In this document: positions 1 through 64,000 of the stretch, in pieces | How the letters are laid out: every line of letters starts with the position of its first letter | How positions within the stretch are numbered: the first letter of the stretch is position 1 | Notes under the pieces: generated by a model | What the model was told of the DNA's origin: nothing | What the model saw: the letters and a program-made list of their open reading frames with translations, nothing else | Database searches by the model: none | Made by a program: the position numbers and the translations under genes | NCBI RefSeq assembly: GCF_000424465.1 | Contig: NZ_KE384194.1 | Location: 77,145-141,144 of the forward strand | Direction of reading: 5' to 3' | DNA length: 64,000 nucleotides | From: Butyrivibrio hungatei NK4A153 | GTDB lineage: Bacteria > Bacillota > Clostridia > Lachnospirales > Lachnospiraceae

Positions 1-393
1 AATAACCGACCAGTTAAGGGGTGATCTTCCTCTTCCGAAGGGAAGATATCCACAATTTCCGTGGAAACCGTATATTCCGCTCTTAAATGCATCAAGAACT
101 TCCTTGGGAATAAGTCTCTGCCATCCCATTACGATTCCGAGGTCAAAAGTATTTTCCTCAATGAACTTCTTTGTCTTTTCATCGTTAAGGAAATAGCTCT
201 CTGCTTCGAAAACTGGAATTCCATACTTCTCTGTCAGGAAGCTGAGTCCCTTGAATCCTGAAACCTGATTATGTTCAAGAACCTTGGGTGCAATGGTCAT
301 TACAAGGTCAACCTTGCAAAGTTCTTTTTCTATGAAATCTATTATGTTCTCGGATGTATCTTTTACACCGAAGACTACAACTTTATAATGCAT
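1..393 (-). CDS. Formyltransferase-family protein (sugar N-formyltransferase-like), C-terminus off the window
   Basis: Reading the minus strand from an ATG at 393 gives 131 codons that stay open to the left edge, so only the N-terminal part is present. Residues around 110-125 read HGNCGYLPFGRGRSPLNW, which matches the formyl-transferase loop (His, a proline-containing turn, RGR-P-W) of methionyl-tRNA and sugar N-formyltransferases using N10-formyl-tetrahydrofolate. The start overlaps the preceding stop by one base (TAATG), so it is the last visible gene of the glycan operon. That position favours N-formylation of an amino sugar rather than initiator tRNA. The locus also encodes two 4-aminotransferases that could supply the amine. 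The usual HGS is HGN here. The substrate is not determinable from this fragment. Confidence 0.75.
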   Translation of the reverse strand, partial: MHYKVVVFGVKDTSENIIDFIEKELCKVDLVMTIAPKVLEHNQVSGFKGLSFLTEKYGIPVFEAESYFLNDEKTKKFIEENTFDLGIVMGWQRLIPKEVLDAFKSGIYGFHGNCGYLPFGRGRSPLNWSVI

Positions 394-1592
394 TATTCAT
401 ACCTCTTGAAAATCTCATGTATACTTTCTTTGTACTTTTCGGGCGCGTAGAACATCGCTCTCTCATAGGCTTTTTCCGCATACCTTGAAGCTTTGTCCTC
501 ATCATCCAAAAGACTTATTATCTTTTCCGCAAGGAGTTTCTCACCATCTGTTATGTTTGCAGGATCCATATCCACCTTCTCGCCAAGATCGGGAACAAGG
601 ATTCCGTATGTTCCTTCAATCGCTTCCTTTGTGCTGTCTCCGTTTGGTATCTCCTTAATAAGCTGCTCGTACTCATCTTCGCTTAAAAGAATCTCTCTGG
701 GTCCCGTCTTACAGTCTGCAGAAATAACAGGTTTTCCGAGCGCCATTGCTTCAAGTACCGCATTGGGGAATCCCTCATGATTAGAACTGCACACGTAAAT
801 ATCTGAAGAAGATACGTAAGAAAAAGGATTCTTTTTAACTCCGGGGAAACAAGCTTTCCCTTTAACTCCAAGCTGTTCAGAGAGCTTTTCGTACTCTGAC
901 CAATTTCCCGCGCCAAGAACTATAAGTCTTGCCTCGGGATGCTTTTTATAAACAAGTGAAAAAGCTTTTACAAGATGCCATACACCCTTTATGTAATCGT
1001 TTCTCACCATACAGGATATGGTCTTTACATCTTCTCCCTTAAAAGGCATATCCGCTATCTCTTCACTGCCCTTTGCCTTTACATCCTCAACATCAAGTGG
1101 GTTGTAGATGTAAGTACTTTTATTATAATTAAAGTCGCGAAGAAGCTGCCTTACGATCTCTTTTGAACAGGAAAGAACCTGATCTGATCCGTTGCAGAAC
1201 ATCTTTATCTTCTTTGGACTTTCCATATCAGTCTGACAACGAAGTCCGGTAAGCACTCTTTCTTTTCCCTTTGAAAGAACATTTACATAATTCGCTGTAC
1301 TTCCGAAACTGTAGGCAATGTCGATTCCAAGCTGTTTCTTGATTTTTCTTGTCTTGATGACTCTCTTTATTACATTGAATACTTTATTTATCGTGCCCTT
1401 CTTAGCCGGCACATCAATATCGATCACTTCAAGTCCCGTTACGTCAAAGTTGATATCTTTGGAGCTGAATATAAGTATGTATACGTTGTAATACTCCTGC
1501 ATCAATCTTGCAGTCTTTATGCAAACACGCTCAAATCCGCCCTGATGAAGCATGGGCACCATGAGCATTAGATTTTTCTTTTTATCTGCCAT
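393..1592 (-). CDS. Glycosyltransferase, GT4 family
   Basis: A 399-residue retaining GT-B glycosyltransferase of the usual GT4 size. The N-terminal Rossmann half starts with MVPMLHQGGFERV, the familiar glycine-rich loop of polysaccharide GT4 enzymes. The C-terminal donor domain carries EGFPNAVLE at 273-281, the E-x7-E motif that holds the nucleotide sugar. There is no signal peptide or membrane segment, so it should act at the inner membrane face on a lipid-linked oligosaccharide. It overlaps the stop of the upstream GT4 by one base (TAATG), which implies translational coupling. Donor and acceptor sugars cannot be read from the sequence. Confidence 0.88.
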   Translation of the reverse strand: MADKKKNLMLMVPMLHQGGFERVCIKTARLMQEYYNVYILIFSSKDINFDVTGLEVIDIDVPAKKGTINKVFNVIKRVIKTRKIKKQLGIDIAYSFGSTANYVNVLSKGKERVLTGLRCQTDMESPKKIKMFCNGSDQVLSCSKEIVRQLLRDFNYNKSTYIYNPLDVEDVKAKGSEEIADMPFKGEDVKTISCMVRNDYIKGVWHLVKAFSLVYKKHPEARLIVLGAGNWSEYEKLSEQLGVKGKACFPGVKKNPFSYVSSSDIYVCSSNHEGFPNAVLEAMALGKPVISADCKTGPREILLSEDEYEQLIKEIPNGDSTKEAIEGTYGILVPDLGEKVDMDPANITDGEKLLAEKIISLLDDEDKASRYAEKAYERAMFYAPEKYKESIHEIFKRYE

Positions 1593-2914
1593 TAAAAATT
1601 TCCTCTTTCATAAAAATATGCCATCTGTTTTGCCTGTAACTTCACGTCAAATCCGGCATCTCTTAATTTATTCAAAATATAATCGGATGTTCCTTCTCGG
1701 TCTCCCAATGAGCAGCCGCCTGCACTGTTACCTGTGGCTACAAGTGACTCATATCCGGCATCTGCCTCATCGTCGGAATCATTGTCGTCAAGGATAAGGT
1801 CATCAAGTATTTTCTTTGACCATTTCTTTGGATCGTCATTGATGCTCATCATGGTAACAAGTTCCGTCACGTCAACTTCAGGTGTCACGAAATCTGACAC
1901 AACGCACTGAAGCCCCGCTGCCTGCGCCTCTATAACACTTCCGGGAAGTCCCTCATATCTTGAAGGGAAGCAGAAATAATCCATCGCCTGATAATAATCT
2001 GCAGCATTACTCTTATTTCCCGCAAAGATACATTTGTCATATATCCCAAGCCTGTCCGCGAGCTTCTTCATATCATCCATTAAAGGTCCCGTGCCAAGCA
2101 TCAGAAGTTTCATGCGAATACCGTGAAGCATGCAGTATTTGTTATCCGCATCATTTTCAAGCATCTTACAAATACCGAAAAAGACCTGAAGCAAAAACTC
2201 GTGGTTCTTGGCATATCTAAAGCTACCTACGTGTCCTATAACAACAGCGTTGGACACGCCGAGTTCTTTTCTTATCTTATTTCTTTTTTCTTCATCGTAG
2301 GCAAAGTTCTTTAAGTCAATGGCATTGGGGATGATCTTTACTTTCCCCTTCTCCATAAGTGTATTCCCAAATACCGCTATCCCTGCCTCTTTCGAACAGG
2401 CAAAGTTATAATCGGTAATTCCTTCTTTGCGAAGCGGAGTTCTCAAAAAGTTTGTAGCAACGCCTTTCACGCCCTTATCAACTCCCGCACTCCTTGCGTG
2501 CGCAACGAGGATGGGAATCCCGGCTTTCTTTGCGATCGGAAGGTAGATAGCCGCGGTACTCGTCATGTGCCCCTGCACAACTTTCCACTCATCGCGGTGC
2601 TCATTAAAAAATTTCTTGATCGCAGCTTTGTAATCAAGCAAATTGGTTCCCACAAATTTTGGAAGACAGAATATTCTTCCGCCCAATGAATATACCGTAT
2701 TATCAAAATAGTCCGGCTCTCGAACTGCCATCAGTTCATCAGAAGTCGGACTCTTTTTCCCTGTCTTATCAGGCGAATAATGGACAAGGAAATCAAACTG
2801 GACCCTGTCCCTATTCATATTACGATATAAATCCATTATGCGACATTCAGCTCCGCCTACTCCAAGTCCCCCTAAGACATGTAAGACTCTTATCTGTCCA
2901 TAGTTATCTTCCAT
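1592..2914 (-). CDS. Glycosyltransferase, GT4 family (EpsF-like)
   Basis: A 440-residue GT4 enzyme. It opens with RVLHVLGGLGVGGAE (about 9-23), typical of EpsF/CapM-like exopolysaccharide transferases, and has the donor-site E-x7-E motif as EGLPGSVIE at 321-329. It is longer than most relatives because of an acidic, Ser/Gly-rich stretch at about 371-410 (DDNDSDDEADAGYES and onward) inserted in the C-terminal domain before the final helix. That stretch looks like a disordered linker. It lies 6 bases after the deacetylase-like gene and overlaps the next GT4 by one base. Specificity is unknown. Confidence 0.87.
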   Translation of the reverse strand: MEDNYGQIRVLHVLGGLGVGGAECRIMDLYRNMNRDRVQFDFLVHYSPDKTGKKSPTSDELMAVREPDYFDNTVYSLGGRIFCLPKFVGTNLLDYKAAIKKFFNEHRDEWKVVQGHMTSTAAIYLPIAKKAGIPILVAHARSAGVDKGVKGVATNFLRTPLRKEGITDYNFACSKEAGIAVFGNTLMEKGKVKIIPNAIDLKNFAYDEEKRNKIRKELGVSNAVVIGHVGSFRYAKNHEFLLQVFFGICKMLENDADNKYCMLHGIRMKLLMLGTGPLMDDMKKLADRLGIYDKCIFAGNKSNAADYYQAMDYFCFPSRYEGLPGSVIEAQAAGLQCVVSDFVTPEVDVTELVTMMSINDDPKKWSKKILDDLILDDNDSDDEADAGYESLVATGNSAGGCSLGDREGTSDYILNKLRDAGFDVKLQAKQMAYFYERGNF

Positions 2915-2920
2915 AACTCC

Positions 2921-3670
2921 TCACTTTATGTTTCTGCTTTTCTTCAGATTAACAACAGTGTATTTGGCCTTAGCTAAAATATACTCTAGAATAAACCTAA
3001 GTATTCCCTGCTCTGTAGCTTTCATTTCCATAAGTTCGGAATACGACACAACCTGTGCTGTATTAAGCAGATTGTCTAATTCTTCAAACTCTTTTTCATC
3101 CATTGTATTGGTATGATATACGAAAGTGGTTATTCCGTCCCGCTTATCGGAAAGAGTCTTCGCTCTGCTTATCGAAATCGGGTAAAAAATAAGTCCCGAC
3201 CGCTTATACGGCGCTTTCCCAAAGCCGTCCGTAATCTTGAAAAAACCATTTTTCTTAAGAGCTTTTATCGTATTCCTGTCAAACGAATGTGAGGGTGCCA
3301 TAAAAACATCCGTCATTATCTTATTTTCCCTCAGAATACGACTTCCCATCATGATCATTTCATCCTGCTTGTAATAGGGAAGGCCTGCAAACTCAGACTT
3401 TCCTCCGATGGGAAAAACTCCTGCTTCCTTGGTGGTGTAGACATGATTAAAGCCGTGCATTGCAACTGCCCAGCCCGAATCCTGAAGGTCTTTTACCATC
3501 TTCCAGAAATCTTCCTGGGGTTCGAAAACATTGACCTTCTCATCTTTACAATCGGGAATAACCCCGATAAGCGGCTTGATTCCATGCTTATCGAGTATTC
3601 CTTTAAATCTGTCAAATTTCTCCCAATCCATTGCAGGAGTTATGTCGTCCATTCGAATTACTATTTTCAT
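2921..3670 (-). CDS. Polysaccharide deacetylase-like protein (DUF2334 type)
   Basis: A 249-residue protein of the divergent NodB/DUF2334 carbohydrate-esterase fold. MDDITP at about 7-12 supplies the metal-site aspartates. HGFNH at 72-76 resembles the H-x3-H metal motif, and APSHSFD near 125-131 the distal catalytic or substrate motif. There is no signal peptide, so it is predicted to be cytoplasmic, which is odd for a secreted-polysaccharide deacetylase and suggests action on a nucleotide- or lipid-linked precursor. Its ATG overlaps the stop of the upstream epimerase gene by 4 bases (ATGA). It could N-deacetylate an acetamido sugar in the growing unit, but this is inference. Confidence 0.72.
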   Translation of the reverse strand: MKIVIRMDDITPAMDWEKFDRFKGILDKHGIKPLIGVIPDCKDEKVNVFEPQEDFWKMVKDLQDSGWAVAMHGFNHVYTTKEAGVFPIGGKSEFAGLPYYKQDEMIMMGSRILRENKIMTDVFMAPSHSFDRNTIKALKKNGFFKITDGFGKAPYKRSGLIFYPISISRAKTLSDKRDGITTFVYHTNTMDEKEFEELDNLLNTAQVVSYSELMEMKATEQGILRFILEYILAKAKYTVVNLKKSRNIK

Positions 3671-4641
3671 AGATTCTCTTTATACCAGTTGATGGCAAGT
3701 TCAATTCCTGCCTTGAAATCGTAAGAAGGATCGTAGCCAAGGTTCTGTCTTGCTTTTGAAATATCAGCGTTTGAATCTCTGATATCACCTTTTCTTGCAG
3801 GTCCGTAGTTAGGCTCTACATCAAGACCGAGCGCATCTGTGAGGTGATGATATACATCGATAAGATACTCTCTTCCGCCTGCTCCGATATTGTAAGCCTC
3901 TCCTGCTGCCTCTGATGATGCAAGACAAGCTCTTAAATTACCTTCAATTACATTATCAACATAAGTAAAGTCACGTGACTGCTTACCGTCGCCGTTGATA
4001 GTAGGAGTCTCACCGTTCATAAGCTGCTTAAGGAACTTGGGAATAACTGCAGCATATGCGCCGTTGGGATCCTGTCTTCTTCCGAATACGTTGAAATAAC
4101 GAAGTCCGTATGTATCAAGTCCGTAAAGCTTCTTATAGAGTTTTCCGTACTCTTCATCTACTTTCTTTGTAAGTGCATAAGGAGAAAGAACATTTCCTTC
4201 CTGTCCTTCTTTCTTGGGAAGAATTGTTGAATCTCCGTAAACAGATGAGCTTGAAGCATATACAAACTTCTTAACTCCGTTCTGTCTTGATGCTTCCATC
4301 ATGTTAAGTGTTCCTCTGATATTGATCTCCTCGTAAAGAAGAGGCATCTCGATGCTTCTGGGAACGCTTCCCCATGCAGCTTCGTTCAAAACATATGTAA
4401 CACCTTCAGTTGCTTTCATACATGCATCAAGGTCTCTGATATCGTCCTCGATGAAGGTGAAATTCTTGTTTTCCATTAAAGGCTGAATATTCTCAATATG
4501 TCCTGTTGAAAGATTATCAAGACATCTTACCTTGTAACCCATATCAAGAAGTGCTTCGCAAATGTTGGAACCGATGAAGCCTGCGCCTCCGGTTACCAAA
4601 AATAAACTGTCGTCGTCAAATTTAAGCTCTTTAAAACTCAT
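3667..4641 (-). CDS. tviC: UDP-GlcNAc/UDP-GlcNAcA 4-epimerase (TviC/WbpP-like)
   Basis: A 324-residue extended short-chain dehydrogenase/reductase. The NAD-binding loop TGGAGFIG is at 17-24, the catalytic Tyr155-x3-Lys159 is in SPYALTKK, and a serine run precedes VYGDS at about 130-137. Long blocks such as GSVPRSIE and RYFNVFGRRQDPNGAYA are those of TviC/WbpP C4-epimerases acting on N-acetylated UDP-hexosamines and their uronates. A TviB-like dehydrogenase lies immediately upstream, so the likely pathway is UDP-GlcNAc to UDP-GlcNAcA to UDP-GalNAcA. An AGAGGA ribosome binding site lies 8 bases before the ATG. The two genes are separated by a hairpin-forming spacer. Confidence 0.88.
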   Translation of the reverse strand: MSFKELKFDDDSLFLVTGGAGFIGSNICEALLDMGYKVRCLDNLSTGHIENIQPLMENKNFTFIEDDIRDLDACMKATEGVTYVLNEAAWGSVPRSIEMPLLYEEINIRGTLNMMEASRQNGVKKFVYASSSSVYGDSTILPKKEGQEGNVLSPYALTKKVDEEYGKLYKKLYGLDTYGLRYFNVFGRRQDPNGAYAAVIPKFLKQLMNGETPTINGDGKQSRDFTYVDNVIEGNLRACLASSEAAGEAYNIGAGGREYLIDVYHHLTDALGLDVEPNYGPARKGDIRDSNADISKARQNLGYDPSYDFKAGIELAINWYKENL

Positions 4642-4670
4642 TTAAAAAAGTCCTCTTTTCAAATAATAAG

Positions 4671-4739
4671 GAGGTTCCGCTCTCGCTTCGCTCGTCGGAA
4701 CGACTTTCGCACTAAGCTCGTAAGAACCTCGCTAAGTGC
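4671..4739. repeat. Hairpin-rich intergenic element between tviB- and tviC-like genes
   Basis: The 98-base gap between the two genes is GC-richer than its surroundings and holds nested inverted repeats. GAGGTTC (4671-4677) pairs with GAACCTC (4724-4730); GTTCCG (4674-4679) pairs with CGGAAC (4696-4701); GCACTAAGC (4709-4717) pairs with GCTAAGTGC (4731-4739) with one mismatch. The first two pairings share bases and so are alternatives. The core CTCGCTTCGCTCG is itself repetitive. No T-tract follows on the transcribed strand, so it is not a classical terminator. An mRNA-processing or stabilising element, or a dispersed intergenic repeat, is more likely. Confidence 0.55.
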
Positions 4740-6056
4740 TCAAAGTCTCCAATAATCATACTCTGGAGCTTTATATTCGCTCATATCATAGATTCCCTTA
4801 AGATCCATGAACACCTTTGTCTTATGTTTTGCATTGAAGAATTTTGCGATATCTGCAGGCTTGTAGCTCTCGAATTCCTTGTGAGCAACAGCAACGATAA
4901 CCGCATCCATATCCTTAACGGCATCCAATGAATCAAAATCGATACCGTAAAGTCTCTTAGCCTCGTCGGCATCAGCTTCGGGATCAACCACTACCGGAGT
5001 GATTCCGTACTCGCCAAGCTCGTTGTAAATGTCGATGATCTTGGTATTACGTGTATCAGGGCAGTTCTCCTTGAAAGTAAATCCAAGAATGGCAACCTTC
5101 GCATTCTTAACCGCGATGTCGTTTGCGATAAGGTTCTTTACGCAAGACTCTGCGATATATTTACCCATGTCATCATTGATTCTTCTTCCCGAAAGAATGA
5201 TCTGTGAATGATAACCGAGTTCTTCTGCTTTGTATGTGAGGTAGTAAGGGTCTACACCGATGCAGTGACCACCTACAAGGCCGGGGAAGAATTTAAGGAA
5301 ATTCCACTTTGTTCCGGCAGCCTCAAGAACGCTCTTTGTATCGATATCCATCTTGTGGAAGATCATTGAAAGCTCGTTCATAAATGCAATATTGATATCT
5401 CTCTGGCTGTTCTCGATAACCTTTGCAGCCTCGGCAACTTTGATAGACTGTGCCTTATAAACTCCGGCAAGTGCAACAAGACTGTATACGTTTGCAACTT
5501 CCTCAAGAGTCTCTTCATCCATACCTGAAACAATCTTTGTAATGGTATCAAGTCTGTGAACCTTGTCACCGGGGTTGATACGCTCAGGTGAATATCCTAC
5601 CTTGAAATCAACACCGCACTTAAGTCCGGACTCCTGCTCAAGAATAGGAACACAGATATCCTCTGTTACTCCGGGATATACTGTTGACTCATATACTACG
5701 ATACTTCCCTTTGTGAGGTACTTACCGAGTGTGTGGCTTGCTCCCTCTACAGGTGAAAGATCGGGTGTGTGATCGTCATTTACAGGTGTAGGAACCGCAA
5801 CTACATGGAACTTACACTCACGAAGTTTCTCGGGATCTGCTGTAAATTCAACACTTGTATTCTTAATAGCTTCATCGCCGACTTCTCTTGTAGGGTCGAT
5901 TCCCTTCTTATAAAGTTCAACCTTGGCAGCGTTAAAATCGTATCCCACTACCTTTATCTTCTTAGCATATGCCACAGCAATAGGCATACCTACATAACCA
6001 AGTCCAACCAATGACAGTTTTTCTTCTCCGGCGAGAAGTTTCTCATACAAACCCAT
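4740..6056 (-). CDS. tviB: UDP-N-acetylglucosamine 6-dehydrogenase (TviB/WbpO-like)
   Basis: A 438-residue UDP-sugar dehydrogenase that oxidises C6 of UDP-GlcNAc (or UDP-GalNAc) to the uronate with two NAD+. It has the Rossmann loop GLGYVGMP near the N-terminus, the VPTPVNDDHTPDLSP segment, the catalytic-cysteine loop GLVGGHCIGVDPYYL, and a C-terminal FKENCPDTRNT binding block, all very close to TviB. An ATG at 6080 would add eight residues, but GGAGGA at 6062-6067 sits six bases before the ATG at 6056, so 6056 is chosen. It is the first gene after an internal promoter region and works with the epimerase downstream. Confidence 0.92.
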   Translation of the reverse strand: MGLYEKLLAGEEKLSLVGLGYVGMPIAVAYAKKIKVVGYDFNAAKVELYKKGIDPTREVGDEAIKNTSVEFTADPEKLRECKFHVVAVPTPVNDDHTPDLSPVEGASHTLGKYLTKGSIVVYESTVYPGVTEDICVPILEQESGLKCGVDFKVGYSPERINPGDKVHRLDTITKIVSGMDEETLEEVANVYSLVALAGVYKAQSIKVAEAAKVIENSQRDINIAFMNELSMIFHKMDIDTKSVLEAAGTKWNFLKFFPGLVGGHCIGVDPYYLTYKAEELGYHSQIILSGRRINDDMGKYIAESCVKNLIANDIAVKNAKVAILGFTFKENCPDTRNTKIIDIYNELGEYGITPVVVDPEADADEAKRLYGIDFDSLDAVKDMDAVIVAVAHKEFESYKPADIAKFFNAKHKTKVFMDLKGIYDMSEYKAPEYDYWRL

Positions 6057-6104
6057 TTGAATCCTCCAAATCATTAACATTTCAATGTTAAAGTTTTTTA
6101 CATA

Positions 6105-6132
6105 ATTATAGATTCTTAAATAAAAAATTCAA
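6105..6132 (-). promoter_or_regulatory. Sigma-A-type promoter upstream of the tviB-like gene
   Basis: On the minus strand TTGAAT (6127-6132) and TATAAT (6105-6110) are separated by 16 bases. The -10 is a perfect consensus and lies about 50 bases before the preferred start at 6056. It would let tviB, tviC and the genes to the left edge be transcribed independently of the main module B promoter. Confidence 0.6.
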
Positions 6133-6142
6133 GAACACATTT

Positions 6143-6172
6143 ATTATACTACGCCTGTCAAACATCTGTAAA
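6143..6172 (-). promoter_or_regulatory. Second candidate promoter in the same gap
   Basis: On the minus strand TTTACA (6167-6172) and a second perfect TATAAT (6143-6148) are separated by 18 bases. The -35 box lies inside the 23-base palindrome at 6166-6188. With the promoter at 6105-6132 it would form a tandem pair driving the tviB-like gene. Confidence 0.45.
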
Positions 6173-6188
6173 AATCACATTTTTACAG
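6166..6188. repeat. Perfect 23-bp palindrome overlapping a stop codon and a -35 box
   Basis: CTGTAAAAAT and ATTTTTACAG form a perfect 10-bp inverted repeat around a 3-base centre. It contains the stop codon of the PglA-like gene and the TTTACA -35 box of the distal promoter. It has no following T-tract on the minus strand, so an operator for a dimeric regulator is at least as likely as a transcript-end structure. Confidence 0.5.
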
Positions 6189-7280
6189 TTCTTTAAGCGT
6201 TTGCTCATAAGTTGAAATGACAATTTTTCTGTCATAATTTTTCTCAATAAACAATCTGGCTTTTTGCCCCATGCTTTTCCTGTCATTCTCGGAAAATGCA
6301 AGTATTTTATGTATAGCATCCGAAAGTGCCGAAGCATTTCCCGGCTTAAAGCCTATTCCCGTCACACCTTCTTCAAATGTTTCTTTACATCCGTTTACAT
6401 CGGTTGCAAGAACAGGTCTTCCGCACGCTCCCGCTTCGAGAAGCACATTTGAAAGTCCCTCATGGTATGAAGGATGTACTATAACATGGCTGTTAGCCAT
6501 TACAGGTTCTACGCTGTCCAGATGCCCATGATACTTTACCACGCCTTTTTCTTCAAGCGCCCGTATCATAGGCTCATACTTTTCCCTCTCGTCCTCTTCG
6601 TATTCTCCGACAAGATCAAAAAAGACTTTATCATTTGCGGAAGTTATCTCTTCCGCAGCCTTAAGATACTCCTCAATTCCCTTATCTTTCATTATCCTTA
6701 TGACCGCAAGAAAACGTATACCGTCTTCCTCCGAAGGATATTCCCTGAAAGGATGATCCGTAAGATTTACTCCGGATCCGGGCAAAAGAGCCGCATTCTT
6801 TTTTGCAACACCTTTATTCTGCATGAATTCAAGGTTTCTCTTATTCTGAAAAAAGACCTTTACCGCCCTGTTCATTGAAAAAGAATACATCTTCACAAGA
6901 ATCTTACTGAGCATCCCGCCGCCTTCTATCGCAGTACCGAGTCCGGTAACGTTGCAGATATAAGGGATTCTCAAGAATTTTGCCGCGGATGCCCCGTAAA
7001 TATTGGGCTTTATCGTATATGTAAGAACCGCGTCAGGTCTTGTCTTCTTCATTATTTTCATGTAACTTGCAAACAATTTGAGGTCTTTTAGCGGATTCAT
7101 CCCGTGTCTTTCAAGATGAGTGTCCACAAGTTCCACGTTCATATCCGTAAGCTTGTGCACATTCTCATCGAAAGGAACGGAAACTATCACCTTGTGTCCC
7201 GCATTTTTAAAGGACTCAAGCAGTTCTTTTCTAAAAAGATAAAGACCGTTTGCATAGTTCGCCAAAATCAAAATTGTCAT
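6183..7280 (-). CDS. Glycosyltransferase, GT4 family (PglA-like)
   Basis: A 365-residue GT4 enzyme resembling PglA of Campylobacter, which adds the second sugar to undecaprenyl-diphosphate-bacillosamine. The N-terminus has NYANGLYLFRKELLESF, then a VTGLGTAIEGGG stretch like the VEGLGS region of PglA, and the donor motif is HEGLSNVLLEAGACGRP. No membrane segments are seen, so it should be a cytoplasmic-face enzyme. It follows the ATP-grasp gene by two bases (TGATAATG) and belongs to the block PglF-PglE-PglC-ATP-grasp-GT4. It is therefore the best candidate for the second glycosylation on the PglC product. The sugar added is unknown. Confidence 0.8.
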   Translation of the reverse strand: MTILILANYANGLYLFRKELLESFKNAGHKVIVSVPFDENVHKLTDMNVELVDTHLERHGMNPLKDLKLFASYMKIMKKTRPDAVLTYTIKPNIYGASAAKFLRIPYICNVTGLGTAIEGGGMLSKILVKMYSFSMNRAVKVFFQNKRNLEFMQNKGVAKKNAALLPGSGVNLTDHPFREYPSEEDGIRFLAVIRIMKDKGIEEYLKAAEEITSANDKVFFDLVGEYEEDEREKYEPMIRALEEKGVVKYHGHLDSVEPVMANSHVIVHPSYHEGLSNVLLEAGACGRPVLATDVNGCKETFEEGVTGIGFKPGNASALSDAIHKILAFSENDRKSMGQKARLFIEKNYDRKIVISTYEQTLKEL

Positions 7281-7282
7281 TA

Positions 7283-8278
7283 TCAGATTTCTCTCATTCG
7301 ATCCTCAAGGTTATCCAATGTATCTATGACAACACTGTCATACATCATCATAACGACGTTCTCGTCATACTGCCCGATCTGCTGAGCGTTTTCTTTTTTC
7401 TCAACAACATTTCTGTAAATGAATGACGGGAAATCAACTCCCGCGCCGTAGGCATGAAGATAAGCTCCTCCGAATCTCGGATTGATCTCAGAAAGATAAT
7501 ACTCACCGTTCTGGTAAAAGAGATCCATATCGAGAGGTCCGTTGAACTTAAATACCTCAAGCGCTTTCTGTGCAAATTCAAAGAGTTTCTCATCCTTGAA
7601 TGATATTGTCTTGTTTGCTCCACCGATCGTAGTAGAGATTTTTTTCTTGGAGAAAACCGCAACGGGCTTGTGGCTTATTGTATCGACATAGATATCTGCA
7701 TCCATATCTTTTCCCGTCATAAGCTCCTGAATAATAAGCCCCGGATCTTTCTCGGTAACTTCCTTAAGAAGTTCATATGTATCAACCTTGCGTGCTCCTA
7801 CGCTTCCGCTTCCGGTTCTCGGCTTAACGAAGACAGGAAGATTTATCTTGCCTTCTTTGTAATCCTTGTCGAAATCATCGAAACAGCCGTAAGTCTTTAC
7901 CGTGTTGATTCCTTTTTCCATGAGGTACTTGTACATCTCAAATTTATCAAAGCAAAGCTTTGCAGTTTCCTCATATGGAGCAAGCACTTCAACACCGAGT
8001 TCCTCAAACTCTTTTCTGTGAGCCGAAAGAATTGCGATCTCAGGGTCGATAAGTGTCGTTACCGCATCAATCTTTTCTTTCTTGCAAATATCAAGAATTG
8101 TCGGGATGTACTCAGGCGCCGTTATAAGCGGAACTCTATAGCAAACATCCGCAAAAGCGGGAGCCGGCGCATATACGCTGTTATCCGTAACAACCATATG
8201 AACCTTGTCCCCAAGCGTTTTTCTAAAATCTTTTAAAAGTTCACAGCGTCTTCCGACACTGCAAAATAAAATATTCAT
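7283..8278 (-). CDS. ATP-grasp enzyme paired with PglC (candidate amino-sugar N-acyl ligase)
   Basis: A 331-residue ATP-grasp protein. Residues 1-100 form a pre-ATP-grasp Rossmann-like domain starting CSVGRRCELLKDF. The ATP-grasp domain shows VKPRTGSGSVG at 151-161 (ATP-binding lysine and flexible loop) and SEINPRFGG near 263-271 (metal-binding Glu/Asn). An in-frame start 57 bases further upstream exists, but AGGAG seven bases before the ATG at 8278 decides the shorter start. The gene begins one base after the stop of pglC. Neisseria PglB2 carries an ATP-grasp domain fused to the PglC-type transferase and yields a glyceramido sugar. By analogy this protein may join a carboxylic acid to the 4-amino group of the PglE product. 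Confidence 0.75.
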   Translation of the reverse strand: MNILFCSVGRRCELLKDFRKTLGDKVHMVVTDNSVYAPAPAFADVCYRVPLITAPEYIPTILDICKKEKIDAVTTLIDPEIAILSAHRKEFEELGVEVLAPYEETAKLCFDKFEMYKYLMEKGINTVKTYGCFDDFDKDYKEGKINLPVFVKPRTGSGSVGARKVDTYELLKEVTEKDPGLIIQELMTGKDMDADIYVDTISHKPVAVFSKKKISTTIGGANKTISFKDEKLFEFAQKALEVFKFNGPLDMDLFYQNGEYYLSEINPRFGGAYLHAYGAGVDFPSFIYRNVVEKKENAQQIGQYDENVVMMMYDSVVIDTLDNLEDRMREI

Positions 8279-8279
8279 T

Positions 8280-8900
8280 TTACTGCTCCTTTGGTTTTGT
8301 ACCTGTAAATGCCTCCATTGTGGCATCTGTGGCACTGTTTATGTCATCGTGCTTAAATACTACAGCGATGGTCATGAAAAAAATCTTGAGATCGAAAAGG
8401 AATGATATATTTCTTGCGTAATATACATCTTTCTCAAATCTGTCTTCCCAGCTGAGAAGATTCCTTCCGTTAACCTGTGCCCATCCCGTAAGTCCCGGTC
8501 TTACATCATGTCTGTGCCTCTGTTCCTCGTTATAGAGGGGAAGGTATTTGACAAGAAGGGGCCTGGGGCCTATGAAACTCATGTCACCCTTTAAAATGTT
8601 GAAAAACTCAGGAAGTTCATCAAGGCTGGTCGCTCTGAGCTTTTTACCAAACTCGGGAAGTCTGTCTTCATCGGGAAGAAGATTTCCGTTTTCATCCTTT
8701 GCATCAGTCATTGTCCTGAATTTGTAAAGGTTAAAAACTTCTCCGTCCTTGCCGGGCCTCGGCTGTCTGAAAATAACAGGACTTCCGAGCTTAACTCTTA
8801 CGAGTATCGCAAGTATAAGGTACAACCAGCAAAAAGGTATGAGTACCAGTAAAGACAGTATTATATCTATCAATCTCTTAATAAATTTTGAATAAATCAT
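8280..8900 (-). CDS. pglC: Monotopic phosphoglycosyltransferase, PglC-like initiating sugar transferase
   Basis: A 206-residue small phosphoglycosyltransferase that moves a sugar-1-phosphate from a UDP-sugar to undecaprenyl phosphate. The N-terminal re-entrant hydrophobic helix (about 10-35) is followed by FRQPRPGKDGEVF, KFRTM, the catalytic Asp94-Glu95 dyad in SLDELPEFFN, and GDMSFIGPRPLL. The length equals that of PglC, without the extra N-terminal membrane domain of WbaP or WcaJ and without a fused acetyltransferase. CGGAG lies six bases before the ATG. Next to PglE and PglF homologues, its donor is likely a UDP-diamino-trideoxyhexose derivative. Confidence 0.9.
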   Translation of the reverse strand: MIYSKFIKRLIDIILSLLVLIPFCWLYLILAILVRVKLGSPVIFRQPRPGKDGEVFNLYKFRTMTDAKDENGNLLPDEDRLPEFGKKLRATSLDELPEFFNILKGDMSFIGPRPLLVKYLPLYNEEQRHRHDVRPGLTGWAQVNGRNLLSWEDRFEKDVYYARNISFLFDLKIFFMTIAVVFKHDDINSATDATMEAFTGTKPKEQ

Positions 8901-8935
8901 TCGTCACTCCGAAATATGCCGTGTCCAAAGCATTA

Positions 8936-10207
8936 TTAGTCAAAGCATCTTCTTATGATCTCAATGATCATATCCTGCTGCTCTTTTGTCATCTTGATGT
9001 CACTTGGAAGGCATAAGCCTCTGTTAAAGATATCGGCTCCGACATCCTTAAAGCCTTCCTCTTCAATGTAAGCATTGCTGCGGGCTCTTCCGTTTCCGTG
9101 CTTTGTGATAAATGCGTTTGACCTGTAGATAGGCTGCATATGCATCGGCTTCCAGATAGGACGTCCCTCTGCGTTATTCTCAGCGATAGCACTAAGGATC
9201 TCTGTGGGACATGTCTTTCCGGGCTCGGGATTGTAGAGAACTTCTTTTTCTCCGCGAACCTGTCTGCACATTACATCCTCATCTATAATCATGCATGAAA
9301 GCCAGAAATTCGGCTCACTGTTCTTCTTATCGTAAGGATTCATCTTTACGGGAAGTCCCTTGAGGCCTTCTTTGTAACGCATATAGATTTCTTTTTTCTG
9401 AGCGACATGCTCTTCAAGATAAGGAATCTGTCCCCTTACAACTCCGGCAATAACGTTGCTCATTCTGTAGTTGTAGCCAAGTTCCTCATGCTGATACCAG
9501 GGTGCATCCTCTCTTGCCTGAGTGGACCACTTACGCACCTTGTGAGCATCTTCTGTACTGTTTGTAAGGAACATCCCTCCCGCAGAACCGGTTATGATCT
9601 TGTTTCCGTTAAAAGAGAGAATGCTGTAATCACCAAAAAGTCCCGTCTGCTTTCCCTTGTATGTTGCGCCGAGAGATTCAGCCGCATCCTCAACTATAAG
9701 TGCATTGTGCGCACGGCAGATTCTCTGGATTCCGTCTATCTTTCCGGGTGTTCCGTAAAGATGTGCAACGACTACAAGTCTTACATCGGGATATGTCTCA
9801 AAAGCTCTTTCCAGTGATTCGGGATCCATATTCCATGTATCTTCTTCCGTATCGATAAATACAGCTTCACCGCCCTCATAAGCAATGGGATTTACTGTAG
9901 CATCGAAAGTAAGATCGGAACAAAATACTTTCTTTCCCTCAAGTGTTCCGTGTCCGATCTTAGGCTGACCGTAAAGTCTTTCACCTGCAAGTTTTATCGC
10001 AAGATGAAGCGCAGCTGTTCCCGATGAAAGTGCAACAGCCTCCTTGCATCCGATCTTTTCACATATAAGTTTTTCAGCCTCGTTTATATTCGCTCCGACG
10101 GTTGACATCCAGTTGGTGTCATATGCCTCCTGCACGTACTTGATCTCATCACCGTGCATTGTCGGGGATGAAAGCCAGATTTTTTTCTGAAAGGGTCTAA
10201 TTTCCAC
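8936..10207 (-). CDS. pglE: UDP-4-keto-sugar aminotransferase (PglE-like, DegT/DnrJ/EryC1 family)
   Basis: A PLP-dependent sugar aminotransferase that would convert the 4-keto product of the neighbouring dehydratase to a 4-amino sugar with glutamate. ALSSGTAALHLA binds the PLP phosphate, VEDAAESLGATY holds the PLP-binding Asp, and SFNGNKIIT carries the internal-aldimine lysine near residue 203. WKPMHMQP near the end is also typical of PglE. The protein is slightly longer than PglE because of an insertion at about 305-345. ATG at 10213 would overlap the upstream stop (ATGA), but GGAGG lies only one base from it and seven bases from the GTG at 10207, so GTG is preferred. Confidence 0.87.
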   Translation of the reverse strand: MEIRPFQKKIWLSSPTMHGDEIKYVQEAYDTNWMSTVGANINEAEKLICEKIGCKEAVALSSGTAALHLAIKLAGERLYGQPKIGHGTLEGKKVFCSDLTFDATVNPIAYEGGEAVFIDTEEDTWNMDPESLERAFETYPDVRLVVVAHLYGTPGKIDGIQRICRAHNALIVEDAAESLGATYKGKQTGLFGDYSILSFNGNKIITGSAGGMFLTNSTEDAHKVRKWSTQAREDAPWYQHEELGYNYRMSNVIAGVVRGQIPYLEEHVAQKKEIYMRYKEGLKGLPVKMNPYDKKNSEPNFWLSCMIIDEDVMCRQVRGEKEVLYNPEPGKTCPTEILSAIAENNAEGRPIWKPMHMQPIYRSNAFITKHGNGRARSNAYIEEEGFKDVGADIFNRGLCLPSDIKMTKEQQDMIIEIIRRCFD

Positions 10208-10209
10208 GA

Positions 10210-12162
10210 TCATTCCTCCGTATTGATTTTTTCAGCTAGCTTTTTAAGCATTTCTTTGTGTTCTTCCGTACTGTCCGCTTCGTTATTGGCGGGATGGTAT
10301 GTTGTAACTATCTCTTTTACGAGAGTTCTTATCTCAGGTGATTCCTCTTTTGCCGCAACATTAAGTCGCTCGAGCCCCGAGAAAAACTTCATCTCATCAA
10401 GCTCAATAGGCTTTCCGATATGGATCATCTTATTTTCTGTATCCTGAAGTCCTTCTTCATCCATGAGCATCTCTTCGTAGAGTTTCTCACCCGGGCGAAG
10501 TCCCGTAAATTCAATTCTGATATCCTCTCCGACCTTGTATCCGGAAAGTTTTATGAGGTTCTCTGCAAGATCGAGTATCTTTACGGGTTCACCCATATCA
10601 AGTACGAATATCTCGCCGCCCTTTGCAAATGCTCCTGCCTGAAGCACGAGGGAAACCGCCTCTGAAATTGTCATAAAGTATCTGATGATATTAGGGTCTG
10701 TAACCGTAACGGGTCCGCCTGCCGCAATCTGTTTCTTAAAGAGCGGGATAACAGAACCGTTTGAACCAAGTACATTACCAAATCTGACCGCCACGAATTC
10801 CGTATCGTAGTGCTTATTCATCGTCTGAACGATCATCTCGCAGATTCTCTTACTTGCACCCATTACGTTCGTGGGATTTACAGCCTTATCGGTTGAGATC
10901 ATAACAAACTTCTCGGTGCCGTTCATAGCTGCTGCCATAGCTGTCTTCCAGGTTCCGAATACATTATTCTTGATAGCTTCATTCGGACTGTCCTCCATAA
11001 GAGGCACGTGCTTGTGTGCAGCTGCATGGTATACGATCTCAGGCTTATACTTTTCGAATATCATATTGATCCTGAGTGTATTTCTTACTGACGCAATGAG
11101 AACAACAAGGTCAAGATCGGGATATTTTGTCTTGAGCTCCTGCTGAATGTCATAGGCATTATTCTCGTAAATATCTACAATTATAAGTCTCTTGGGCTTA
11201 TGTCCGGCAACCTGTCTACAGAGCTCCGATCCGATAGATCCGCCGCCACCTGTTACCATAACGGTCTTTCCGCTGACATAACCTGCGATGGAGTCAATAT
11301 CGACCGCAATTGGATCTCTTCCCAGAAGGTCTTCTACTTCAACATCGCGAAGTCTCGATACGTTAACCTCGCCGCTTAAAAGCTGGTACATTCCGGGAAG
11401 CGCACGCATCTTACAATGTGTATTTTTACAGATATCAAGTATCTTCTTAAGTTCCTGTCTTGAAACAGAAGGAATGGCAACAATGATCTCATCAATATCA
11501 TACAGATCCGCGCATTCTACAATCCTGTCTCTTCCGCCGACAACCCTGATTCCCTGAATATATCTGCCCCACTTGTCGGAATCATCATCGATGATACATT
11601 TGATGGACATTGTGTTGTAATTGCTCTTGATAATATCTTTAATGATAATATTGGCAGCTTCACCCGCTCCTATTACCATTATTGCTTTGGCATTTTTGTT
11701 CTTCTCCGCATGGTGCTTGGCACTTCGCAAAAATCTGTAAGAAAATCTGCTTGCAAAGATCAGTGCAATGAGCAAAACCAGATAGAGGAAATAATAGGTC
11801 TTTGGCTCAGCCTGATGTCCCGGAACTTTGAAAAACTGAAGTCCAACTGCCGTGATACCGCTTGAAACGGCACATCCCATTACAAGGTTCTGCAGTTCTC
11901 TTTCTCCGGCATATGCCCATAAGCTGTCATAGAGCTTAAAAACATAAAACACAATAAGGGTTACGATAATATTTATAGGCAAATAAGTAATCGTAGTTGT
12001 CAAGAAGTGTTCTTCAACCTGATCGAGATCAAGATCGTATCTCATAAGTACAGGTATAAAGCTCACCAGGATTATACTTATCACATCGTAAATAACAAGT
12101 ACCGCACGCCTATACAATTTTTGATAATTAAAAGGTTCTTTTTTCTTCTTTTCCATAGCCAT
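10210..12162 (-). CDS. pglF: Membrane UDP-GlcNAc 4,6-dehydratase (PglF/CapD-like)
   Basis: A 650-residue protein: about four transmembrane helices (20-150), a first Rossmann domain with VIGAGEAANIIIK, then the catalytic SDR domain with VTGGGGSIGSELCRQV at about 305-320, SVRN, AAAHKHVPLMED and ISTDKAVNPTNVMGASKR. The last block supplies the Thr-Asp-Lys triad that replaces the usual Tyr-x3-Lys in membrane 4,6-dehydratases. It retains C5 configuration and makes UDP-4-keto-6-deoxy-GlcNAc for the PglE-like enzyme, with which it overlaps or abuts. Either ATG at 12162 or 12156 could be the start; neither has a strong ribosome binding site. Confidence 0.9.
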   Translation of the reverse strand: MAMEKKKKEPFNYQKLYRRAVLVIYDVISIILVSFIPVLMRYDLDLDQVEEHFLTTTITYLPINIIVTLIVFYVFKLYDSLWAYAGERELQNLVMGCAVSSGITAVGLQFFKVPGHQAEPKTYYFLYLVLLIALIFASRFSYRFLRSAKHHAEKNKNAKAIMVIGAGEAANIIIKDIIKSNYNTMSIKCIIDDDSDKWGRYIQGIRVVGGRDRIVECADLYDIDEIIVAIPSVSRQELKKILDICKNTHCKMRALPGMYQLLSGEVNVSRLRDVEVEDLLGRDPIAVDIDSIAGYVSGKTVMVTGGGGSIGSELCRQVAGHKPKRLIIVDIYENNAYDIQQELKTKYPDLDLVVLIASVRNTLRINMIFEKYKPEIVYHAAAHKHVPLMEDSPNEAIKNNVFGTWKTAMAAAMNGTEKFVMISTDKAVNPTNVMGASKRICEMIVQTMNKHYDTEFVAVRFGNVLGSNGSVIPLFKKQIAAGGPVTVTDPNIIRYFMTISEAVSLVLQAGAFAKGGEIFVLDMGEPVKILDLAENLIKLSGYKVGEDIRIEFTGLRPGEKLYEEMLMDEEGLQDTENKMIHIGKPIELDEMKFFSGLERLNVAAKEESPEIRTLVKEIVTTYHPANNEADSTEEHKEMLKKLAEKINTEE

Positions 12163-12179
12163 TCTCTGTTGTTAAGATA

Positions 12180-14834
12180 TCATTTGTTATTCTGCATCAA
12201 AGGAAAGATTGAAAGCATAAGTGCCGGTGTCATCGGATAGCTGAATTCAAATACCGATTCACTCATTCCGGCAACCATGAATCCGATTGCAATTACAAAA
12301 GGAACAAGTGCAAGGGGCTGTTTTTCTTTATTTTTATTAAAGAACTTAAATCCAAAAACAATGCTTCCAAATACAAACATCACAAACATTATTCCTGCAG
12401 GAACTCCCCTGTCATACGCAACCTGAAGATATGTATTGTGCGCATGATATGCAACCATACCATCAGGTAGTATAGGCTGTTCCGCATGTCCCGTCAGGTT
12501 CATTTCTTTTAAATATGTTCTATATATAGTAATCCTGTTATTGGAAATACTATCAAGCTTATCAAGCAGAGTGCTTACTTCTTCGGACTCCGCATCTTCC
12601 GCTTCATTCTCATCACCGTCTGTCGCTGTAAGAAGCATCATTGCCTCTGCATTTGTAAACTGCGTCGAAGCAAGCATATTGTCAGTCTCAGGTGCAGACA
12701 TTCCAAATGATTCATTCTCTTCAATGTCATCAACGGGATCTCCGTATTCATCCAAATATGGTTTGCCCGTCTCGGGATCGTAATTATATATATCATGCGG
12801 ATAATCATATGTACCCACATCAAGCCCAAGAATCTTGCTCGCAAAGAGGTTGGCAAATCTCTCCACGCACATGTAGTTGGGACTTCCCCAGGCAGCTCCG
12901 CCTCTGACAAAAGGATCCGTGTCATCATTTATCATAAGCACAGGATTTCCAACCATTGCAGGAATAATCCTCTGAAGCGTAAATACCGGAGAAAAGCAAA
13001 CAACTACCGAAACGATCATAGCGATCAATATTTTGCCAAATCTCTTTTTGTAGCACATAAGCACGCAAAAAGCACAAATGAAAAGAGAAACATAAGCTGT
13101 TCTTGAAACGGTGAAGATCGCGTAAACCGAGATCAGTCCGAACAGTATAAGCTCTTTCCACGCTGTTTTTATAAAATCTTTCACTCCATAGTTCTTAGGA
13201 AGGGCAACAATCTTTACAGCCAAAAGAACTGCCGCTACCGCTCCCATAACCGTCAGATATTCGGCTGTTACCGTCTGCGTATGGAACAAAAAGCCGTATC
13301 TTCCGCTTACATATCCCGCAAAGCATCTGAACATAAGGCAGTAAACAAAAGAAATACCAAAGTTAAGCATAAGACCGCCCGAAAGTATGCTCAGCCAGTC
13401 TTTTCTTCCCTTCCATACAAGTCCTCTTAAATACAGGCATGAGAATGTCGCCGCAAGTGCAACTCCCCACCAGCTGCCGTTTCTCATAACTATGAGTACA
13501 ACAAAGAAAACGTATACAAAAATGCCGAAACGTGAAATGCTTGCACGTTCTTCACTGACACGAATATTCTTATTAAGCTTCTCATGAATGTAACCTGCAA
13601 AAAGTTTAATAAGATTTATGGCCAATATGCCGCCTAACATGAAGATTATCACGGCGTATTTTATAGCAGTATTTTTTTCAACAAAATCAGGTTCCGTTTC
13701 GGGGAAAAGATTCTGTTTGTAGTAATAAACTCCGCCTATCCCCGAAGCAATAAGCCACACAAGATTGAGTGCATTAAACGCCTCTTTGGCTGACAATGTA
13801 AGAAGCATCATTACAATGAACGAAATTGCCATTTTTCTCTCGGAAAGATGCCTGAATGTGTCATAATCGTCGTTCATGCAACAACATGAGTACCACATTC
13901 CTATTGCCATAGAAAACATCACAAGAAAGTATCTCACCCTATTTCCGGCATCTATTCCGTCAATAAATGAAATACCCACTTCACTTTTTACAACTTTATG
14001 GTTAATGGCATAGAAAGTTATTCCCGCTGCCACGATAAGTCCTATTTCATAAAAGACAATGTCCACTGCCCTGGTGTCAAACACCTTAAGCGGAAAGACC
14101 ATTATCATAAGTGCAAGATAGAACACTGTGGCAATTGGATTTGCTACAAATTTTACGCATCTCTCTACAGTTATGATACTGTTTCTTCCGGGGCGCTTTG
14201 AAAAATACAGTCCGATAAGCCCGTACAAAAGCGCAGTGATCGCTGCTATAACCGCAATAACGGCAAGCGAACTTTTCTTTGACATTGGAATTCTGTAGTT
14301 ATATCCCGCCGCAATGTGCATTCCGGGAACCTCTGTGATACTACTTCCTTCGCTGAAAAAACAGTGTTCGTACATGCTTCCTACATATTCCGGATTATCA
14401 GGTACAGTCTCAAAGTTGATATCAACCTTAGATCTGCAGCCCCTTACATATAGGATATACTCTTTTCCAACTTCAACATTATATTCAAGTGTCGCCCTGA
14501 CATAGCCCGGAATTACCTTATCTCCGGTATCTACCAGAGTCTTTATAAGTTCCCTTCCGCCAAGGTCACAAACGGTAACGTCAAAGTATCTTCCCTTCTC
14601 CACTTTGGAGATGTATATATCCACAGAACTTAATCTGTTATATCTTGCGACAAATTTCTGTGAATAAAAACATTCAACATTTACGGCCTTGTCTTCTTCT
14701 ATCCTGTTTCCACCGGCGGAAGTCTCCATAACCTCCGTCCAAAGGCGTCCCGGCCAGATACTCAAAACTGCTACCAAGGCAATAAGAAGCACTACCGCTC
14801 TATACGCTGTTTTTCTATCTATTATCTTTCTCAT
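12180..14834 (-). CDS. O-antigen ligase/polymerase-like membrane protein (Wzy_C type) with N-terminal extracytoplasmic domain
   Basis: An 884-residue protein. One N-terminal helix (about 10-28) is followed by some 170 residues with beta-rich character and no hydrophobic segments, probably outside the membrane. A polytopic region of about a dozen helices follows. Between its last helices is a large loop (about 640-800) containing the motif HAHNTYLQVAYDRG at 797-810, the conserved His-Asn of O-antigen ligases and polymerases. It probably joins lipid-linked glycan units or transfers them to an acceptor on the outer face. Most relatives are 400-600 residues long, so the N-terminal domain is extra. 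A candidate promoter lies just upstream. Confidence 0.75.
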   Translation of the reverse strand: MRKIIDRKTAYRAVVLLIALVAVLSIWPGRLWTEVMETSAGGNRIEEDKAVNVECFYSQKFVARYNRLSSVDIYISKVEKGRYFDVTVCDLGGRELIKTLVDTGDKVIPGYVRATLEYNVEVGKEYILYVRGCRSKVDINFETVPDNPEYVGSMYEHCFFSEGSSITEVPGMHIAAGYNYRIPMSKKSSLAVIAVIAAITALLYGLIGLYFSKRPGRNSIITVERCVKFVANPIATVFYLALMIMVFPLKVFDTRAVDIVFYEIGLIVAAGITFYAINHKVVKSEVGISFIDGIDAGNRVRYFLVMFSMAIGMWYSCCCMNDDYDTFRHLSERKMAISFIVMMLLTLSAKEAFNALNLVWLIASGIGGVYYYKQNLFPETEPDFVEKNTAIKYAVIIFMLGGILAINLIKLFAGYIHEKLNKNIRVSEERASISRFGIFVYVFFVVLIVMRNGSWWGVALAATFSCLYLRGLVWKGRKDWLSILSGGLMLNFGISFVYCLMFRCFAGYVSGRYGFLFHTQTVTAEYLTVMGAVAAVLLAVKIVALPKNYGVKDFIKTAWKELILFGLISVYAIFTVSRTAYVSLFICAFCVLMCYKKRFGKILIAMIVSVVVCFSPVFTLQRIIPAMVGNPVLMINDDTDPFVRGGAAWGSPNYMCVERFANLFASKILGLDVGTYDYPHDIYNYDPETGKPYLDEYGDPVDDIEENESFGMSAPETDNMLASTQFTNAEAMMLLTATDGDENEAEDAESEEVSTLLDKLDSISNNRITIYRTYLKEMNLTGHAEQPILPDGMVAYHAHNTYLQVAYDRGVPAGIMFVMFVFGSIVFGFKFFNKNKEKQPLALVPFVIAIGFMVAGMSESVFEFSYPMTPALMLSIFPLMQNNK

Positions 14835-14879
14835 ACAAGTATGTTTTTCCCTCTTTTGTTAGGCACTAAGCCAAGTTAA

Positions 14880-14908
14880 ATATTATCATACCTGCCCCCC
14901 TTAATCAA
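14880..14908 (-). promoter_or_regulatory. Candidate promoter upstream of the O-antigen ligase-like gene
   Basis: On the minus strand TTGATT (14903-14908) and TAATAT (14880-14885) are separated by 17 bases, with a TGA directly before the -10 box (extended -10). It sits in the 79-base gap between the upstream and downstream genes and could boost expression of the ligase-like gene and the Pgl block within the long operon. Confidence 0.42.
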
Positions 14909-14913
14909 ACAGA

Positions 14914-16563
14914 CTATGCCTGTGAGACATCATTTAAAGGTGCAAATAACAGTGGCAATGCATACCACAATATTGCCACGTACCTGACAAGATATGTAGG
15001 TCCCAAAAGAACCGTCATCCATGTCAGTATTAACGGTAAAAACGGAAGGACTCTGCCAAACTTTCCTTTTGATAAGCGATACAACATAACAAAAAGGTAT
15101 ATTAACATGCAAAATCCGGGTGAAAACAGCAGTGCCAATACCGGTGCATCCTTATGGAATGTTCCGATGGATATATATCTGTATAGCTTGTCTATCGCAG
15201 GAATATAGCTGTTCCGCTTTCCCGGCTGCTCAACTTCGTAGCCAAAGTACGAACTGTCGGTGTATGTAAAAGTAAATACCGATGTTCCCTTATATACGTT
15301 GATAAGTGCCGGCGGATACCAGTATCCATAAGAAGTCAGAAACCATGAATTCAGATATGCAGCCGGATGTCCCGCACCAAGCTTTGCCCAGAGCTTCCAG
15401 AAATCTCCGCTGTTTTTTTCATATAATTCGTTGTTAAACCCATACTTCACAAGATCTGACACGCGTGGCGTATAATTTGCAAGATTTTCTTCCGGTATAT
15501 AGGCCTTGAGCGTATCGATATCTTCAGGTGACATCGAATCTTTTTCATAGGTATACACCCTTGCCATCTGCATTATAGGTACCGTAAGCATCTCCTGATG
15601 ATCGGTTCCTTTTGAGGAAAAAGCTGCTCCGAGAGCAGTATTTATCACAAGATATGCCACTACCGGCACGGTCAGAACAAGCGCCAACCGCTTCGCAAGC
15701 TCTTTTCTGAAATATATAAATGCAAAAGGTAAAAACACAAGATAAGCATAAAATCCGTTGTGCCTAAAGAGCGGCATGAGAACAGCCGCGATGACAAAGC
15801 TTATAACAGAAAATCTGCTCTTTAAAAAGGCTTCCCTGTTCTCAACAAGTTTTATAAGTGACAATGTCACATATAACAAAAATGCAGTAAAAAGCCCGTC
15901 TTTACTTGAGCAAAGATTGTACATAACAATAACCGGAAACACTCCGTAGTACAGCGTCCATGCTATAAGCGAACGCTTTCCGATTCCTTTTTTCCTCAGA
16001 TGATCCATGACATACGAAAGGATAAGCGTGATCACGAGCATCTGAAAAAATGTATAAATAAATATTCCGCCGTTCCAACTGCCTGTGAGTTTATGAAAGA
16101 CCGCTATCGTGCCACCAAGAAGAAGCACGTGCAAAAGAGGATGATGCGTCGAAAATGTTCTGGTAAGGACTTCATTAAGTTCATCCTGCGCATCATAGAC
16201 AAAAAACCCCGGAAACTCAGCAAGAATGACGATAGTATTAAGAGCTACCATGGCTGCCCAGCTCTTAAACATGAAATTCTTATCCTCATCCGGCTCTGTT
16301 TTGCCACTAATAGTCACAAAGCCAAAGAGTTTTTTCCCCTGCCTTGCCCCGTCATAATTGTTCCAGACGTAATATACATCTATTGTAAGAATGAACGCAA
16401 AACACAAAATAAGAGCATAAGTTCCGGCATCTTTAAAGTTCACATTATCATATTTTTCAAGCTGATATCCGAACACCAGAAAAATACCCGATAAAATGCC
16501 AAATAAGCCTGACATAAGCCAGGCTGTTAAGTTCTGTTTTTGATTATTATTTTCAGGCCCCAT
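14914..16563 (-). CDS. Polytopic membrane protein, DUF6020-like (possible GT-C glycosyltransferase)
   Basis: About 549 residues with a dozen or more hydrophobic helices. Early loops hold YDAQDELNEVL and STHHPLLHV, then CSSKDGLF. Paired acidic and His-Pro motifs in the first outer loops are the layout of GT-C transferases that use polyprenyl-phosphate sugars, and the overall pattern fits DUF6020. GTG and ATG codons at 16581 and 16578 lie inside the preceding gene. I prefer the ATG at 16563, one base after that gene's stop, although no start has a strong ribosome binding site. The upstream GtrB-like enzyme could provide an undecaprenyl-phosphate sugar for it. No specific function can be named. 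Confidence 0.65.
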   Translation of the reverse strand: MGPENNNQKQNLTAWLMSGLFGILSGIFLVFGYQLEKYDNVNFKDAGTYALILCFAFILTIDVYYVWNNYDGARQGKKLFGFVTISGKTEPDEDKNFMFKSWAAMVALNTIVILAEFPGFFVYDAQDELNEVLTRTFSTHHPLLHVLLLGGTIAVFHKLTGSWNGGIFIYTFFQMLVITLILSYVMDHLRKKGIGKRSLIAWTLYYGVFPVIVMYNLCSSKDGLFTAFLLYVTLSLIKLVENREAFLKSRFSVISFVIAAVLMPLFRHNGFYAYLVFLPFAFIYFRKELAKRLALVLTVPVVAYLVINTALGAAFSSKGTDHQEMLTVPIMQMARVYTYEKDSMSPEDIDTLKAYIPEENLANYTPRVSDLVKYGFNNELYEKNSGDFWKLWAKLGAGHPAAYLNSWFLTSYGYWYPPALINVYKGTSVFTFTYTDSSYFGYEVEQPGKRNSYIPAIDKLYRYISIGTFHKDAPVLALLFSPGFCMLIYLFVMLYRLSKGKFGRVLPFLPLILTWMTVLLGPTYLVRYVAILWYALPLLFAPLNDVSQA

Positions 16564-16564
16564 A

Positions 16565-17515
16565 TTACTCTTTATCATCACGTGTTGTCTCTCGAATTAC
16601 ATACTGAGGATTCTTGTTCTGTGCAATATATGTCCTTCCGACATACTCTCCGACCATGCCGAGCATGAAAAGTATCATTCCACCGATAAACACTAACGCG
16701 GACATAAGAGCATAGTATCCTTTATAATTTGATGCATACGGATAAACAAATTTCAAAATAATCGTATAAATACCGAACAAAAATCCAAGTACGGACAAAA
16801 TAAATCCAACCATAGTCGCAAGTCTCAAAGGTTTAATACTAAACGCCGTGAACCCGTTTATCCACAGCATAAAGAGCTTTCCCAGATTATATCCGCTCTG
16901 TCCGACTTCTCTTTTTCTGTGATTAACGTCAACGTTTACAACATTGCTTGTCGTCCTAAGCACAAGTCCGATAACATAGGGAAAAGAGCTGTCATACTTT
17001 ATCATCTCATTAACAACAAATCTTCTTACTCCGAAATAGCTGGACACAAAGAGATCCTTTGGCTTTCCAAGCATAACTTCCGCCATCCACTCATTCATTG
17101 CCGTTCCGAAATTTCTGAAGCTGTTGTGCTGTTTGTGCGCATATCTCGCATATACGGCATCAGCGCCGTCTCTGAGCGCATTAAGGAGCTTAAATACTTC
17201 ACTTGCGGGAGTCTGACCGTCATCGTCAAGGCATATTACATAATCGCCCTGAGAAGCGTTGAGTCCCGCCATAAGAGCAGCATGCTGTCCGAAATTCTTG
17301 GCAAAATTTATTCCCGTAACAATGTCGGAATGCTTCTTTGCAATCTCACCTATCTTTCCCCATGTATTGTCGGGAGATCCGTCATTTACAAGCACGATCT
17401 CATAGATATACTCGTCGGAATCCTTCATTGTATCTACAATTTCATCCACAACCTCACTAAGAGTATTCTCAGATCTGTAGCAAGGGATTATGAAACTTAC
17501 TGATTTCTTCTGCAT
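16565..17515 (-). CDS. Polyprenyl-phosphate glycosyltransferase, GT2 family (GtrB/ArnC-like)
   Basis: A 316-residue GT2 enzyme with a GT-A domain (1-225) and two C-terminal membrane helices (about 230-255 and 268-292). SFIIPCYRSENTL begins the nucleotide-binding fold, LVNDGSPDNT and LDDDGQTP give the DxD-type metal site, and NFAKNFGQHAAL is the family block of GtrB, ArnC and DPM1. It would make undecaprenyl-phosphate-sugar at the inner face. A GtrA protein is encoded a few genes upstream, and several GT-C-like proteins are nearby to use the flipped donor. Confidence 0.85.
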   Translation of the reverse strand: MQKKSVSFIIPCYRSENTLSEVVDEIVDTMKDSDEYIYEIVLVNDGSPDNTWGKIGEIAKKHSDIVTGINFAKNFGQHAALMAGLNASQGDYVICLDDDGQTPASEVFKLLNALRDGADAVYARYAHKQHNSFRNFGTAMNEWMAEVMLGKPKDLFVSSYFGVRRFVVNEMIKYDSSFPYVIGLVLRTTSNVVNVDVNHRKREVGQSGYNLGKLFMLWINGFTAFSIKPLRLATMVGFILSVLGFLFGIYTIILKFVYPYASNYKGYYALMSALVFIGGMILFMLGMVGEYVGRTYIAQNKNPQYVIRETTRDDKE

Positions 17516-17555
17516 TCTTATCTAAAACCTTTCGACTTATGTGTGAAAACGCTGT

Positions 17556-18092
17556 TTATAACATTTTTTCCATAAGTATCATATCACTTTTTTGACCGTC
17601 ACTGCACTCAACCTGCGCAAGATCTTTTGTCTTTACAAATCCCGCATTTGAATAGCTCTTTATTGCAACTTCATTATAGGCAAATGCCTTAAGGAAAACT
17701 TTTTTAAGTCCTATGGTCTCTTTGGCATACGTAAGCGCAAGAACCGCGGTCTCATTGCCGTAGCCTTTGCTTATCGCGTCATCCTCACCGATAAATATGC
17801 CATATTCCGCAGATTTTTCTTCCTTGTCGATATCCCTAAAGTACACGCTTCCAACGGGTTTGTTGTCATTATCGTTCTCACAGATAATAAACTGCTCAAC
17901 AAGTCCCGTCATAATCTTTGTCTTAAACCAGTTTTCATGCAGTTCTTTTGTAAACACTTCTTTGAAAACGAAATTATTCCTGACTCTCTCGTTATTTCTC
18001 CACTTTACGATAAGATCTGTGTCTTCCAAGGTAATCTTTCTTAGAGATACCTTTTCTCCGCGGATTACAAAGCCCTGTGTTCCTCTTTCCAT
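17556..18092 (-). CDS. GNAT-family N-acetyltransferase (candidate sugar N-acetyltransferase)
   Basis: A 178-residue GNAT protein. SLRKITLEDTDLIVKWRN is the beta1-alpha1 start seen in PseH/RimJ-like enzymes, AEYGIFIGEDDAISKGYGNETA covers the beta4 strand and acetyl-CoA pyrophosphate loop, and YNEVAIKSYSNAGF is the classical C-terminal motif. Two substrates fit the locus: the 4-amino group of the WecE product two genes upstream (a WecD-like role giving dTDP-Fuc4NAc), or the 4-amino group of a pseudaminate precursor (a PseH-like role). Sequence alone does not decide. GGAG lies about eight bases before the ATG, and the gene starts two bases after the preceding stop. Confidence 0.72.
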   Translation of the reverse strand: MERGTQGFVIRGEKVSLRKITLEDTDLIVKWRNNERVRNNFVFKEVFTKELHENWFKTKIMTGLVEQFIICENDNDNKPVGSVYFRDIDKEEKSAEYGIFIGEDDAISKGYGNETAVLALTYAKETIGLKKVFLKAFAYNEVAIKSYSNAGFVKTKDLAQVECSDGQKSDMILMEKML

Positions 18093-18094
18093 AA

Positions 18095-19879
18095 TTATTT
18101 CTCCCTGACCGAGTATATTGCAAAAGCATCATCTATAATTGTCTCGCGGTCAACCGTAACCTCTATGCCTTTATCTCTGTAATAATCAATTATCCAGTCA
18201 ATTCCGTCTTCATCCGACTGTGTCTGGACCATATATGCATTTTGTGCCAAAAGTCCCGACTGCATATCGCTGTAGCCGGCTCTTGAAAGCTTCTTCACCG
18301 TAAGAGGACTCTTTACTCCCCATCCTCCCATCAAATCATGGTTTGCGTAGTCATTATTAACTCTGTCAAAAAGCTTCTCCGAAAATGTAGCCTCGCCTTC
18401 TTCCATATCATTTTCGCATGAAATGGATGTATACACATCAATAAAATAAAAATTGTCACTATTTTCGGCAAAGTAGTCATAAAGCGCATCATAGTGCTTT
18501 CGCATAAGCTCCCTTGCATGAAGTTCCGAATCGATCACCTTTTTCTGATTGGGAACAAATAAAAGAGAAATCATCATAATTACGAATACTATCTTGTACG
18601 GCAAAACGCTGCTCTTACCCGCACGTCTTAAGAGAATCGCAAACAGCACCAGTATCTCTATAAGATAAAGCGGGTGTGTGATCCTTATAGGCACTCTGCG
18701 TCCCATTATGATATAAATCCACAGAGTTGTCCTGCACATAAACAACAGCACAAGCGCACCGATCACGCGGAGAGTTTCCTTTTTGCTGCTGTCCTGTCTT
18801 GGAAACATGTAGGAAATAAGAACTCCGAGGTAAAGTATTATCACTATCAGATTCCAAGGACAATAATTCTCCGAATCCATCTCATAGCTCTGCGGCATAC
18901 TGAAATTATGAAGTCCGTATATATACTTGGAAAATGCAGCCTTCAATCGCTGAGCAAAAGGCTCCTCATCGGATCTTAACTTATCTGCATACTCCGCAAC
19001 TTCGTTTAATACCTTTGCATCTATCTCATCGTCCAAACCAATATTATAGTTTTCAAACGTGATCAGCTCATACTCACTCTTATCAATGCCAATACTGTCG
19101 TAAAACTCCTTATTTGCCTCATATTCAGGAACGTACTGAAAATCATACAATTGCGTTCTTGCATCAAAAATGTCGTTATATTCCTTCCACTCGGGCAACG
19201 AAAACGCAAATTTATGTATGCCCATTGCAACCGCAAGTGCCGCAACGATAACGCCAAACAGCTTAAGGCAGTCCAAAAACTCTTCTTTGTTCATATTCAG
19301 CATCCATCTTATAAAGATGGCCACACATACCATGGGAAGCGTTAAAAGAAGCATTTCAGACCTTAAAAGAAACGCTGTCAGAATAAGCCAGAAAGCAATG
19401 CCAAAGTTTTTATCAACTTCTTTTTCATGCGTAAAAATAAGAAATGCCGCAGTCGCAGACAAAAGGCCGCATGTAAATGTATATTGAACAAAAAGAAAAT
19501 GTGCGCCTATCACTCCAATTGAGAAAAACAGCACAAACAACGTCACCAGGATCTTATGCTTAAGTTTCGGGCATACCTGAAGCGCTTTGTAGGAGATAAG
19601 AAACACGCACATATACTGACAAATGCACAAAAAAATGCCATACCAGTCAAAGCCTCTTACCACTCTGTAGAACATCGAGATAAAAGCGCTTATCGGATAC
19701 AGCATTTGTATATTGTGAGCTTCGGGAGCACCCGTATATGCTCCCGAAAGCATGTCCTTCATCAGAACATCATCATTTAGATCAAAATAGTAATCTCCGA
19801 TAAATCCCATGAAAAGAACTGCAATAAGTATCAAAACCAAAGAAATTATAAAATTGGGTGTATTTTTAGTTTTTTTCAT
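18095..19879 (-). CDS. Polytopic membrane protein of unknown function (GT-C-like topology)
   Basis: A 594-residue protein with an N-terminal helix, an outer loop containing YYFDLNDDVLMKDMLSGAY, about ten further helices, and a hydrophilic C-terminal part (about 450-594). The early loop with clustered Asp residues and the large terminal extracytoplasmic domain are the general plan of GT-C glycosyltransferases, but I do not recognise a named family. CGGAG lies six bases before the ATG. It sits between the WecE-like aminotransferase and the GNAT. It may transfer a sugar on the outer face. Confidence 0.6.
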   Translation of the reverse strand: MKKTKNTPNFIISLVLILIAVLFMGFIGDYYFDLNDDVLMKDMLSGAYTGAPEAHNIQMLYPISAFISMFYRVVRGFDWYGIFLCICQYMCVFLISYKALQVCPKLKHKILVTLFVLFFSIGVIGAHFLFVQYTFTCGLLSATAAFLIFTHEKEVDKNFGIAFWLILTAFLLRSEMLLLTLPMVCVAIFIRWMLNMNKEEFLDCLKLFGVIVAALAVAMGIHKFAFSLPEWKEYNDIFDARTQLYDFQYVPEYEANKEFYDSIGIDKSEYELITFENYNIGLDDEIDAKVLNEVAEYADKLRSDEEPFAQRLKAAFSKYIYGLHNFSMPQSYEMDSENYCPWNLIVIILYLGVLISYMFPRQDSSKKETLRVIGALVLLFMCRTTLWIYIIMGRRVPIRITHPLYLIEILVLFAILLRRAGKSSVLPYKIVFVIMMISLLFVPNQKKVIDSELHARELMRKHYDALYDYFAENSDNFYFIDVYTSISCENDMEEGEATFSEKLFDRVNNDYANHDLMGGWGVKSPLTVKKLSRAGYSDMQSGLLAQNAYMVQTQSDEDGIDWIIDYYRDKGIEVTVDRETIIDDAFAIYSVREK

Positions 19880-19897
19880 ACCGGGCTCCGTTTTTTA

Positions 19898-21034
19898 TCA
19901 GTTAAATTTGTAATACTCCTTAACCCTTGCAATAACTTCTTCCTGATCGTTTTCTGATAATTTGTAGTACATGGGAAGGCGGAGAAGTCTCTCACTCTCC
20001 TTGGTTGTATATTTGTCCTCTCCACTAAATACACTGTACTTAACTCCTGCTTTTGAGGAATGAAGAGGAACATAATGAGAAGCGGGAAGTATATCGTTGG
20101 ACATAAGATATCCGATAAGTCCCTTTCTCTCTTCAAAATCTTTACACTTAATATAGAACATGTGCGCATTATGAACACACTCTTCCGGAATATAAGGAAG
20201 CTCTATAAGCCCTTTTTCTGCAAGGGGTGTAAGTTCCTCATAATATCTGTTCCAGCTCTTTAATCTGTCGTTGTTGATCTCATCCGCCATGTTGAGCTGC
20301 GCATAAAGATATGCAGCGTTCATGTCACTCGGAAGGAATGATGATCCGGGCATTATCCAGCTGTATTTGTCAACTTTACCAAGCTTGTAGAGAGTACGGT
20401 TTGTTCCTTTCTCTCTGATGATGATGGCATCGTCAACATACTTCTCATCTCTTAAAAGAAGTGCTCCGCCTTCGCCCATGCTGTAATTTTTAGTCTCATG
20501 GAAACTGTAGTTACCGAAATCACCGATTGCGCCAAGTGCTTTTCCCTTGTATGTAGACATTACGCCCTGGGCAGCATCTTCAATAACAAGAAGGTTGTGT
20601 CTCTTAGCGATATCCATGATGGTATCCATCTCACATCCGACACCCGCGTAATGCACAGGTACGATGGCTCTTGTCTTAGGTGTTATTGCCTGCTCGATAA
20701 GCTTCTCATCAATATTCATGGTATCGGGCCTGATATCAACGAATACGACCTTAGCTCCTCTAAGAACAAATGCATTTGCAGTTGAAACAAATGTGTAAGA
20801 AGGCATGATAACTTCATCGCCCTCTTTTATTCCCGCAAGAATTGCAGCCATCTCGGTTGCATGTGTGCATGATGTGGTAAGAAGTGCTTTTGAAACGCCC
20901 GTCTTTTTCTCAATCCACTCATTATCGAGCTCTGTGTACTTACCGTCTCCGCAGATCTTCTGTGCTTCAACGCACTCTTTTATATATTCGAATTCTTTGC
21001 CCGTATAAGGGGGCACATTGAAATTTATACGCAT
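19898..21034 (-). CDS. wecE: dTDP-4-amino-4,6-dideoxygalactose transaminase (WecE/RffA)
   Basis: A 378-residue DegT-family enzyme extremely close to enterobacterial WecE. Blocks such as GDEVIMPSYTFVSTANAFV, VFVDIRPDTMNIDE, VIEDAAQGVMSTYKG and GEDRYTTKESERLLRLP are nearly those of the Escherichia protein. The PLP lysine is Lys182 in SFHETKNYS. It transfers an amino group from glutamate to dTDP-4-keto-6-deoxyglucose, giving dTDP-4-amino-4,6-dideoxy-galactose. The dTDP-glucose synthase and dehydratase (RmlA/RmlB) are not in the window. The rmlD gene at 55.8 kb shows the cell has that pathway. A GNAT two genes downstream could acetylate the product to dTDP-Fuc4NAc. Confidence 0.92.
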   Translation of the reverse strand: MRINFNVPPYTGKEFEYIKECVEAQKICGDGKYTELDNEWIEKKTGVSKALLTTSCTHATEMAAILAGIKEGDEVIMPSYTFVSTANAFVLRGAKVVFVDIRPDTMNIDEKLIEQAITPKTRAIVPVHYAGVGCEMDTIMDIAKRHNLLVIEDAAQGVMSTYKGKALGAIGDFGNYSFHETKNYSMGEGGALLLRDEKYVDDAIIIREKGTNRTLYKLGKVDKYSWIMPGSSFLPSDMNAAYLYAQLNMADEINNDRLKSWNRYYEELTPLAEKGLIELPYIPEECVHNAHMFYIKCKDFEERKGLIGYLMSNDILPASHYVPLHSSKAGVKYSVFSGEDKYTTKESERLLRLPMYYKLSENDQEEVIARVKEYYKFN

Positions 21035-21066
21035 AGCATGTAACCTTCTTTCCCCAGTCCTTGTCC

Positions 21067-21564
21067 TTAATCCTTCTTTTCAAGAAAGATTTTTCTTGTT
21101 ATGAAATTATAAACCATTACAATTGCAGTGGCAAAAATCTTTGATATGGTATACATAAGATTATGTCCCACATGTGCGTTCAGCCATGCAATATTTTTGT
21201 AGAAGTAGCTTACTCCGAGATAGATGATAGCACTGTTTATTCCCATGCCGATAAGAGAAAGAATGACAAAAGCTACAAATTCTGCTTTTCTGTCAAGATC
21301 TTCTTTTCTTTCAAATACAAACTTAAAGCTTAGAACATAATTTGCAATAACAGATACTATAAAGCCAAGTGCAGATCCGATAAGAGATGCCACCTCGAAG
21401 CTGTCCTTACCGAATATTGCAACAATAATGTTCATTGCAATAAGCCCTACAAGATAATCAATAAAAAAGCACACAACTCCTACTATTCCAAATTTGAATA
21501 TCTGATAAAGAAGCTTATGTCCCTCAAGCCACTTTCCCAATGCAGATTCATTAAAACCGTCCAT
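21067..21564 (-). CDS. GtrA-family membrane protein
   Basis: A 165-residue protein with four transmembrane helices. FGIVGVVCFFIDYLVG is the first helix, ANYVLSFKFVF ends the second, and the C-terminal YNFITRKIFLEKK is the classical GtrA ending. GtrA proteins are thought to help flip or present undecaprenyl-phosphate sugars made by GtrB-type enzymes, one of which is encoded at 16.6-17.5 kb. An in-frame ATG at 21582 lies inside the upstream gene. GAGG six bases before the ATG at 21564 decides the shorter start. Confidence 0.85.
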   Translation of the reverse strand: MDGFNESALGKWLEGHKLLYQIFKFGIVGVVCFFIDYLVGLIAMNIIVAIFGKDSFEVASLIGSALGFIVSVIANYVLSFKFVFERKEDLDRKAEFVAFVILSLIGMGINSAIIYLGVSYFYKNIAWLNAHVGHNLMYTISKIFATAIVMVYNFITRKIFLEKKD

Positions 21565-21565
21565 T

Positions 21566-23344
21566 TTATTCCTCACTTTCATTCTGAGCAGAATATACTA
21601 CGAAATTCTCACTCTCGAAGATTATATTATAATCATGTTTTTCGATATAGTCCAATAACATCTCGTTTTTGGCTTTAATATTGGGATTATCAAGCATGAC
21701 ATCGTCAAGCTTTCCCACTATCACAGCAGGCTTCGGATCATCTGACGCAATAAGCTTATCAAGCGAGTCTCTGAAACTGTTGATTGAATAGCTGTCAAGG
21801 TCAGGCCAGGTCGTATCTATAGCAGGTTCCATATCAAAAATATACGAAAGCCCCGGAACATTGCCAAAGAGTAATGCCTTACCCTGTATAAGCCCATTAT
21901 CTTCAAGACAGGTCTTTAGTTCAGAAAGCGAATTGTAATTATCCTTTGTTGTCACAAGTCCGTTTGCTTTGGAAATATCAGTAACCTTAGTGTCCAGATT
22001 TAATTCGGGTGTAGCCTCATTATGATCTGCAAAAGAAAATCTTGCATGGAAAATCGCTCCCTGCACCAGAAGCACAACAATAACTCCCGTTATCATCGCC
22101 TGCCATGCAAAATTCCACTCATTATCCACAAACCTCTGCATAAATCTTTGTATTATCCACAATCCAATCGGCGCAACGAGGAAAAGGCAGTTTACAAGCG
22201 GCATTGTTCGATTATTACTTCCGATCGGCAGAATAATTATCAACATAAGAGCCGCACACGAAAGCGTTCTTTCTTCATTCCCACCCTTAAGAAATCCACA
22301 TGCTCCCGCGATCGTAACGATAACGATTATTATCAAAAGCATCATTGCCGCCTGGAACATTGATTCATAGTAATAATAGTTTCTTGAGAATACATCTTTT
22401 TTTACATAGTACACAGCAAGTAAAAGAAGCCCTGCCACGTATAAAGCTTTTTTAAGTAATATATATTTCTCTTTTGCCACACGAAACATGATGATGCCTG
22501 CGATAAGGCACGGGATCATTATGAGCATGTTTCCAAGTGTATGCGTATATGCCTCAAAAATATCCGCAAGCATTCCACCCGACGAGTAATCGGTAGCTTC
22601 GCCGGTCATGGCAAAAAGCTTACCTATCGCATTTGGATATGTATCAAAGCCGTATATCAGCGAAATAAGAAGCAGCGGCACTCCAAAACCCGCAGCATAG
22701 CCCGCAATACAAACGCCTGTCTTTTTCGCGGCATCAGCAAACTTCTCTTTTGAAATAAACGAGTTGAACCACAGGATCAAAATGAGCATGCAGTCAAGAA
22801 TAGCCGGAAAGCGCATCAATATATTAAGACCAAGACACGCTCCTGCCGCAAACAGCAAAATGTTCTGTCTTTCTTTTGAAAAAATACCAAGGAGAAGAAA
22901 AAGAGTCCCCAGCGTCACCATAAGATACGGGAGATAATGGTACAGGATCACTCTCGGCGCCCAGCAAAGGCTTTCAGCGATGAGTTCCCCGACAAATATC
23001 ATCCATCCCGGCATCCACCTCTGAAGCAAATAGTATGACACAAGCGCCATCGCACTGATTATGAAAGTGCAATAGACAGAAAATCCAAGCATGGTTCCGG
23101 CGCCCGGAAATTTCATGATGATACTTCCGACAAGATTTGAAAGAAATGTTGAAAAGAGCCACATCGGATCAACACTTCTCATAAACTCATAATTTCCCAG
23201 GTTGTACGTGGTATCAACAATATCAAGTCCCCTGGTTATACCAAAAAAGGGATATAACAACAATACCACCGGAAAGAAATATCTTTCCAGCGGCTGCCTA
23301 AATCCCTTTAATTTCATAAAATAGCTTCTGATATCATTTAACAT
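21566..23344 (-). CDS. Polytopic membrane protein of unknown function (GT-C-like)
   Basis: A 592-residue protein with about twelve hydrophobic helices and a soluble C-terminal domain (about 440-592). The first outer loop contains GITRGLDIVDTTYNLGNYEF, where an acidic residue close to the first helix is reminiscent of GT-C enzymes. Later comes LNILMRFPAILDCM. I do not recognise a characterised family. The gene overlaps the end of the upstream acyltransferase gene by 7 bases and is followed directly by the GtrA gene, so a role in outer-face glycosylation with a polyprenyl-phosphate sugar is plausible. Confidence 0.6.
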   Translation of the reverse strand: MLNDIRSYFMKLKGFRQPLERYFFPVVLLLYPFFGITRGLDIVDTTYNLGNYEFMRSVDPMWLFSTFLSNLVGSIIMKFPGAGTMLGFSVYCTFIISAMALVSYYLLQRWMPGWMIFVGELIAESLCWAPRVILYHYLPYLMVTLGTLFLLLGIFSKERQNILLFAAGACLGLNILMRFPAILDCMLILILWFNSFISKEKFADAAKKTGVCIAGYAAGFGVPLLLISLIYGFDTYPNAIGKLFAMTGEATDYSSGGMLADIFEAYTHTLGNMLIMIPCLIAGIIMFRVAKEKYILLKKALYVAGLLLLAVYYVKKDVFSRNYYYYESMFQAAMMLLIIIVIVTIAGACGFLKGGNEERTLSCAALMLIIILPIGSNNRTMPLVNCLFLVAPIGLWIIQRFMQRFVDNEWNFAWQAMITGVIVVLLVQGAIFHARFSFADHNEATPELNLDTKVTDISKANGLVTTKDNYNSLSELKTCLEDNGLIQGKALLFGNVPGLSYIFDMEPAIDTTWPDLDSYSINSFRDSLDKLIASDDPKPAVIVGKLDDVMLDNPNIKAKNEMLLDYIEKHDYNIIFESENFVVYSAQNESEE

Positions 23345-24516
23345 AAGTCATCATCCACACGTTTTATCAGTCTGAATAAACCTGTATCACCAAGCACTCT
23401 TCCGATGAAATTGAAAATATATTTTCTGATCCAGTCCACAAAGATTCCCGCGAAGAACACCATAAGAACAGAAATAACCAGATGAATAAAGAATGTAAGA
23501 ACATTATCAAGCGGAGTCTCTCCGATAATCTGCTCTATCCACTCAACCCATCTGTCCGCAATCTCAAAGTGCATGTGAAGAAGATACACGCCAAGAGTAT
23601 ATGGCGCTATTATCCTGATCACCTCGGCAAAAAGATTTTCTTTTAACCGCATAAATCTAAAGACTGAAAACAGTCCAAGTGCTCCGGTAAGGGCAAAAAA
23701 GAAATTGTAGTGGCAAGGAACTCCCGCATAATATTGGAATTTGCCTTTATATATATAATCGCCTATTTCCTCAGAATAAATTCTTGTAGTCGTATCAAAA
23801 TTGATCTTATAAAAAATAAAGCCGATCGCAGCTATAACAATAACCGATACAAGATAAACGAGCGCACTTCTCTTTGCATCGCGAAAAAGGACAACATTAT
23901 ATTTTCTGATATATGCCGCGATAAGGTACAGGCAAATGAACCATCCGAAGTCATATCCCATTCTGTCAGTGCCAAACTTTGCGGGAACAATGCTCTTGAT
24001 AAAACAGAACCACGTAAGAAGTCCTATTATGACTGTCTTAAGCTGTTTTCTCTTAAGAGTATTTACCGCTGCATTCATAACAGGCGCCAGCACATACATG
24101 ATCACATACGCCGTCACAAACCAGTAATGCTCGCTAGATATCGGGAAAAGATATCTCAAAGCTCTGTCAAGCTTATCTTCAGGCTTAACAGAATATGCTC
24201 CGACAAACATCATTGCGCCTGAAATAAGAAGTGTATAGAAATAAACCTGCAAAATAAGGAGTAATATCTTACTGAATTTCACCTTCGAAGAAGACAGATA
24301 GTATCCACTGATAAGCACATAGACATTAACCCCCGTGATGGCAATGGCTTCAAGTATCGTTGCAAAAATCTGCACACTAGAAGCAGGCTCTCCAAGTTCA
24401 AGCAGTGCTTTTGACTGATTATTAAAATGGAGAGTTATGATCATAAGCATTGCTACGATTCTGAGAAGTTCGATATTCGCATCCCTCTTTTTTTTCGTAA
24501 TACTCTGACTGTCCAT
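23338..24516 (-). CDS. Acyltransferase family 3 membrane protein (O-acetyltransferase-like)
   Basis: A 392-residue protein with about ten membrane helices. NIELLRIVAMLMIITLHF at about 15-32 carries the family's conserved Arg and His. NVYVLISGYYLSSSKVKF follows, and FVTAYVIMYVLAPVMN is a later conserved segment. Members move acyl groups, usually acetyl, across the membrane onto sugar hydroxyls of surface glycans. GGAGG lies four bases before the ATG at 24516. It follows the ABC flippase gene, with a small possible leader ORF in between. The modified sugar is unknown. Confidence 0.85.
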   Translation of the reverse strand: MDSQSITKKKRDANIELLRIVAMLMIITLHFNNQSKALLELGEPASSVQIFATILEAIAITGVNVYVLISGYYLSSSKVKFSKILLLILQVYFYTLLISGAMMFVGAYSVKPEDKLDRALRYLFPISSEHYWFVTAYVIMYVLAPVMNAAVNTLKRKQLKTVIIGLLTWFCFIKSIVPAKFGTDRMGYDFGWFICLYLIAAYIRKYNVVLFRDAKRSALVYLVSVIVIAAIGFIFYKINFDTTTRIYSEEIGDYIYKGKFQYYAGVPCHYNFFFALTGALGLFSVFRFMRLKENLFAEVIRIIAPYTLGVYLLHMHFEIADRWVEWIEQIIGETPLDNVLTFFIHLVISVLMVFFAGIFVDWIRKYIFNFIGRVLGDTGLFRLIKRVDDDLC

Positions 24517-24527
24517 TGCACCTCCGT

Positions 24528-24554
24528 TTATATTTCCATAGTCAAACCGGTCAT
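24528..24554 (-). other. Possible 8-codon leader ORF before the acyltransferase gene
   Basis: An ATG at 24554 preceded by GGAG at a seven-base spacing opens a frame reading MTGLTMEI and a TAA stop, ending 11 bases before the acyltransferase ATG. It lies in a 69-base gap and could simply keep ribosomes on the message. There is no conservation evidence, so it may be chance. Confidence 0.2.
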
Positions 24555-24585
24555 ATTACTGCTCCTGTCGATTGCTAATTTGCCT

Positions 24586-26352
24586 TTATCTGTCTGCGAC
24601 AGCTTTGCCATCTTTAATGCTGTAAACCATATCGCACTTCTCGATTGTCTGAAGTCTGTGCGCGATAATAACAAGTGTTTTTCTTCCATGGAGCTTGTTT
24701 ATTGAATCCATGATAGCTGCCTCAGTCTCATTATCAAGAGCTGAAGTTGCTTCATCAAGAACAAGTACCTCCGGATCTTCGAAAAGAGCTCTCGCGATAC
24801 CAATTCTCTGTCTCTGTCCGCCTGAAAGACGAATTCCTCTCTCACCGATCTTGGTATCAAGACCTTCGGGAAGAGATTTAACATATTCATCGAGTGACGC
24901 TTCTTTAAGCGCCTGCCAAACTTTGGCATCGTCAATATCTTCATCGGCATAGCCGAAAGCAACATTCTTTCTTATTGTTGAATCTATCATAAAGATTGTC
25001 TGCGGAATATAGCCGATATTCTTGAGCCATCCGCTGTAGTTCTCCATTACATCAACACCGTCGGCATAGATATGTCCGCTCTCTGTCTTAAGAAGACCGA
25101 GCATAACGTCTACAATCGTAGTCTTGCCCGCACCTGATGTACCAACGATACCTACGGACTTTCCTACAGGAACTTCCATGTCCGCATGATTAAGCACATA
25201 TCTGTCAGCACCCGGATATTTATAAGTGATATCCTTAAGTGAAATGGTCTTATTAACGGGAAGCTTCTTGGTCTCAAGCTTCTTCCTGTAATCTTCGCTG
25301 TTGTATGAAATAGAGCTGTCGTTAATCTCCTCCTGAAGATTGTCGCTTACGTTCATGAGGAACGGCTCAAAGTAAGCAATACTTGTGAGGTAATTGTTTA
25401 TTCTGTTGGCACTTGGAAGGAGACGAGCTGCGGCCAGACCAAGAACAGAAAACTGAGCAAACAATGTTGCATCATTTGTTCCGCAAGCCATTGCAAACAA
25501 CATATATCCAAGCATTCCCGCAATAGCAATAGTCTCAATCAAAAGTCTGGGCGTTGAATTGTAAAGATTGTACTTCTGAACCGCATTGACATATCCTGCG
25601 CCACAATTTGCATATCCGTTAATAAAATAGTTTTCTTTATTGGCAATCTTTATCTCTTTTATTCCTGTGACGGATTCATCAATCCACTTATACAGCCCGC
25701 TGTAATAATCCTGATTTTCTTCTCCCGCTTTTGTCATAACAGGCTTGATAACATACTTGATAACAAGAAGCACAACCACAAGAAGCGATGCTATAGAAAC
25801 GGTCATTACAGCATCCTGAGTCAAAAGCATAATAACAAGACAAGCAAAAACAATAATCTCACTTATAAGCTGCAAAGAACTCAGAATAAGCCCGTACATA
25901 TTATTTACATCAGACGTTATGTTTCTCTGGATAACACTGGTATCTGCATTTAAATAGTACTCGTAAGGACGCTGCATAAAATTGATCATCATTCTTCTTG
26001 AAGTTGCAAACTGATTTGTGTATACGAACTTAAGTTGAACTTTGTTCATAAAGAAAAGAAAAATGTTCTTTACAACAAAAACAATTATCATGATCACCAT
26101 TATGATTGCAACAAACACTCTGGGGCCATCCTCAGCTCCGCCAAGATTAAAAACCGTATAATATACATATGAGAGTTTCTCACTCTTATCTATAAGATCA
26201 GGCCTTATCAAAATTTCCATGATGGGAGCGATAAGAGCAATTCCTAATGCTTCAAGTATTCCTCCGATAAGCATCATAAAAACAATGCCGACCATCTGCT
26301 TTTTCTGTCTTGCATCGAGCAAGAGCATCAGTTTCTTATAAATCTTACGCAT
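24586..26352 (-). CDS. ABC-type lipid-linked oligosaccharide flippase (PglK-like)
   Basis: A 588-residue half-transporter with a six-helix membrane domain (1-330) and a nucleotide-binding domain. Walker A is GTSGAGKTT at 404-412, the signature LSGGQRQRIGIARAL begins at 509, and Walker B VLVLDEATSALD is near 529-540, with the switch His in IIAHRL. AAARLLPSANRINNYLTSI in the last membrane segments closely matches PglK of Campylobacter, which flips the undecaprenyl-diphosphate heptasaccharide. With PglC, PglE and PglF homologues in the same operon, it is the likely exporter of the module B repeat unit. A drug or peptide exporter is possible but less likely. Confidence 0.85.
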   Translation of the reverse strand: MRKIYKKLMLLLDARQKKQMVGIVFMMLIGGILEALGIALIAPIMEILIRPDLIDKSEKLSYVYYTVFNLGGAEDGPRVFVAIIMVIMIIVFVVKNIFLFFMNKVQLKFVYTNQFATSRRMMINFMQRPYEYYLNADTSVIQRNITSDVNNMYGLILSSLQLISEIIVFACLVIMLLTQDAVMTVSIASLLVVVLLVIKYVIKPVMTKAGEENQDYYSGLYKWIDESVTGIKEIKIANKENYFINGYANCGAGYVNAVQKYNLYNSTPRLLIETIAIAGMLGYMLFAMACGTNDATLFAQFSVLGLAAARLLPSANRINNYLTSIAYFEPFLMNVSDNLQEEINDSSISYNSEDYRKKLETKKLPVNKTISLKDITYKYPGADRYVLNHADMEVPVGKSVGIVGTSGAGKTTIVDVMLGLLKTESGHIYADGVDVMENYSGWLKNIGYIPQTIFMIDSTIRKNVAFGYADEDIDDAKVWQALKEASLDEYVKSLPEGLDTKIGERGIRLSGGQRQRIGIARALFEDPEVLVLDEATSALDNETEAAIMDSINKLHGRKTLVIIAHRLQTIEKCDMVYSIKDGKAVADR

Positions 26353-26386
26353 AAAATCAATTAAATCCTTCCGATTTATTTACGTT

Positions 26387-26422
26387 ATGACTTTTTTGAA
26401 CAAAAGACTTCTAAAAAGTCAT
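26387..26422. repeat. AT-rich inverted repeat between the GT52-like and ABC transporter genes
   Basis: ATGACTTTTT (26387-26396) and AAAAAGTCAT (26413-26422) form a perfect 10-bp stem around a 16-base loop. On the minus strand it begins four bases after the stop of the GT52-like gene. No T-tract follows the second arm, so it would be at best a weak terminator or an mRNA 3'-end protector within the operon. Confidence 0.4.
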
Positions 26423-26425
26423 GTT

Positions 26426-27502
26426 TCAATCTGTTATCGCTTCGTTCTGTCTGTGTATCTCGGGCTCTTCGTACTTGTCCATAAAATCATCGCCGAGATA
26501 ATGCTTTTCTTTTACAAAATTAATCGAATCAACAACAGTATATACAGACACAAGTCTGTCGAATGAGAGCCCCTCTATAAAGTTAAGCATCTCCATAGGG
26601 AAAGATCCGTCAAGCACGATTGCATCGGGAAATGCCTTTGTATAATCTAGGTAATCTCTCGGGTGCTGTTTTATCATTACCACAGCATCCCTTCCATCTA
26701 TATTACCATAGGCGTCAATAATGTCTCTGAATATACGCTCTCTGGTCTCCAGATCGCACAGAGGCTCTGACAAAACAAGAAGTGTCTTTCCGTCTTTTTC
26801 CTTAAAGAGCTTATCCCTAAGTCCCTTAATATCATCGACAAAGAGTTCCAGCATCTTCTCTTTTTCCTGCGAAGTAAGTCTGTCCGTGAGCATCTTCCTC
26901 GGAAGTTCGACATATTTTTTACAAGGGTAAGGAAGCACCGATATGTTATTAACTTCCATGTCTATGCAATATCTTCCGTAGCCGTTCTGGATATGAATAA
27001 GTCCCAGAGATGCGATAAATGCTTTGATCTTAAAATGACCTCTGTTATCATAACGAGCCGTATCATAATATCTGATGCAGTCGAGTCCGTCCTCAACGGC
27101 GTGATATCGTATCTTCTTGTAGTTAAGATAATATCCTATCGGATCGGAATCGCAGAATACATAGATATCCTTATATTTCTTAAAATCAACGGGAATGTAC
27201 TGTTCCTGAAGTTTTCCGAACTTTCTGCAAAACTTTATTCTCTTTATCATGTTTGACACGATATTTCCGGAATCGGTCTTAAGCTCTTTGAGCTCAGGGA
27301 AAAAAGAATCTTCCTTCTCATCATACTCAAAAACCTCTTCAAAGATATCGCTTTTCTTCGCTCTCTCTATCATGCCGCCAAATTTATTCGACATCTTTGA
27401 AAGAACAAGCGAAGCCTTTTTGCCGTCAGCAATATACAATTCTTTTAAGCATGCCACATACACATGGTAAAAAGTGTGACAGACATAAATTCTATCGTGC
27501 AT
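26426..27502 (-). CDS. Glycosyltransferase, GT52/sialyltransferase-like
   Basis: A 358-residue soluble protein. Its start RIYVCHTFYHVYVACLKEL, the acidic VEDGLDCIRYYD segment near 135-145, and IKQHPRDYLDY near 280 follow the layout of GT52 and related capsule sialyltransferases, in which the conserved E/DG and HP motifs bind the CMP-sugar. No membrane segments are seen. Lying three genes from the CMP-pseudaminate pathway, it is the best candidate in the window for the enzyme that transfers the nonulosonate to the lipid-linked glycan. The family call rests on motif pattern only, and other GT-B families remain possible. Confidence 0.55.
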   Translation of the reverse strand: MHDRIYVCHTFYHVYVACLKELYIADGKKASLVLSKMSNKFGGMIERAKKSDIFEEVFEYDEKEDSFFPELKELKTDSGNIVSNMIKRIKFCRKFGKLQEQYIPVDFKKYKDIYVFCDSDPIGYYLNYKKIRYHAVEDGLDCIRYYDTARYDNRGHFKIKAFIASLGLIHIQNGYGRYCIDMEVNNISVLPYPCKKYVELPRKMLTDRLTSQEKEKMLELFVDDIKGLRDKLFKEKDGKTLLVLSEPLCDLETRERIFRDIIDAYGNIDGRDAVVMIKQHPRDYLDYTKAFPDAIVLDGSFPMEMLNFIEGLSFDRLVSVYTVVDSINFVKEKHYLGDDFMDKYEEPEIHRQNEAITD

Positions 27503-27541
27503 CTTCTTATCTTCCGTTTCTTAACGGCCCCCCCGTTTAGA

Positions 27542-28600
27542 TCAGTGTTTCCTTAGATCTCTGTAAAACCACAGCAATCTGTAATAAATATAAAACAGAA
27601 GGTGTGACTTCATCTGCATTTTAATAAGCTTCTTTTCTTCCGCGTGAACTTTCTCAATATAATATGCATTATCCTGAAAACCGGGGAAAGTCTCTTTCAT
27701 CTCTTTCGCAAGCTTCTTTGCAAATCCATAACTGTTCTTAACCCCTGATTTCCTGGGCATTACGGAAAAAAGTGTGTTCACATAAAATAACACAGTATAT
27801 TGAAACTCAATCTCATCTTTATAGTCTTCAAAGTAGCCGTTTTCCTTAGCTTCTGTAAGTATCTGTCTTCCGGCGGTCATTCGGTCTTCGAGGTTCTTCT
27901 CGGAAATGCTGTGAACCGTTGAAGCATTATGCTGATAATAAAAATAAAGCGGCTCTTCAATATATTCGAAATGCTTGGACCTTATCATCCAGGTATTACT
28001 TACCGCATTGTCCTCGTAAAAAATATCTTCGGGGAAGATATCAAGTTTTTCTTTTGTTCCCGGAACATAATCGCCGACTATTATTTCTCTCTTATAAACC
28101 TTCACAACAAGACTTCCGGTCTCTATGAGAAGATTCTTGTAGCGCTGCTTATCCATAATGCCCGTTTGGGAAAAATTGTTGTTGTGGACTACCTTTCCGA
28201 CTTCGAAGGTATGTTTATCCACAAAACAATAGTCGCATCCGACCATGTCAGCTCCCGTCTCTTCGGCCTTCTTAATAAGCCTTTCGTAGTAATCGGGAAC
28301 AATCCAGTCATCGGCATCTATAAATCCAAGCCACTCGCCCTTTGCAACGGCAAGTCCGATATTCTTGGCTCCGCCCTGATGGTGATTAACTTCGGACCTT
28401 ATGGCAATGAAATTCTCCGGATACTTCTTGCTGTAATCAAGAAGTATATCATAAGAATTATCCGTCGAGCAGTCATCGACCGCTATAATTTCAAAGTCCT
28501 TGGGCTCAAGCGTCTGTGCCACAAGACTCTTTAAACAATAATCAAGTTTTCCGTCAGCTGCCATGTTGTAAACAGGCACTATTATACTCAGTTTTTTCAT
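27542..28600 (-). CDS. Glycosyltransferase, GT2 family
   Basis: A 352-residue inverting GT-A glycosyltransferase. SIIVPVYNMAADGKLDYC opens the fold, VDDCSTDNSY and FIDADDWIVPDYY give the nucleotide- and metal-binding acidic motifs, and HHQGGAKNIGLAVAKGEW is the usual central block. The C-terminal part (about 230-352) is helical without clear membrane segments. GGAG lies five bases before the ATG, which overlaps the preceding pseG stop by 4 bases. The sugar specificity is unknown. Confidence 0.87.
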   Translation of the reverse strand: MKKLSIIVPVYNMAADGKLDYCLKSLVAQTLEPKDFEIIAVDDCSTDNSYDILLDYSKKYPENFIAIRSEVNHHQGGAKNIGLAVAKGEWLGFIDADDWIVPDYYERLIKKAEETGADMVGCDYCFVDKHTFEVGKVVHNNNFSQTGIMDKQRYKNLLIETGSLVVKVYKREIIVGDYVPGTKEKLDIFPEDIFYEDNAVSNTWMIRSKHFEYIEEPLYFYYQHNASTVHSISEKNLEDRMTAGRQILTEAKENGYFEDYKDEIEFQYTVLFYVNTLFSVMPRKSGVKNSYGFAKKLAKEMKETFPGFQDNAYYIEKVHAEEKKLIKMQMKSHLLFYIYYRLLWFYRDLRKH

Positions 28601-29682
28601 GTAAGCTCCAAAATTGCCTCAGCTATCTTTTTGGCCCCGTCTCTTCCGACTATGCTTCGGGCCGAGTCACTCATCTTCTGTCTAAAAGCTTTATTATCCA
28701 CTGACGCAACGCCCCAGGTCACAATCTTGCGCAGCACCTTGTCATCCTCACGCACATCTCCCGCGTATTTGGCCGCTCCGACTTTGTCAAAGCCTTTTAC
28801 AAATTCCATCTGATTGTCTGCCATACTGAACACTACTGTCGGAACGCCGATCGCACACAACTCGTAAAGCGTTGTCCCACCTGCAGTTACAGCAAAATCA
28901 GCTTTTTCCATAATTTCCGACATATCCGTCACACATTCATGAAGCGTAATCTCCGAATGTTTACCGGCAAGTTCTTTTAATTCCTCTTTGTAATCGTCTT
29001 CAAAAAGAGCTCCCACTATAACATCACACGAAATCTCCGATTTAAAACACGGCACATTACTGCCAACTTCCCGCTCTTCATAAACACTCTTAAGCATAGT
29101 TCCGATAACGCGATAAGGATCTGTTCCTCCCGTAGAAAGAAATGCTCTTCCCGCAATATCTTTTACATTGTAATCAATGTCTGAAAACTGTTTTCTCAAG
29201 GGTGCATATTCTCCACCCAGAAGTTTTACAGGTGCACTGTACATGTTCTCATCAAAGATCAGATCGTAATTGACAACCATGTCAACCGGATAGTCAAACT
29301 TGCAAAGATCGTCAATATAGCCGGTCTTCGTGCTTGGACTGTTCTCTTTTATAGACTCGTTCAGAAGATTAAAATACTCTTCTGTCATAAAATATGAATC
29401 TATCAGGAAAAAATCCGGCTTCTCATCTCTGAGCATCTCGTCCATTACAGGAAAATCCGTTAGTGGATCCGAAAAAACAGAGTGAAGTATCGTTGCATTG
29501 TAGAAAACTCCGTCCTCCTCAGACAAGGTCTTTAAAAGATCCGCGCTGCTTTCGTCAGATAAGATAAACTCCACATCTGCCCCAAGATCCGACAGCTCTT
29601 TTGCGATTGTCATACACCTGCGTATATGTCCTGTCGCTATTATTCCGTTACCGTTTGCCTTGATCCAGACTTTTTTTCCCAT
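28597..29682 (-). CDS. pseG: UDP-2,4-diacetamido-2,4,6-trideoxyhexose hydrolase (PseG-like)
   Basis: A 361-residue GT28-like UDP-sugar hydrolase. ATGHIRRCMTIAKEL carries the catalytic histidine (about His19) and the GH-x2-RC signature of PseG. GYIDDLCKF and LLGGEYAPLRKQF are further PseG blocks, and TAGGTTLYELCAIGVP is the UDP-binding C-terminal motif. It releases UDP to give the free 2,4-diacylamino-trideoxyhexose that PseI condenses with phosphoenolpyruvate. It is clearly not NeuC/LegG-like, since no UDP-GlcNAc 2-epimerase motifs are seen. GGGAGG lies five bases before the ATG. It is longer than the roughly 275-residue Campylobacter PseG. Confidence 0.85.
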   Translation of the reverse strand: MGKKVWIKANGNGIIATGHIRRCMTIAKELSDLGADVEFILSDESSADLLKTLSEEDGVFYNATILHSVFSDPLTDFPVMDEMLRDEKPDFFLIDSYFMTEEYFNLLNESIKENSPSTKTGYIDDLCKFDYPVDMVVNYDLIFDENMYSAPVKLLGGEYAPLRKQFSDIDYNVKDIAGRAFLSTGGTDPYRVIGTMLKSVYEEREVGSNVPCFKSEISCDVIVGALFEDDYKEELKELAGKHSEITLHECVTDMSEIMEKADFAVTAGGTTLYELCAIGVPTVVFSMADNQMEFVKGFDKVGAAKYAGDVREDDKVLRKIVTWGVASVDNKAFRQKMSDSARSIVGRDGAKKIAEAILELT

Positions 29683-29720
29683 TCTGTCCTCCCGGCATTA
29701 AACATAAACAGTTCATATCC

Positions 29721-30788
29721 TTAGTTAAAATCTTCGTACTTAAGCGGTTCGCCTCTGTACAGGTCATGCGAAGCTCTCTTTCCGACAATATTGTCATATT
29801 CTATCGGAGGAAGTCCGTTGCCCGGACGTATCGACCTTATATTCTTAGAAGTGAGAACTTCTCCCTGCTTGATATCTTCTACAACAAAAAGAGATCTTGC
29901 TCCCTCTCGCTCTGTTTCCTGAACGGGAGTAAGCTTATATTCTTTGCTTCCAAGAGCTTTTTCAACCATTCTCACATTCTTTACAAGCTCCGCAAACTCC
30001 TGCGGTTCCATTGAAAAAGCTCCGTCAGGACCTCCGTCACTTCTCTTTAGTGTGAGATGCTTTTCTATCATTCTTGCACCGAGCGCAACAGAAGCTACCG
30101 CAACCGCGCTTCCCATAGTATGATCGGAAAGTCCCATAACACAGCCGTATTCCTGTGCAAGCGTCGGTATCATATTAAGATTTACATCTTCATATGGCGT
30201 TGGATAAGCGGATGTGCATTTCAAAAGAATTACATCCTTATTTCCCTCTGCAAGACACGCCTCTATTGCAAGCCTTATGTCGCTCTCCCTTGCCACTCCA
30301 GTAGCGATGATCATCGGCTTTTTCTTTGATGCGCACTGCCTGATAAGCGGAATATCCGTTATCTCATAAGAAGCGATCTTGTATGCGGGCATATCCATCT
30401 CTTCCATGAAATCAACAGCCGTGCTGTCAAAAGGGGATGAAAAGCAATCAAGTCCCAGCTTTTTTGCCTCTTCGCAGAGCTTTGGCTGCCAGTCCCAAGG
30501 GGTGTATGCTTCCTCATAAAGCTTATGAAGAGTTGTACCGTCCCAGATAGTTCCGCCCGTAATCTGAAAATAGCTCTTGTCAGAATCGATTGTTATCGTA
30601 TCAGCCGTGTAAGTCTGCAGCTTTATGGCATCAACACCTGCCTCTTTTGCAGCATAGATTATCTCGATTGCCCTGTTAAAATCCTGCAGATGATTGGCTG
30701 ACATCTCAGCAATAATATATACAGGATCGTTTGCACCGATATAATGACCTGCAAGACTGATTCTCTGATTAAGTTCAAACATAGACAT
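29721..30788 (-). CDS. pseI: Pseudaminic acid synthase (PseI), NeuB family
   Basis: A 355-residue synthase that condenses a trideoxy-hexose with phosphoenolpyruvate. The TIM-barrel part has YIIAEMSANHLQDFNRA, KLQTYTADTITIDS, the WDGTTLHKLYEEAYTPW segment, FSSPFDSTAVDFMEE, YKIASYE and GLSDHTMGSAVAVA. A C-terminal SAF domain (about 290-350) ends the protein. YKIASYE and the Trp-rich segment fit PseI rather than sialic acid synthase. Two starts, Met1 and Met3, both have plausible ribosome binding sites (GGAGG and AGGA). It sits between the PseG gene and the CMP-sugar synthetase fusion. Confidence 0.92.
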   Translation of the reverse strand: MSMFELNQRISLAGHYIGANDPVYIIAEMSANHLQDFNRAIEIIYAAKEAGVDAIKLQTYTADTITIDSDKSYFQITGGTIWDGTTLHKLYEEAYTPWDWQPKLCEEAKKLGLDCFSSPFDSTAVDFMEEMDMPAYKIASYEITDIPLIRQCASKKKPMIIATGVARESDIRLAIEACLAEGNKDVILLKCTSAYPTPYEDVNLNMIPTLAQEYGCVMGLSDHTMGSAVAVASVALGARMIEKHLTLKRSDGGPDGAFSMEPQEFAELVKNVRMVEKALGSKEYKLTPVQETEREGARSLFVVEDIKQGEVLTSKNIRSIRPGNGLPPIEYDNIVGKRASHDLYRGEPLKYEDFN

Positions 30789-30807
30789 ATCCTATGTCCT
30801 CCAAAAA

Positions 30808-32730
30808 TTACTCAAATCTGTTTTTTGCCATGTACTCATCATTTGTCCAAGGCTCTCTTGCAACAAAAAGACTTCCGTCCTTTTTCTTTACATAGACAGC
30901 CGGAAAATAATGTATGAACAGAGGAGTCAGGCAAATCGTGTATCCGCCTGCATTTGTAAAGACTACCCTGTCCCCCGGCTCAAGCTTACGCTCATTCTCT
31001 GCGGGGAACAATCTGTCATATTCCATACAGGTAGCGCCGCATATCATCTGCGTAGAGATAACTTCTCTGTTCTCATCATTCTTATATTCAAGTCTGTGAG
31101 GATACACCCTTCTTGTGACCTGAGGATTTAAGTTTACTCTGCTTCCGTCGATCACTACATATGTGTGCTCTCTGACTTTCTTAGTATCAATAACACTTGT
31201 CACAAAATCAAAGCTCGATGAAACCATAGAAACTCCGGGCTCCATAATAAGCTTTGTCTTGCTCACATCAAATTTTTCCGAAAGAACTTCCGCAATTGCC
31301 GGAACATAGTCTCTAAAGTCAGGCTTTCCCTTTACTCCGCCGTAGTAGCCGCCGCCCATATCGACATATTCAAGATTGAGATTATACTCATCTGCTACTA
31401 TCACTGCCACTCTTGCTAGTGCTTTGAATGCATTGATTGTTCTGGACTTTGTCGATGAATGAAGATGAAGCCCCACTATCTCAACATTTGCGTTTTCCTT
31501 AAGCTTTTCTATCACGTTCTTAAGCGCGCCGTTTTCGTAGCAATATCCGAACCTGCTGCCCTCTTCATCTGCCAAAACCTCATCCGGTATCAGCTTCTGA
31601 AGGTCGTAGTTTACTCTAAGCCCAACTTTGAGCTTCTTGTCCTTATTTGCCGCAGCGATCTCTTTTACCCACTCAGGTTCATAGTTTGAATCAAGATTAA
31701 CTATTCCGCCGCCCAGGAGCACTTCTTCAAATGCGCTTCTATCCTTGATCGGTCCGTTAAATATCACCTGATTTGGTCTATATCCAAGCCTTTTTGAAAG
31801 TTCATACTCTTCCTTTGATACCACTTCCGCATAAAAGCCGTTATCCTTAAAGTGCTTAAGGAGCCAGGGAAGTGAATTGGTTTTTACGGAAAAAGAACAG
31901 ATGTAATTATTCCATCCCTTCTTCAAAGCGCCTTTCAGCAATTCAATATCCGCATCTAGTTTACTCTCGTCAACTCTGTAATACGGAGTTTTGAGAGCCG
32001 TATCATCAAATTTGGAAAAAGAATCCTTTGCCGTCAGACTTCTTTTTCCCTCGGCGCAAAGCCTCTTAAACTTCTCCTCAGCTATCTCCCAATCCTTAGG
32101 AGTATCTATATCCTGAACTTCGTCCTCATCAAGAACGATCGGAACCATATCGTCCACATCTGTTGTTCCGTCTCTAAAAAAAGCATCAGTTCTGCAAGCA
32201 TAGAACTGGCCGCTGTCATGATAAAGTTTCTCAAGATCCTGAGATCTCACCGTGGCAAATTCAGGATATCTCCGCACAAGTCTGCCGTTTTCCACAACAA
32301 AACCTCTCTGCGGAGGATATGAAAACAGGCAAACAGGCGTTACCGACTCATGCTCATCAAGCTTAACCATCGCTTCTTTTAGCCTATCAGCCGTTATGAA
32401 TGGAGCCGTTGGATATATGCAACAGAACTTATCAAAGTTCTTTCCGTTTTCCTTATATGTATTAAGTACTTCCGCTATAACCTGATCGGTTGTCGCATAG
32501 TCACCTGCTGTTTCGTCAGATCTGAAAAAAGGAATCTCGGCACCTGCTGCCTTCGCTATCTCAGCTATCTTCTCATCATCCGTAGACACCATTACCGTAT
32601 CAAATGCACCACTCTCTATCGCAGCGCTTATTGAATAAGCAATTATTGGCTTTCCGCAAAAATTCTTTATATTCTTGCCCGGTATTCTTTTGCTTCCGCC
32701 TCTTGCGGTAATTATCGCAACAGAGCTCAT
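30808..32730 (-). CDS. pseF: Fusion: CMP-pseudaminate synthetase (PseF) plus fold-III PLP decarboxylase-like domain
   Basis: A 640-residue two-domain protein. Residues 1-225 are a CMP-nonulosonate synthetase with ARGGSKRIPGKNIK at 9-22, YPTAPFIT near 106-113 and HDSGQFYA. Residues 240-640 are a complete ornithine/diaminopimelate decarboxylase-type module: PLP lysine Lys283 in SVKTN, HLHSS at 422-426, the PLP-phosphate loop DMGGGYYGG at 457-465, EPG at 497-499, and Cys568-x3-Asp572 in ATCMEYD. The arginine that normally follows EPG is valine. PseF proteins are normally single-domain. The ATG overlaps the upstream ATP-grasp stop by 4 bases with GGAGG seven bases before it, so the two are translationally coupled. 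The decarboxylase substrate is unknown. Confidence 0.88.
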   Translation of the reverse strand: MSSVAIITARGGSKRIPGKNIKNFCGKPIIAYSISAAIESGAFDTVMVSTDDEKIAEIAKAAGAEIPFFRSDETAGDYATTDQVIAEVLNTYKENGKNFDKFCCIYPTAPFITADRLKEAMVKLDEHESVTPVCLFSYPPQRGFVVENGRLVRRYPEFATVRSQDLEKLYHDSGQFYACRTDAFFRDGTTDVDDMVPIVLDEDEVQDIDTPKDWEIAEEKFKRLCAEGKRSLTAKDSFSKFDDTALKTPYYRVDESKLDADIELLKGALKKGWNNYICSFSVKTNSLPWLLKHFKDNGFYAEVVSKEEYELSKRLGYRPNQVIFNGPIKDRSAFEEVLLGGGIVNLDSNYEPEWVKEIAAANKDKKLKVGLRVNYDLQKLIPDEVLADEEGSRFGYCYENGALKNVIEKLKENANVEIVGLHLHSSTKSRTINAFKALARVAVIVADEYNLNLEYVDMGGGYYGGVKGKPDFRDYVPAIAEVLSEKFDVSKTKLIMEPGVSMVSSSFDFVTSVIDTKKVREHTYVVIDGSRVNLNPQVTRRVYPHRLEYKNDENREVISTQMICGATCMEYDRLFPAENERKLEPGDRVVFTNAGGYTICLTPLFIHYFPAVYVKKKDGSLFVAREPWTNDEYMAKNRFE

Positions 32731-33935
32731 CTGTTATCCTCCAGCTCAAATTCACTAAGTATTGCATCTGCATATCCGTCAAGTTCAAATGGCGAATCCG
32801 CTTCAATGCAAAAATATCCTCTTCCCATAACCGAAGCGCCGTTTGTCACTTTTCCAAGGTACATGCCTTTCTTCAGATTGCAATTCCAAGCCTTTAACGG
32901 ATATTTTTTGAAAAGTTCCTTCTCATCGGGAACCTTATTCACTCTCACATTTTCAAAATCAAAATATCTGATAAGCATGTTCTTTTCCACATCAGGCTCA
33001 AAAGAATATGATTTATCAAGCGCGGGAACTGCATATTTAATAAACTCCGTAACTTCATCAACGCCGCTTGCAAGTGGAGTGAAGAGGTTATGAAGATTAT
33101 GTCCCGAAGGTCTTGCAGAAATTTCAATTATAAAGGGATTTCCGTCATTGTCCTTGATTATGTCCGCGTGAATGATATTGCTCTTAAAGCCTATCGCTTC
33201 TCCCGCTTTTGCAATTAGCTCTTTTGTCTTTCTGAAAAATTCTGCGTTTTTATCGGTTTCGATTACGGAATAATATCCGACGCACTCCCTGTACGGGGGC
33301 GGGGTATTCTTTTTTCCCCTAAGAAGAATGAGTTTAAACTCGCCGTCCACAAAAACTCCGTCCACGCCGTACTCGGTTCCTTGAACACAGGTCTCAACGC
33401 AATAATCTTCATCGTAGGGCTGACCTGAAAGGAATTTCTCTTTAAGTTCCTGTGGAGTATTGAACATCTCTACTCCGCGGCTTCCCGATCCAAATCTGGG
33501 TTTTACTATCACGGGATAAATCGTGTTGATCTCATCAATATCGGTATTTTCTTCTCCTGCCGGAATCAGGTAAAGTTCTGCATTTCTAAGACCTTCTTCC
33601 GCGAGTATCTTATGAAACTCGTACTTATCCGTGCATACATTTGCCGCATCATAAGAAACACCGCAAAGATTATATTTATCATTAACGGCACCTGTCGTAG
33701 TCAGATATCTACCGATTGGAACAGGCAGAACCACGTCAGGCTTATTTCCATCCCTATCCAATATCTCAAAGACCTTCTGCGGATCTCTTATATCTACAAC
33801 AAAGGAAGCATCGGCCGCTTTAAGACCAGGTGCTTCCGGGTTTCCGTCAAGAGCTATCACTTTAAGGCCCAGCTCTTTTGCCTTATTTATCACATAAATT
33901 GATTCGGAGCTTGCTCCTATAACTGCTGCTGTCAT
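32727..33935 (-). CDS. ATP-grasp ligase, first gene of the pseudaminate-type operon
   Basis: A 402-residue ATP-grasp protein of the carbamoyl-phosphate-synthase/BL00235-like type. Residues 1-110 form a pre-ATP-grasp domain beginning VIGASSESIYVI. PVIVKPRFGSGSRGVE at 141-156 has the ATP lysine (Lys145) and glycine loop, and EISARPSGHN at 271-280 the metal-binding Glu. A further 120 residues form a C-terminal domain. Such enzymes join a carboxylate to an amine using ATP. It is coupled to the PseF/decarboxylase fusion, so it may ligate an amino acid or a decarboxylated amine to a sugar. AAGGAGG precedes the ATG by nine bases, and a strong promoter lies just upstream. Confidence 0.78.
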   Translation of the reverse strand: MTAAVIGASSESIYVINKAKELGLKVIALDGNPEAPGLKAADASFVVDIRDPQKVFEILDRDGNKPDVVLPVPIGRYLTTTGAVNDKYNLCGVSYDAANVCTDKYEFHKILAEEGLRNAELYLIPAGEENTDIDEINTIYPVIVKPRFGSGSRGVEMFNTPQELKEKFLSGQPYDEDYCVETCVQGTEYGVDGVFVDGEFKLILLRGKKNTPPPYRECVGYYSVIETDKNAEFFRKTKELIAKAGEAIGFKSNIIHADIIKDNDGNPFIIEISARPSGHNLHNLFTPLASGVDEVTEFIKYAVPALDKSYSFEPDVEKNMLIRYFDFENVRVNKVPDEKELFKKYPLKAWNCNLKKGMYLGKVTNGASVMGRGYFCIEADSPFELDGYADAILSEFELEDNR

Positions 33936-33987
33936 ATGTTTACGCCTCCTTCAAAAGGTGCTAAATCGCGCATATTTAGACGTATTG

Positions 33988-34016
33988 ATTATAATATATG
34001 GCGGAGCAAAGGTCAA
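33988..34016 (-). promoter_or_regulatory. Strong sigma-A promoter for glycan module B
   Basis: On the minus strand TTGACC (34011-34016) and a perfect TATAAT (33988-33993) are separated by the ideal 17 bases. The -10 box lies about 50 bases before the ATP-grasp ATG at 33935. It is the best promoter in the left half and probably drives the long run of mostly overlapping minus-strand genes. The rest of this 212-base divergent gap shows only weak matches for the plus-strand MATE gene. Confidence 0.75.
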
Positions 34017-34147
34017 AAAAGTGAGGTGACATACATAGGGGGTATGCGCTTGCAATCGGATTTCTTTATATCAGGCTATAAGTTTTTATTGATTTACATT
34101 TGGTAGCCGGATGTTAATATTTAGTAAAAACACAGAATGGCTTATTT

Positions 34148-35530
34148 ATGACAGGGAACAGGAAACTGATTAAAGAGATTATACTTCTGATAATACCGGC
34201 TATAATTGAATATTCATTTCAGGCTCTTGTGAATTATGCTGACTTTATAATGGTTGGAAAACTGGGAATAGAAGCGTCGGCAACTATTGGAATCACCAAT
34301 GAAGTGACCTTCCTTATTAAGGCAGGAGTCAATGCACTGGGCGTGGGTGTTTTAGCCTATATGGCAAGAGAAATCGGTGCGGGTAATCGGAAGCATCTAA
34401 AAAATGCAACGTTACACGCTTATTTTTTGGCGCTTATTATGGGCGTATGCACAACTGCATTTCCACTTCTGATAAGTCCGTATCTGCCAACTCTCCTAGG
34501 GGCGGATGAAATTATCAGAAAGCCTGCCTCTATGTATTTTTCCATATGTTCGTCCATGGGAGTTTTCTTCTCTTTCAATGTAACTGCAGGAAGTATCAGA
34601 AAAGCTGATAAGGACATGAAGACACCACTTCTGGTAAATGGATTTATGAATATTCTTAACGTGATACTGAACTGGTTTTTGATATATCCGGACAAAGCAT
34701 TTAATCTCTTTGGAATTGAAGTGAATATAAGAAGATGTAATCTCGGCGTTATAGGTGCAGCTTACGGCACGGCCATTGCAACCTTGATTGGCGGAATACT
34801 GATGGTTGTTCTAAATGAACGTCATATGGATACCTCGGTAAAGGGAATGACCGGAATCTTAGAAAGTCTTTTGCAGACTGAGGGAAAAGATATTGTAAGA
34901 AAATACGTCTTTGTGGGTCTTCCGGCATTTTTGACGTCAGTTGTGACAAGCTTTGGAAGAGTAATCTTTACCGCCATGATTGTCCCGCTCGGAACGGCGA
35001 TATACGCCGCTCATTCAATCGCATTTACGGCAGAATCGGCTTTTTTCATTCCGGCGGTGGGAATGGCAAGCGCAGTAGCCTCTCTCTCGGGAAATGTGCG
35101 AGGAGAAGGTGATATAAAAAAGCTAAACAAGCAGACCCATCTTGTTTGTGGAATTATAGTGATCATCATGTTGATGGCAACCTCAATTCTATTGTTGTGT
35201 GCAGATGATATAATAGCCTTTTTCACAGAAGATAAAATTGCATTGACGAAAGCTCCGAGGCTATTACGAATTGTCGCGATCAATGAGCCTATGTTTGGAA
35301 TCTCTATAGTATTGCAGAATGTATTTAACGGAATCGGGAAAACCAAGATTCCGCTGTTAGTATCCGGCTTTACACAATGGTTTGTAAGAGTGCTTGGAGT
35401 ATTTGTTTTTGTGCATATCCTTGGATATGGAATAGAGATCGCATGGATATGCATGATTTCAGATAATATTCTAAGGGCAATCCTATTGTATGTTTGGTAC
35501 TGGTGCGATAACAAAAGGTTAATGGCATAG
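34148..35530 (+). CDS. MATE-family exporter
   Basis: A 460-residue protein with twelve hydrophobic helices in two homologous halves. The first half starts IIPAIIEYSFQALVNYADF and contains GIEASATIGITNEV. The second half has VGLPAFLTSVVTSFGR and FNGIGKTKIPLLVSGF. This is the MATE branch of the MOP superfamily, which uses ion gradients to export small molecules. Wzx polysaccharide flippases belong to the same superfamily, but the spacing and motifs look like a NorM/DinF-type exporter. No strong ribosome binding site or promoter is visible. It is one of few plus-strand genes here and its 3' end runs into a gene fragment, which suggests insertion. Confidence 0.85.
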   Translation: MTGNRKLIKEIILLIIPAIIEYSFQALVNYADFIMVGKLGIEASATIGITNEVTFLIKAGVNALGVGVLAYMAREIGAGNRKHLKNATLHAYFLALIMGVCTTAFPLLISPYLPTLLGADEIIRKPASMYFSICSSMGVFFSFNVTAGSIRKADKDMKTPLLVNGFMNILNVILNWFLIYPDKAFNLFGIEVNIRRCNLGVIGAAYGTAIATLIGGILMVVLNERHMDTSVKGMTGILESLLQTEGKDIVRKYVFVGLPAFLTSVVTSFGRVIFTAMIVPLGTAIYAAHSIAFTAESAFFIPAVGMASAVASLSGNVRGEGDIKKLNKQTHLVCGIIVIIMLMATSILLLCADDIIAFFTEDKIALTKAPRLLRIVAINEPMFGISIVLQNVFNGIGKTKIPLLVSGFTQWFVRVLGVFVFVHILGYGIEIAWICMISDNILRAILLYVWYWCDNKRLMA

Positions 35531-35665
35531 GTTTTGGACCTTTGTGCAGCTGTCGGTTAGGTTGTTGATGGCGGCTTCTTTGAGGTCACTGTCGGCAACG
35601 TACAGGATGATCTTGTCTGCGTTTATGATATCCGGTTCTGTTTGAAGCGCTTCCGAATGAGCTAT
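35519..35665 (-). pseudogene. C-terminal fragment of a GT-C membrane glycosyltransferase gene
   Basis: Minus-strand translation gives about 48 codons reading INADKIILYVADSDLKEAAI, then NNLTDSC, and a stop at 35519-35521 inside the MATE gene's last codons. This matches the C-terminal region of the intact gene at 37438-39048 (NADKIVLYVADDDFKNDAIC, then NLVNSC) at roughly half of positions. A TAG stop at 35666-35668 and no start leave it without coding capacity. The remaining gap to 35797 shows no gene. It is a remnant of a second copy, left when the MATE and lipoprotein genes came to lie here. Confidence 0.75.
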
Positions 35666-35719
35666 CTACATCCACTACATAAAAAGCCGGGACATAATTA
35701 ATTGTGAATACACAGAAAA

Positions 35720-35748
35720 TTCAAATTTTCGTGTTACCATTGTATTAG
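35720..35748 (+). promoter_or_regulatory. Candidate promoter of the lipoprotein gene
   Basis: TTCAAA (35720-35725) and TATTAG (35743-35748) are separated by 17 bases, each matching four of six consensus positions, 50 bases before the lipoprotein ATG. Confidence 0.38.
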
Positions 35749-35797
35749 TACATGTAAACAATGTATTTCTAAGAGTTCACAGAGAAAGGAAAATGAC

Positions 35798-37336
35798 ATG
35801 AAGAAAAAACAGGCTCTGGCAATACTTATTGCATCTTCTATGGCACTCTCGATTGTAGGCTGTAGTGGAGCAGAAACGAGTGCTTCCGAAGGAAGCAGTG
35901 AAATGGAAATGACCGAGGAGGAAAAAAGAGAGATTGCGAAATCAGAAATGGTCGCTGCTGTAGAAGCATCTTCTGTTGCTTCATCGGTTGACGAAGCTGC
36001 AACATCTGCATCATCAGACTCGCAGGCCGCTGCGACTACCGCTACATCAAGTGATGCTGCTACAACTGCAACTTCTGACAACAAAACTGCCGCTTCAGCA
36101 GTTGCTTCAACCGATAAATCTGCAGAGGCTACTCCCGTAAAACAAGCCGATCACGAGGTTCTGTATAACGGCAAAGCTCTTTCTGTATTCAATGATTCAT
36201 CAAAGACACTTGCAGATCTTGGAGCTTATGACAAAAAAATAACCGCTTCGCCAATTGAATTTTTTTATACTTATGAAGCTTCCGGTATTGAATATTCAAC
36301 TTACCTTTGCGACGGAAAAGAACTTCCTCTTGGAATTGATGTTTCTAAGAAAGGTGTTACAACATCTCGTAATATCGGAGTTGGCAATACAAAAGACGAG
36401 ATTGAAGCCGCATACGGAAAGCCTTCTGAAAAGAACAATTATACAGGTCAGACAGGTAAAGAGTATTACTACAAATATCAGTTTGATAAATTCTCTGTCT
36501 GCTTCTATTTAAACGCAAAAAGCAATACCGTAATATGGTATGAAATTGATAACACAGCAAATGTGGAAGCAAAAAATAAGGCATCAAAAAATGCTGAGAA
36601 GGCAAAATCTGCAGAGACTGCGGCTGCAACAGCTGCTTCAACCGAGGCAACTCCTCAGCCCGCTGCAACTACTGCTTCAACTACAGCAACTCCCCAGCCT
36701 GCTGCACCAACAGAGAATAAGCAGACAGCTCACAACGAGGAGAAGTTTGGAAGCTGCGGAAAAGCATTTGCCGAAGTTGCAAAAAAATCGCATGATGCAA
36801 ACAGCAACGCCAAATATGCTCTTCTTTATTTAACCAAAGATCAGACACCCGAACTTGTTGTAGACAATCCGGGAAAATCTGTTTCTTTGTATACTTTTGA
36901 AAACGGAAAACTTATTACCATGATTTCAGATTGGCGTTATGGTGTAAGCTCTCAGGGATATGGAACAACATCATATTGCTACTTACCTTATGAAAACAGA
37001 TTCCTTGAGAACACCAACAACTGCCTTGCATACATTGATCACTATGCCGGAGAAGAAACGATTATTTGTGATTGTTCGTATAACTTCTTACCGTTCTGGC
37101 CTAAAGTAGCTGAAGTAGTACCTTCAGGAGATGCAGATGCTCCGCGTCGAGAAGCGAATATGGGCGAGAGTTTTCGCAGATCAACTAGCGGAAAGAATAA
37201 TTATATGGCGCTGTCACATTCAGGACTTACAGAGGAAGATGCCAATAGAATATTGGCAGATACACACTGGGAGAAGCTTGAAGGTAGCATGGACTACGAC
37301 ACAATACTTTCCAAAATTACAGAACTTGGACTGTAA
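35798..37336 (+). CDS. Secreted lipoprotein with Ala/Ser/Thr-rich linkers, function unknown
   Basis: A 512-residue protein. A lysine-rich start, a hydrophobic core and the lipobox LSIVGC (Cys22) mark a lipoprotein signal peptide. Residues about 25-110 are a low-complexity Ala/Ser/Thr/Asp linker. About 115-250 is a compact domain with GVGNTKDEIEAAYGKPSE, reminiscent of small surface domains that detect repeated turns. A second linker (about 258-310) has two TATPQPAA-like units. About 315-512 is a second globular domain with YALLYLTKDQTPELVVD. AAAGGA precedes the ATG by seven bases. It stands alone between its own promoter and a strong terminator. No enzymatic motif is recognised. Confidence 0.78.
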   Translation: MKKKQALAILIASSMALSIVGCSGAETSASEGSSEMEMTEEEKREIAKSEMVAAVEASSVASSVDEAATSASSDSQAAATTATSSDAATTATSDNKTAASAVASTDKSAEATPVKQADHEVLYNGKALSVFNDSSKTLADLGAYDKKITASPIEFFYTYEASGIEYSTYLCDGKELPLGIDVSKKGVTTSRNIGVGNTKDEIEAAYGKPSEKNNYTGQTGKEYYYKYQFDKFSVCFYLNAKSNTVIWYEIDNTANVEAKNKASKNAEKAKSAETAAATAASTEATPQPAATTASTTATPQPAAPTENKQTAHNEEKFGSCGKAFAEVAKKSHDANSNAKYALLYLTKDQTPELVVDNPGKSVSLYTFENGKLITMISDWRYGVSSQGYGTTSYCYLPYENRFLENTNNCLAYIDHYAGEETIICDCSYNFLPFWPKVAEVVPSGDADAPRREANMGESFRRSTSGKNNYMALSHSGLTEEDANRILADTHWEKLEGSMDYDTILSKITELGL

Positions 37337-37386
37337 GAATACAGTACAGTGACCAAACAATAATTAGAGCGTTTCTCTATAGCAGA

Positions 37387-37434
37387 AAAGGTACCCTCAA
37401 CAAACTTTTGAGGGTACCTTTATTTTACTTTTTC
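37387..37434. terminator. Rho-independent terminator, probably bidirectional
   Basis: AAAGGTACCCTCAA (37387-37400) and TTGAGGGTACCTTT (37408-37421) make a perfect 14-bp stem with a 7-base loop, followed on the plus strand by ATTTTACTTTTT. It lies between the convergent lipoprotein gene (ends 37336) and GT-C gene (ends 37438). On the minus strand the hairpin is followed by TTTT, so it may end both transcripts. Confidence 0.85.
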
Positions 37435-37437
37435 ATA

Positions 37438-39048
37438 TTATTCTTTCGGTTTATCAAAACTATGCTCTTCTACACCGCTTATCTCACAAGTTGTCCACAT
37501 ATCTTCCGAATCAACTTCTTTTATAGAATCAAGATTTTTGCAGCTATTAACAAGATTGCAGATCGCATCATTCTTAAAATCATCATCCGCAACATAGAGT
37601 ACGATCTTGTCTGCGTTCACGACACCCTGCTCTGTAAGCGGATCAAGATTTTCCTCATTCATGTAAAAAACTCTGTCATACTGCAAAAGTTCATCTGTAA
37701 GCCGCCATACATTGTGAGGCGTTGCGGGATTGAACATTACAACCGCAACTTCGCCGCTATTCGCCCGGGCATAATTTATTTTATCCACGTCCTCTTTGTA
37801 TAAAAAGAGAACATTATTGCCCGTAACATGGCCTTTTATAAGAAACGCAAGCATAACAATCGTTACGATGGGAACGCATACCCTGTCTTTACCAATCTTC
37901 TCAGCAACATAGTAAAGAGCCCACATCACAAGTAAGATTATAAGTCCGTATATAGGCATCTCGTATCTGTTTGAAGCACTTCCCACCAAAAGAGCCGCCT
38001 TAGTCGTAAGGAAGAAATACCCTGCCGTTCCGGCCGTAAGAATAGCCACTTCAGCACTTATATCAAAACGTATTTTATCAAAACGTTCCTTGCGGGTTGC
38101 AACAAGATACGCAACTCCCACCGCAAGCATTATCGCAAGAACTGTAAGCCCTCCGCCGAAAACAAAGTCGTTCAAAAGTCCTGTAAAGAACGAAAGACGC
38201 ATGAATGTGTTCTTTACATCAAACATACTTCCCGTTGCTCCTGTCCCTCTGTAACCTCCAAGAAGGTGATGAAGCATAGCGGGATATGTGATAACCGCAA
38301 GCACCATACTAAGACCACATCCCACAACATACGCAACGGTATTTCTGAAATCTTTTTTCCTAAAGAACATCCACACTGCAAGGGCAAAGCCTATGCAACC
38401 AAAAAAGAATATATAGAAATACTGAATCAGAACTCCAATGTATGAAACCACTGCGATAGGAAGCAACAGTTTAACACAGAAGTTTTTCAGATCATCTTTA
38501 TACGAATCATATTCCTGAATGAATCTAACATGCAGATATGCACAGATGAATACTGCCGCCGTGAGCCATGCATACATCCTGATAAGCATGTTACACGAAA
38601 CAGTCTGAGGGTTGAGCCCCCAAAAGCCAAGTACGAACAGCATCACATAATATGGAAGGCGAAGCCTCTTCATCAGAGCAAACAACGCCAAGAAAGAAAT
38701 AACAAACGCAATTAAATTGGTAATAAGTCCCGTCCACTTGGTAAATGTGGAAGGGACCATTGAACACACGGTATGAAAAATGAAATAATATATCGGAGGA
38801 TGAACGTCCCATGACTGAACAAGTTTAACGAGTCCGTAATTAAAGCCTTCCCCCGGCTTTACACTAAACTCATCAAAGATAGTCTGCTTGTCCTGCCACT
38901 CTCTGTCCGGCTGATAAAGTCCCTGACTTCTGTTCGATGAAAAATATGTATAATACTCATCTTCATGGAAGCCCGACTTCTGAAAGCCATAAAAAACACT
39001 GAAAAGAACAGATACGATCAAAATTATATATACTATGCTTTTTTTCAT
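37438..39048 (-). CDS. GT-C membrane glycosyltransferase (PMT/GT39-like)
   Basis: About 536 residues with ten or more membrane helices. The first outer loop has SGFHEDEYYTYFSSN, whose acidic pair is the catalytic signature of PMT/ArnT-like GT-C enzymes, and WDVHPPIYYFIFH, the D-x-H-P-P motif of the same group. A soluble C-terminal region (about 430-536) follows. Such enzymes use polyprenyl-phosphate sugars on the outer face. A longer in-frame start at 39117 lies inside the upstream gene. The ATG at 39048, three bases after GAGG, is preferred. It is the last gene of module A. A decayed copy of its C-terminus lies at 35.5 kb. Confidence 0.8.
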   Translation of the reverse strand: MKKSIVYIILIVSVLFSVFYGFQKSGFHEDEYYTYFSSNRSQGLYQPDREWQDKQTIFDEFSVKPGEGFNYGLVKLVQSWDVHPPIYYFIFHTVCSMVPSTFTKWTGLITNLIAFVISFLALFALMKRLRLPYYVMLFVLGFWGLNPQTVSCNMLIRMYAWLTAAVFICAYLHVRFIQEYDSYKDDLKNFCVKLLLPIAVVSYIGVLIQYFYIFFFGCIGFALAVWMFFRKKDFRNTVAYVVGCGLSMVLAVITYPAMLHHLLGGYRGTGATGSMFDVKNTFMRLSFFTGLLNDFVFGGGLTVLAIMLAVGVAYLVATRKERFDKIRFDISAEVAILTAGTAGYFFLTTKAALLVGSASNRYEMPIYGLIILLVMWALYYVAEKIGKDRVCVPIVTIVMLAFLIKGHVTGNNVLFLYKEDVDKINYARANSGEVAVVMFNPATPHNVWRLTDELLQYDRVFYMNEENLDPLTEQGVVNADKIVLYVADDDFKNDAICNLVNSCKNLDSIKEVDSEDMWTTCEISGVEEHSFDKPKE

Positions 39049-39053
39049 AAACC

Positions 39054-40061
39054 TCAAAGTCCTCTTAATGCTGCATGAAGGCTGCGCACCAAACGCGGTG
39101 CAGGTGCAAGTATGCACAGGTAAGCCTTATTTTTTCCGGTCAAATACTTATTAGTAATAATACCAAGTATATTCTTTCTGATATTTTTTACAACACCAAT
39201 ATAGAATAAATTATCGCTTGTCATCTTACTTACGGGAATATGCAAGAGATAATCAAGCCTTTGATAATAACCGAATCTCTCAGCAATAGGTATGAGATTC
39301 TTATAATTTTCTTTTACAATATCAAGTGCTACGTCTGCGTTGCGCACTATATCTGTAAATACGGAAGGAAAATAATCTTTGTCTTCCGCTTTTTTTCTCG
39401 AATTACTTCCGAGTCTGTAGAACACATGATAGTACTGCTCGGGAAGAACGATAAGCTTGTTCACCTTTGGAAGCACATCTATCATAAGCCTGAAGTCTTC
39501 ATTAAGCTCGCCTTCAGGAAATTTAAGTCCTTCGGAAAAGACACTTCTCCTTGTTATCTTGGTGCAAAAAGAGGCATCACCCGTGTGAAGCAAGAGTTTT
39601 TTGAGCTGTTCTTCAGGTGAAAACTCAGTCACTTCGGAAGGTGGGATAACAACATCGGGAAGTCTCTTACCGTCTTCCGAGATCTCATCTCTTGAAATCT
39701 GCACCATATCTGCGTCATATTTTACTGCAGCCTCTGCAAGTTCTCTGTACATGCTGGAATCGACATAATCATCACTGTCGACAAAACCGATATAGTCTCC
39801 GCTCGCATGCTTAAGTCCCAGATTTCTTGCGCTGCTTGATCCGCCGTTTTCCTTGTGAAGAGCAGTCACGTTCTCATACTTTGAAGCAAGTTCATCACAA
39901 AGCGCACCAGTGGAATCCGTTGAACCGTCATCCACAACTATTATCTCAAATTTATCCTTGGGATAATCCTGCTCCGCAACGGAATCCACACACTTCTCAA
40001 GAAGCTTTTCAATATTATATGCAGGTATAACAACCGTTATCTTTGGTAAAGACTCAGCCAC
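39054..40061 (-). CDS. Glycosyltransferase, GT2 family
   Basis: A 335-residue GT-A enzyme. TVVIPAYNIEKLLEKCVDSV starts the fold, VVDDGSTDSTGALCDEL and FVDSDDYVDSSMY provide the acidic donor- and metal-binding motifs, and NGGSSSARNLGLKHASGDYI lies between them. The C-terminal third is helical and may dock to the membrane. The start is a GTG at 40061, six bases after GGAGG, overlapping the previous gene's end by 8 bases. It is a typical repeat-unit transferase of unknown sugar specificity. Confidence 0.87.
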   Translation of the reverse strand: MAESLPKITVVIPAYNIEKLLEKCVDSVAEQDYPKDKFEIIVVDDGSTDSTGALCDELASKYENVTALHKENGGSSSARNLGLKHASGDYIGFVDSDDYVDSSMYRELAEAAVKYDADMVQISRDEISEDGKRLPDVVIPPSEVTEFSPEEQLKKLLLHTGDASFCTKITRRSVFSEGLKFPEGELNEDFRLMIDVLPKVNKLIVLPEQYYHVFYRLGSNSRKKAEDKDYFPSVFTDIVRNADVALDIVKENYKNLIPIAERFGYYQRLDYLLHIPVSKMTSDNLFYIGVVKNIRKNILGIITNKYLTGKNKAYLCILAPAPRLVRSLHAALRGL

Positions 40062-41277
40062 TGGTAACCTCCGGCTCTCTCATCTGAAGATAGAGATCGT
40101 ATCCTACAACCATGATCACTACAAGCATTGCGATCGACAACGGCCAAAGTGTAAGGACTGTCGAACCAAACAGATATCTTGTATAAGTAATCATTGTTAT
40201 CACCTGCAGCGCCACGCATACAGGAACACGCTTAATACTCAGGATTGCATAAATAACCGCAACAACTTCAGGAATATAACCGTATCTCTCATGCATTGCA
40301 GGAAGGCAGAAGCAGCATATCTCTGCAGTAAACACGACAAGAGTTACCATGTATTTTCCGGTCACTTCAAAGTTCTTTTTGTAAACGTAATAAGCAAGTA
40401 CTCCCATGATTATTACTGTTGCCATAGTTCCCGCGGAAATCAGAATTTTCCTTCCCGCACTGCTTAAGTCTCCTGAAACAATCGTATAGATGCTTGGATA
40501 GTTCATTGTAAGCCTTGAGAACATCTGAACCTGCCTTCCGTATGTACCAAGAAGGTCTCCCCAGCTTCTTCCCGCAATTGCAGCAGGAACCATCGCAAGT
40601 ACATGTACAACGGGGATCCATAAAACGTATCTGATCTTGACCTTATTTTTTAACCACATAAGGACAATAAAAGGCACAAAGAATATCGCCTGTTGTTTAA
40701 AACTGTAAGCAAATGCCATATAAATAAAGGCTCTGTTATCATTTCTCTTCATAAAATGAAGGAGTGAAAGAAGAACAAACGCTGTATAGATTGAATCGTT
40801 CTGTGCCCAGGCAGCGCTGTTAAGTACAGCTGTCGGAAGAAACATCATAACACCGTAAGACATCATTGCTTTAGTGAGATTCTTGTCGGTAATATGATAT
40901 ACAATCCTGAAAACAGTGATCGCGCAGATAAAGTCAAACAACACCGGAACGCTCTTTACAAGATATATATCAGGAATACTGCCGCCGATATAGTGAAGAA
41001 TAACTATTACATACTGAAAAAGACAGTTGTAGTCAAATGTACTTGCCTCAGACACACCGGGCTTTATACCAAGATAAGCAAATCCGCCGGCAGCGTGGCA
41101 CTCTCTCATCCAGTCCGCAAATGCCTTCACATAGTCACCTGACCTTATACCAAAAAGTGACAATCTGAAATAAACCCCCAAACATGACAGTATGGTAAAA
41201 AACAGCATGTCAAAGATGGGAATTTTATGCTTAAATATTTTTATTTCTGTTGTAAAAAAGTCATCAATAAATCTCAT
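40054..41277 (-). CDS. GT-C membrane glycosyltransferase (GPI18/mannosyltransferase-like)
   Basis: About 407 residues with ten or so helices. The first outer loop contains RSGDYVKAFADWMRECHAAG, and later comes NSAAWAQNDSIYTAFVLLS, the N-S-A-x-W-x-Q-x-D motif of Gpi18-like and related bacterial GT-C proteins. These use polyprenyl-phosphate-linked sugars. A GTG 39 bases further upstream is in frame, but GAGG five bases before the ATG at 41277 decides the start. The upstream gene ends 7 bases away. It could use a donor made by the GtrB-like enzyme that heads this operon. Confidence 0.75.
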   Translation of the reverse strand: MRFIDDFFTTEIKIFKHKIPIFDMLFFTILSCLGVYFRLSLFGIRSGDYVKAFADWMRECHAAGGFAYLGIKPGVSEASTFDYNCLFQYVIVILHYIGGSIPDIYLVKSVPVLFDFICAITVFRIVYHITDKNLTKAMMSYGVMMFLPTAVLNSAAWAQNDSIYTAFVLLSLLHFMKRNDNRAFIYMAFAYSFKQQAIFFVPFIVLMWLKNKVKIRYVLWIPVVHVLAMVPAAIAGRSWGDLLGTYGRQVQMFSRLTMNYPSIYTIVSGDLSSAGRKILISAGTMATVIIMGVLAYYVYKKNFEVTGKYMVTLVVFTAEICCFCLPAMHERYGYIPEVVAVIYAILSIKRVPVCVALQVITMITYTRYLFGSTVLTLWPLSIAMLVVIMVVGYDLYLQMREPEVTSG

Positions 41278-41284
41278 GTTTTCC

Positions 41285-42475
41285 TCATTCCAGGCAATCC
41301 CCTTCGGCCATTGCACGAAGGATGCTCTCAGGTTTTATAATTTCCGCTTTACTCATAGGTCCGATATCTGCAGGTCGCGGAACAGCTCCGTCAATATACT
41401 CTCTGCAAAATCTGACAAATTCCATAGATGCATTTTTTGCATTCCAGACCTTTTCTATAGTATCATATCCATTTTTCGCGAACTGCAAAATTTTATACTT
41501 TTCTTGAAATAAAGACAATACCTTTTTCTTAAACTCATCGCAATCGCCATTCTTGTAAGTAAGCCCGTTTTCTCCGTCCTTTATAAGAAACGGTACGGAT
41601 CCCGCCTCTTTTGAAGCAACGACGGCGCATCCGCATTGCATGGCTTCATTCACAACAGCTCCCCATCCTTCCAGATAGTTACTTGTGAAAAGAAAAATAT
41701 CCGAATCTTTCATATGTGTTGTCACTTCTTCAGGTTTGAGATTTCCCTGAAAGCTGACATTCGCTGAGAGCCCTGCATCTGAAACGGCTTTTTCAAGCTC
41801 TGCTCTCATATATCCGTCGCCTATCATTTTAAGCTCGTAGTCATATCCGAATTTCTCCAGCTCTTTGCATAGTTCAATCGCAAACTCGGGATGTTTTAGT
41901 TTTATAAATCTTCCCGCCCAGCAAAGCCTTATCTTATTGTCAGTCTCGCTCACTTTGAAACTTCTGTCTTTTACATCCGGATAATATCCCCACTTCAGCA
42001 TCTTACGAGGATATGCATGAATAAGCTTAAAGTCCGCAGAAACATAAGCTCCTGCGCACAAAAGGTACACAGGCTTTTTACGGTATCTTATATGCTCGTC
42101 ATACTTTTTCAAAAGACCTCTCGGAGTAAGCCACTTTATCCTGCTTCCTCTGTAGATTCTCTCACTTACACGAAAAGAAAGCTTACCTGACGCAAGTCTC
42201 CTTCTCTCAAGCTCTGACGTGATTCCTTCCGTCCATCCAAAGATCACCACATCACTGTTAAGAATAAGATCTTCGCAGTATTTTTTATCCTCGTAGAAAA
42301 GGGAAACATACGGATAGTCCTTTGGATTCACAGCCCATCCCATGGTGATTCTCTTTTCCTCCATGGGCATCGCCTGGACAAAGTGAAACTCAACATCCTC
42401 AAACAGGCTGCTCATAGCATCGCAAAAGGGAATCTGATGATGATTTATGTAGTTTGATACAAATGTTATTACCAC
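41285..42475 (-). CDS. Glycosyltransferase, GT4 family
   Basis: A 396-residue GT-B enzyme. The N-terminal domain begins VVITFVSNYINHHQIPF, a histidine-rich variant of the GT4 loop. RLCWAGRFIKLKHPEFAIEL starts the donor domain, and LEGWGAVVNEAMQCGCAVVA contains the E-x7-E motif. A TTG at 42499 would extend the frame into the previous gene, but AGGGAG six bases before the GTG at 42475 marks GTG as the start. Cytoplasmic; it adds one sugar of the module A repeat, and which one is unknown. Confidence 0.86.
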   Translation of the reverse strand: MVITFVSNYINHHQIPFCDAMSSLFEDVEFHFVQAMPMEEKRITMGWAVNPKDYPYVSLFYEDKKYCEDLILNSDVVIFGWTEGITSELERRRLASGKLSFRVSERIYRGSRIKWLTPRGLLKKYDEHIRYRKKPVYLLCAGAYVSADFKLIHAYPRKMLKWGYYPDVKDRSFKVSETDNKIRLCWAGRFIKLKHPEFAIELCKELEKFGYDYELKMIGDGYMRAELEKAVSDAGLSANVSFQGNLKPEEVTTHMKDSDIFLFTSNYLEGWGAVVNEAMQCGCAVVASKEAGSVPFLIKDGENGLTYKNGDCDEFKKKVLSLFQEKYKILQFAKNGYDTIEKVWNAKNASMEFVRFCREYIDGAVPRPADIGPMSKAEIIKPESILRAMAEGDCLE

Positions 42476-42486
42476 AGATCTCTCCC

Positions 42487-43776
42487 TTATTTTCTGCAAA
42501 TTGCATCGTAGATTTCAAGAAGTCTCTTGTAATTGGTATCGGCGTTGTGGATCTTAGCGGCGCGCTTACTTGCATTGTCTCCGTAAACGGCTGCAATAAC
42601 CGGCTCATCCCACATCTGCAAAATTGCTTCCGCAAGTTTCTTGTAGTCCATATTATCAAATATAACGCCGTCCATTCCATCCGTGATCATATCCGGAATA
42701 CCGCCGGCGTTGGCCGCAACGACAGGAACTCCCAGAAGCATCGCTTCTCCGACGGAATTGGGCGAATTCTCAACAACAGAAGCACACACAAACACGCTGC
42801 TCTTCAAAAAGCGGTTCTTCATTTCGACATCCGACAATGTACCGACCATCGTAACTTTCTTTCTGAGCCTGTTCATCGCGATAAGTCTCTTAAGATATTT
42901 GCCGTAAGCGCTTGCACGCATAAAGTACGGATACTTGCTCTTACCTCTGCCGATTATGTTATTTCCCGCAACATACACATGCGCATCGGGATATTTCTTC
43001 AGTATGAGCGGCATTGCCTCAAGCAAAAAGTGAAATCCCTTAAGCGGATAATCGCCCTGAGAAAGAAAAATGCTGTGAGGAATAGCTTTCCTCTCTTCCC
43101 ATTTACCCGAATAAAAACAAGGTCTCATGGTCTCATTCATAGCAAAATACTCAGCACCGGGATTGATACTGTAAGAAGCCTCTTTGTCAAACGTTGTTCT
43201 TCCCGTCACATTTCCTGTGAGCAAAAGAATTTCCTTCTCATTTTCGGCTCTTAACTTGAATTTCTCCTGCTGCTGAATAAGCGAATCCTCTTTCAGTCTG
43301 TCTCTGAAAGTTGTGGACTCCTGTACTTTCTTTGGAAGCCCCGCCATATAAGCTTTGGCGATCTCCGTACATACGCCCTGTATCCCTACAAGACTTCTCT
43401 CCGGTCTTCCAAAAGCTCTAAGCGCTGCAAGAGCATGCGGAAACTCGGTTCCGAAAACATGTATCATGTCCGGCTCAAAATCTTCAATTATCTGCTTAAA
43501 TCTTGTTTCCAGACTCTCATCATAGTTTTCAGGATGTGTAAGATCCTCATTAAATCCGTAATATGTAATTTCATCAACAATTTCTTTTCCCTCGGACACA
43601 GGTCCTTCCGAAGGAAATGCAATACCGAGAGTTATCTTTCCCCCGGCTGTCGTGCTTTTTTCTTTTTGAAGCCTGTCAAGGCAGCCTGTAAGCCATCCTT
43701 CCCTGACCGAGTATTCAATTCCATGCGCCTTGGCATAGGCAGGGAGCATGATATTACAGACCCATAATATTTTCAA
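42487..43776 (-). CDS. Glycosyltransferase, GT4 family
   Basis: A 429-residue GT4 enzyme. KILWVCNIMLPAYAKAHG begins the acceptor domain, FLSQGDYPLKGFHFLLEA opens the donor domain, and ENSPNSVGEAMLLGVPVVAA holds the E-x7-E donor motif. The start codon is TTG at 43776, eight bases after a good AAGGAG site and two bases after the preceding stop. The family's usual size and layout are intact, with no membrane segment. The sugar specificity is unknown. Confidence 0.87.
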   Translation of the reverse strand: MKILWVCNIMLPAYAKAHGIEYSVREGWLTGCLDRLQKEKSTTAGGKITLGIAFPSEGPVSEGKEIVDEITYYGFNEDLTHPENYDESLETRFKQIIEDFEPDMIHVFGTEFPHALAALRAFGRPERSLVGIQGVCTEIAKAYMAGLPKKVQESTTFRDRLKEDSLIQQQEKFKLRAENEKEILLLTGNVTGRTTFDKEASYSINPGAEYFAMNETMRPCFYSGKWEERKAIPHSIFLSQGDYPLKGFHFLLEAMPLILKKYPDAHVYVAGNNIIGRGKSKYPYFMRASAYGKYLKRLIAMNRLRKKVTMVGTLSDVEMKNRFLKSSVFVCASVVENSPNSVGEAMLLGVPVVAANAGGIPDMITDGMDGVIFDNMDYKKLAEAILQMWDEPVIAAVYGDNASKRAAKIHNADTNYKRLLEIYDAICRK

Positions 43777-43778
43777 AT

Positions 43779-44696
43779 TTATTTCTCCTTAAGCCTGTAT
43801 ACTGCACTTTTTATCTTATTATATATACCGGCTGTAATTTTATTCTCCGCAATGGCAGTCCTTAACTTAGAAAGAGTGAGCACTCTTATAAGGTCGTACT
43901 TCCTTATCTGCGCACCTGTGAGATAGAGCTTTATGATCTCTTTTCTCTCCTCTTCGGAAAGCTTCTTGTTCTGATCTGAGAAACCTCCGCCTTCATAATC
44001 GGCAACTATGCGCGGAATGTAGAAAGTGCTTGCTTTGTCTCTGTAATAGCACCTAAGGAACTGCTCATAATCCGCTCTAACCTTGTACCTGAGCTCAAAA
44101 GGATTGTTATATACAAGCCTCTCATCATAGAAACAAGCCTGATGAGAAGGCAGATTCCTGTAACATGCATGATCGTCAATCTTGGGGTTTGAATGAATCC
44201 TGTTACCTGTCGAGCAGTCAAATATATCACCATAGTAAATCGCAGGAAGAGTCGTGCCCTCTTTGGAATTTCTGTCTACGATCGCATCATGTACATCCCT
44301 GAGAACGTTCTCGTCCCTGAACGTATCTCCGCAGTTCAAAAAGAAAATATAGGCAGGTTCTTCACCCGCTCTAAGAAGCTTAACTTTGTCGGTATTCTCC
44401 GCATCCTGATCAATCGCGCGCTGGTTTATTATCTTTTCCTCAAGATAAGATGCAGCAATATTCATCGCATGATAGATCCCGGAATCACAGCTTTCGACAA
44501 GAATCAGGTCTTTGCCGATATCGTACTTAGCCTTTAATTTCTCTATCGAACCGTCCGTGGACATTCCATCCTTGACAAGGATGCGATACCCTGTATAACT
44601 CTGCCTTCTGACGCTCTCGATCGTATCGATGAGCTTGTCTCCGGCGTTATATGAAACCACTATTATATTAAAAAAAGTTTTTTTCATTTCATTCAT
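43779..44696 (-). CDS. Glycosyltransferase, GT2 family (WcaE-like)
   Basis: A 305-residue inverting transferase. IIVVSYNAGDKLIDTIESV starts the GT-A fold, VKDGMSTDGS and CDSGIYHAMNIAA follow, the latter being the D-S-G-I-Y-x-A-M-N block of WcaE/CpsI-type enzymes, and LNCGDTFRDENVL gives a metal-binding motif. HQACFYDERLVY and YKVRADYEQFLRC are further family signatures. An insertion at about 85-115 with charged residues is unusual. The ATG at 44696 or the one three codons later could be the start. Confidence 0.85.
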   Translation of the reverse strand: MNEMKKTFFNIIVVSYNAGDKLIDTIESVRRQSYTGYRILVKDGMSTDGSIEKLKAKYDIGKDLILVESCDSGIYHAMNIAASYLEEKIINQRAIDQDAENTDKVKLLRAGEEPAYIFFLNCGDTFRDENVLRDVHDAIVDRNSKEGTTLPAIYYGDIFDCSTGNRIHSNPKIDDHACYRNLPSHQACFYDERLVYNNPFELRYKVRADYEQFLRCYYRDKASTFYIPRIVADYEGGGFSDQNKKLSEEERKEIIKLYLTGAQIRKYDLIRVLTLSKLRTAIAENKITAGIYNKIKSAVYRLKEK

Positions 44697-44701
44697 ACTC
44701 T

Positions 44702-45880
44702 TTAATACCCTGTCTCAGAAAGAATCGGTGGCATATCATCAAACATTATGGTCGTATACGGAAGTATTCTCGTTCCGTTCGCAGGCGCTATCCTCTTCAT
44801 AAATATCACAAAATACATAAGGCATCCAAGAAGTACCAACGACGTACAGATTTTTCTTTTCTTAGGATCCTTGATACCAAGCAGAAGCGCCGGTACAAAC
44901 AATACATGTGTTATCGTAAGATAATAAGATATTCTTGAGATCACCTCATCCGTCAAAAATGCCGCAAATACATAAAGCGCAAGTGACATTACGTTGCAGT
45001 GGAAAAAGAAAATGTTCTCCCTGTTACCTTTTATCTCATCCTTGTACAAGTAGATCGATGCCGCAAGGATAAGTGCACACCTTGCAATGCTGATATAACT
45101 GTAATGTATAGGGCCGGCTATCATCCTGTCATAAGTTGCCGTTCCCTGATAGTCCGAATAGATTTTAACCGCAATCTTTGCATAGATAGGCCTTAAAAAG
45201 AAACACGAAGCTCCTAAAGCAGCTCCCAAAGCATACATCCATTTCTTCCAGTTTATCACCGCGATCGGATATAGCACCAAGATTATCAGAAGTGATTTGT
45301 GAAAAAGAGCTCCCACAAGGATCATTAGAACAAATCTCGGGTAATCTTTTTTCACCAGATATTCTATTGAAAGCAAGGCTATACCCAGCCCAAAATAATA
45401 ACGAACGGTACTTAATGACTGAAAATAAAAGCCAAGGAGCATAAACATTGCAAATGACAATTCAAACCACTTGCTCTGTCTCCATATCCCTTTCATAAAA
45501 AAAAGAACTGTAAGAAAAGCAAATATGGCAAATACCAAAACATAGTTCTCAAATCCGCAGAGCTTATAAATAACATATGTTAAGGCTTTAAACCCCTCTT
45601 CTTCCGGAACTTTCGGAATCCATCCGTCCGATTTTGAGTTGATAAGATGCATGTGCTCAACATACGTTGCGTAGTCGTTTCCGACATTCAAACGAAGCGC
45701 CGATACCGCAGACAGCCCCAGAAATATAGCCGCAAGTACGATGGCATTTATGGCATCCTGCCTTGTCATACCTCTGTGAAATCCGATACGTCCGCAGCCC
45801 GCACATTCGGATACGGTATTCTTTTTTACCAAAAGAAGCAGTGCAAGCACAGCTACCGTCAATGTAAAATATACTATCAT
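44702..45880 (-). CDS. EpsG-family membrane protein (putative glycan polymerase)
   Basis: A 392-residue protein with about ten helices. SALRLNVGNDYATYVEHMHL near 60-80 matches the R-x3-G-x-D-x3-Y motif of EpsG proteins, and TVRYYFGLGIALLSIEYLVK and FHKSLLIILV follow as in the family. EpsG is thought to serve as the Wzy-type polymerase that joins repeat units on the outer face. Its ATG overlaps the upstream stop by 4 bases. Located between GT2 genes, it marks this operon as a Wzy-dependent module. Confidence 0.82.
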   Translation of the reverse strand: MIVYFTLTVAVLALLLLVKKNTVSECAGCGRIGFHRGMTRQDAINAIVLAAIFLGLSAVSALRLNVGNDYATYVEHMHLINSKSDGWIPKVPEEEGFKALTYVIYKLCGFENYVLVFAIFAFLTVLFFMKGIWRQSKWFELSFAMFMLLGFYFQSLSTVRYYFGLGIALLSIEYLVKKDYPRFVLMILVGALFHKSLLIILVLYPIAVINWKKWMYALGAALGASCFFLRPIYAKIAVKIYSDYQGTATYDRMIAGPIHYSYISIARCALILAASIYLYKDEIKGNRENIFFFHCNVMSLALYVFAAFLTDEVISRISYYLTITHVLFVPALLLGIKDPKKRKICTSLVLLGCLMYFVIFMKRIAPANGTRILPYTTIMFDDMPPILSETGY

Positions 45881-46689
45881 TTTGCCTTCTTAAGTTCCCT
45901 TCCCTTTCCGATGCCGTCGGAAAGAAGCCTGAAACACTTAAACAATCCCTTCTCCGCACACATTTCTTTTCTATATTTGAAAAGAAATCTAAAACCGAGA
46001 ATATCAGCGAGGCTTCCGTACAAAAACGCATACAAGACACCTCTGTCATAAAAAAACTTATCCGTATATCCCTTAAACCAGGTGGACTCACCCGCTTCTT
46101 CATGACCGAGAACCACAGTAGTCCTGTATATCTTAAGTCCCGCTTTTAAACAATCATGTAAAAAAAGGCTGTCCTCTCCGTTCATGTAAGGCGCTCCGCC
46201 TCCGAATAAAAGAGAATACTTTACCCCGCTATCAAAGAGTTTCTCCCTCCTTGCAGCGATCGCGTACGCGGGATATCTACCGTAATTTTTCCATGTAACG
46301 GGAGCAAAATCGACATTCCAATATGTTTCTCTGCCCTCCTGAGCCTTTACGTTAAAAAGAATCATGTCGGCCTCAGGGTGATCGTCGAACTCTTTTACGA
46401 TCTTATCCGAATAGCCCTTGTCATAGATAATATCATCATCGCCAAAATGGATCAGTTCGCTGTCAGCCTTGGATAAAGCGGTATTTCTCGAAAGTCCTAC
46501 ACCTTTTTCACATCTTATAAATGCGCGTATCATCTTTGTTCCCGCTTCGAAGGTCTCATCTTTTGATTCCCCTTTGGTTCCAACAAGCTGATTTACTATT
46601 ACTGCATCCGTCTCAATATTCATTTTATCCGGGAGCTCGTGCACATCCTTATTAACGGATGACACCAATATCTGCAATCTTCCTGACAT
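45877..46689 (-). CDS. Glycosyltransferase, GT2-like
   Basis: A 270-residue protein. QILVSSVNKDVHELPDKMN begins the fold, GVGLSRNTALSKADSELIHF is the central block of capsule GT2 enzymes, and GDDDIIYDKGYSDKIV gives the acidic metal-binding motif. Later, GEDSLFLHDCLKAGLKIYRT supplies the catalytic ED motif. It lacks the normal VSIIVPVYN opening and is a variant subgroup. It overlaps the EpsG-like gene by 4 bases. The sugar is unknown. Confidence 0.82.
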   Translation of the reverse strand: MSGRLQILVSSVNKDVHELPDKMNIETDAVIVNQLVGTKGESKDETFEAGTKMIRAFIRCEKGVGLSRNTALSKADSELIHFGDDDIIYDKGYSDKIVKEFDDHPEADMILFNVKAQEGRETYWNVDFAPVTWKNYGRYPAYAIAARREKLFDSGVKYSLLFGGGAPYMNGEDSLFLHDCLKAGLKIYRTTVVLGHEEAGESTWFKGYTDKFFYDRGVLYAFLYGSLADILGFRFLFKYRKEMCAEKGLFKCFRLLSDGIGKGRELKKAK

Positions 46690-46749
46690 AGTCTCTTTCG
46701 CTTAATTCATATATCATACGGTGTCAAAATTTACTTTTTGCCACCTTCA

Positions 46750-47931
46750 TCATTTGATTCCGTAGTATCTCTTAATAAATTTAAGATCCGCACGTGTAAA
46801 TACAATTCCGAGCACCGGGCATTCAATCTTTTTTAGCTGTGAAATCAAATGCTCAGTCATTGCCGCATTTTTCTTTCCATAGGGAACCGCGAGTATTGCG
46901 CCTTCTGCTGCCCCTATATCCGAAGCCGAAATTGCTTTTATCTTGGATAACTTATCATCATAATCACTTCCGAGAGTCTTCTTAAGCGATTCAAGGTCTT
47001 TCTCGGAAAAAGATGCATCATTCGCCGCATCGGATGAGATCAAAACTATATTCTCTTTATCTGCAACATATTTATCGTAAAGTTTGGCAAGCTCTCCTCT
47101 TAACAGGTCACATGCTTCATTTCCCCGAAATACGGTTCCAAGCACTCTTATGCCGTATCTTTTCTCGCATTCTTCGGGTACGTAGATTGCTTCATCAACG
47201 GCATCAATCAAAAGAATTGCCAAAAAAGCCAAAACAGCCGCAAGAATTGCTCCAAATATAATCGCTACCACAATCCTGTTATCAGTCTTCTCAAGATAAA
47301 CATCACTTTTTGATGTACATACTATAGATTCAAAGGCCTTTGACGCATTGTAAGTCGGATAGCTTTCAAGACTTTTGATAAATGCATCCGTCAGCTTTTC
47401 CACGAGTTCTTTATCGGTCTCATTGATCGTAACAAGGAGAAAACGCTCATTTGAGATTATGTCTCCTTTTACATTGATCTTGGACTCATCCTTTATCACA
47501 TCAACTCCGACTTCTTCCAAAGCCCGTAACTGATTGGATATATCCGGTCCGCCGGCGGCTTCAAGGACTTTCATCCTTTCCTGCGATATATCCACTCCCT
47601 CTTCTTTCATAGTCTTAACAAGTTCAAGAAGGAAATCGTGGTCGTTAAAAATAAAATTGGTCCATGTAGCTCCGTTATACCAGTCAAGAACTCTCTCACC
47701 CTCAGCATTTCGAATATACGCATCATCTGAGTAAGTCAGATAGAATCTTGCCTGTGCCTCGTATCTTCTCTCAGGTCCGAAAGTTACCGTCACAAGATAA
47801 TAGATTCCTCCGGCAAGGATCGCGCCGATAAGCGCGGCAACGGGAAGAATCCATATTTTTTTTAGTAACCTCAGGTAAAAACTCCTAAGATTCAAGCTTT
47901 CATCTGTATACTTAACTTTTTTTGTGTCCAT
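46750..47931 (-). CDS. Wzz/CpsC-like chain-length regulator with Walker-less kinase-like C-terminal domain
   Basis: About 393 residues. Two membrane helices (about 25-48 and 218-240) flank an extracytoplasmic domain of about 170 residues, the Wzz arrangement of polysaccharide co-polymerases. The C-terminal cytoplasmic part (about 250-393) has RYGIRVLGTVFRGNEAC, ENIVLISSDAAND and CPVLGIVFTRADLKFIKRYY, which line up with the shape of a BY-kinase, but no Walker A (G-x4-GKS/T), no LLIDxD Walker B and no tyrosine cluster are present. The start at 47931 is ten bases after GGAG. It probably regulates chain length with a degenerate kinase domain. No separate BY-kinase or phosphatase is in the window. 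Confidence 0.75.
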   Translation of the reverse strand: MDTKKVKYTDESLNLRSFYLRLLKKIWILPVAALIGAILAGGIYYLVTVTFGPERRYEAQARFYLTYSDDAYIRNAEGERVLDWYNGATWTNFIFNDHDFLLELVKTMKEEGVDISQERMKVLEAAGGPDISNQLRALEEVGVDVIKDESKINVKGDIISNERFLLVTINETDKELVEKLTDAFIKSLESYPTYNASKAFESIVCTSKSDVYLEKTDNRIVVAIIFGAILAAVLAFLAILLIDAVDEAIYVPEECEKRYGIRVLGTVFRGNEACDLLRGELAKLYDKYVADKENIVLISSDAANDASFSEKDLESLKKTLGSDYDDKLSKIKAISASDIGAAEGAILAVPYGKKNAAMTEHLISQLKKIECPVLGIVFTRADLKFIKRYYGIK

Positions 47932-47992
47932 GTATTTTTGTCTCCGTATGCAGTTACACAATCTGCCCTGTAATCCGCAGTTTCTCTGCGCA

Positions 47993-49414
47993 TTATGAGT
48001 TCTTCATAGCTGTTGTCTGATCATCCTCAATACCTTCGGTACTGTCCGGCGTGAACATGATCTTTGCGGTAAGAAGAAGCAGCTTAATATCAAGCCAGAT
48101 AGAATAATTCTCTATATAAGTAAGATCAAGCTTAAGCTTGTCATAAGGCGTGGTATTATATTTGCCGTAAATCTGCGCATAACCTGCAAGTCCCGCTTTT
48201 ACCCTTGTCCTAAAGGCAAACTCAGGCATATCCTCAAGATACTGCTTAATGATCTCAGGTCTCTCAGGTCTGGGGCCGATAAATGACATGTCACCTTTTA
48301 AAATATTAAATAACTGCGGAAGCTCATCCAATCTGCATTTTCTGATAAAACTTCCAACGGGAGTTATTCTTGAGTCATTCTTGGAAGCAAGTCTTGCAAC
48401 ACCGTCTTTCTCAGCATCGACACGCATACTTCTGAATTTCATTATCTTAAACTCACGTCTGTTTATCGTGCATCTAACCTGCTTATACAGAACGGGGCCT
48501 CCGTCATACATTTTTACAGCAATAGCGGTGATAAGCATAAAAGGTGAGCTGAGAACTATAAGTACAAGAGCAAGCACAATATCCATGATTCTCTTTATAA
48601 ATCTCTGCTCCACTTTAATTGAATAGTCTCTTAAAAGGAAAACCGGAGAGTCAAAAAGATGAAGCTGTGTCGAGCCTTTAAGAAGAACGTCTGTTATCTT
48701 TGGCATGACATAGATTCTCTTGTTATTCCCATAGCAGAATTTAACAATCCCGTTTCTATACTGATTTGGAACATCCCAGATAATAACTCCGTCATAATCT
48801 TCAAGGCATTCTTTATATATCTTTTCTATGCCCTCAGAAATGTTCATCTTCTTGATGATCCTGTATTTATCTTTTCTTGTATTGAATTTCGCAATGATGT
48901 CATCAGCCGCATATTCTCCATTTATGAGAAGGAGTTTTCTCGGCGGGAATATCGACATGTAGATATAGTTTGTTATGTGTGCCCATGCAAAAGAAATAAA
49001 CAGCTGTATTAAAAATACCGCAACCAAAGGAATCGGATCTATTAACCAGTTCCTTACAAACAAATACTGACAATATGTAATAAAATTAACTATGAATAAT
49101 GCAAAAATCTGAGACAAAAAAACATCCATAGGCTTAAGATAGCCTATCTTAAGACCGCCATAGGCATTAGAAAAGAACAAAAGCAATATGAAATAAAGCG
49201 CCAGGGTTACAACATGCCCCCAAAAAGCATATTTAATACCGGGACCAAAATCCCATCCATCTTTACTCACTCTTTTAGAGCTCAGAATCGGATAATAAGT
49301 AGCAAACCAAAACCACGCATACACAGCAGTCTGCATGGCAAGTCCTATACCCCCCAACAGTAAAACCATAATTCTTTTTACAGATTCAATGTGTTTCATA
49401 TAATCCACAGACAC
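47993..49414 (-). CDS. Polyprenyl glycosylphosphotransferase (WbaP/CpsE-like), initiating enzyme of module A
   Basis: A 473-residue initiating transferase. Four or five N-terminal membrane helices (about 10-165) and a Rossmann-like CoA-binding domain (about 170-265) precede the C-terminal catalytic part (about 270-470). The latter has RFIKRIMDIVLALVLIVLSS, KIMKFRSMRVDAEKDG, the catalytic Asp-Glu in CRLDELPQLFN, GDMSFIGPRPERP and KAGLAGYAQIYGKY. It moves a hexose-1-phosphate to undecaprenyl phosphate. The start is a GTG directly after the preceding TAA, with GAAGG six bases before it. It is distinct from the short PglC-type enzyme of module B. Confidence 0.9.
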   Translation of the reverse strand: MSVDYMKHIESVKRIMVLLLGGIGLAMQTAVYAWFWFATYYPILSSKRVSKDGWDFGPGIKYAFWGHVVTLALYFILLLFFSNAYGGLKIGYLKPMDVFLSQIFALFIVNFITYCQYLFVRNWLIDPIPLVAVFLIQLFISFAWAHITNYIYMSIFPPRKLLLINGEYAADDIIAKFNTRKDKYRIIKKMNISEGIEKIYKECLEDYDGVIIWDVPNQYRNGIVKFCYGNNKRIYVMPKITDVLLKGSTQLHLFDSPVFLLRDYSIKVEQRFIKRIMDIVLALVLIVLSSPFMLITAIAVKMYDGGPVLYKQVRCTINRREFKIMKFRSMRVDAEKDGVARLASKNDSRITPVGSFIRKCRLDELPQLFNILKGDMSFIGPRPERPEIIKQYLEDMPEFAFRTRVKAGLAGYAQIYGKYNTTPYDKLKLDLTYIENYSIWLDIKLLLLTAKIMFTPDSTEGIEDDQTTAMKNS

Positions 49415-50161
49415 TTAAAGCCTTCTCAGCGTTGCTCGCAGCGCCCATCCTCCAAAATAAAATAATGACTCCAAAACCGACAGATTAGCTATATTCCTGT
49501 AAAGGAACCAGATTCTCTCCATTGCAACAAGCTTATTTGATGAAAGTGACTTCGGCGGTCTTCTGTATATTGCAAGATTCTCATCAAGTCCGTAACCGAC
49601 TATTCCACTCTTAAGTATTCTCCACCATGTGGCTGTGTCCTCACTCGGAACATCCGGCATATGTATGATCTCCATGTCGATCTTTTCCGTATCGAACATG
49701 ACAGTAGTTGTAAATATAACCGTTCTTGAAAGTGCCTGTCTGAAATTCATTGTATCGGGAACATGAACTATTTTTCCCGTAGGTCTTGCAAGTCCGTCGC
49801 CAAACTCATATGAATGAAAAGCAAATGCCGCTCCTGTTTTCTCCATGAATGCTATCTGCTTTTCAAGCTTATCCGGCATCCAGACATCATCCGCATCCAG
49901 GAATGCGATATATCTTCCCGCCGATGCATCAATTCCCGTGTTACGGGCTTCTGCAGCTCCGGCGTTTCTCTCTTTTCTGATAAGTCTTATTCTCTTTCCG
50001 CTTGATTCTATTATATCGGATATGATCTCCGCGCTTTTGTCCGACGATGCGTCATCGACAAGGATGAGTTCCCAGTCTTTGTAGGTCTGCTCACATACCA
50101 TGTCGATAGTTTTCCTGATATATCTCGCCGCATTGTATACGGGTACTACTATACTTACCAT
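49415..50161 (-). CDS. Glycosyltransferase, GT2 family
   Basis: A 248-residue GT-A enzyme: SIVVPVYNAARYIRKTIDMV, LVDDASSDKSAEIISDIIE, NAGAAEARNTGIDASAGRYI and FLDADDVWMPDKL are the standard capsule GT2 blocks. The short C-terminus with SVLESLFYFGGWALRATLRR may lie on the membrane. The ATG overlaps the preceding stop by one base (TAATG), and GAGG lies seven bases upstream. Specificity is unknown. Confidence 0.87.
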   Translation of the reverse strand: MVSIVVPVYNAARYIRKTIDMVCEQTYKDWELILVDDASSDKSAEIISDIIESSGKRIRLIRKERNAGAAEARNTGIDASAGRYIAFLDADDVWMPDKLEKQIAFMEKTGAAFAFHSYEFGDGLARPTGKIVHVPDTMNFRQALSRTVIFTTTVMFDTEKIDMEIIHMPDVPSEDTATWWRILKSGIVGYGLDENLAIYRRPPKSLSSNKLVAMERIWFLYRNIANLSVLESLFYFGGWALRATLRRL

Positions 50162-51093
50162 TAAATTTCCTCTTTAACTATATATAAAGGACGCTTTTTC
50201 ACCTCGGTATAGGTCTTGGAAAGATACTGACCTACAATTCCTATGCAAAAAAGCTGTATTCCGCTTATAAGTGAGATTATACACACAAGCGAAGGCCATC
50301 CGTTTGTTTCATCGCCAAATGCCAACTTTCTCCATATCGTAAATATTATGAAGACAAAAGAAAACAAACAGAAAAACAATCCCGTAAATGCCGCAAACGA
50401 AAGCGGTATCGTTGAAAACGCCATTATTCCGTCAACCGCATATATAAAGAGCTTCCAGAAAGACCACTTAGTCTCACCCTTTCTTCTCTCCACATTTTCA
50501 AACTCAATCCACTTATTCTTAAAGCCTACCCATCCGAATATTCCCTTGGAAAAACGATTGTATTCCTTAACAGACAGCACCGCGTCAACAAACTGCCTTG
50601 TCATAAATCTATAATCTCTTGCACCGTCAACAATCTCAGTCTTGGACATTCTGTTTATCATCTTATAGAACATCCTTGCAAAAAATGATCTGATTGGAGG
50701 CTCACCTTTTCTGTTTACCCTCCTTGTAGCCACGCTGTCATATCCTTCTTCCTCAACAGCCTTATACATTTCAGGCAGAAGCGCCGGCGGATCCTGAAGA
50801 TCGCAGTCCATTATAACAACGTAGTCTCCCGCCGTCTTTTCAAGTCCCGCATATATAGCCGCCTCTTTTCCAAAATTCCTTGAAAAGCTGACAAGCTTAA
50901 CACGTTTGTCCTTATTATTGAGCTCTTTTACCATATCTACAGTCTTATCCGTCGAACCGTCATTTACATAGACAAGCTCAATATCGACATCCCGCTCTTT
51001 GAAAAAAGCTTCGTTCTTCATTAGTTCGTCGTAAAAATCCTGTATGTTTTCCTGCTCGTTATAACAAGGAACTATAACGCTCAAAAGTTTCAT
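50161..51093 (-). CDS. Polyprenyl-phosphate glycosyltransferase, GT2 family (GtrB/CsbB-like)
   Basis: A 310-residue enzyme with a GT-A domain and two C-terminal helices (about 232-258 and 268-292). SVIVPCYNEQENIQDFYDEL, YVNDGSTDKT, FSRNFGKEAAIYAGLE and MDCDLQDPPALLPEM are the family's blocks, with the DxD-like metal site in the last. RRKGETKWSFWKLFIYAVDG matches GtrB/YfdH proteins. It should form an undecaprenyl-phosphate sugar used by the GT-C enzymes at the operon's end. It is the first gene after a well-formed promoter, and GGAG lies seven bases before the ATG. Confidence 0.86.
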   Translation of the reverse strand: MKLLSVIVPCYNEQENIQDFYDELMKNEAFFKERDVDIELVYVNDGSTDKTVDMVKELNNKDKRVKLVSFSRNFGKEAAIYAGLEKTAGDYVVIMDCDLQDPPALLPEMYKAVEEEGYDSVATRRVNRKGEPPIRSFFARMFYKMINRMSKTEIVDGARDYRFMTRQFVDAVLSVKEYNRFSKGIFGWVGFKNKWIEFENVERRKGETKWSFWKLFIYAVDGIMAFSTIPLSFAAFTGLFFCLFSFVFIIFTIWRKLAFGDETNGWPSLVCIISLISGIQLFCIGIVGQYLSKTYTEVKKRPLYIVKEEI

Positions 51094-51150
51094 AATTTTT
51101 CTCCAAATCGTCCTGTCTTAAAAATGTATAAATGCGCAGTCCTATTCAAT

Positions 51151-51179
51151 ATTCTACACTTAAAGCGCCTGTCTTTCAA
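51151..51179 (-). promoter_or_regulatory. Sigma-A promoter of glycan module A
   Basis: On the minus strand TTGAAA (51174-51179) and TAGAAT (51151-51156) are separated by 17 bases, each matching five of six consensus positions. The -10 is 58 bases before the ATG at 51093. Gaps between genes downstream are short or overlapping to 37438, so one transcript could span the module. Confidence 0.7.
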
Positions 51180-51202
51180 CGAACAAAAATTTGATGTCCC
51201 AT

Positions 51203-51257
51203 GTTAAAAAGTGATAAACTATGATAAAATAAACACTTAATAAGAAGAATTTATCAT
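51203..51257 (+). promoter_or_regulatory. gmd promoter with repeated TGATAAA boxes
   Basis: An extended -10 (TG-A-TAAAAT, TAAAAT at 51225-51230) lies 16 bases after a weak -35 (GTTAAA, 51203-51208). Over it lie two direct TGATAAA boxes at 51212-51218 and 51222-51228, exactly one helical turn apart, and an inverted copy (TTTATCA) at 51250-51256. This arrangement could be an operator for a regulator of the GDP-fucose genes. The AGGAGT ribosome binding site follows. Confidence 0.45.
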
Positions 51258-51274
51258 AAAATTTAGGAGTACAC

Positions 51275-52366
51275 ATGGGTAAAACAGCACTTATTACAGG
51301 TATAACAGGACAGGACGGTTCTTACCTTGCAGAATTTCTTTTGGAGAAAGGATATGATGTGCACGGAGTCATCAGAAGATCTTCTGTAGATTTTCGTGAA
51401 AGAATCGCGCATCTTGAAGGAAAGCCTCACTTCCATCTTCACTACGGAGATCTCGGAGATTCAATGAGTATCCTTGGCGTTGTTTCTAAAGTAAAACCTG
51501 ACGAGATATACAATCTCGCAGCACAGTCACATGTGCAGGTATCTTTTGATTCGCCTGAGTTTACGGCAGATGTTGACGCTACCGGCGTATTAAGAGTTCT
51601 TGAAGCTGTACGTCAGTGTGGTCTTGCAGATACATGTAGAATATATCAGGCATCAACTTCAGAATTATACGGAAAGGTTGAAGAAGTTCCCCAGAATGAG
51701 AACACTCCTTTCCATCCATACAGTCCATACGCTGTTGCCAAGCTTTACGGCTACTGGATCGTAAAAGAGTACAGAGAAGCTTACAATATGTTCTGCTGCT
51801 CGGGAATCCTCTTTAATCACGAATCAGAGCGCCGCGGAGAGACCTTCGTTACACGTAAGATCACTCTTTCCGCATCACGTATCGCTCAGGGTAAACAGGA
51901 CAAGCTCTATCTCGGTAATCTCTCAAGCCTTCGTGACTGGGGCTACGCAAAAGATTACGTAGAATGTATGTGGCTCATTCTTCAGAATGACAAACCCGAA
52001 GATTTTGTTATCGCAACAGGTGTACAGCACTCAGTCCGTGAATTTGCACAGCTTGCTTTCCACTATGCAGGAATCGAGCTTGAATTTAAGGGCGAAGGCG
52101 CTGAAGAAAAGGGTTATGACAAAGCAACAGGCAAGGTACTTGTTGAAGTATCACCCGATTTCTACAGACCTACAGACGTTGTTAATCTCTGGGGCGATCC
52201 CACTAAAGCAAAAGAAAAACTCCACTGGAATCCTCAGACAACATCTTTTGAAGAGCTCGTTAAGATCATGGTTGAACACGATATGGCCAAAGTTGCGGTT
52301 GAAAGAGCCAACGAGCATGTTGAATTTAATCTCGCAGAGTTTCTTGAAAAAGGTATTGATAAGTAA
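51275..52366 (+). CDS. gmd: GDP-mannose 4,6-dehydratase
   Basis: A 363-residue SDR enzyme that converts GDP-D-mannose to GDP-4-keto-6-deoxy-mannose with bound [19 protein letters not shown] is the cofactor loop, STSELYGKV and [12 protein letters not shown] carry the catalytic Ser/Thr, Tyr and Lys, and [18 protein letters not shown] is a Gmd signature. AGGAGT precedes the ATG. It forms a two-gene plus-strand operon with fcl, 21 bases downstream. Phosphomannomutase and GDP-mannose pyrophosphorylase are not in the window and must be elsewhere. Confidence 0.96.
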
Positions 52367-52387
52367 TCAAAGAAAGAGGCGAATAAC

Positions 52388-53332
52388 ATGATGGAGAAAA
52401 ATGACAAAATATATGTTGCGGGACACAGAGGAATGGTTGGTTCCGCAATTGTCAGAGAGCTCAAAAACCAGGGCTATTTCAATATAGTTACAAGAACCCA
52501 CAAAGAGCTTGATCTTACAAGACAGGATGCTGTTGAGAAATTTTTCGAAGAAGAACAGCCCGACTACGTTTTCCTTGCAGCTGCCAAAGTTGGCGGAATC
52601 ATGGGTAACTCCGAAGCTCTCGCTGATTTCATGTATGAGAACATGATCCTTGAGATGAACGTTATACACGCAGCATGGAAGAACGGATGTAGAAAGCTTG
52701 AATTCCTCGGATCATCCTGCATATATCCCAGAATGGCTCCTCAGCCGATGAAAGAGGATTGCCTTCTGACATCTTCTCTTGAGAAAACAAATGAAGCATA
52801 TGCTCTTGCTAAGATATCCGGACTTAAGTACTGTGAGTACCTTAACAAGCAGTATGGAACCGATTATATTTCCGTAATGCCCACAAACCTTTACGGACCT
52901 AATGACAACTACCATCCCACTCACTCTCATGTTCTTCCGGCACTTATCAGAAGATTCCATGAGGCAAAGGAACAGAATCTCCCCTACGTTACATGCTGGG
53001 GCGACGGAAGTCCTTTGAGAGAGTTCTTATACGTAGACGATCTTGCAAACCTCTGTGTATTCCTTATGAATAACTACAGCGGCGATGAGACTGTCAATGC
53101 AGGTACAGGAAAAGAGCTCACGATAAAAGAGCTCACAGAGAAAGTTGCTTCGATCATCGGCTACACAGGCGAGATCAGATGGGATCCTTCGAAGCCGAAC
53201 GGAACTCCCAGAAAGCTCCTTGACGTATCAAAAGCAAAAGCACTTGGCTGGACCTACAAAACTGAGCTTGATGACGGTATCAAGCTTGCCTACAAAGATT
53301 TCCTTGAAAATCCTATGCGCGCAGAGCGCTGA
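52388..53332 (+). CDS. fcl: GDP-L-fucose synthase
   Basis: A 314-residue SDR epimerase/reductase that completes GDP-L-fucose synthesis from the Gmd product with NADPH. YVAGHRGMVGSAIVREL is the cofactor loop. AAKVGGIMGN, FLGSSCIYPRMAPQPMKED and NEAYALAKISGLKYCE give the catalytic Ser, Tyr and Lys plus the Cys and His used in C3/C5 epimerisation. PTNLYGPNDNY is also conserved. AGAGG precedes two adjacent ATG codons, and the first is chosen. L-fucose probably enters one of the two neighbouring glycans. Confidence 0.95.
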   Translation: MMEKNDKIYVAGHRGMVGSAIVRELKNQGYFNIVTRTHKELDLTRQDAVEKFFEEEQPDYVFLAAAKVGGIMGNSEALADFMYENMILEMNVIHAAWKNGCRKLEFLGSSCIYPRMAPQPMKEDCLLTSSLEKTNEAYALAKISGLKYCEYLNKQYGTDYISVMPTNLYGPNDNYHPTHSHVLPALIRRFHEAKEQNLPYVTCWGDGSPLREFLYVDDLANLCVFLMNNYSGDETVNAGTGKELTIKELTEKVASIIGYTGEIRWDPSKPNGTPRKLLDVSKAKALGWTYKTELDDGIKLAYKDFLENPMRAER

Positions 53333-53347
53333 TGCTCGCCGTGACAG

Positions 53348-53401
53348 GCCACAGGTACATTTATCCGAATGCTCCCATATTCGGATAAATGTACCTGTGG
53401 C
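53348..53401. terminator. Perfect 23-bp inverted repeat after fcl, probable bidirectional transcript end
   Basis: Two 23-base arms (53348-53370 and 53379-53401, starting GCCACAGGTACATTTATCCG) pair perfectly around the 8-base loop GCTCCCAT. It lies between convergent genes (fcl ends 53332, the membrane protein gene ends 53454), where a terminator is expected. Neither strand has a proper T-tract, so it may act differently, for example as a processed 3' end. Confidence 0.6.
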
Positions 53402-53453
53402 TATTCTATAGCCGGGCATTCAGCTTACCATAATTCTTATTTTTTCTCGATGC

Positions 53454-55256
53454 TTAATTTGCTTTTTTGAATCCGTCTTCTATTCTGTCTCCTCTGAATT
53501 CCAGCTTTCCTGTGAGGTTTTCAGGGGAGGACGGGAATGGCTCGTAGCCTACGCGGTCGCCTTCTGTCGGATAATAGAATGTGACTCCGTTTACTTCGTA
53601 GGGTTTAACTTCGTACACTCCGTAGTCCTGTTGTTTTAAAAGATACAAAGGATTAAATCTTTTTTCTGCTTCAGCGACGAGATTAACACCTTTGAATGTA
53701 ATCCATAAAAGCACTACGGCGGTGAAGCTCTTGAAAAAGACTTCTTTTTTGCGCTTATCGAATTTATTTATGATAAGGATAACTACTCTTCCCAGAATGA
53801 CTACAGCTGTAAGTAGCGCGAATACAATACCGTATCTTATAAGCGGAGCACTTGCCATCCAGAAAAGGAAGCACGTTATCATTGTTCCGCCGATAGCGAA
53901 AAAGTCACCTGTCCTAAGCATGCTTCGCATTTTGATATCAAATATTTTTCCGGTGATTTTTTTATCACCAAGTGCTCCTTCCCTGGCATCCACCAGAATA
54001 TAGTGGACTGAAAGAAGTACATATATAAAAATAGCCACAACATCCAGAATAATGACCATTTTATTAAAGGATGAAAGATCCGAAAACCACTTCGGAAACC
54101 ACTCTGTAAATGACATATGCACATGATTCGGCACATCCGAAAAGCCTCTTCCGAATGTCTTTATCTCAAGCGCGTCATATTCCGCAACGCCCTTTGGAAT
54201 CTTCCAGTCAACGTCAAATAGATCTATTGCAGTCACAGGATACATCAGCCATCCCGATATGATCACATTTCTCACAAAAAACGGAACAGCAATGATAAAT
54301 GCCCCCAGAATTGATGAATAGAACACCTGAAGTTTGTGTTTTGTCCTGTTGCTCAAAAGTCTGTATATCGGAATGGTAGCCACCAGCATAAGCGGAGCCG
54401 CTACCAGCTTTATAGTTGTTGCATAGACGCTTAAAAAGGTCAGGAAGATATACGGCACATATGAATGCTCGTGTCGCACATACAGGTCAAGCCATTTGAT
54501 CACTATATAAAATACCAGCGTTGCAACAAAGTAGTCTGATGCAGGCGCGACCATCTCATCAAATATTCCAAAAAGATAATAGATCGCAGCAAGTCTTGCA
54601 AAATCGGATATTATGATATTTCCTCTCCGTATAATGCTCTTTAACTCAACACATTCCCACGCAAGGACAAGAGCAAAGAATCCGGCCATAACATGATAAG
54701 ACCGGTCAAGTTGCAGAAATTTCATGCTAAAGAGCGCAGAAAGCGGAAACGCAGCACTGTTATATGCAAGTCTTACATGAAGATTTCCAAGTCCTTTTAC
54801 CACTCCGTACTCTTCTATCCACTTAATAGCCTGCGCATGATAAAGGTCGGAATCATAATGCATGATTCCGCTTGAAGTTCCGTAAGCCATCAAAAAGAAA
54901 ACGACCAGGTAAAGTATTCTGCTTTTGTATGAACGGATAATTCGAAGAAGCATCCTGAGTTCTTCACTCATTTTATCCCTGTAAACAACACCAAAGATAC
55001 AAGCGAAGAACATTAGAAAAACATGACAATTCAACTCGACTTTGTCAAATATACTCCAGATCTGTGCATAAACTGTTGAAATCAAGACACCGCTCATTAT
55101 GTAGCCGGTGTGAGAATGAAATCGGTAGGCTTTTTCACCGCCTTTTTGCATAGCTTTACCACGCTTTGAAAAAGGCAGCATAATATTTATGAAACCATAT
55201 CCTATCAGGTATGTTGTTACAATGACATACAACCAAATAAGAACAACTGATAACAT
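53454..55256 (-). CDS. LIC_10190-type polytopic membrane protein (possible GT-C enzyme)
   Basis: A 600-residue protein with about twelve helices. The large first outer loop contains GIMHYDSDLYHAQAIKWIEE and GNLHVRLAYNSAAFPLSALF, a block I associate with LIC_10190-like membrane proteins found in surface-glycan loci. Acidic residues in that loop again recall GT-C enzymes. A soluble C-terminal tail (about 530-600) is rich in aromatic and charged residues. No good ribosome binding site is visible. It is separated from the other glycan genes by gmd-fcl and is the last gene of the minus-strand run from cdaA and rmlD. Its biochemical role is unknown. Confidence 0.65.
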   Translation of the reverse strand: MLSVVLIWLYVIVTTYLIGYGFINIMLPFSKRGKAMQKGGEKAYRFHSHTGYIMSGVLISTVYAQIWSIFDKVELNCHVFLMFFACIFGVVYRDKMSEELRMLLRIIRSYKSRILYLVVFFLMAYGTSSGIMHYDSDLYHAQAIKWIEEYGVVKGLGNLHVRLAYNSAAFPLSALFSMKFLQLDRSYHVMAGFFALVLAWECVELKSIIRRGNIIISDFARLAAIYYLFGIFDEMVAPASDYFVATLVFYIVIKWLDLYVRHEHSYVPYIFLTFLSVYATTIKLVAAPLMLVATIPIYRLLSNRTKHKLQVFYSSILGAFIIAVPFFVRNVIISGWLMYPVTAIDLFDVDWKIPKGVAEYDALEIKTFGRGFSDVPNHVHMSFTEWFPKWFSDLSSFNKMVIILDVVAIFIYVLLSVHYILVDAREGALGDKKITGKIFDIKMRSMLRTGDFFAIGGTMITCFLFWMASAPLIRYGIVFALLTAVVILGRVVILIINKFDKRKKEVFFKSFTAVVLLWITFKGVNLVAEAEKRFNPLYLLKQQDYGVYEVKPYEVNGVTFYYPTEGDRVGYEPFPSSPENLTGKLEFRGDRIEDGFKKAN

Positions 55257-55286
55257 GCTGCAACTAGCCCCCGATCCATTAGATAA

Positions 55287-55739
55287 TCAAATAGTCATCA
55301 AATAGCCTATCAATGTTCCAAGTAAAGCTCCAAAGAGAACCTGCATAGGAGTATGTCCGACAAACTCCTTGAGCTTCTCTTCTACAGGTATATCCTTATC
55401 AAGCTGAAGGAACCAATCCATCATATTGTTAATCACCTTAGCCTGAATGCCTGTCTCCCATCTTACTCCCATTGCATCATGCATTACGATAAGCGCAAGA
55501 ACTGCCGAAATAGCAAATTCAAATGAACTTGCTCCGTACAACACGCATGTTGATGAAACGACTGCCATGACCGTCGCGGAATGTGAACTGGGCATTCCTC
55601 CATCACCCATAAGTCTCTCGGGATTAAAGCTCTTATTTACAATCACATATAATATTGTTTTAAGTACCTGTGCAACAAACCATCCGCTACAAGCAGCAAC
55701 CAATACTTTGTTACCCAGTATGTCATTCCAAAACTGCAT
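55287..55739 (-). CDS. Divergent PAP2-family membrane protein (DUF212, YuiD-like)
   Basis: A 150-residue protein with four or so membrane helices. GDGGMPSSHSATVMAV near 46-61 is the hallmark of divergent PAP2 proteins, a membrane-bound variant of lipid phosphate phosphatases. The canonical PAP2 third motif is not obvious. VMHDAMGVRWETGIQA follows as in YuiD. GAGG precedes the ATG by five bases. A role in recycling undecaprenyl diphosphate is plausible beside glycan genes but unproven. Confidence 0.88.
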   Translation of the reverse strand: MQFWNDILGNKVLVAACSGWFVAQVLKTILYVIVNKSFNPERLMGDGGMPSSHSATVMAVVSSTCVLYGASSFEFAISAVLALIVMHDAMGVRWETGIQAKVINNMMDWFLQLDKDIPVEEKLKEFVGHTPMQVLFGALLGTLIGYLMTI

Positions 55740-55771
55740 TCAAACCTCTATTTTGCTTAATTTTACTATTA

Positions 55772-56647
55772 TTACAAAAGTTCCTTAAGGTACTGCTCAA
55801 TTGCATCGTGCCAGTCTGCAAACATGAAGTCTGTTGTAAGTTTCAACATATAATTCTCCAAAATGCTGTATGCCGGCCTGGGGGCGGACTGAGGATTCTT
55901 TGCCTGATATTCCGCTGTGGTCACATGATTGACCTTAGTTTTCTTTCCTGCAATTCTGAAAATTTCTTCTGTGAAATCAGCCCAGTTTGTATCACCTTCA
56001 CATGTTCCGTGGAAAATTCCGTAGTTCTCCGTATTCATAAGATAATGAATAGCTTTTGCAAGCTCAGTCGTGCTTGTAGGATTACCAAGCTGATCGTTTA
56101 CAACGCTTATCTCGTCGTGATTCTCAGACAGTTTAAGCATTGTCTTTACAAAGTTCTTGCCGTCTCCGTAAAGCCATGCGGTTCTGATAATAAAGTAGTT
56201 TTTCGCAAACTGCTTTACAAACTCTTCTCCGGCAAGTTTTGTCTTACCATAAACACTCACAGGGCCTGTGGCATCAAACTCTGTGTATGGTTTTGTTGCA
56301 TTTCCCGCAAATACATAGTCGGTAGACACATGTACAAGCTTTGCACCAACCTCTGTTGATGCTATAGACAGATTTCTTGGTCCAATGGCATTAATCTTGT
56401 ATGAGAGGTCAACATCGCTCTCCTGCTTATCTACTGCGGTATACGCAGCGCAATTTATCACTGCCTTGGGCTTAACTTCCTTAACAAGCTTAATTACGGA
56501 ATCAACATTTGTAATGTCCAAAGGAATAATTCCCTCTCCCTCAAACACATCGGTATTTACGATCTCATATTTTCCTGTTGCTCCAAGTTCCTTATTTATC
56601 GCTCTTCCAAGCTGTCCATTACATCCCGTAACAATTATCTTATCCAT
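55772..56647 (-). CDS. rmlD: dTDP-4-dehydrorhamnose reductase
   Basis: A 291-residue SDR-type reductase that makes dTDP-L-rhamnose with NAD(P)H. IIVTGCNGQLGRAINKEL is the cofactor loop, STDYVFAGNATKPYTEFD holds the catalytic Thr, and SVYGKTKLAGEEFVKQF the Tyr and Lys. RTAWLYGDGKNFVKTML is also typical. AAGGGAG lies five bases before the ATG. RmlA, RmlB and RmlC are not in the window. It sits alone after HPr, with hairpins in the gap. Confidence 0.94.
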   Translation of the reverse strand: MDKIIVTGCNGQLGRAINKELGATGKYEIVNTDVFEGEGIIPLDITNVDSVIKLVKEVKPKAVINCAAYTAVDKQESDVDLSYKINAIGPRNLSIASTEVGAKLVHVSTDYVFAGNATKPYTEFDATGPVSVYGKTKLAGEEFVKQFAKNYFIIRTAWLYGDGKNFVKTMLKLSENHDEISVVNDQLGNPTSTTELAKAIHYLMNTENYGIFHGTCEGDTNWADFTEEIFRIAGKKTKVNHVTTAEYQAKNPQSAPRPAYSILENYMLKLTTDFMFADWHDAIEQYLKELL

Positions 56648-56700
56648 CGCTACTCCCTTTTACTTCCTGTATATATTAATCTTGTAGTTAACTTAGCAAA

Positions 56701-56768
56701 CGGACGGCATAACTGCCGTCCGCCTTATATTCTTGTCAATCTGCGCATGTGACATATATTATCACATG
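56701..56768. other. Two inverted repeats between HPr and rmlD genes
   Basis: CGGACGGCA/TGCCGTCCG (56701-56722) is a perfect 9-bp GC-rich stem with a 4-base loop. On the minus strand it is followed by TTTGCTAAG, a weak T-tract. Nearer the HPr stop, CATGTGA (56746-56752) and TCACATG (56762-56768) form a second stem. Together they probably attenuate or end the cdaA-cdaR-glmM-HPr transcript. A weak promoter for rmlD (TTGCTA and TATATA-like boxes) may follow. Confidence 0.5.
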
Positions 56769-56774
56769 TACGGC

Positions 56775-57038
56775 TTATTCGCCAAGTCCTCCCTCGATTG
56801 CTTCAACCATTGCACTCATGGCTTCTTCTTCATCGGGGCCTTCACAATTAAACTCAAGTTCGTCGCCGCATTTAACGCAAGCGCCGAGAACACTCAAAAC
56901 ACTTTTTGCATTGGCAACATTGTCACCGTACGAAAAAGTTATATGTGATTTAAAATTCATAGCCACTTTACAAAGATTTCCCGCAGGTCTCAAGTGCAAA
57001 CCTGTAGGGTTTGTAATGACTACCTTCTTACTAACCAT
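56775..57038 (-). CDS. HPr-family phosphocarrier protein
   Basis: An 87-residue HPr. TGLHLRPAG contains His15, the residue phosphorylated by enzyme I, and NAKSVLSVLG contains Ser46, the site of HPr kinase. Both are at the canonical positions, so it can in principle serve PTS transport and carbon-catabolite control. The C-terminus EGGLGE resembles that of Bacillus HPr. It begins directly after the glmM stop, with GAGGAGG 11 bases before the ATG, and so appears co-transcribed with the c-di-AMP and peptidoglycan-precursor genes. It could be either the main HPr or a second copy. Confidence 0.9.
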   Translation of the reverse strand: MVSKKVVITNPTGLHLRPAGNLCKVAMNFKSHITFSYGDNVANAKSVLSVLGACVKCGDELEFNCEGPDEEEAMSAMVEAIEGGLGE

Positions 57039-58388
57039 TTATAACATAACCTCCTCGATCAACTTCGCAAGCTTTTTAGCTTCTTCATCAATCTTAGTCT
57101 GCTCCTTACCTTCGATCATTACTCTTACAAGCGGTTCTGTTCCCGAAGGTCTTATAAGCACTCTTCCGTCTCCCGCAAATTCTTTTTCAAGTTCTGCTAT
57201 AGCACTTGCAATCTCCGGATATTCCATGAACGCATCTTTCTTGTGTGTAGGAACATGCGCGTTTACCAATGCCTGAGGCATTACTTCCATGACCTGCGAA
57301 AGCTCTGAAAGCGGTTTGCCTGTAACTACCATAACTTCAAGAAGATGCAAAGCCGACAACAGACCGTCTCCGGTAGTATTGTCATCAAGGAAAATGATAT
57401 GTCCCGACTGCTCTCCACCAAGGTTCGCACCGATTTCTTTCATATGCTCAAGCACATAGCGGTCACCGACCTTAGTCTTATCCACCTGGATGCCTTCTCT
57501 CTCTGCCATCTTAAAGAATCCAAGGTTACTCATTACAGTGGCAACGATTGTATTCTTGGCAAGTTTACCGTTATCCTTCATAAACTTACCGATAATAGCC
57601 ATTATCTCGTCACCGTCGACCATCTTACCTTTTTCATCAACAGCGAGGAATCTGTCAGCATCTCCGTCGAAAGCAAGTCCGATATTTGCCTTCTCGGTAA
57701 CAACTCTTCCCATAAGCTCTTCCATATGAGTTGAACCGCATCCCGCATTAATGTTGGTTCCGTCGGGATTGTTGTGAATCACTACAACTTCTGCGCCTAA
57801 CTGTCTTATTGCCTCAACAGAAGTATAATACGAAGCACCCTCTGCGCAGTCCATTACGATTTTCATTCCTGCAAGGCTGATATCAACTGCTCTAAGATTG
57901 TGATTTATATATTCTTCTTTTGCATCACTTCTGTTCTTGATTTTGCCGACTCCGGCACCTGTAGGCATCTTAACGCCTTCCATATTGTTCTTTATAAGTG
58001 CCTCAATCTCATCCTCAAGTTCATCAGGAAGCTTATAACCATTTGCATCAAAAAACTTTATCCCATTAAATTCCATCGGATTATGTGAAGCCGAAATAAC
58101 TACACCGGCATCAACTCTGTATTTTCTTGTAAGATATGCAACGGCGGGAGTAGGGATAACTCCTACATTTACTACATCTGCACCTACAGAACATGCACCT
58201 GCCATAAGTGCACTTGCAAGCATATCTCCCGATAATCTTGTATCACATCCCACCATTATGGTTGGTCTGTGGTTAACTTCTTTTGAAAGAACATAGGCTC
58301 CTGCCTGTCCAAGCTGCATTGCAAGAAGCGGTGTCAACTCATCATTTGCTACGCCTCTTACACCATCTGTTCCAAATAATCTGCCCAT
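57039..58388 (-). CDS. glmM: Phosphoglucosamine mutase
   Basis: A 449-residue enzyme that interconverts glucosamine-6-phosphate and glucosamine-1-phosphate on the way to UDP-GlcNAc. [12 protein letters not shown] starts the protein, the phosphoserine is Ser101 in [28 protein letters not shown] binds Mg, GEQSGH is the sugar-binding loop and [12 protein letters not shown] the phosphate site. GAGG precedes the ATG by eight bases. The order cdaA-cdaR-glmM is widely conserved in Firmicutes, and GlmM is known to bind and restrain CdaA. It also feeds the UDP-GlcNAc used by the glycan genes here. Confidence 0.97.
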
Positions 58389-58402
58389 CGTAATAACCTC
58401 AT

Positions 58403-59728
58403 TTAATTAGTTTTATTAACACGAACGTATACTTCAACGTCGTCCGATGCTTTAACTCCTTCAGGAAGGTTGTTCCATTTAACTTTTGCACTGTAAACAC
58501 CGTCTCTCAGTGTTTCTGTGCCGTTTTCTTTGACTAACTGCGTAGCGTCAACGGAACCTTTCAAAGCATTCTCATCAACAGCCGCAAGCGCAGAATCCAA
58601 ACCAAGAAGAGTAAGCGCTACGGAATCATATTCATTGGTATCAACTTTAATATCATATCCCTGAACAGGGTTCTCAACACCAATATTCTTTATATCAACC
58701 GCAAAGTTTTTGGATGATAGCTTACCGATACTTACCACTACCGTTGCTTTTGCTTTTGAATCCTCTCCGAAACGAACGCCGTCGGGAAGATATTTATCAA
58801 GTTCCACGGTATAGTTAAGATCCTGTGTCCTACCCGCTATATCAAGCTCAGAGTCGTTTATCGTGATCTCTTTTATCTTAGATATAACTTTTGAATCACC
58901 TGCTATCTGAACCTTATCAGGCGTGCTCACTGTTCCGGTAACCGCATAACCGTCTGCGGGTTCTCCCGATACAACACACCTGATCGGCACAAATTTACCT
59001 TCAAGTATCTCAACTTCCGCCCTTACAGTGGGTTTTCCATTATTATTTATGATCTTTACACGTGAAGCATCAACATCATTTGTCTCGACAACTTCATCAT
59101 TCTTATCACGAAGTACGATATTGGCGGTTACGTTCATTGTACGTGTAAGTCCCGCTACATCTATCTCCGCTGTTGCTTTCGTAACATTGTTGACCACCGA
59201 TTCGGGGCCTTCTATCTTAACCTGATCAAGCTCAATTGCTTTATCACCGACAATATATTTATCATCGGGATGTCCGATCTGAACAGGCTTGAGTTCAAGC
59301 GTCTTGCTTATCTTCTTTTCAACGTTGTACTCCAACTTATCGTTGCTTAATTCTATATCTACGATATCAGTACCGTTGTTGTTCTCTACCACCGCTTCAA
59401 TAGGTATTGCTCTTACTGTGCTGTCGGTACCTTGAACAGGCAAATTTTTTAAATCCGCTACCAGTTTTATATCATTGTTGGTCAATGTATCAACTATAGA
59501 TTTCTTTCCTTTGACCTTTACGCTCTGGCTAAGATCTGATGAATCCACTGCCCATCCGACAAGATTATTATTCTTTAAATAGTTACTGTTATCGACAATC
59601 TTGACCTGAACATCTCTGATCTGCCTTGAAATCTGAGGGTCCTGATTATTTGTCACAGACAACCATATAACACCAGCAAATACCAGCGAAGCAAGCTTAA
59701 GCCCAAAATTTGACATGATCTTCTTCAT
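58403..59728 (-). CDS. cdaR: YbbR-domain protein CdaR
   Basis: A 441-residue protein with one N-terminal membrane helix (about 8-25, [19 protein letters not shown]) and about four repeated YbbR domains outside, visible as recurring segments such as [23 protein letters not shown] and [13 protein letters not shown]. The last domain ends [20 protein letters not shown]. CdaR partners CdaA and modulates c-di-AMP synthesis. The start overlaps the cdaA stop by 4 bases, in the order known from Bacillus and Listeria. Confidence 0.94.
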
Positions 59729-60585
59729 CTCTTCACCCTGGCCTTTCTGGCAAAGTGCTTAATATGCGTTTCTTCCGCATGCTTGTTCTGCAAAACCTTA
59801 AGCCTGTCTCTTAGTCTGTCACTGTCAACAGATTTATCGAGTTCGCCTTCATATGCAACGCTTATCTTTCCTGTTTCCTCAGAAACAATGATAGTAAGTG
59901 AATCAGTCACTTCAGATACACCGATACTAGCACGGTGTCTGGTTCCAAGTTCTTTACCAATTCCCATGTTGTCTGACAAAGGAAGGTAACATGTTGCGGA
60001 TACAACTCTGTCTCCGCGTATTATTACAGCACCGTCATGAAGAGGTGTGTTATGTTCAAAAATATTTATAAGAAGCTGACTCGTAACAATTCCGTCAACA
60101 GCTATACCCGTTCTCTCAAATTCAGCAAGTGAAAAATCCTGCTGAATAACAATAAGTGCTCCCGTACGAACTTTTGACATTTCGACACAGGCCCTTACAA
60201 TCTCATTAAGTGTCTTATCAGAAAAACGCTCCTGAAACTTCATATCTCCGAAGAAAAATGCATTGGAGAAGAAGTTTTTTCTTCCAAGTTCTTCCAACGC
60301 TCTTCGAAGCTCAGGTTGCAATATAATAACTACTACTATGATGATAACGTTAAAGAAATTTCCAACAATCCACAATATTGTATTCATCTGGAAAAATTCC
60401 GCAAACAAGATGAATGCAATAATGACTATTACGCCTTTAAGCATTGACCAAAGTCTGGAGTTTTTTGCCCACAACAAAACATGATAAACCAGAAACGCGA
60501 TAATAAGTATCTCCAGAATATCAGTAGGTCTCACGGAAGGTATACGAAACGCTTCAAGATCAAAAAACTGCTGAACTGTTTCCAT
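59725..60585 (-). CDS. cdaA: Diadenylate cyclase CdaA
   Basis: A 286-residue enzyme making cyclic di-AMP from two ATP. Three N-terminal membrane helices (about 22-90) precede the DAC domain, which shows HDGAVIIRGDRV with the catalytic DGA at 184-186 and GTRHRASIGVSE with RHR at 216-218. AAAGGA precedes the ATG. c-di-AMP controls potassium and osmolyte homeostasis and cell-wall integrity in Firmicutes. It is translationally coupled to cdaR. Confidence 0.96.
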   Translation of the reverse strand: METVQQFFDLEAFRIPSVRPTDILEILIIAFLVYHVLLWAKNSRLWSMLKGVIVIIAFILFAEFFQMNTILWIVGNFFNVIIIVVVIILQPELRRALEELGRKNFFSNAFFFGDMKFQERFSDKTLNEIVRACVEMSKVRTGALIVIQQDFSLAEFERTGIAVDGIVTSQLLINIFEHNTPLHDGAVIIRGDRVVSATCYLPLSDNMGIGKELGTRHRASIGVSEVTDSLTIIVSEETGKISVAYEGELDKSVDSDRLRDRLKVLQNKHAEETHIKHFARKARVKR

Positions 60586-60601
60586 ATCAATCCTTTAAAA
60601 A

Positions 60602-61543
60602 TCACCTGTGCTGATCCATTGCACGGTTGATCTTCTTAACCTTCCTTTCCGGCGTAGAAACTGTAACCTTTGGTACCGCCTTTACATAATAATAATATTC
60701 ATCATCTTCAAACTGAACTTTCTCAGTCCTGCTGTAGTCCAGATTGAATGCAAAAAACTCAACCACAAACATAAGAAGTGCGGAAATAATTGTTCCGACA
60801 ACAACTCCGCCGAGCGACATCTGTGTATCATAGATAAGATCTCCGATCATAGTACACATAATAAGTGAAACTGCTCCGGCAATAATTGCAATCTTCCATG
60901 ATTTATCAACAGAAGATCTGCGGATAGCGTATACAATAGCGATAGTTATTGAAAATGCAACTATCGAAACGAGCATTGCTTTATCACCCAACAATCCTGT
61001 TATTACAGACTGGAATGCATTTGCAGCTTCCTCCACACCCTCACTTCCGAAAGACTGTGAGTTCTTGGAGAAGAACGCAAGCATATATGAAATGATAAGT
61101 CCGAATGATACGGATACCATTGATGTAGGTCCACCCAAAAGTCCCATAGCCAAAGGCATCACATACGGTATATGCATAAAGAAAAACAGCGGGGTCAAAA
61201 GAACCGCAAGTGTATCTTTAGGCGAAAACCTGAAATACAACAGGAACATAAGCACAAACACTATAAGTGCGAAAAGTGCACATTCCGAAGACAATTCAAA
61301 AAGATGTCCCGTGATAAATAACGCCGCGATAAATACTATGCAATTAGGCGTGAGAATAGAACACAGCAGCGATGCCATCAGAACTATCACAAAATTCTTA
61401 AGGCTGTCCATATATCCCAATTTGCTGTTTATTATGCAGATTGTGATAAGTGCCAAAAGGAATTTCCACGCGTAGCTAATGTAAACCTCGTTTTTAATAT
61501 AAAATTTTTTGATATAAATCTTTAATTCCAATAATGAAGTCAT
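60602..61543 (-). CDS. Conserved membrane protein of unknown function, upstream of cdaA
   Basis: A 313-residue protein with about eight hydrophobic helices and a charged C-terminal tail. HIPYVMPLAMGLLGGPTSMV is a striking glycine/proline-rich stretch between helices, followed by a loop containing SQSFGSEGVEEAANAFQS. The tail contains a short tyrosine run in DDEYYYYVK. I recognise no family with a known role. It lies between a small membrane protein and cdaA with gaps of 1 and 16 bases, so co-transcription with the c-di-AMP genes is likely. Confidence 0.7.
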   Translation of the reverse strand: MTSLLELKIYIKKFYIKNEVYISYAWKFLLALITICIINSKLGYMDSLKNFVIVLMASLLCSILTPNCIVFIAALFITGHLFELSSECALFALIVFVLMFLLYFRFSPKDTLAVLLTPLFFFMHIPYVMPLAMGLLGGPTSMVSVSFGLIISYMLAFFSKNSQSFGSEGVEEAANAFQSVITGLLGDKAMLVSIVAFSITIAIVYAIRRSSVDKSWKIAIIAGAVSLIMCTMIGDLIYDTQMSLGGVVVGTIISALLMFVVEFFAFNLDYSRTEKVQFEDDEYYYYVKAVPKVTVSTPERKVKKINRAMDQHR

Positions 61544-61544
61544 G

Positions 61545-61940
61545 TCACTGTTCCTTTTCGTACATTCTTGCCAGTTTCTTTAAATTTTCATAATATGCTC
61601 TCATACTCCTTCGCATTCTGGAATAGCGATAAGAATATATTATATATGAAGCAAGCGAATACACGCCAACAAGCAGGAGGTAGTATATTAGCCACCTCCT
61701 GCCGGTTGCAATAAGATTTTCCGTATTATATACATCAGATAACACTTTTTCAAAATCGTATAAAACATATGCAGCGATAAATACTGCGAAAACAATCGTT
61801 GCACTAATAAGCGACTTTATAACATTAAAAGCCACGTAATCACTCTTAAAATAAGAGTTTATCGCGTCATTATTTTTTCCTTCACGATCAATAAATGCAG
61901 CCATCTTGGTCATCAAAATGACTTTCTCTTCATTTAACAT
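61545..61940 (-). CDS. Small conserved membrane protein of unknown function
   Basis: A 131-residue protein with two membrane helices (about 43-62 and 84-102) and basic, amphipathic ends (YSRMRRSMRAYYENLKKLAR near the C-terminus). A predicted coiled or helical tail follows the second helix. AAGGAGC lies four bases before the ATG. It stops one base before the next membrane-protein gene, suggesting the two act together. No known domain is recognised. Confidence 0.65.
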   Translation of the reverse strand: MLNEEKVILMTKMAAFIDREGKNNDAINSYFKSDYVAFNVIKSLISATIVFAVFIAAYVLYDFEKVLSDVYNTENLIATGRRWLIYYLLLVGVYSLASYIIYSYRYSRMRRSMRAYYENLKKLARMYEKEQ

Positions 61941-61949
61941 CTTTGCTCC

Positions 61950-62357
61950 TTAAGTATCCAGGAAACGCATTCCGGCTTTGTTGTCTTTCTTAATCTGCTC
62001 CTGCATAACCTGTTTAGGCTTTGAGAAGCTGGTCGCCAGATTGTTTGCCATTGATGTCTTACATTTAGCACAGAATCTTCCTGTTAAAATTGACGCTCCA
62101 CAATTCTCGCATTGAAGCTGAATTGGTGAGTGTTCTGAAAACATAAGCCTCTCTTCACGTATCCACTGCTGAATCTGCTTAGAGGAAACCTCATTATCGT
62201 CTGCGATCTGCCTGAGACTGGCGCTGGGATTATCCTGGATGTACTGCTTAACCTTCTGGAAATCCTCTTCAATAGCCTTCTTACACTGATCGCATATCGT
62301 AGGGCCACCGATATGATTGAACATTTTGCCACATCTGGAACAATTTCGTAAGTTCAT
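61950..62357 (-). CDS. yvyF: YvyF-like protein (flagellar-operon protein family)
   Basis: About 135 residues. NLRNCSRCGKMFN and ICDQCKKAIEEDFQKVKQYI form an N-terminal zinc-ribbon and helix like YvyF. SASLRQIADDNEVSSKQIQQ looks like a helix-turn-helix, and a second four-cysteine cluster (CENCGASILTGRFCAKC) follows. GGAGG is eight bases before the ATG at 62357 and only two before an upstream ATG, so 62357 is chosen. In Bacillus, yvyF follows comFC in the flagellar late region, and the same order is seen here. It suggests a motile ancestry, though no flagellar structural genes are in view. Confidence 0.82.
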   Translation of the reverse strand: MNLRNCSRCGKMFNHIGGPTICDQCKKAIEEDFQKVKQYIQDNPSASLRQIADDNEVSSKQIQQWIREERLMFSEHSPIQLQCENCGASILTGRFCAKCKTSMANNLATSFSKPKQVMQEQIKKDNKAGMRFLDT

Positions 62358-62376
62358 ATACATAACCTCCGCTAGA

Positions 62377-63144
62377 CTATGTAGTTTGCCCGATTGCGAG
62401 TGTTAAAAAATAAACTTTTTCAGCTCCGGCCAATCTTAACAAACGGGCAATCTCATCAATGGTACTTCCCGTTGTGTAGATGTCATCGATAATAAGTATG
62501 CACTTAAATTTTACATCATTTCGTTGTATATTAAAAGCCTTTTTCAAATTATTGCGCCGCCCGCGGACATCCAGATTCTTCATGGGCAAAGTGTTTCTGG
62601 TTCTTTGTATGAGGTCTGCTTTCATTGGTATATCAAGCATTTCAGACACTTTCCTTGCATAGGCCTCAGCCTGGTTGTATCCTCTCTCTGCCTCTTTGCG
62701 CGCGTACATGGGAACAGGCACTATCAGATCTATGCCAAGACCAGAAAGCTTCTTCCCAAGAGCCTTTTGGGTTGCCCTTGCATAAAAATCCGCATATTCC
62801 TGCCTTCCCATATACTTGAATCTGTAAACAGATCCGGAAACACTCCTATATTGAAAAAGAGAAAAGCCTCTGTCGTACGCATGCTTCATTTTTGCGCAGT
62901 CATCGCAATACTCTCTGTCAGCATCCGCACCCGTAAGTCCTTTTCCGCATTTTATGCATGTCGGAGCTTTTACAAACTTGATCTTTTTTATGCAGTCTTC
63001 ATGAATAAGACGCCCTCTTTTTATCCTGCCGTTTCTAATCTCAAAAGTATTTAATATTCCGTCGCATACAGGACATCTTCCGGGGTATACAATTTCTTTT
63101 ACCACACAAAATATGTCTTTTATTTCTTTAGTTACTGTCTGCAT
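62377..63144 (-). CDS. comFC: ComFC-like phosphoribosyltransferase-fold protein
   Basis: About 255 residues. A zinc-ribbon-like N-terminus (CPVCDGIL, CIKCGKGL, CDDCAK) is followed by a phosphoribosyltransferase-fold domain with VPVPMYARKEAERGYNQAE and CILIIDDIYTTGSTIDEIA, the PRPP-binding loop. ComFC takes part in DNA uptake in competent Firmicutes, and many non-competent species also carry it. The ATG at 63144 lies inside the end of the upstream helicase gene. A TTG one codon earlier and a GTG further in are alternatives, and none has a strong ribosome binding site. Confidence 0.85.
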   Translation of the reverse strand: MQTVTKEIKDIFCVVKEIVYPGRCPVCDGILNTFEIRNGRIKRGRLIHEDCIKKIKFVKAPTCIKCGKGLTGADADREYCDDCAKMKHAYDRGFSLFQYRSVSGSVYRFKYMGRQEYADFYARATQKALGKKLSGLGIDLIVPVPMYARKEAERGYNQAEAYARKVSEMLDIPMKADLIQRTRNTLPMKNLDVRGRRNNLKKAFNIQRNDVKFKCILIIDDIYTTGSTIDEIARLLRLAGAEKVYFLTLAIGQTT

Positions 63145-64000
63145 CAAATATTTCTTTTATCCTATCCGCAAGTCCCGTATATCTCTTAAGCTGCTCTTCA
63201 TTTTCCGTCATTTCGCAGAGCGTCTTACTGCTTCCGAGGACGCAGACCGTGCTCCTGGCTCTTGTAACAGCCGTATAGAGAAGGTTCCTGTTAAGAAGCA
63301 TCCTGGGTCCGCCGAGAATAGGCAAAATGACCGCCGGATACTCACTGCCCTGGGACTTGTGTATCGTTATTGCATAAGACAGTTCTATTTCATCAAGCTC
63401 GGAAAAAGGATACCTTACTCTTCTGTGTTCGTCAAATTCCACTACGATATCCTGAGAATATTCATTTATTTCTTTGACAATTCCCATATCTCCGTTGTAC
63501 ACGCCCATTCCGGAATCGACAGGAATATTATATTTGCCGACAACTTCCCACTTAGCCTGATAATTATTCCTTATCTGCATTACTTTGTCGCCCTCTCTTA
63601 TGATGAGGTCACCGTATGCATGCTCTTTCTTGGAAGAATCAGGCGGATTCAGATATTTCTGAAGAACGAGGTTAAGCTGTATCGCACCGAGCGGACCTTT
63701 TTTCATCGGCGTAAGAACCTGAATGTCATATGGCGAAGCTTTGACATATCCGGGAAGTTTATCCCTTATGAGCTGGATCATATGCTTATATATGACATCA
63801 GCGTCATTTCTCTCCAAGAAAAAGAAATCCTTACTCTTATTATCCAGAACAGGCTTCTCTCCTCTGTGGATTCTGTGAGCGTTCATTACAATGTCACTTT
63901 CTTCCGCCTGTCTGAATATCTTCTTAAGAAAGATCGTAGGAAACTTGCCGCTTGATATCAGATCCCCGAGAACCTGTCCCGGTCCTACGCTCGGAAGCTG
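63128..64000 (-). CDS. recD2: RecD2-type DNA helicase, C-terminal part (N-terminus off the window)
   Basis: The minus-strand frame is open from the right edge (QLPSVGPGQVLGDLI) to a stop at 63128, giving the last 290 residues of a superfamily 1B helicase. QLPSVGPGQVL is motif III of RecD2 proteins, GDKVMQIRNNY and NGDMGIVKEI belong to the SH3-like and 2A/2B region, and YAITIHKSQGSEYPAVILP and LYTAVTRARSTVCVLG are motifs V and VI. RecD2 acts in replication-fork and mismatch-repair maintenance in RecBCD-less Firmicutes. The family's N-terminal helix-hairpin-helix and Walker A lie beyond the window. Confidence 0.9.
   Translation of the reverse strand, partial: QLPSVGPGQVLGDLISSGKFPTIFLKKIFRQAEESDIVMNAHRIHRGEKPVLDNKSKDFFFLERNDADVIYKHMIQLIRDKLPGYVKASPYDIQVLTPMKKGPLGAIQLNLVLQKYLNPPDSSKKEHAYGDLIIREGDKVMQIRNNYQAKWEVVGKYNIPVDSGMGVYNGDMGIVKEINEYSQDIVVEFDEHRRVRYPFSELDEIELSYAITIHKSQGSEYPAVILPILGGPRMLLNRNLLYTAVTRARSTVCVLGSSKTLCEMTENEEQLKRYTGLADRIKEIFDADSN

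Follow-up and report, generated by a model that had tools for sequence, protein, structure and literature searches.

The window analyzed here is a stretch of 64,000 nucleotides from the 3.37-Mb genome of Butyrivibrio hungatei NK4A153. Within it, a single open reading frame encodes a CMP-pseudaminate synthetase (PseF) domain followed by a fold-III PLP decarboxylase domain (Table 1). Residues 4-222 of the fusion scored 272.9 bits against the NCBIfam profile for PseF (TIGR03584), which has a cut-off of 205.7, and the Pfam family PF02348 covers residues 4-186. The PseF domain was 43% identical to the CMP-Pse synthetase of Aeromonas caviae (9ftb) in the corresponding Foldseek row. The second part of the protein contains PF02784 (residues 272-503) and PF00278 (residues 481-595), each above the Pfam cut-off. 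These two domains, together with the catalytic Lys, His, Glu and Cys, identify it as a fold-III (alanine-racemase-fold) decarboxylase. The original prediction, that a cytidylyltransferase lies at the N-terminus and a complete decarboxylase fold at the C-terminus, is confirmed by these matches to TIGR03584, PF02348, PF02784 and PF00278.

Table 1. Features of the PseF-decarboxylase locus and related genes in the window. Counts of loci refer to the best 80 of 164 relatives.
Feature	Coordinates	Strand	Details
PseF-PLP decarboxylase fusion	30808..32730	-	640 aa; ATG start; no internal stops
PseF (CMP-pseudaminate synthetase) domain	32065..32730	-	residues 1-222
Fold-III PLP decarboxylase domain	30856..31992	-	residues 247-625
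Cys568-Met569 codons	31024..31029	-	catalytic Cys, and Met replacing the amine-binding acid
ATP-grasp carboxylate-amine ligase	32727..33935	-	402 aa; 4-base overlap with the fusion
PseI pseudaminate synthase	29721..30788	-	TIGR03586, 489.9 bits (cut-off 340.25)
PseG UDP-sugar hydrolase	28597..29682	-	TIGR03590, 154.2 bits (barely above cut-off, 153.55)
Family-2 glycosyltransferase (GT2)	27542..28600	-	PF00535; 57/80 loci (best 80 of 164)
Candidate CMP-pseudaminate transferase	26426..27502	-	fold resemblance; 66/80 loci (best 80 of 164)
PglK-like ABC transporter (oligosaccharide flippase type)	24586..26352	-	PglK, 330.4 bits (below cut-off, 1000)
PseH-like GNAT acetyltransferase	17556..18092	-	TIGR03585, 79.2 bits (under cut-off, 93.1)
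Second ATP-grasp ligase, PRK12767-type	7283..8335	-	NF009406, 431.6 bits (cut-off 271)

The genes around the fusion are tightly packed on the minus strand, in the order ATP-grasp ligase, fusion, PseI, PseG, GT2, the protein encoded at 26426-27502, and the PglK-like ABC transporter. This PseI is the only one in the genome that scored above the cut-off. The PseF domain is predicted from its sequence to make CMP-Pse, the activated form of pseudaminic acid (Pse), and the setting beside PseI and PseG agrees with this. The ATP-grasp ligase at 32727-33935 has a clear ATP-grasp domain (PF13535; 53.1 bits, cut-off 27), with columns conserved across 68 rows. Its best match in the PDB was 4dim (named phosphoribosylglycinamide synthetase), followed by L-amino acid ligases, D-Ala ligases and others. 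For the protein encoded at 26426-27502, there was no Pfam or NCBIfam family at an E value of 0.001 and no PDB sequence match at an E value of 1. An AlphaFold2 model of this protein (pLDDT 79.5, pTM 0.80) had CMP-sialate transferases in Foldseek rows 1-8, with E values of 3e-7 to 5e-6 and weak TM scores of 0.40-0.50. Row 9 was a UDP-GlcNAc 2-epimerase, and 2-epimerases and other glycosyltransferases followed. Going by this hint of fold, the protein is possibly a member of a candidate new family of pseudaminyltransferases.

Other genes that bear on Pse synthesis are found elsewhere in the window or the genome. PseC and PseB sit on another contig. The PseH-like GNAT protein at 17556-18092 may serve Pse, or it may serve Fuc4N, a sugar suggested by WecE; other matches to the PseH model in the genome scored 43 bits or less. 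The only PseB above the cut-off (L138:11566-12572(+), contig C2) is split over two reading frames in this assembly, and its first piece is interrupted by a stop codon; it is either a pseudogene or a sequencing error. A second nonulosonate-like locus (L139, contig C10) contains a NeuB-type synthase, whose score of 318.8 bits with the PseI model is below the cut-off, and, as judged by eye, a CMP-sugar synthetase-like gene and aminotransferases. This locus is perhaps of the legionaminate type.

A scan of named genomes recovered 164 relatives of the PLP domain, and our comparisons use the best 80 of these 164. Gene counts over the 80 loci rest on tblastn; open reading frames picked by length miss genes in high-GC loci. 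The PseF and PLP domains were fused in frame at 22 of the best 80 loci, which were named by hand from the open reading frame and tblastn results. At 43 loci the two were separate, neighboring genes on the same strand, at 12 PseF was elsewhere in the fetched stretch, and at three (L062, L096, L074) tblastn did not find PseF. The PLP gene is at a contig end in L062 and L096; L074 has room present, yet both PseF and PseI are absent. Eighteen of the 22 fused loci are titled Butyrivibrio and four are Lachnospiraceae MAGs, and the nearest loci found among the best 80 were Butyrivibrio. Twelve of the 22 are in isolate genomes. Carriers of the fusion include Butyrivibrio hungatei DSM 14810 (L034) and B. 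proteoclasticus P6B7 (L033). A sequencing or assembly error joining two genes had been named as an outcome that would overturn the original prediction, and this recurrence of the same fusion argues against it: the fusion is a real protein and not an assembly join. The association with nonulosonate loci in other genomes, on which that prediction also hinged, was found as well, with PseF at 77 and PseI at 76 of the best 80 loci. PseG was present at 74 of these loci, an ATP-grasp homolog at 67 and the PglK-like transporter at 59, and the set of PseF, PseI, PseG and ATP-grasp was complete at 61.

The fusion was also seen beyond these loci. In a database search in which 1390 matches passed, PF02348 and PF02784 occurred together in 54 of the 120 matches listed. 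A quick tree of 88 rows required three changes between fused and separate states, which can be gains or losses and of which at least two are forced by starred branches; one fused protein with both domains present (P0055) was placed among separate genes. Among the genomes of a family-level sample, 15 of 299 had a PLP match with an E value of 1e-60 or less, and eight of these 15 had a close-type copy (at least 52% identity). PseI above the cut-off was present in 84 of 397 genomes of the family-level sample. Given eight close-type genomes of 299 compared with 84 of 397 for PseI, the decarboxylase variant is a minority among Pse producers.

The active site of the PLP domain is strongly conserved. 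The PLP landmarks named in the original prediction, K283, H424 (of HLHSS), G459-461, E497, C568 and D572, were each present at all of the best 80 of 164 loci, as were R393, R540, Y543, M569, E570 and Y597. The change from Arg to Val after the EPG motif is real and common to the relatives, as position 500 was Val at 74 and Ile at six of these 80 loci. E497, the Glu of this motif, is the residue that pairs with the ring nitrogen of PLP. In 120 distant matches listed (P0121-P0240), position 500 was Thr in 113, Ser in five, Met in one and Ala in one. Position 569 was Met in 109 of the same matches, Leu in nine and Ile in two, and position 540 was Lys in 119. The residue at 540 (Arg or Lys) could meet the acidic part of a sugar conjugate.

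The residue beside the catalytic Cys bears on the nature of the substrate. In seven reference rows, position 569 was Met in FslC, Glu in three LysA-type sequences, Thr in BtrK, Ser in a further decarboxylase of this genome (L002) and Leu in the genome's own NspC. An acid at the position of the corresponding Met of FigC grips the free side-chain amine of the substrate in ODC, ADC and DAPDC, and FigC, SbnH, AcsE, MccE and BtrK all decarboxylate conjugated amino acids (PMC7857480). Like FslC and BtrK among these conjugated-amino-acid decarboxylases, the PLP domain has no acid beside the Cys, a property that is not exclusive to them, as NspC has Leu. Met569 in place of the amine-binding acid thus suggests that the substrate lacks a free amine on its side chain. 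The Val of the EPG motif is weak evidence of anything, because R290 of FigC contacts the PLP phosphate through its backbone amide (PMC7857480). By hand count, this Arg is 64 residues ahead of C354, as is the ELG-Arg in the 7kh2 sequence, and it aligns with V500.

We found that FslC/FigC was nearest to the PLP domain by profile and by PDB sequence search, and first in Foldseek. The best NCBIfam rows were FslC (NF041039; 156.1 bits, cut-off 500), LysA (TIGR01048; 142.5 bits, cut-off 297.9) and an exosortase-associated decarboxylase (106.6 bits), all far below their cut-offs, and NspC (TIGR01047) scored 63.8 bits against a cut-off of 409.05. The best sequence and fold matches listed were decarboxylases, with an antizyme inhibitor in the PDB sequence search as the sole exception. 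In the tree, the PLP domain formed its own clade on the FslC side, apart from LysA and BtrK; the FslC and NspC branches are long, and the fork is open. Firm placement within housekeeping LysA, the other outcome that would have counted against the original prediction, was therefore not seen, by the tree or by the LysA score, and Met replaces the Glu of LysA. Elsewhere, the genome encodes a LysA-type protein of its own (270.5 bits, just under the LysA cut-off) as well as an NspC (435.4 bits, above its cut-off). On the basis of the profile scores, the tree and these separate genes, we rejected a housekeeping LysA or ODC as the identity of the domain. A different decarboxylase of the genome (L002:3-2625(-), contig C11) groups with BtrK in the tree and adjoins a 74-aa open reading frame (carrier-protein-like by eye, and matching no Pfam family) as well as an AMP-binding ligase, perhaps constituting a set for carrier-bound amino-acid decarboxylation.

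To compare more distant relatives, we used 13 loci: all eight family-sample matches of 37-47% identity, with flanks, and five farther matches from class and phylum samples, with short loci. No tblastn match above 45 bits to PseF, PseI or PseG was found in the eight flanked loci. An ATP-grasp gene was directly beside the PLP gene at eight of the 13 (L102-L106, L109, L149, L152), and a divergent ATPgrasp_ST gene was near it at L108. No ATP-grasp neighbor was found in the stretches examined at L107, L148, L150 and L151, those of L148 and L151 being short. A Bac_transf (PglC-type) gene adjoined or was fused to the PLP gene at nine of the 13 (L102, L104, L105, L106, L148-L152). The fused case is L106:9458-11542(-), in which PF02397 is joined to PF02784 and an ATP-grasp gene follows directly. 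The same pair of domains occurred in eight of the 120 matches listed (P0121 and P0123-P0129 among the named rows), one of them being the query L106's own protein. Six rows of Bac_transf-PLP fusions were spread over the tree, forcing at least three gains or losses. With ATP-grasp and PglC-type neighbors at these distant loci, the PLP/ATP-grasp pair looks like a portable amino-sugar tool, for which the Pse locus is one home.

The surroundings of some distant relatives resemble a part of the window. At L102, PglF-like (by eye), LegC-like and PglC-type genes precede the PLP/ATP-grasp pair, and the ATP-grasp gene is of the same PRK12767 type as the second ligase of the window (NF009406; 518.3 bits). 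In the window (7283-12162(-)), PglF-, LegC- and PglC-like genes are followed by the PRK12767-type ATP-grasp gene, with no intervening same-strand open reading frame of 100 aa, and the initiating sugar may be aminoacylated. The PLP relatives at L148 and L151 have a PglC-type gene as a neighbor, together with two genes identified by eye, one for an HpcH-like aldolase and one for a branched-chain-type aminotransferase.

We favor, with moderate confidence, the reading that this operon-like gene set makes Pse carrying a decarboxylated amino acid, with the PLP domain acting on the amino acid borne by the sugar. We infer the order of the steps, the site on the sugar, the identity of the amino acid and the chemistry as follows. 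The ATP-grasp ligase at 32727-33935 would join an amino acid by its side-chain carboxyl to a sugar amine, in the simplest case the amine at position 4 of the PseC product, the later N7 of Pse. A PLP enzyme requires a free alpha-amino group and a free alpha-carboxyl, which would leave the side chain as the point of attachment, and glutamate (giving 4-aminobutyryl) or aspartate (giving beta-alanyl) would be the simplest amino acids. PseG and PseI would pass the conjugate onward, and the PseF domain would activate it with CTP. The fused PLP domain would strip the alpha-carboxyl from the sugar-borne amino acid, leaving CMP-Pse with a free primary amine, perhaps as a 4-aminobutyryl or beta-alanyl group. 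This product would be handed to the sialyltransferase-like enzyme encoded at 26426-27502.

Several lines of evidence lead to a reaction on the sugar. The decarboxylase is linked to PseF at the loci described above, whether fused (22), adjacent (43) or elsewhere in the stretch (12 of the best 80 of 164). It is related to FslC/FigC and has Met569, and FigC, SbnH, AcsE, MccE and BtrK have conjugated substrates (PMC7857480). Both of its kinds of fusion partner take an activated sugar, namely PseF and, in eight of the 120 matches listed, a PglC-type transferase, which suggests that decarboxylation is late. An ATP-grasp neighbor is present at eight of the 13 distant loci, and there are precedents in Clostridium difficile and Clostridium botulinum, described below.

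The proposed acceptor was examined through the neighborhoods of PseC and PseH. A PseC-like gene was in the fetched stretch of 29 of the best 80 of 164 loci, and at 17 of these 29 it was 1.0-1.3 kb from the ATP-grasp gene; the copy at L079 passes TIGR03588 with 456.8 bits. This proximity fits acylation of the PseC product, but the PseH-like GNAT lies within the same window. One possibility considered was that the ATP-grasp enzyme takes the place of PseH. In a by-eye count of hits with E values of 1e-13 or less, a PseH match within 3 kb of PseI was found in none of eight genomes with a Pse-type PLP gene and in 12 of 59 without one (p 0.19). The comparison covered the 67 of 80 genomes with a given PLP status, leaving out the other 13, and the setting was cut in two of the eight (G137, on a 7.7-kb contig, and G037, with PseI and PLP on different contigs).

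The original prediction had the glycan carrying an amine or a modified amino acid as decoration. This idea fits, and the adjoining ATP-grasp ligase, which that prediction did not include, supplies a joining step. The reading closest to its wording has the PLP domain convert a free amino acid to a small amine by decarboxylation; the ligase would couple this amine to a carboxyl (C1 of Pse or a uronic acid), or a product such as GABA to the sugar amine. This would make use of the complete decarboxylase machinery and the adjoining ligase, but the acid that would bind the free amine is Met at 80 of the best 80 of 164 loci, as in FigC, and both fusion partners are sugar-handling, with no fusion to an amino-acid enzyme among the matches listed. 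We therefore consider a free amino acid an unlikely substrate; it is more likely that the PLP domain works on one that the sugar already carries. A further reading has the PLP/ATP-grasp pair decorating a different residue of the polysaccharide, either Fuc4N or the 4-amino initiating sugar to which the PglF/LegC/PglC-like genes point, with the join to PseF serving only to keep the genes together. The eight distant relatives with no PseF, PseI or PseG match, several of them beside PglC-type genes, and the PglF/LegC/PglC-like set and second ATP-grasp gene of the window are consistent with such a role. The close clade, however, is tied to PseF and PseI more often than to WecE, which was in the fetched flanks of 30 of the best 80 of 164 loci, and we regard a different sugar as quite improbable.

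Two further possibilities concern the reaction and the origin of the domain. Racemization or epimerization to make a D-amino acid had been suggested from the loss of the EPG-Arg, and this Arg is indeed replaced by Val or Ile at all of the best 80 of 164 loci. The suggestion was not supported: E497, C568, D572 and H424 are kept throughout the same loci, the equivalent Arg of FigC works through its backbone amide (PMC7857480), and the best sequence and fold matches listed are decarboxylases, the antizyme inhibitor excepted. A racemase is thus very improbable. An accidental or misassembled fusion of a housekeeping LysA or ODC would show the same fold, but the LysA score, the separate LysA-type and NspC genes, the tree and the 12 isolates among the 22 fused loci leave this with almost no probability.

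Flagella, capsules and S-layers bear coats of nonulosonic acids, whose N-acyl groups influence charge and recognition. If the reading of a Pse with a decarboxylated aminoacyl group is true, this group shifts an acidic sugar towards a zwitterion, and glycan synthesis joins the known jobs of conjugated-amino-acid decarboxylases. Tentatively, the gut and rumen Firmicutes may share a general, undescribed decoration, in which an ATP-grasp enzyme adds an acidic amino acid through the side chain to an amino sugar. A dedicated fold-III decarboxylase would then trim it on the nucleotide- or lipid-bound sugar to a positive aminoalkanoyl group. The decarboxylase would be fused to the next sugar-using enzyme (PseF or PglC-type), and the outcome here would be a new class of cationic pseudaminic acids. 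The module supplies exact gene sets for finding such sugars in gut and rumen bacteria, and a likely function for proteins whose names go no further than 'pyridoxal-dependent decarboxylase' or 'carbamoyl phosphate synthase-like'. The enzyme families are known; for their combination and setting, we found no description among the matches listed from the open-access literature, which held no account of a PseF-decarboxylase fusion or of such an acyl group. A search of the open-access literature likewise found none uniting pseudaminic acid, ATP-grasp and decarboxylase, or PLP decarboxylase, ATP-grasp, polysaccharide and glycosyltransferase. A paper that covers Pse in Clostridium mentions neither a decarboxylase nor ATP-grasp in its main text (PMC13317340), and a flagellin-modification operon of Shewanella includes an ATP-grasp_4 gene (PMC3765264).

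The joining step has precedents in clostridial flagellin glycans. In the type B flagellin locus of C. difficile, CDR20291_0245 is a PF13535 ATP-grasp gene, near a gene for an FdtB-like amino-sugar aminotransferase, that is needed for a Fuc3N glycan capped with an amino acid (PMC5207246; cap structure, PMC5207245). The glycan of the mutant halts at the trisaccharide, before the cap (PMC5207246). Flagellin of C. botulinum carries legionaminate with an N-methyl-glutam-4-yl group, which is derived from glutamate (PMC5207245). Unlike the Pse locus, the C. difficile locus has Fuc3N as its sugar and no decarboxylase among the four genes quoted (PMC5207246), and the available parts of the C. difficile and C. 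botulinum accounts describe no decarboxylase (PMC5207246, PMC5207245).

The two domains of the fusion each resemble known enzymes. The N-terminal domain passes the TIGR03584 cut-off for PseF. PseF is normally a single-domain protein, whereas the Butyrivibrio version bears an added decarboxylase. BtrK, of butirosin synthesis, has the same fold as the PLP domain, and its ligase partner BtrJ is an ATP-grasp enzyme. BtrK differs in using a carrier protein, converting carrier-held glutamate to carrier-bound GABA (PMC7857480), in having Thr beside the Cys and Tyr at the position of the stacking His, and in falling outside the PLP-domain clade in the tree. FigC/FslC, the N-citrylornithine decarboxylase (7kh2), has the same fold, is 28% identical to the PLP domain and shares with it the Cys-Met-x-x-Asp loop. 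It has ELG-Arg where the PLP domain has EPG-Val, and it serves a siderophore (PMC7857480), whereas the PLP domain sits in a Pse locus. MccE, likened here by description, acts in the maturation of microcin C, where it decarboxylates an aminocarboxypropyl group once the peptide-nucleotide conjugate is complete (PMC7857480).
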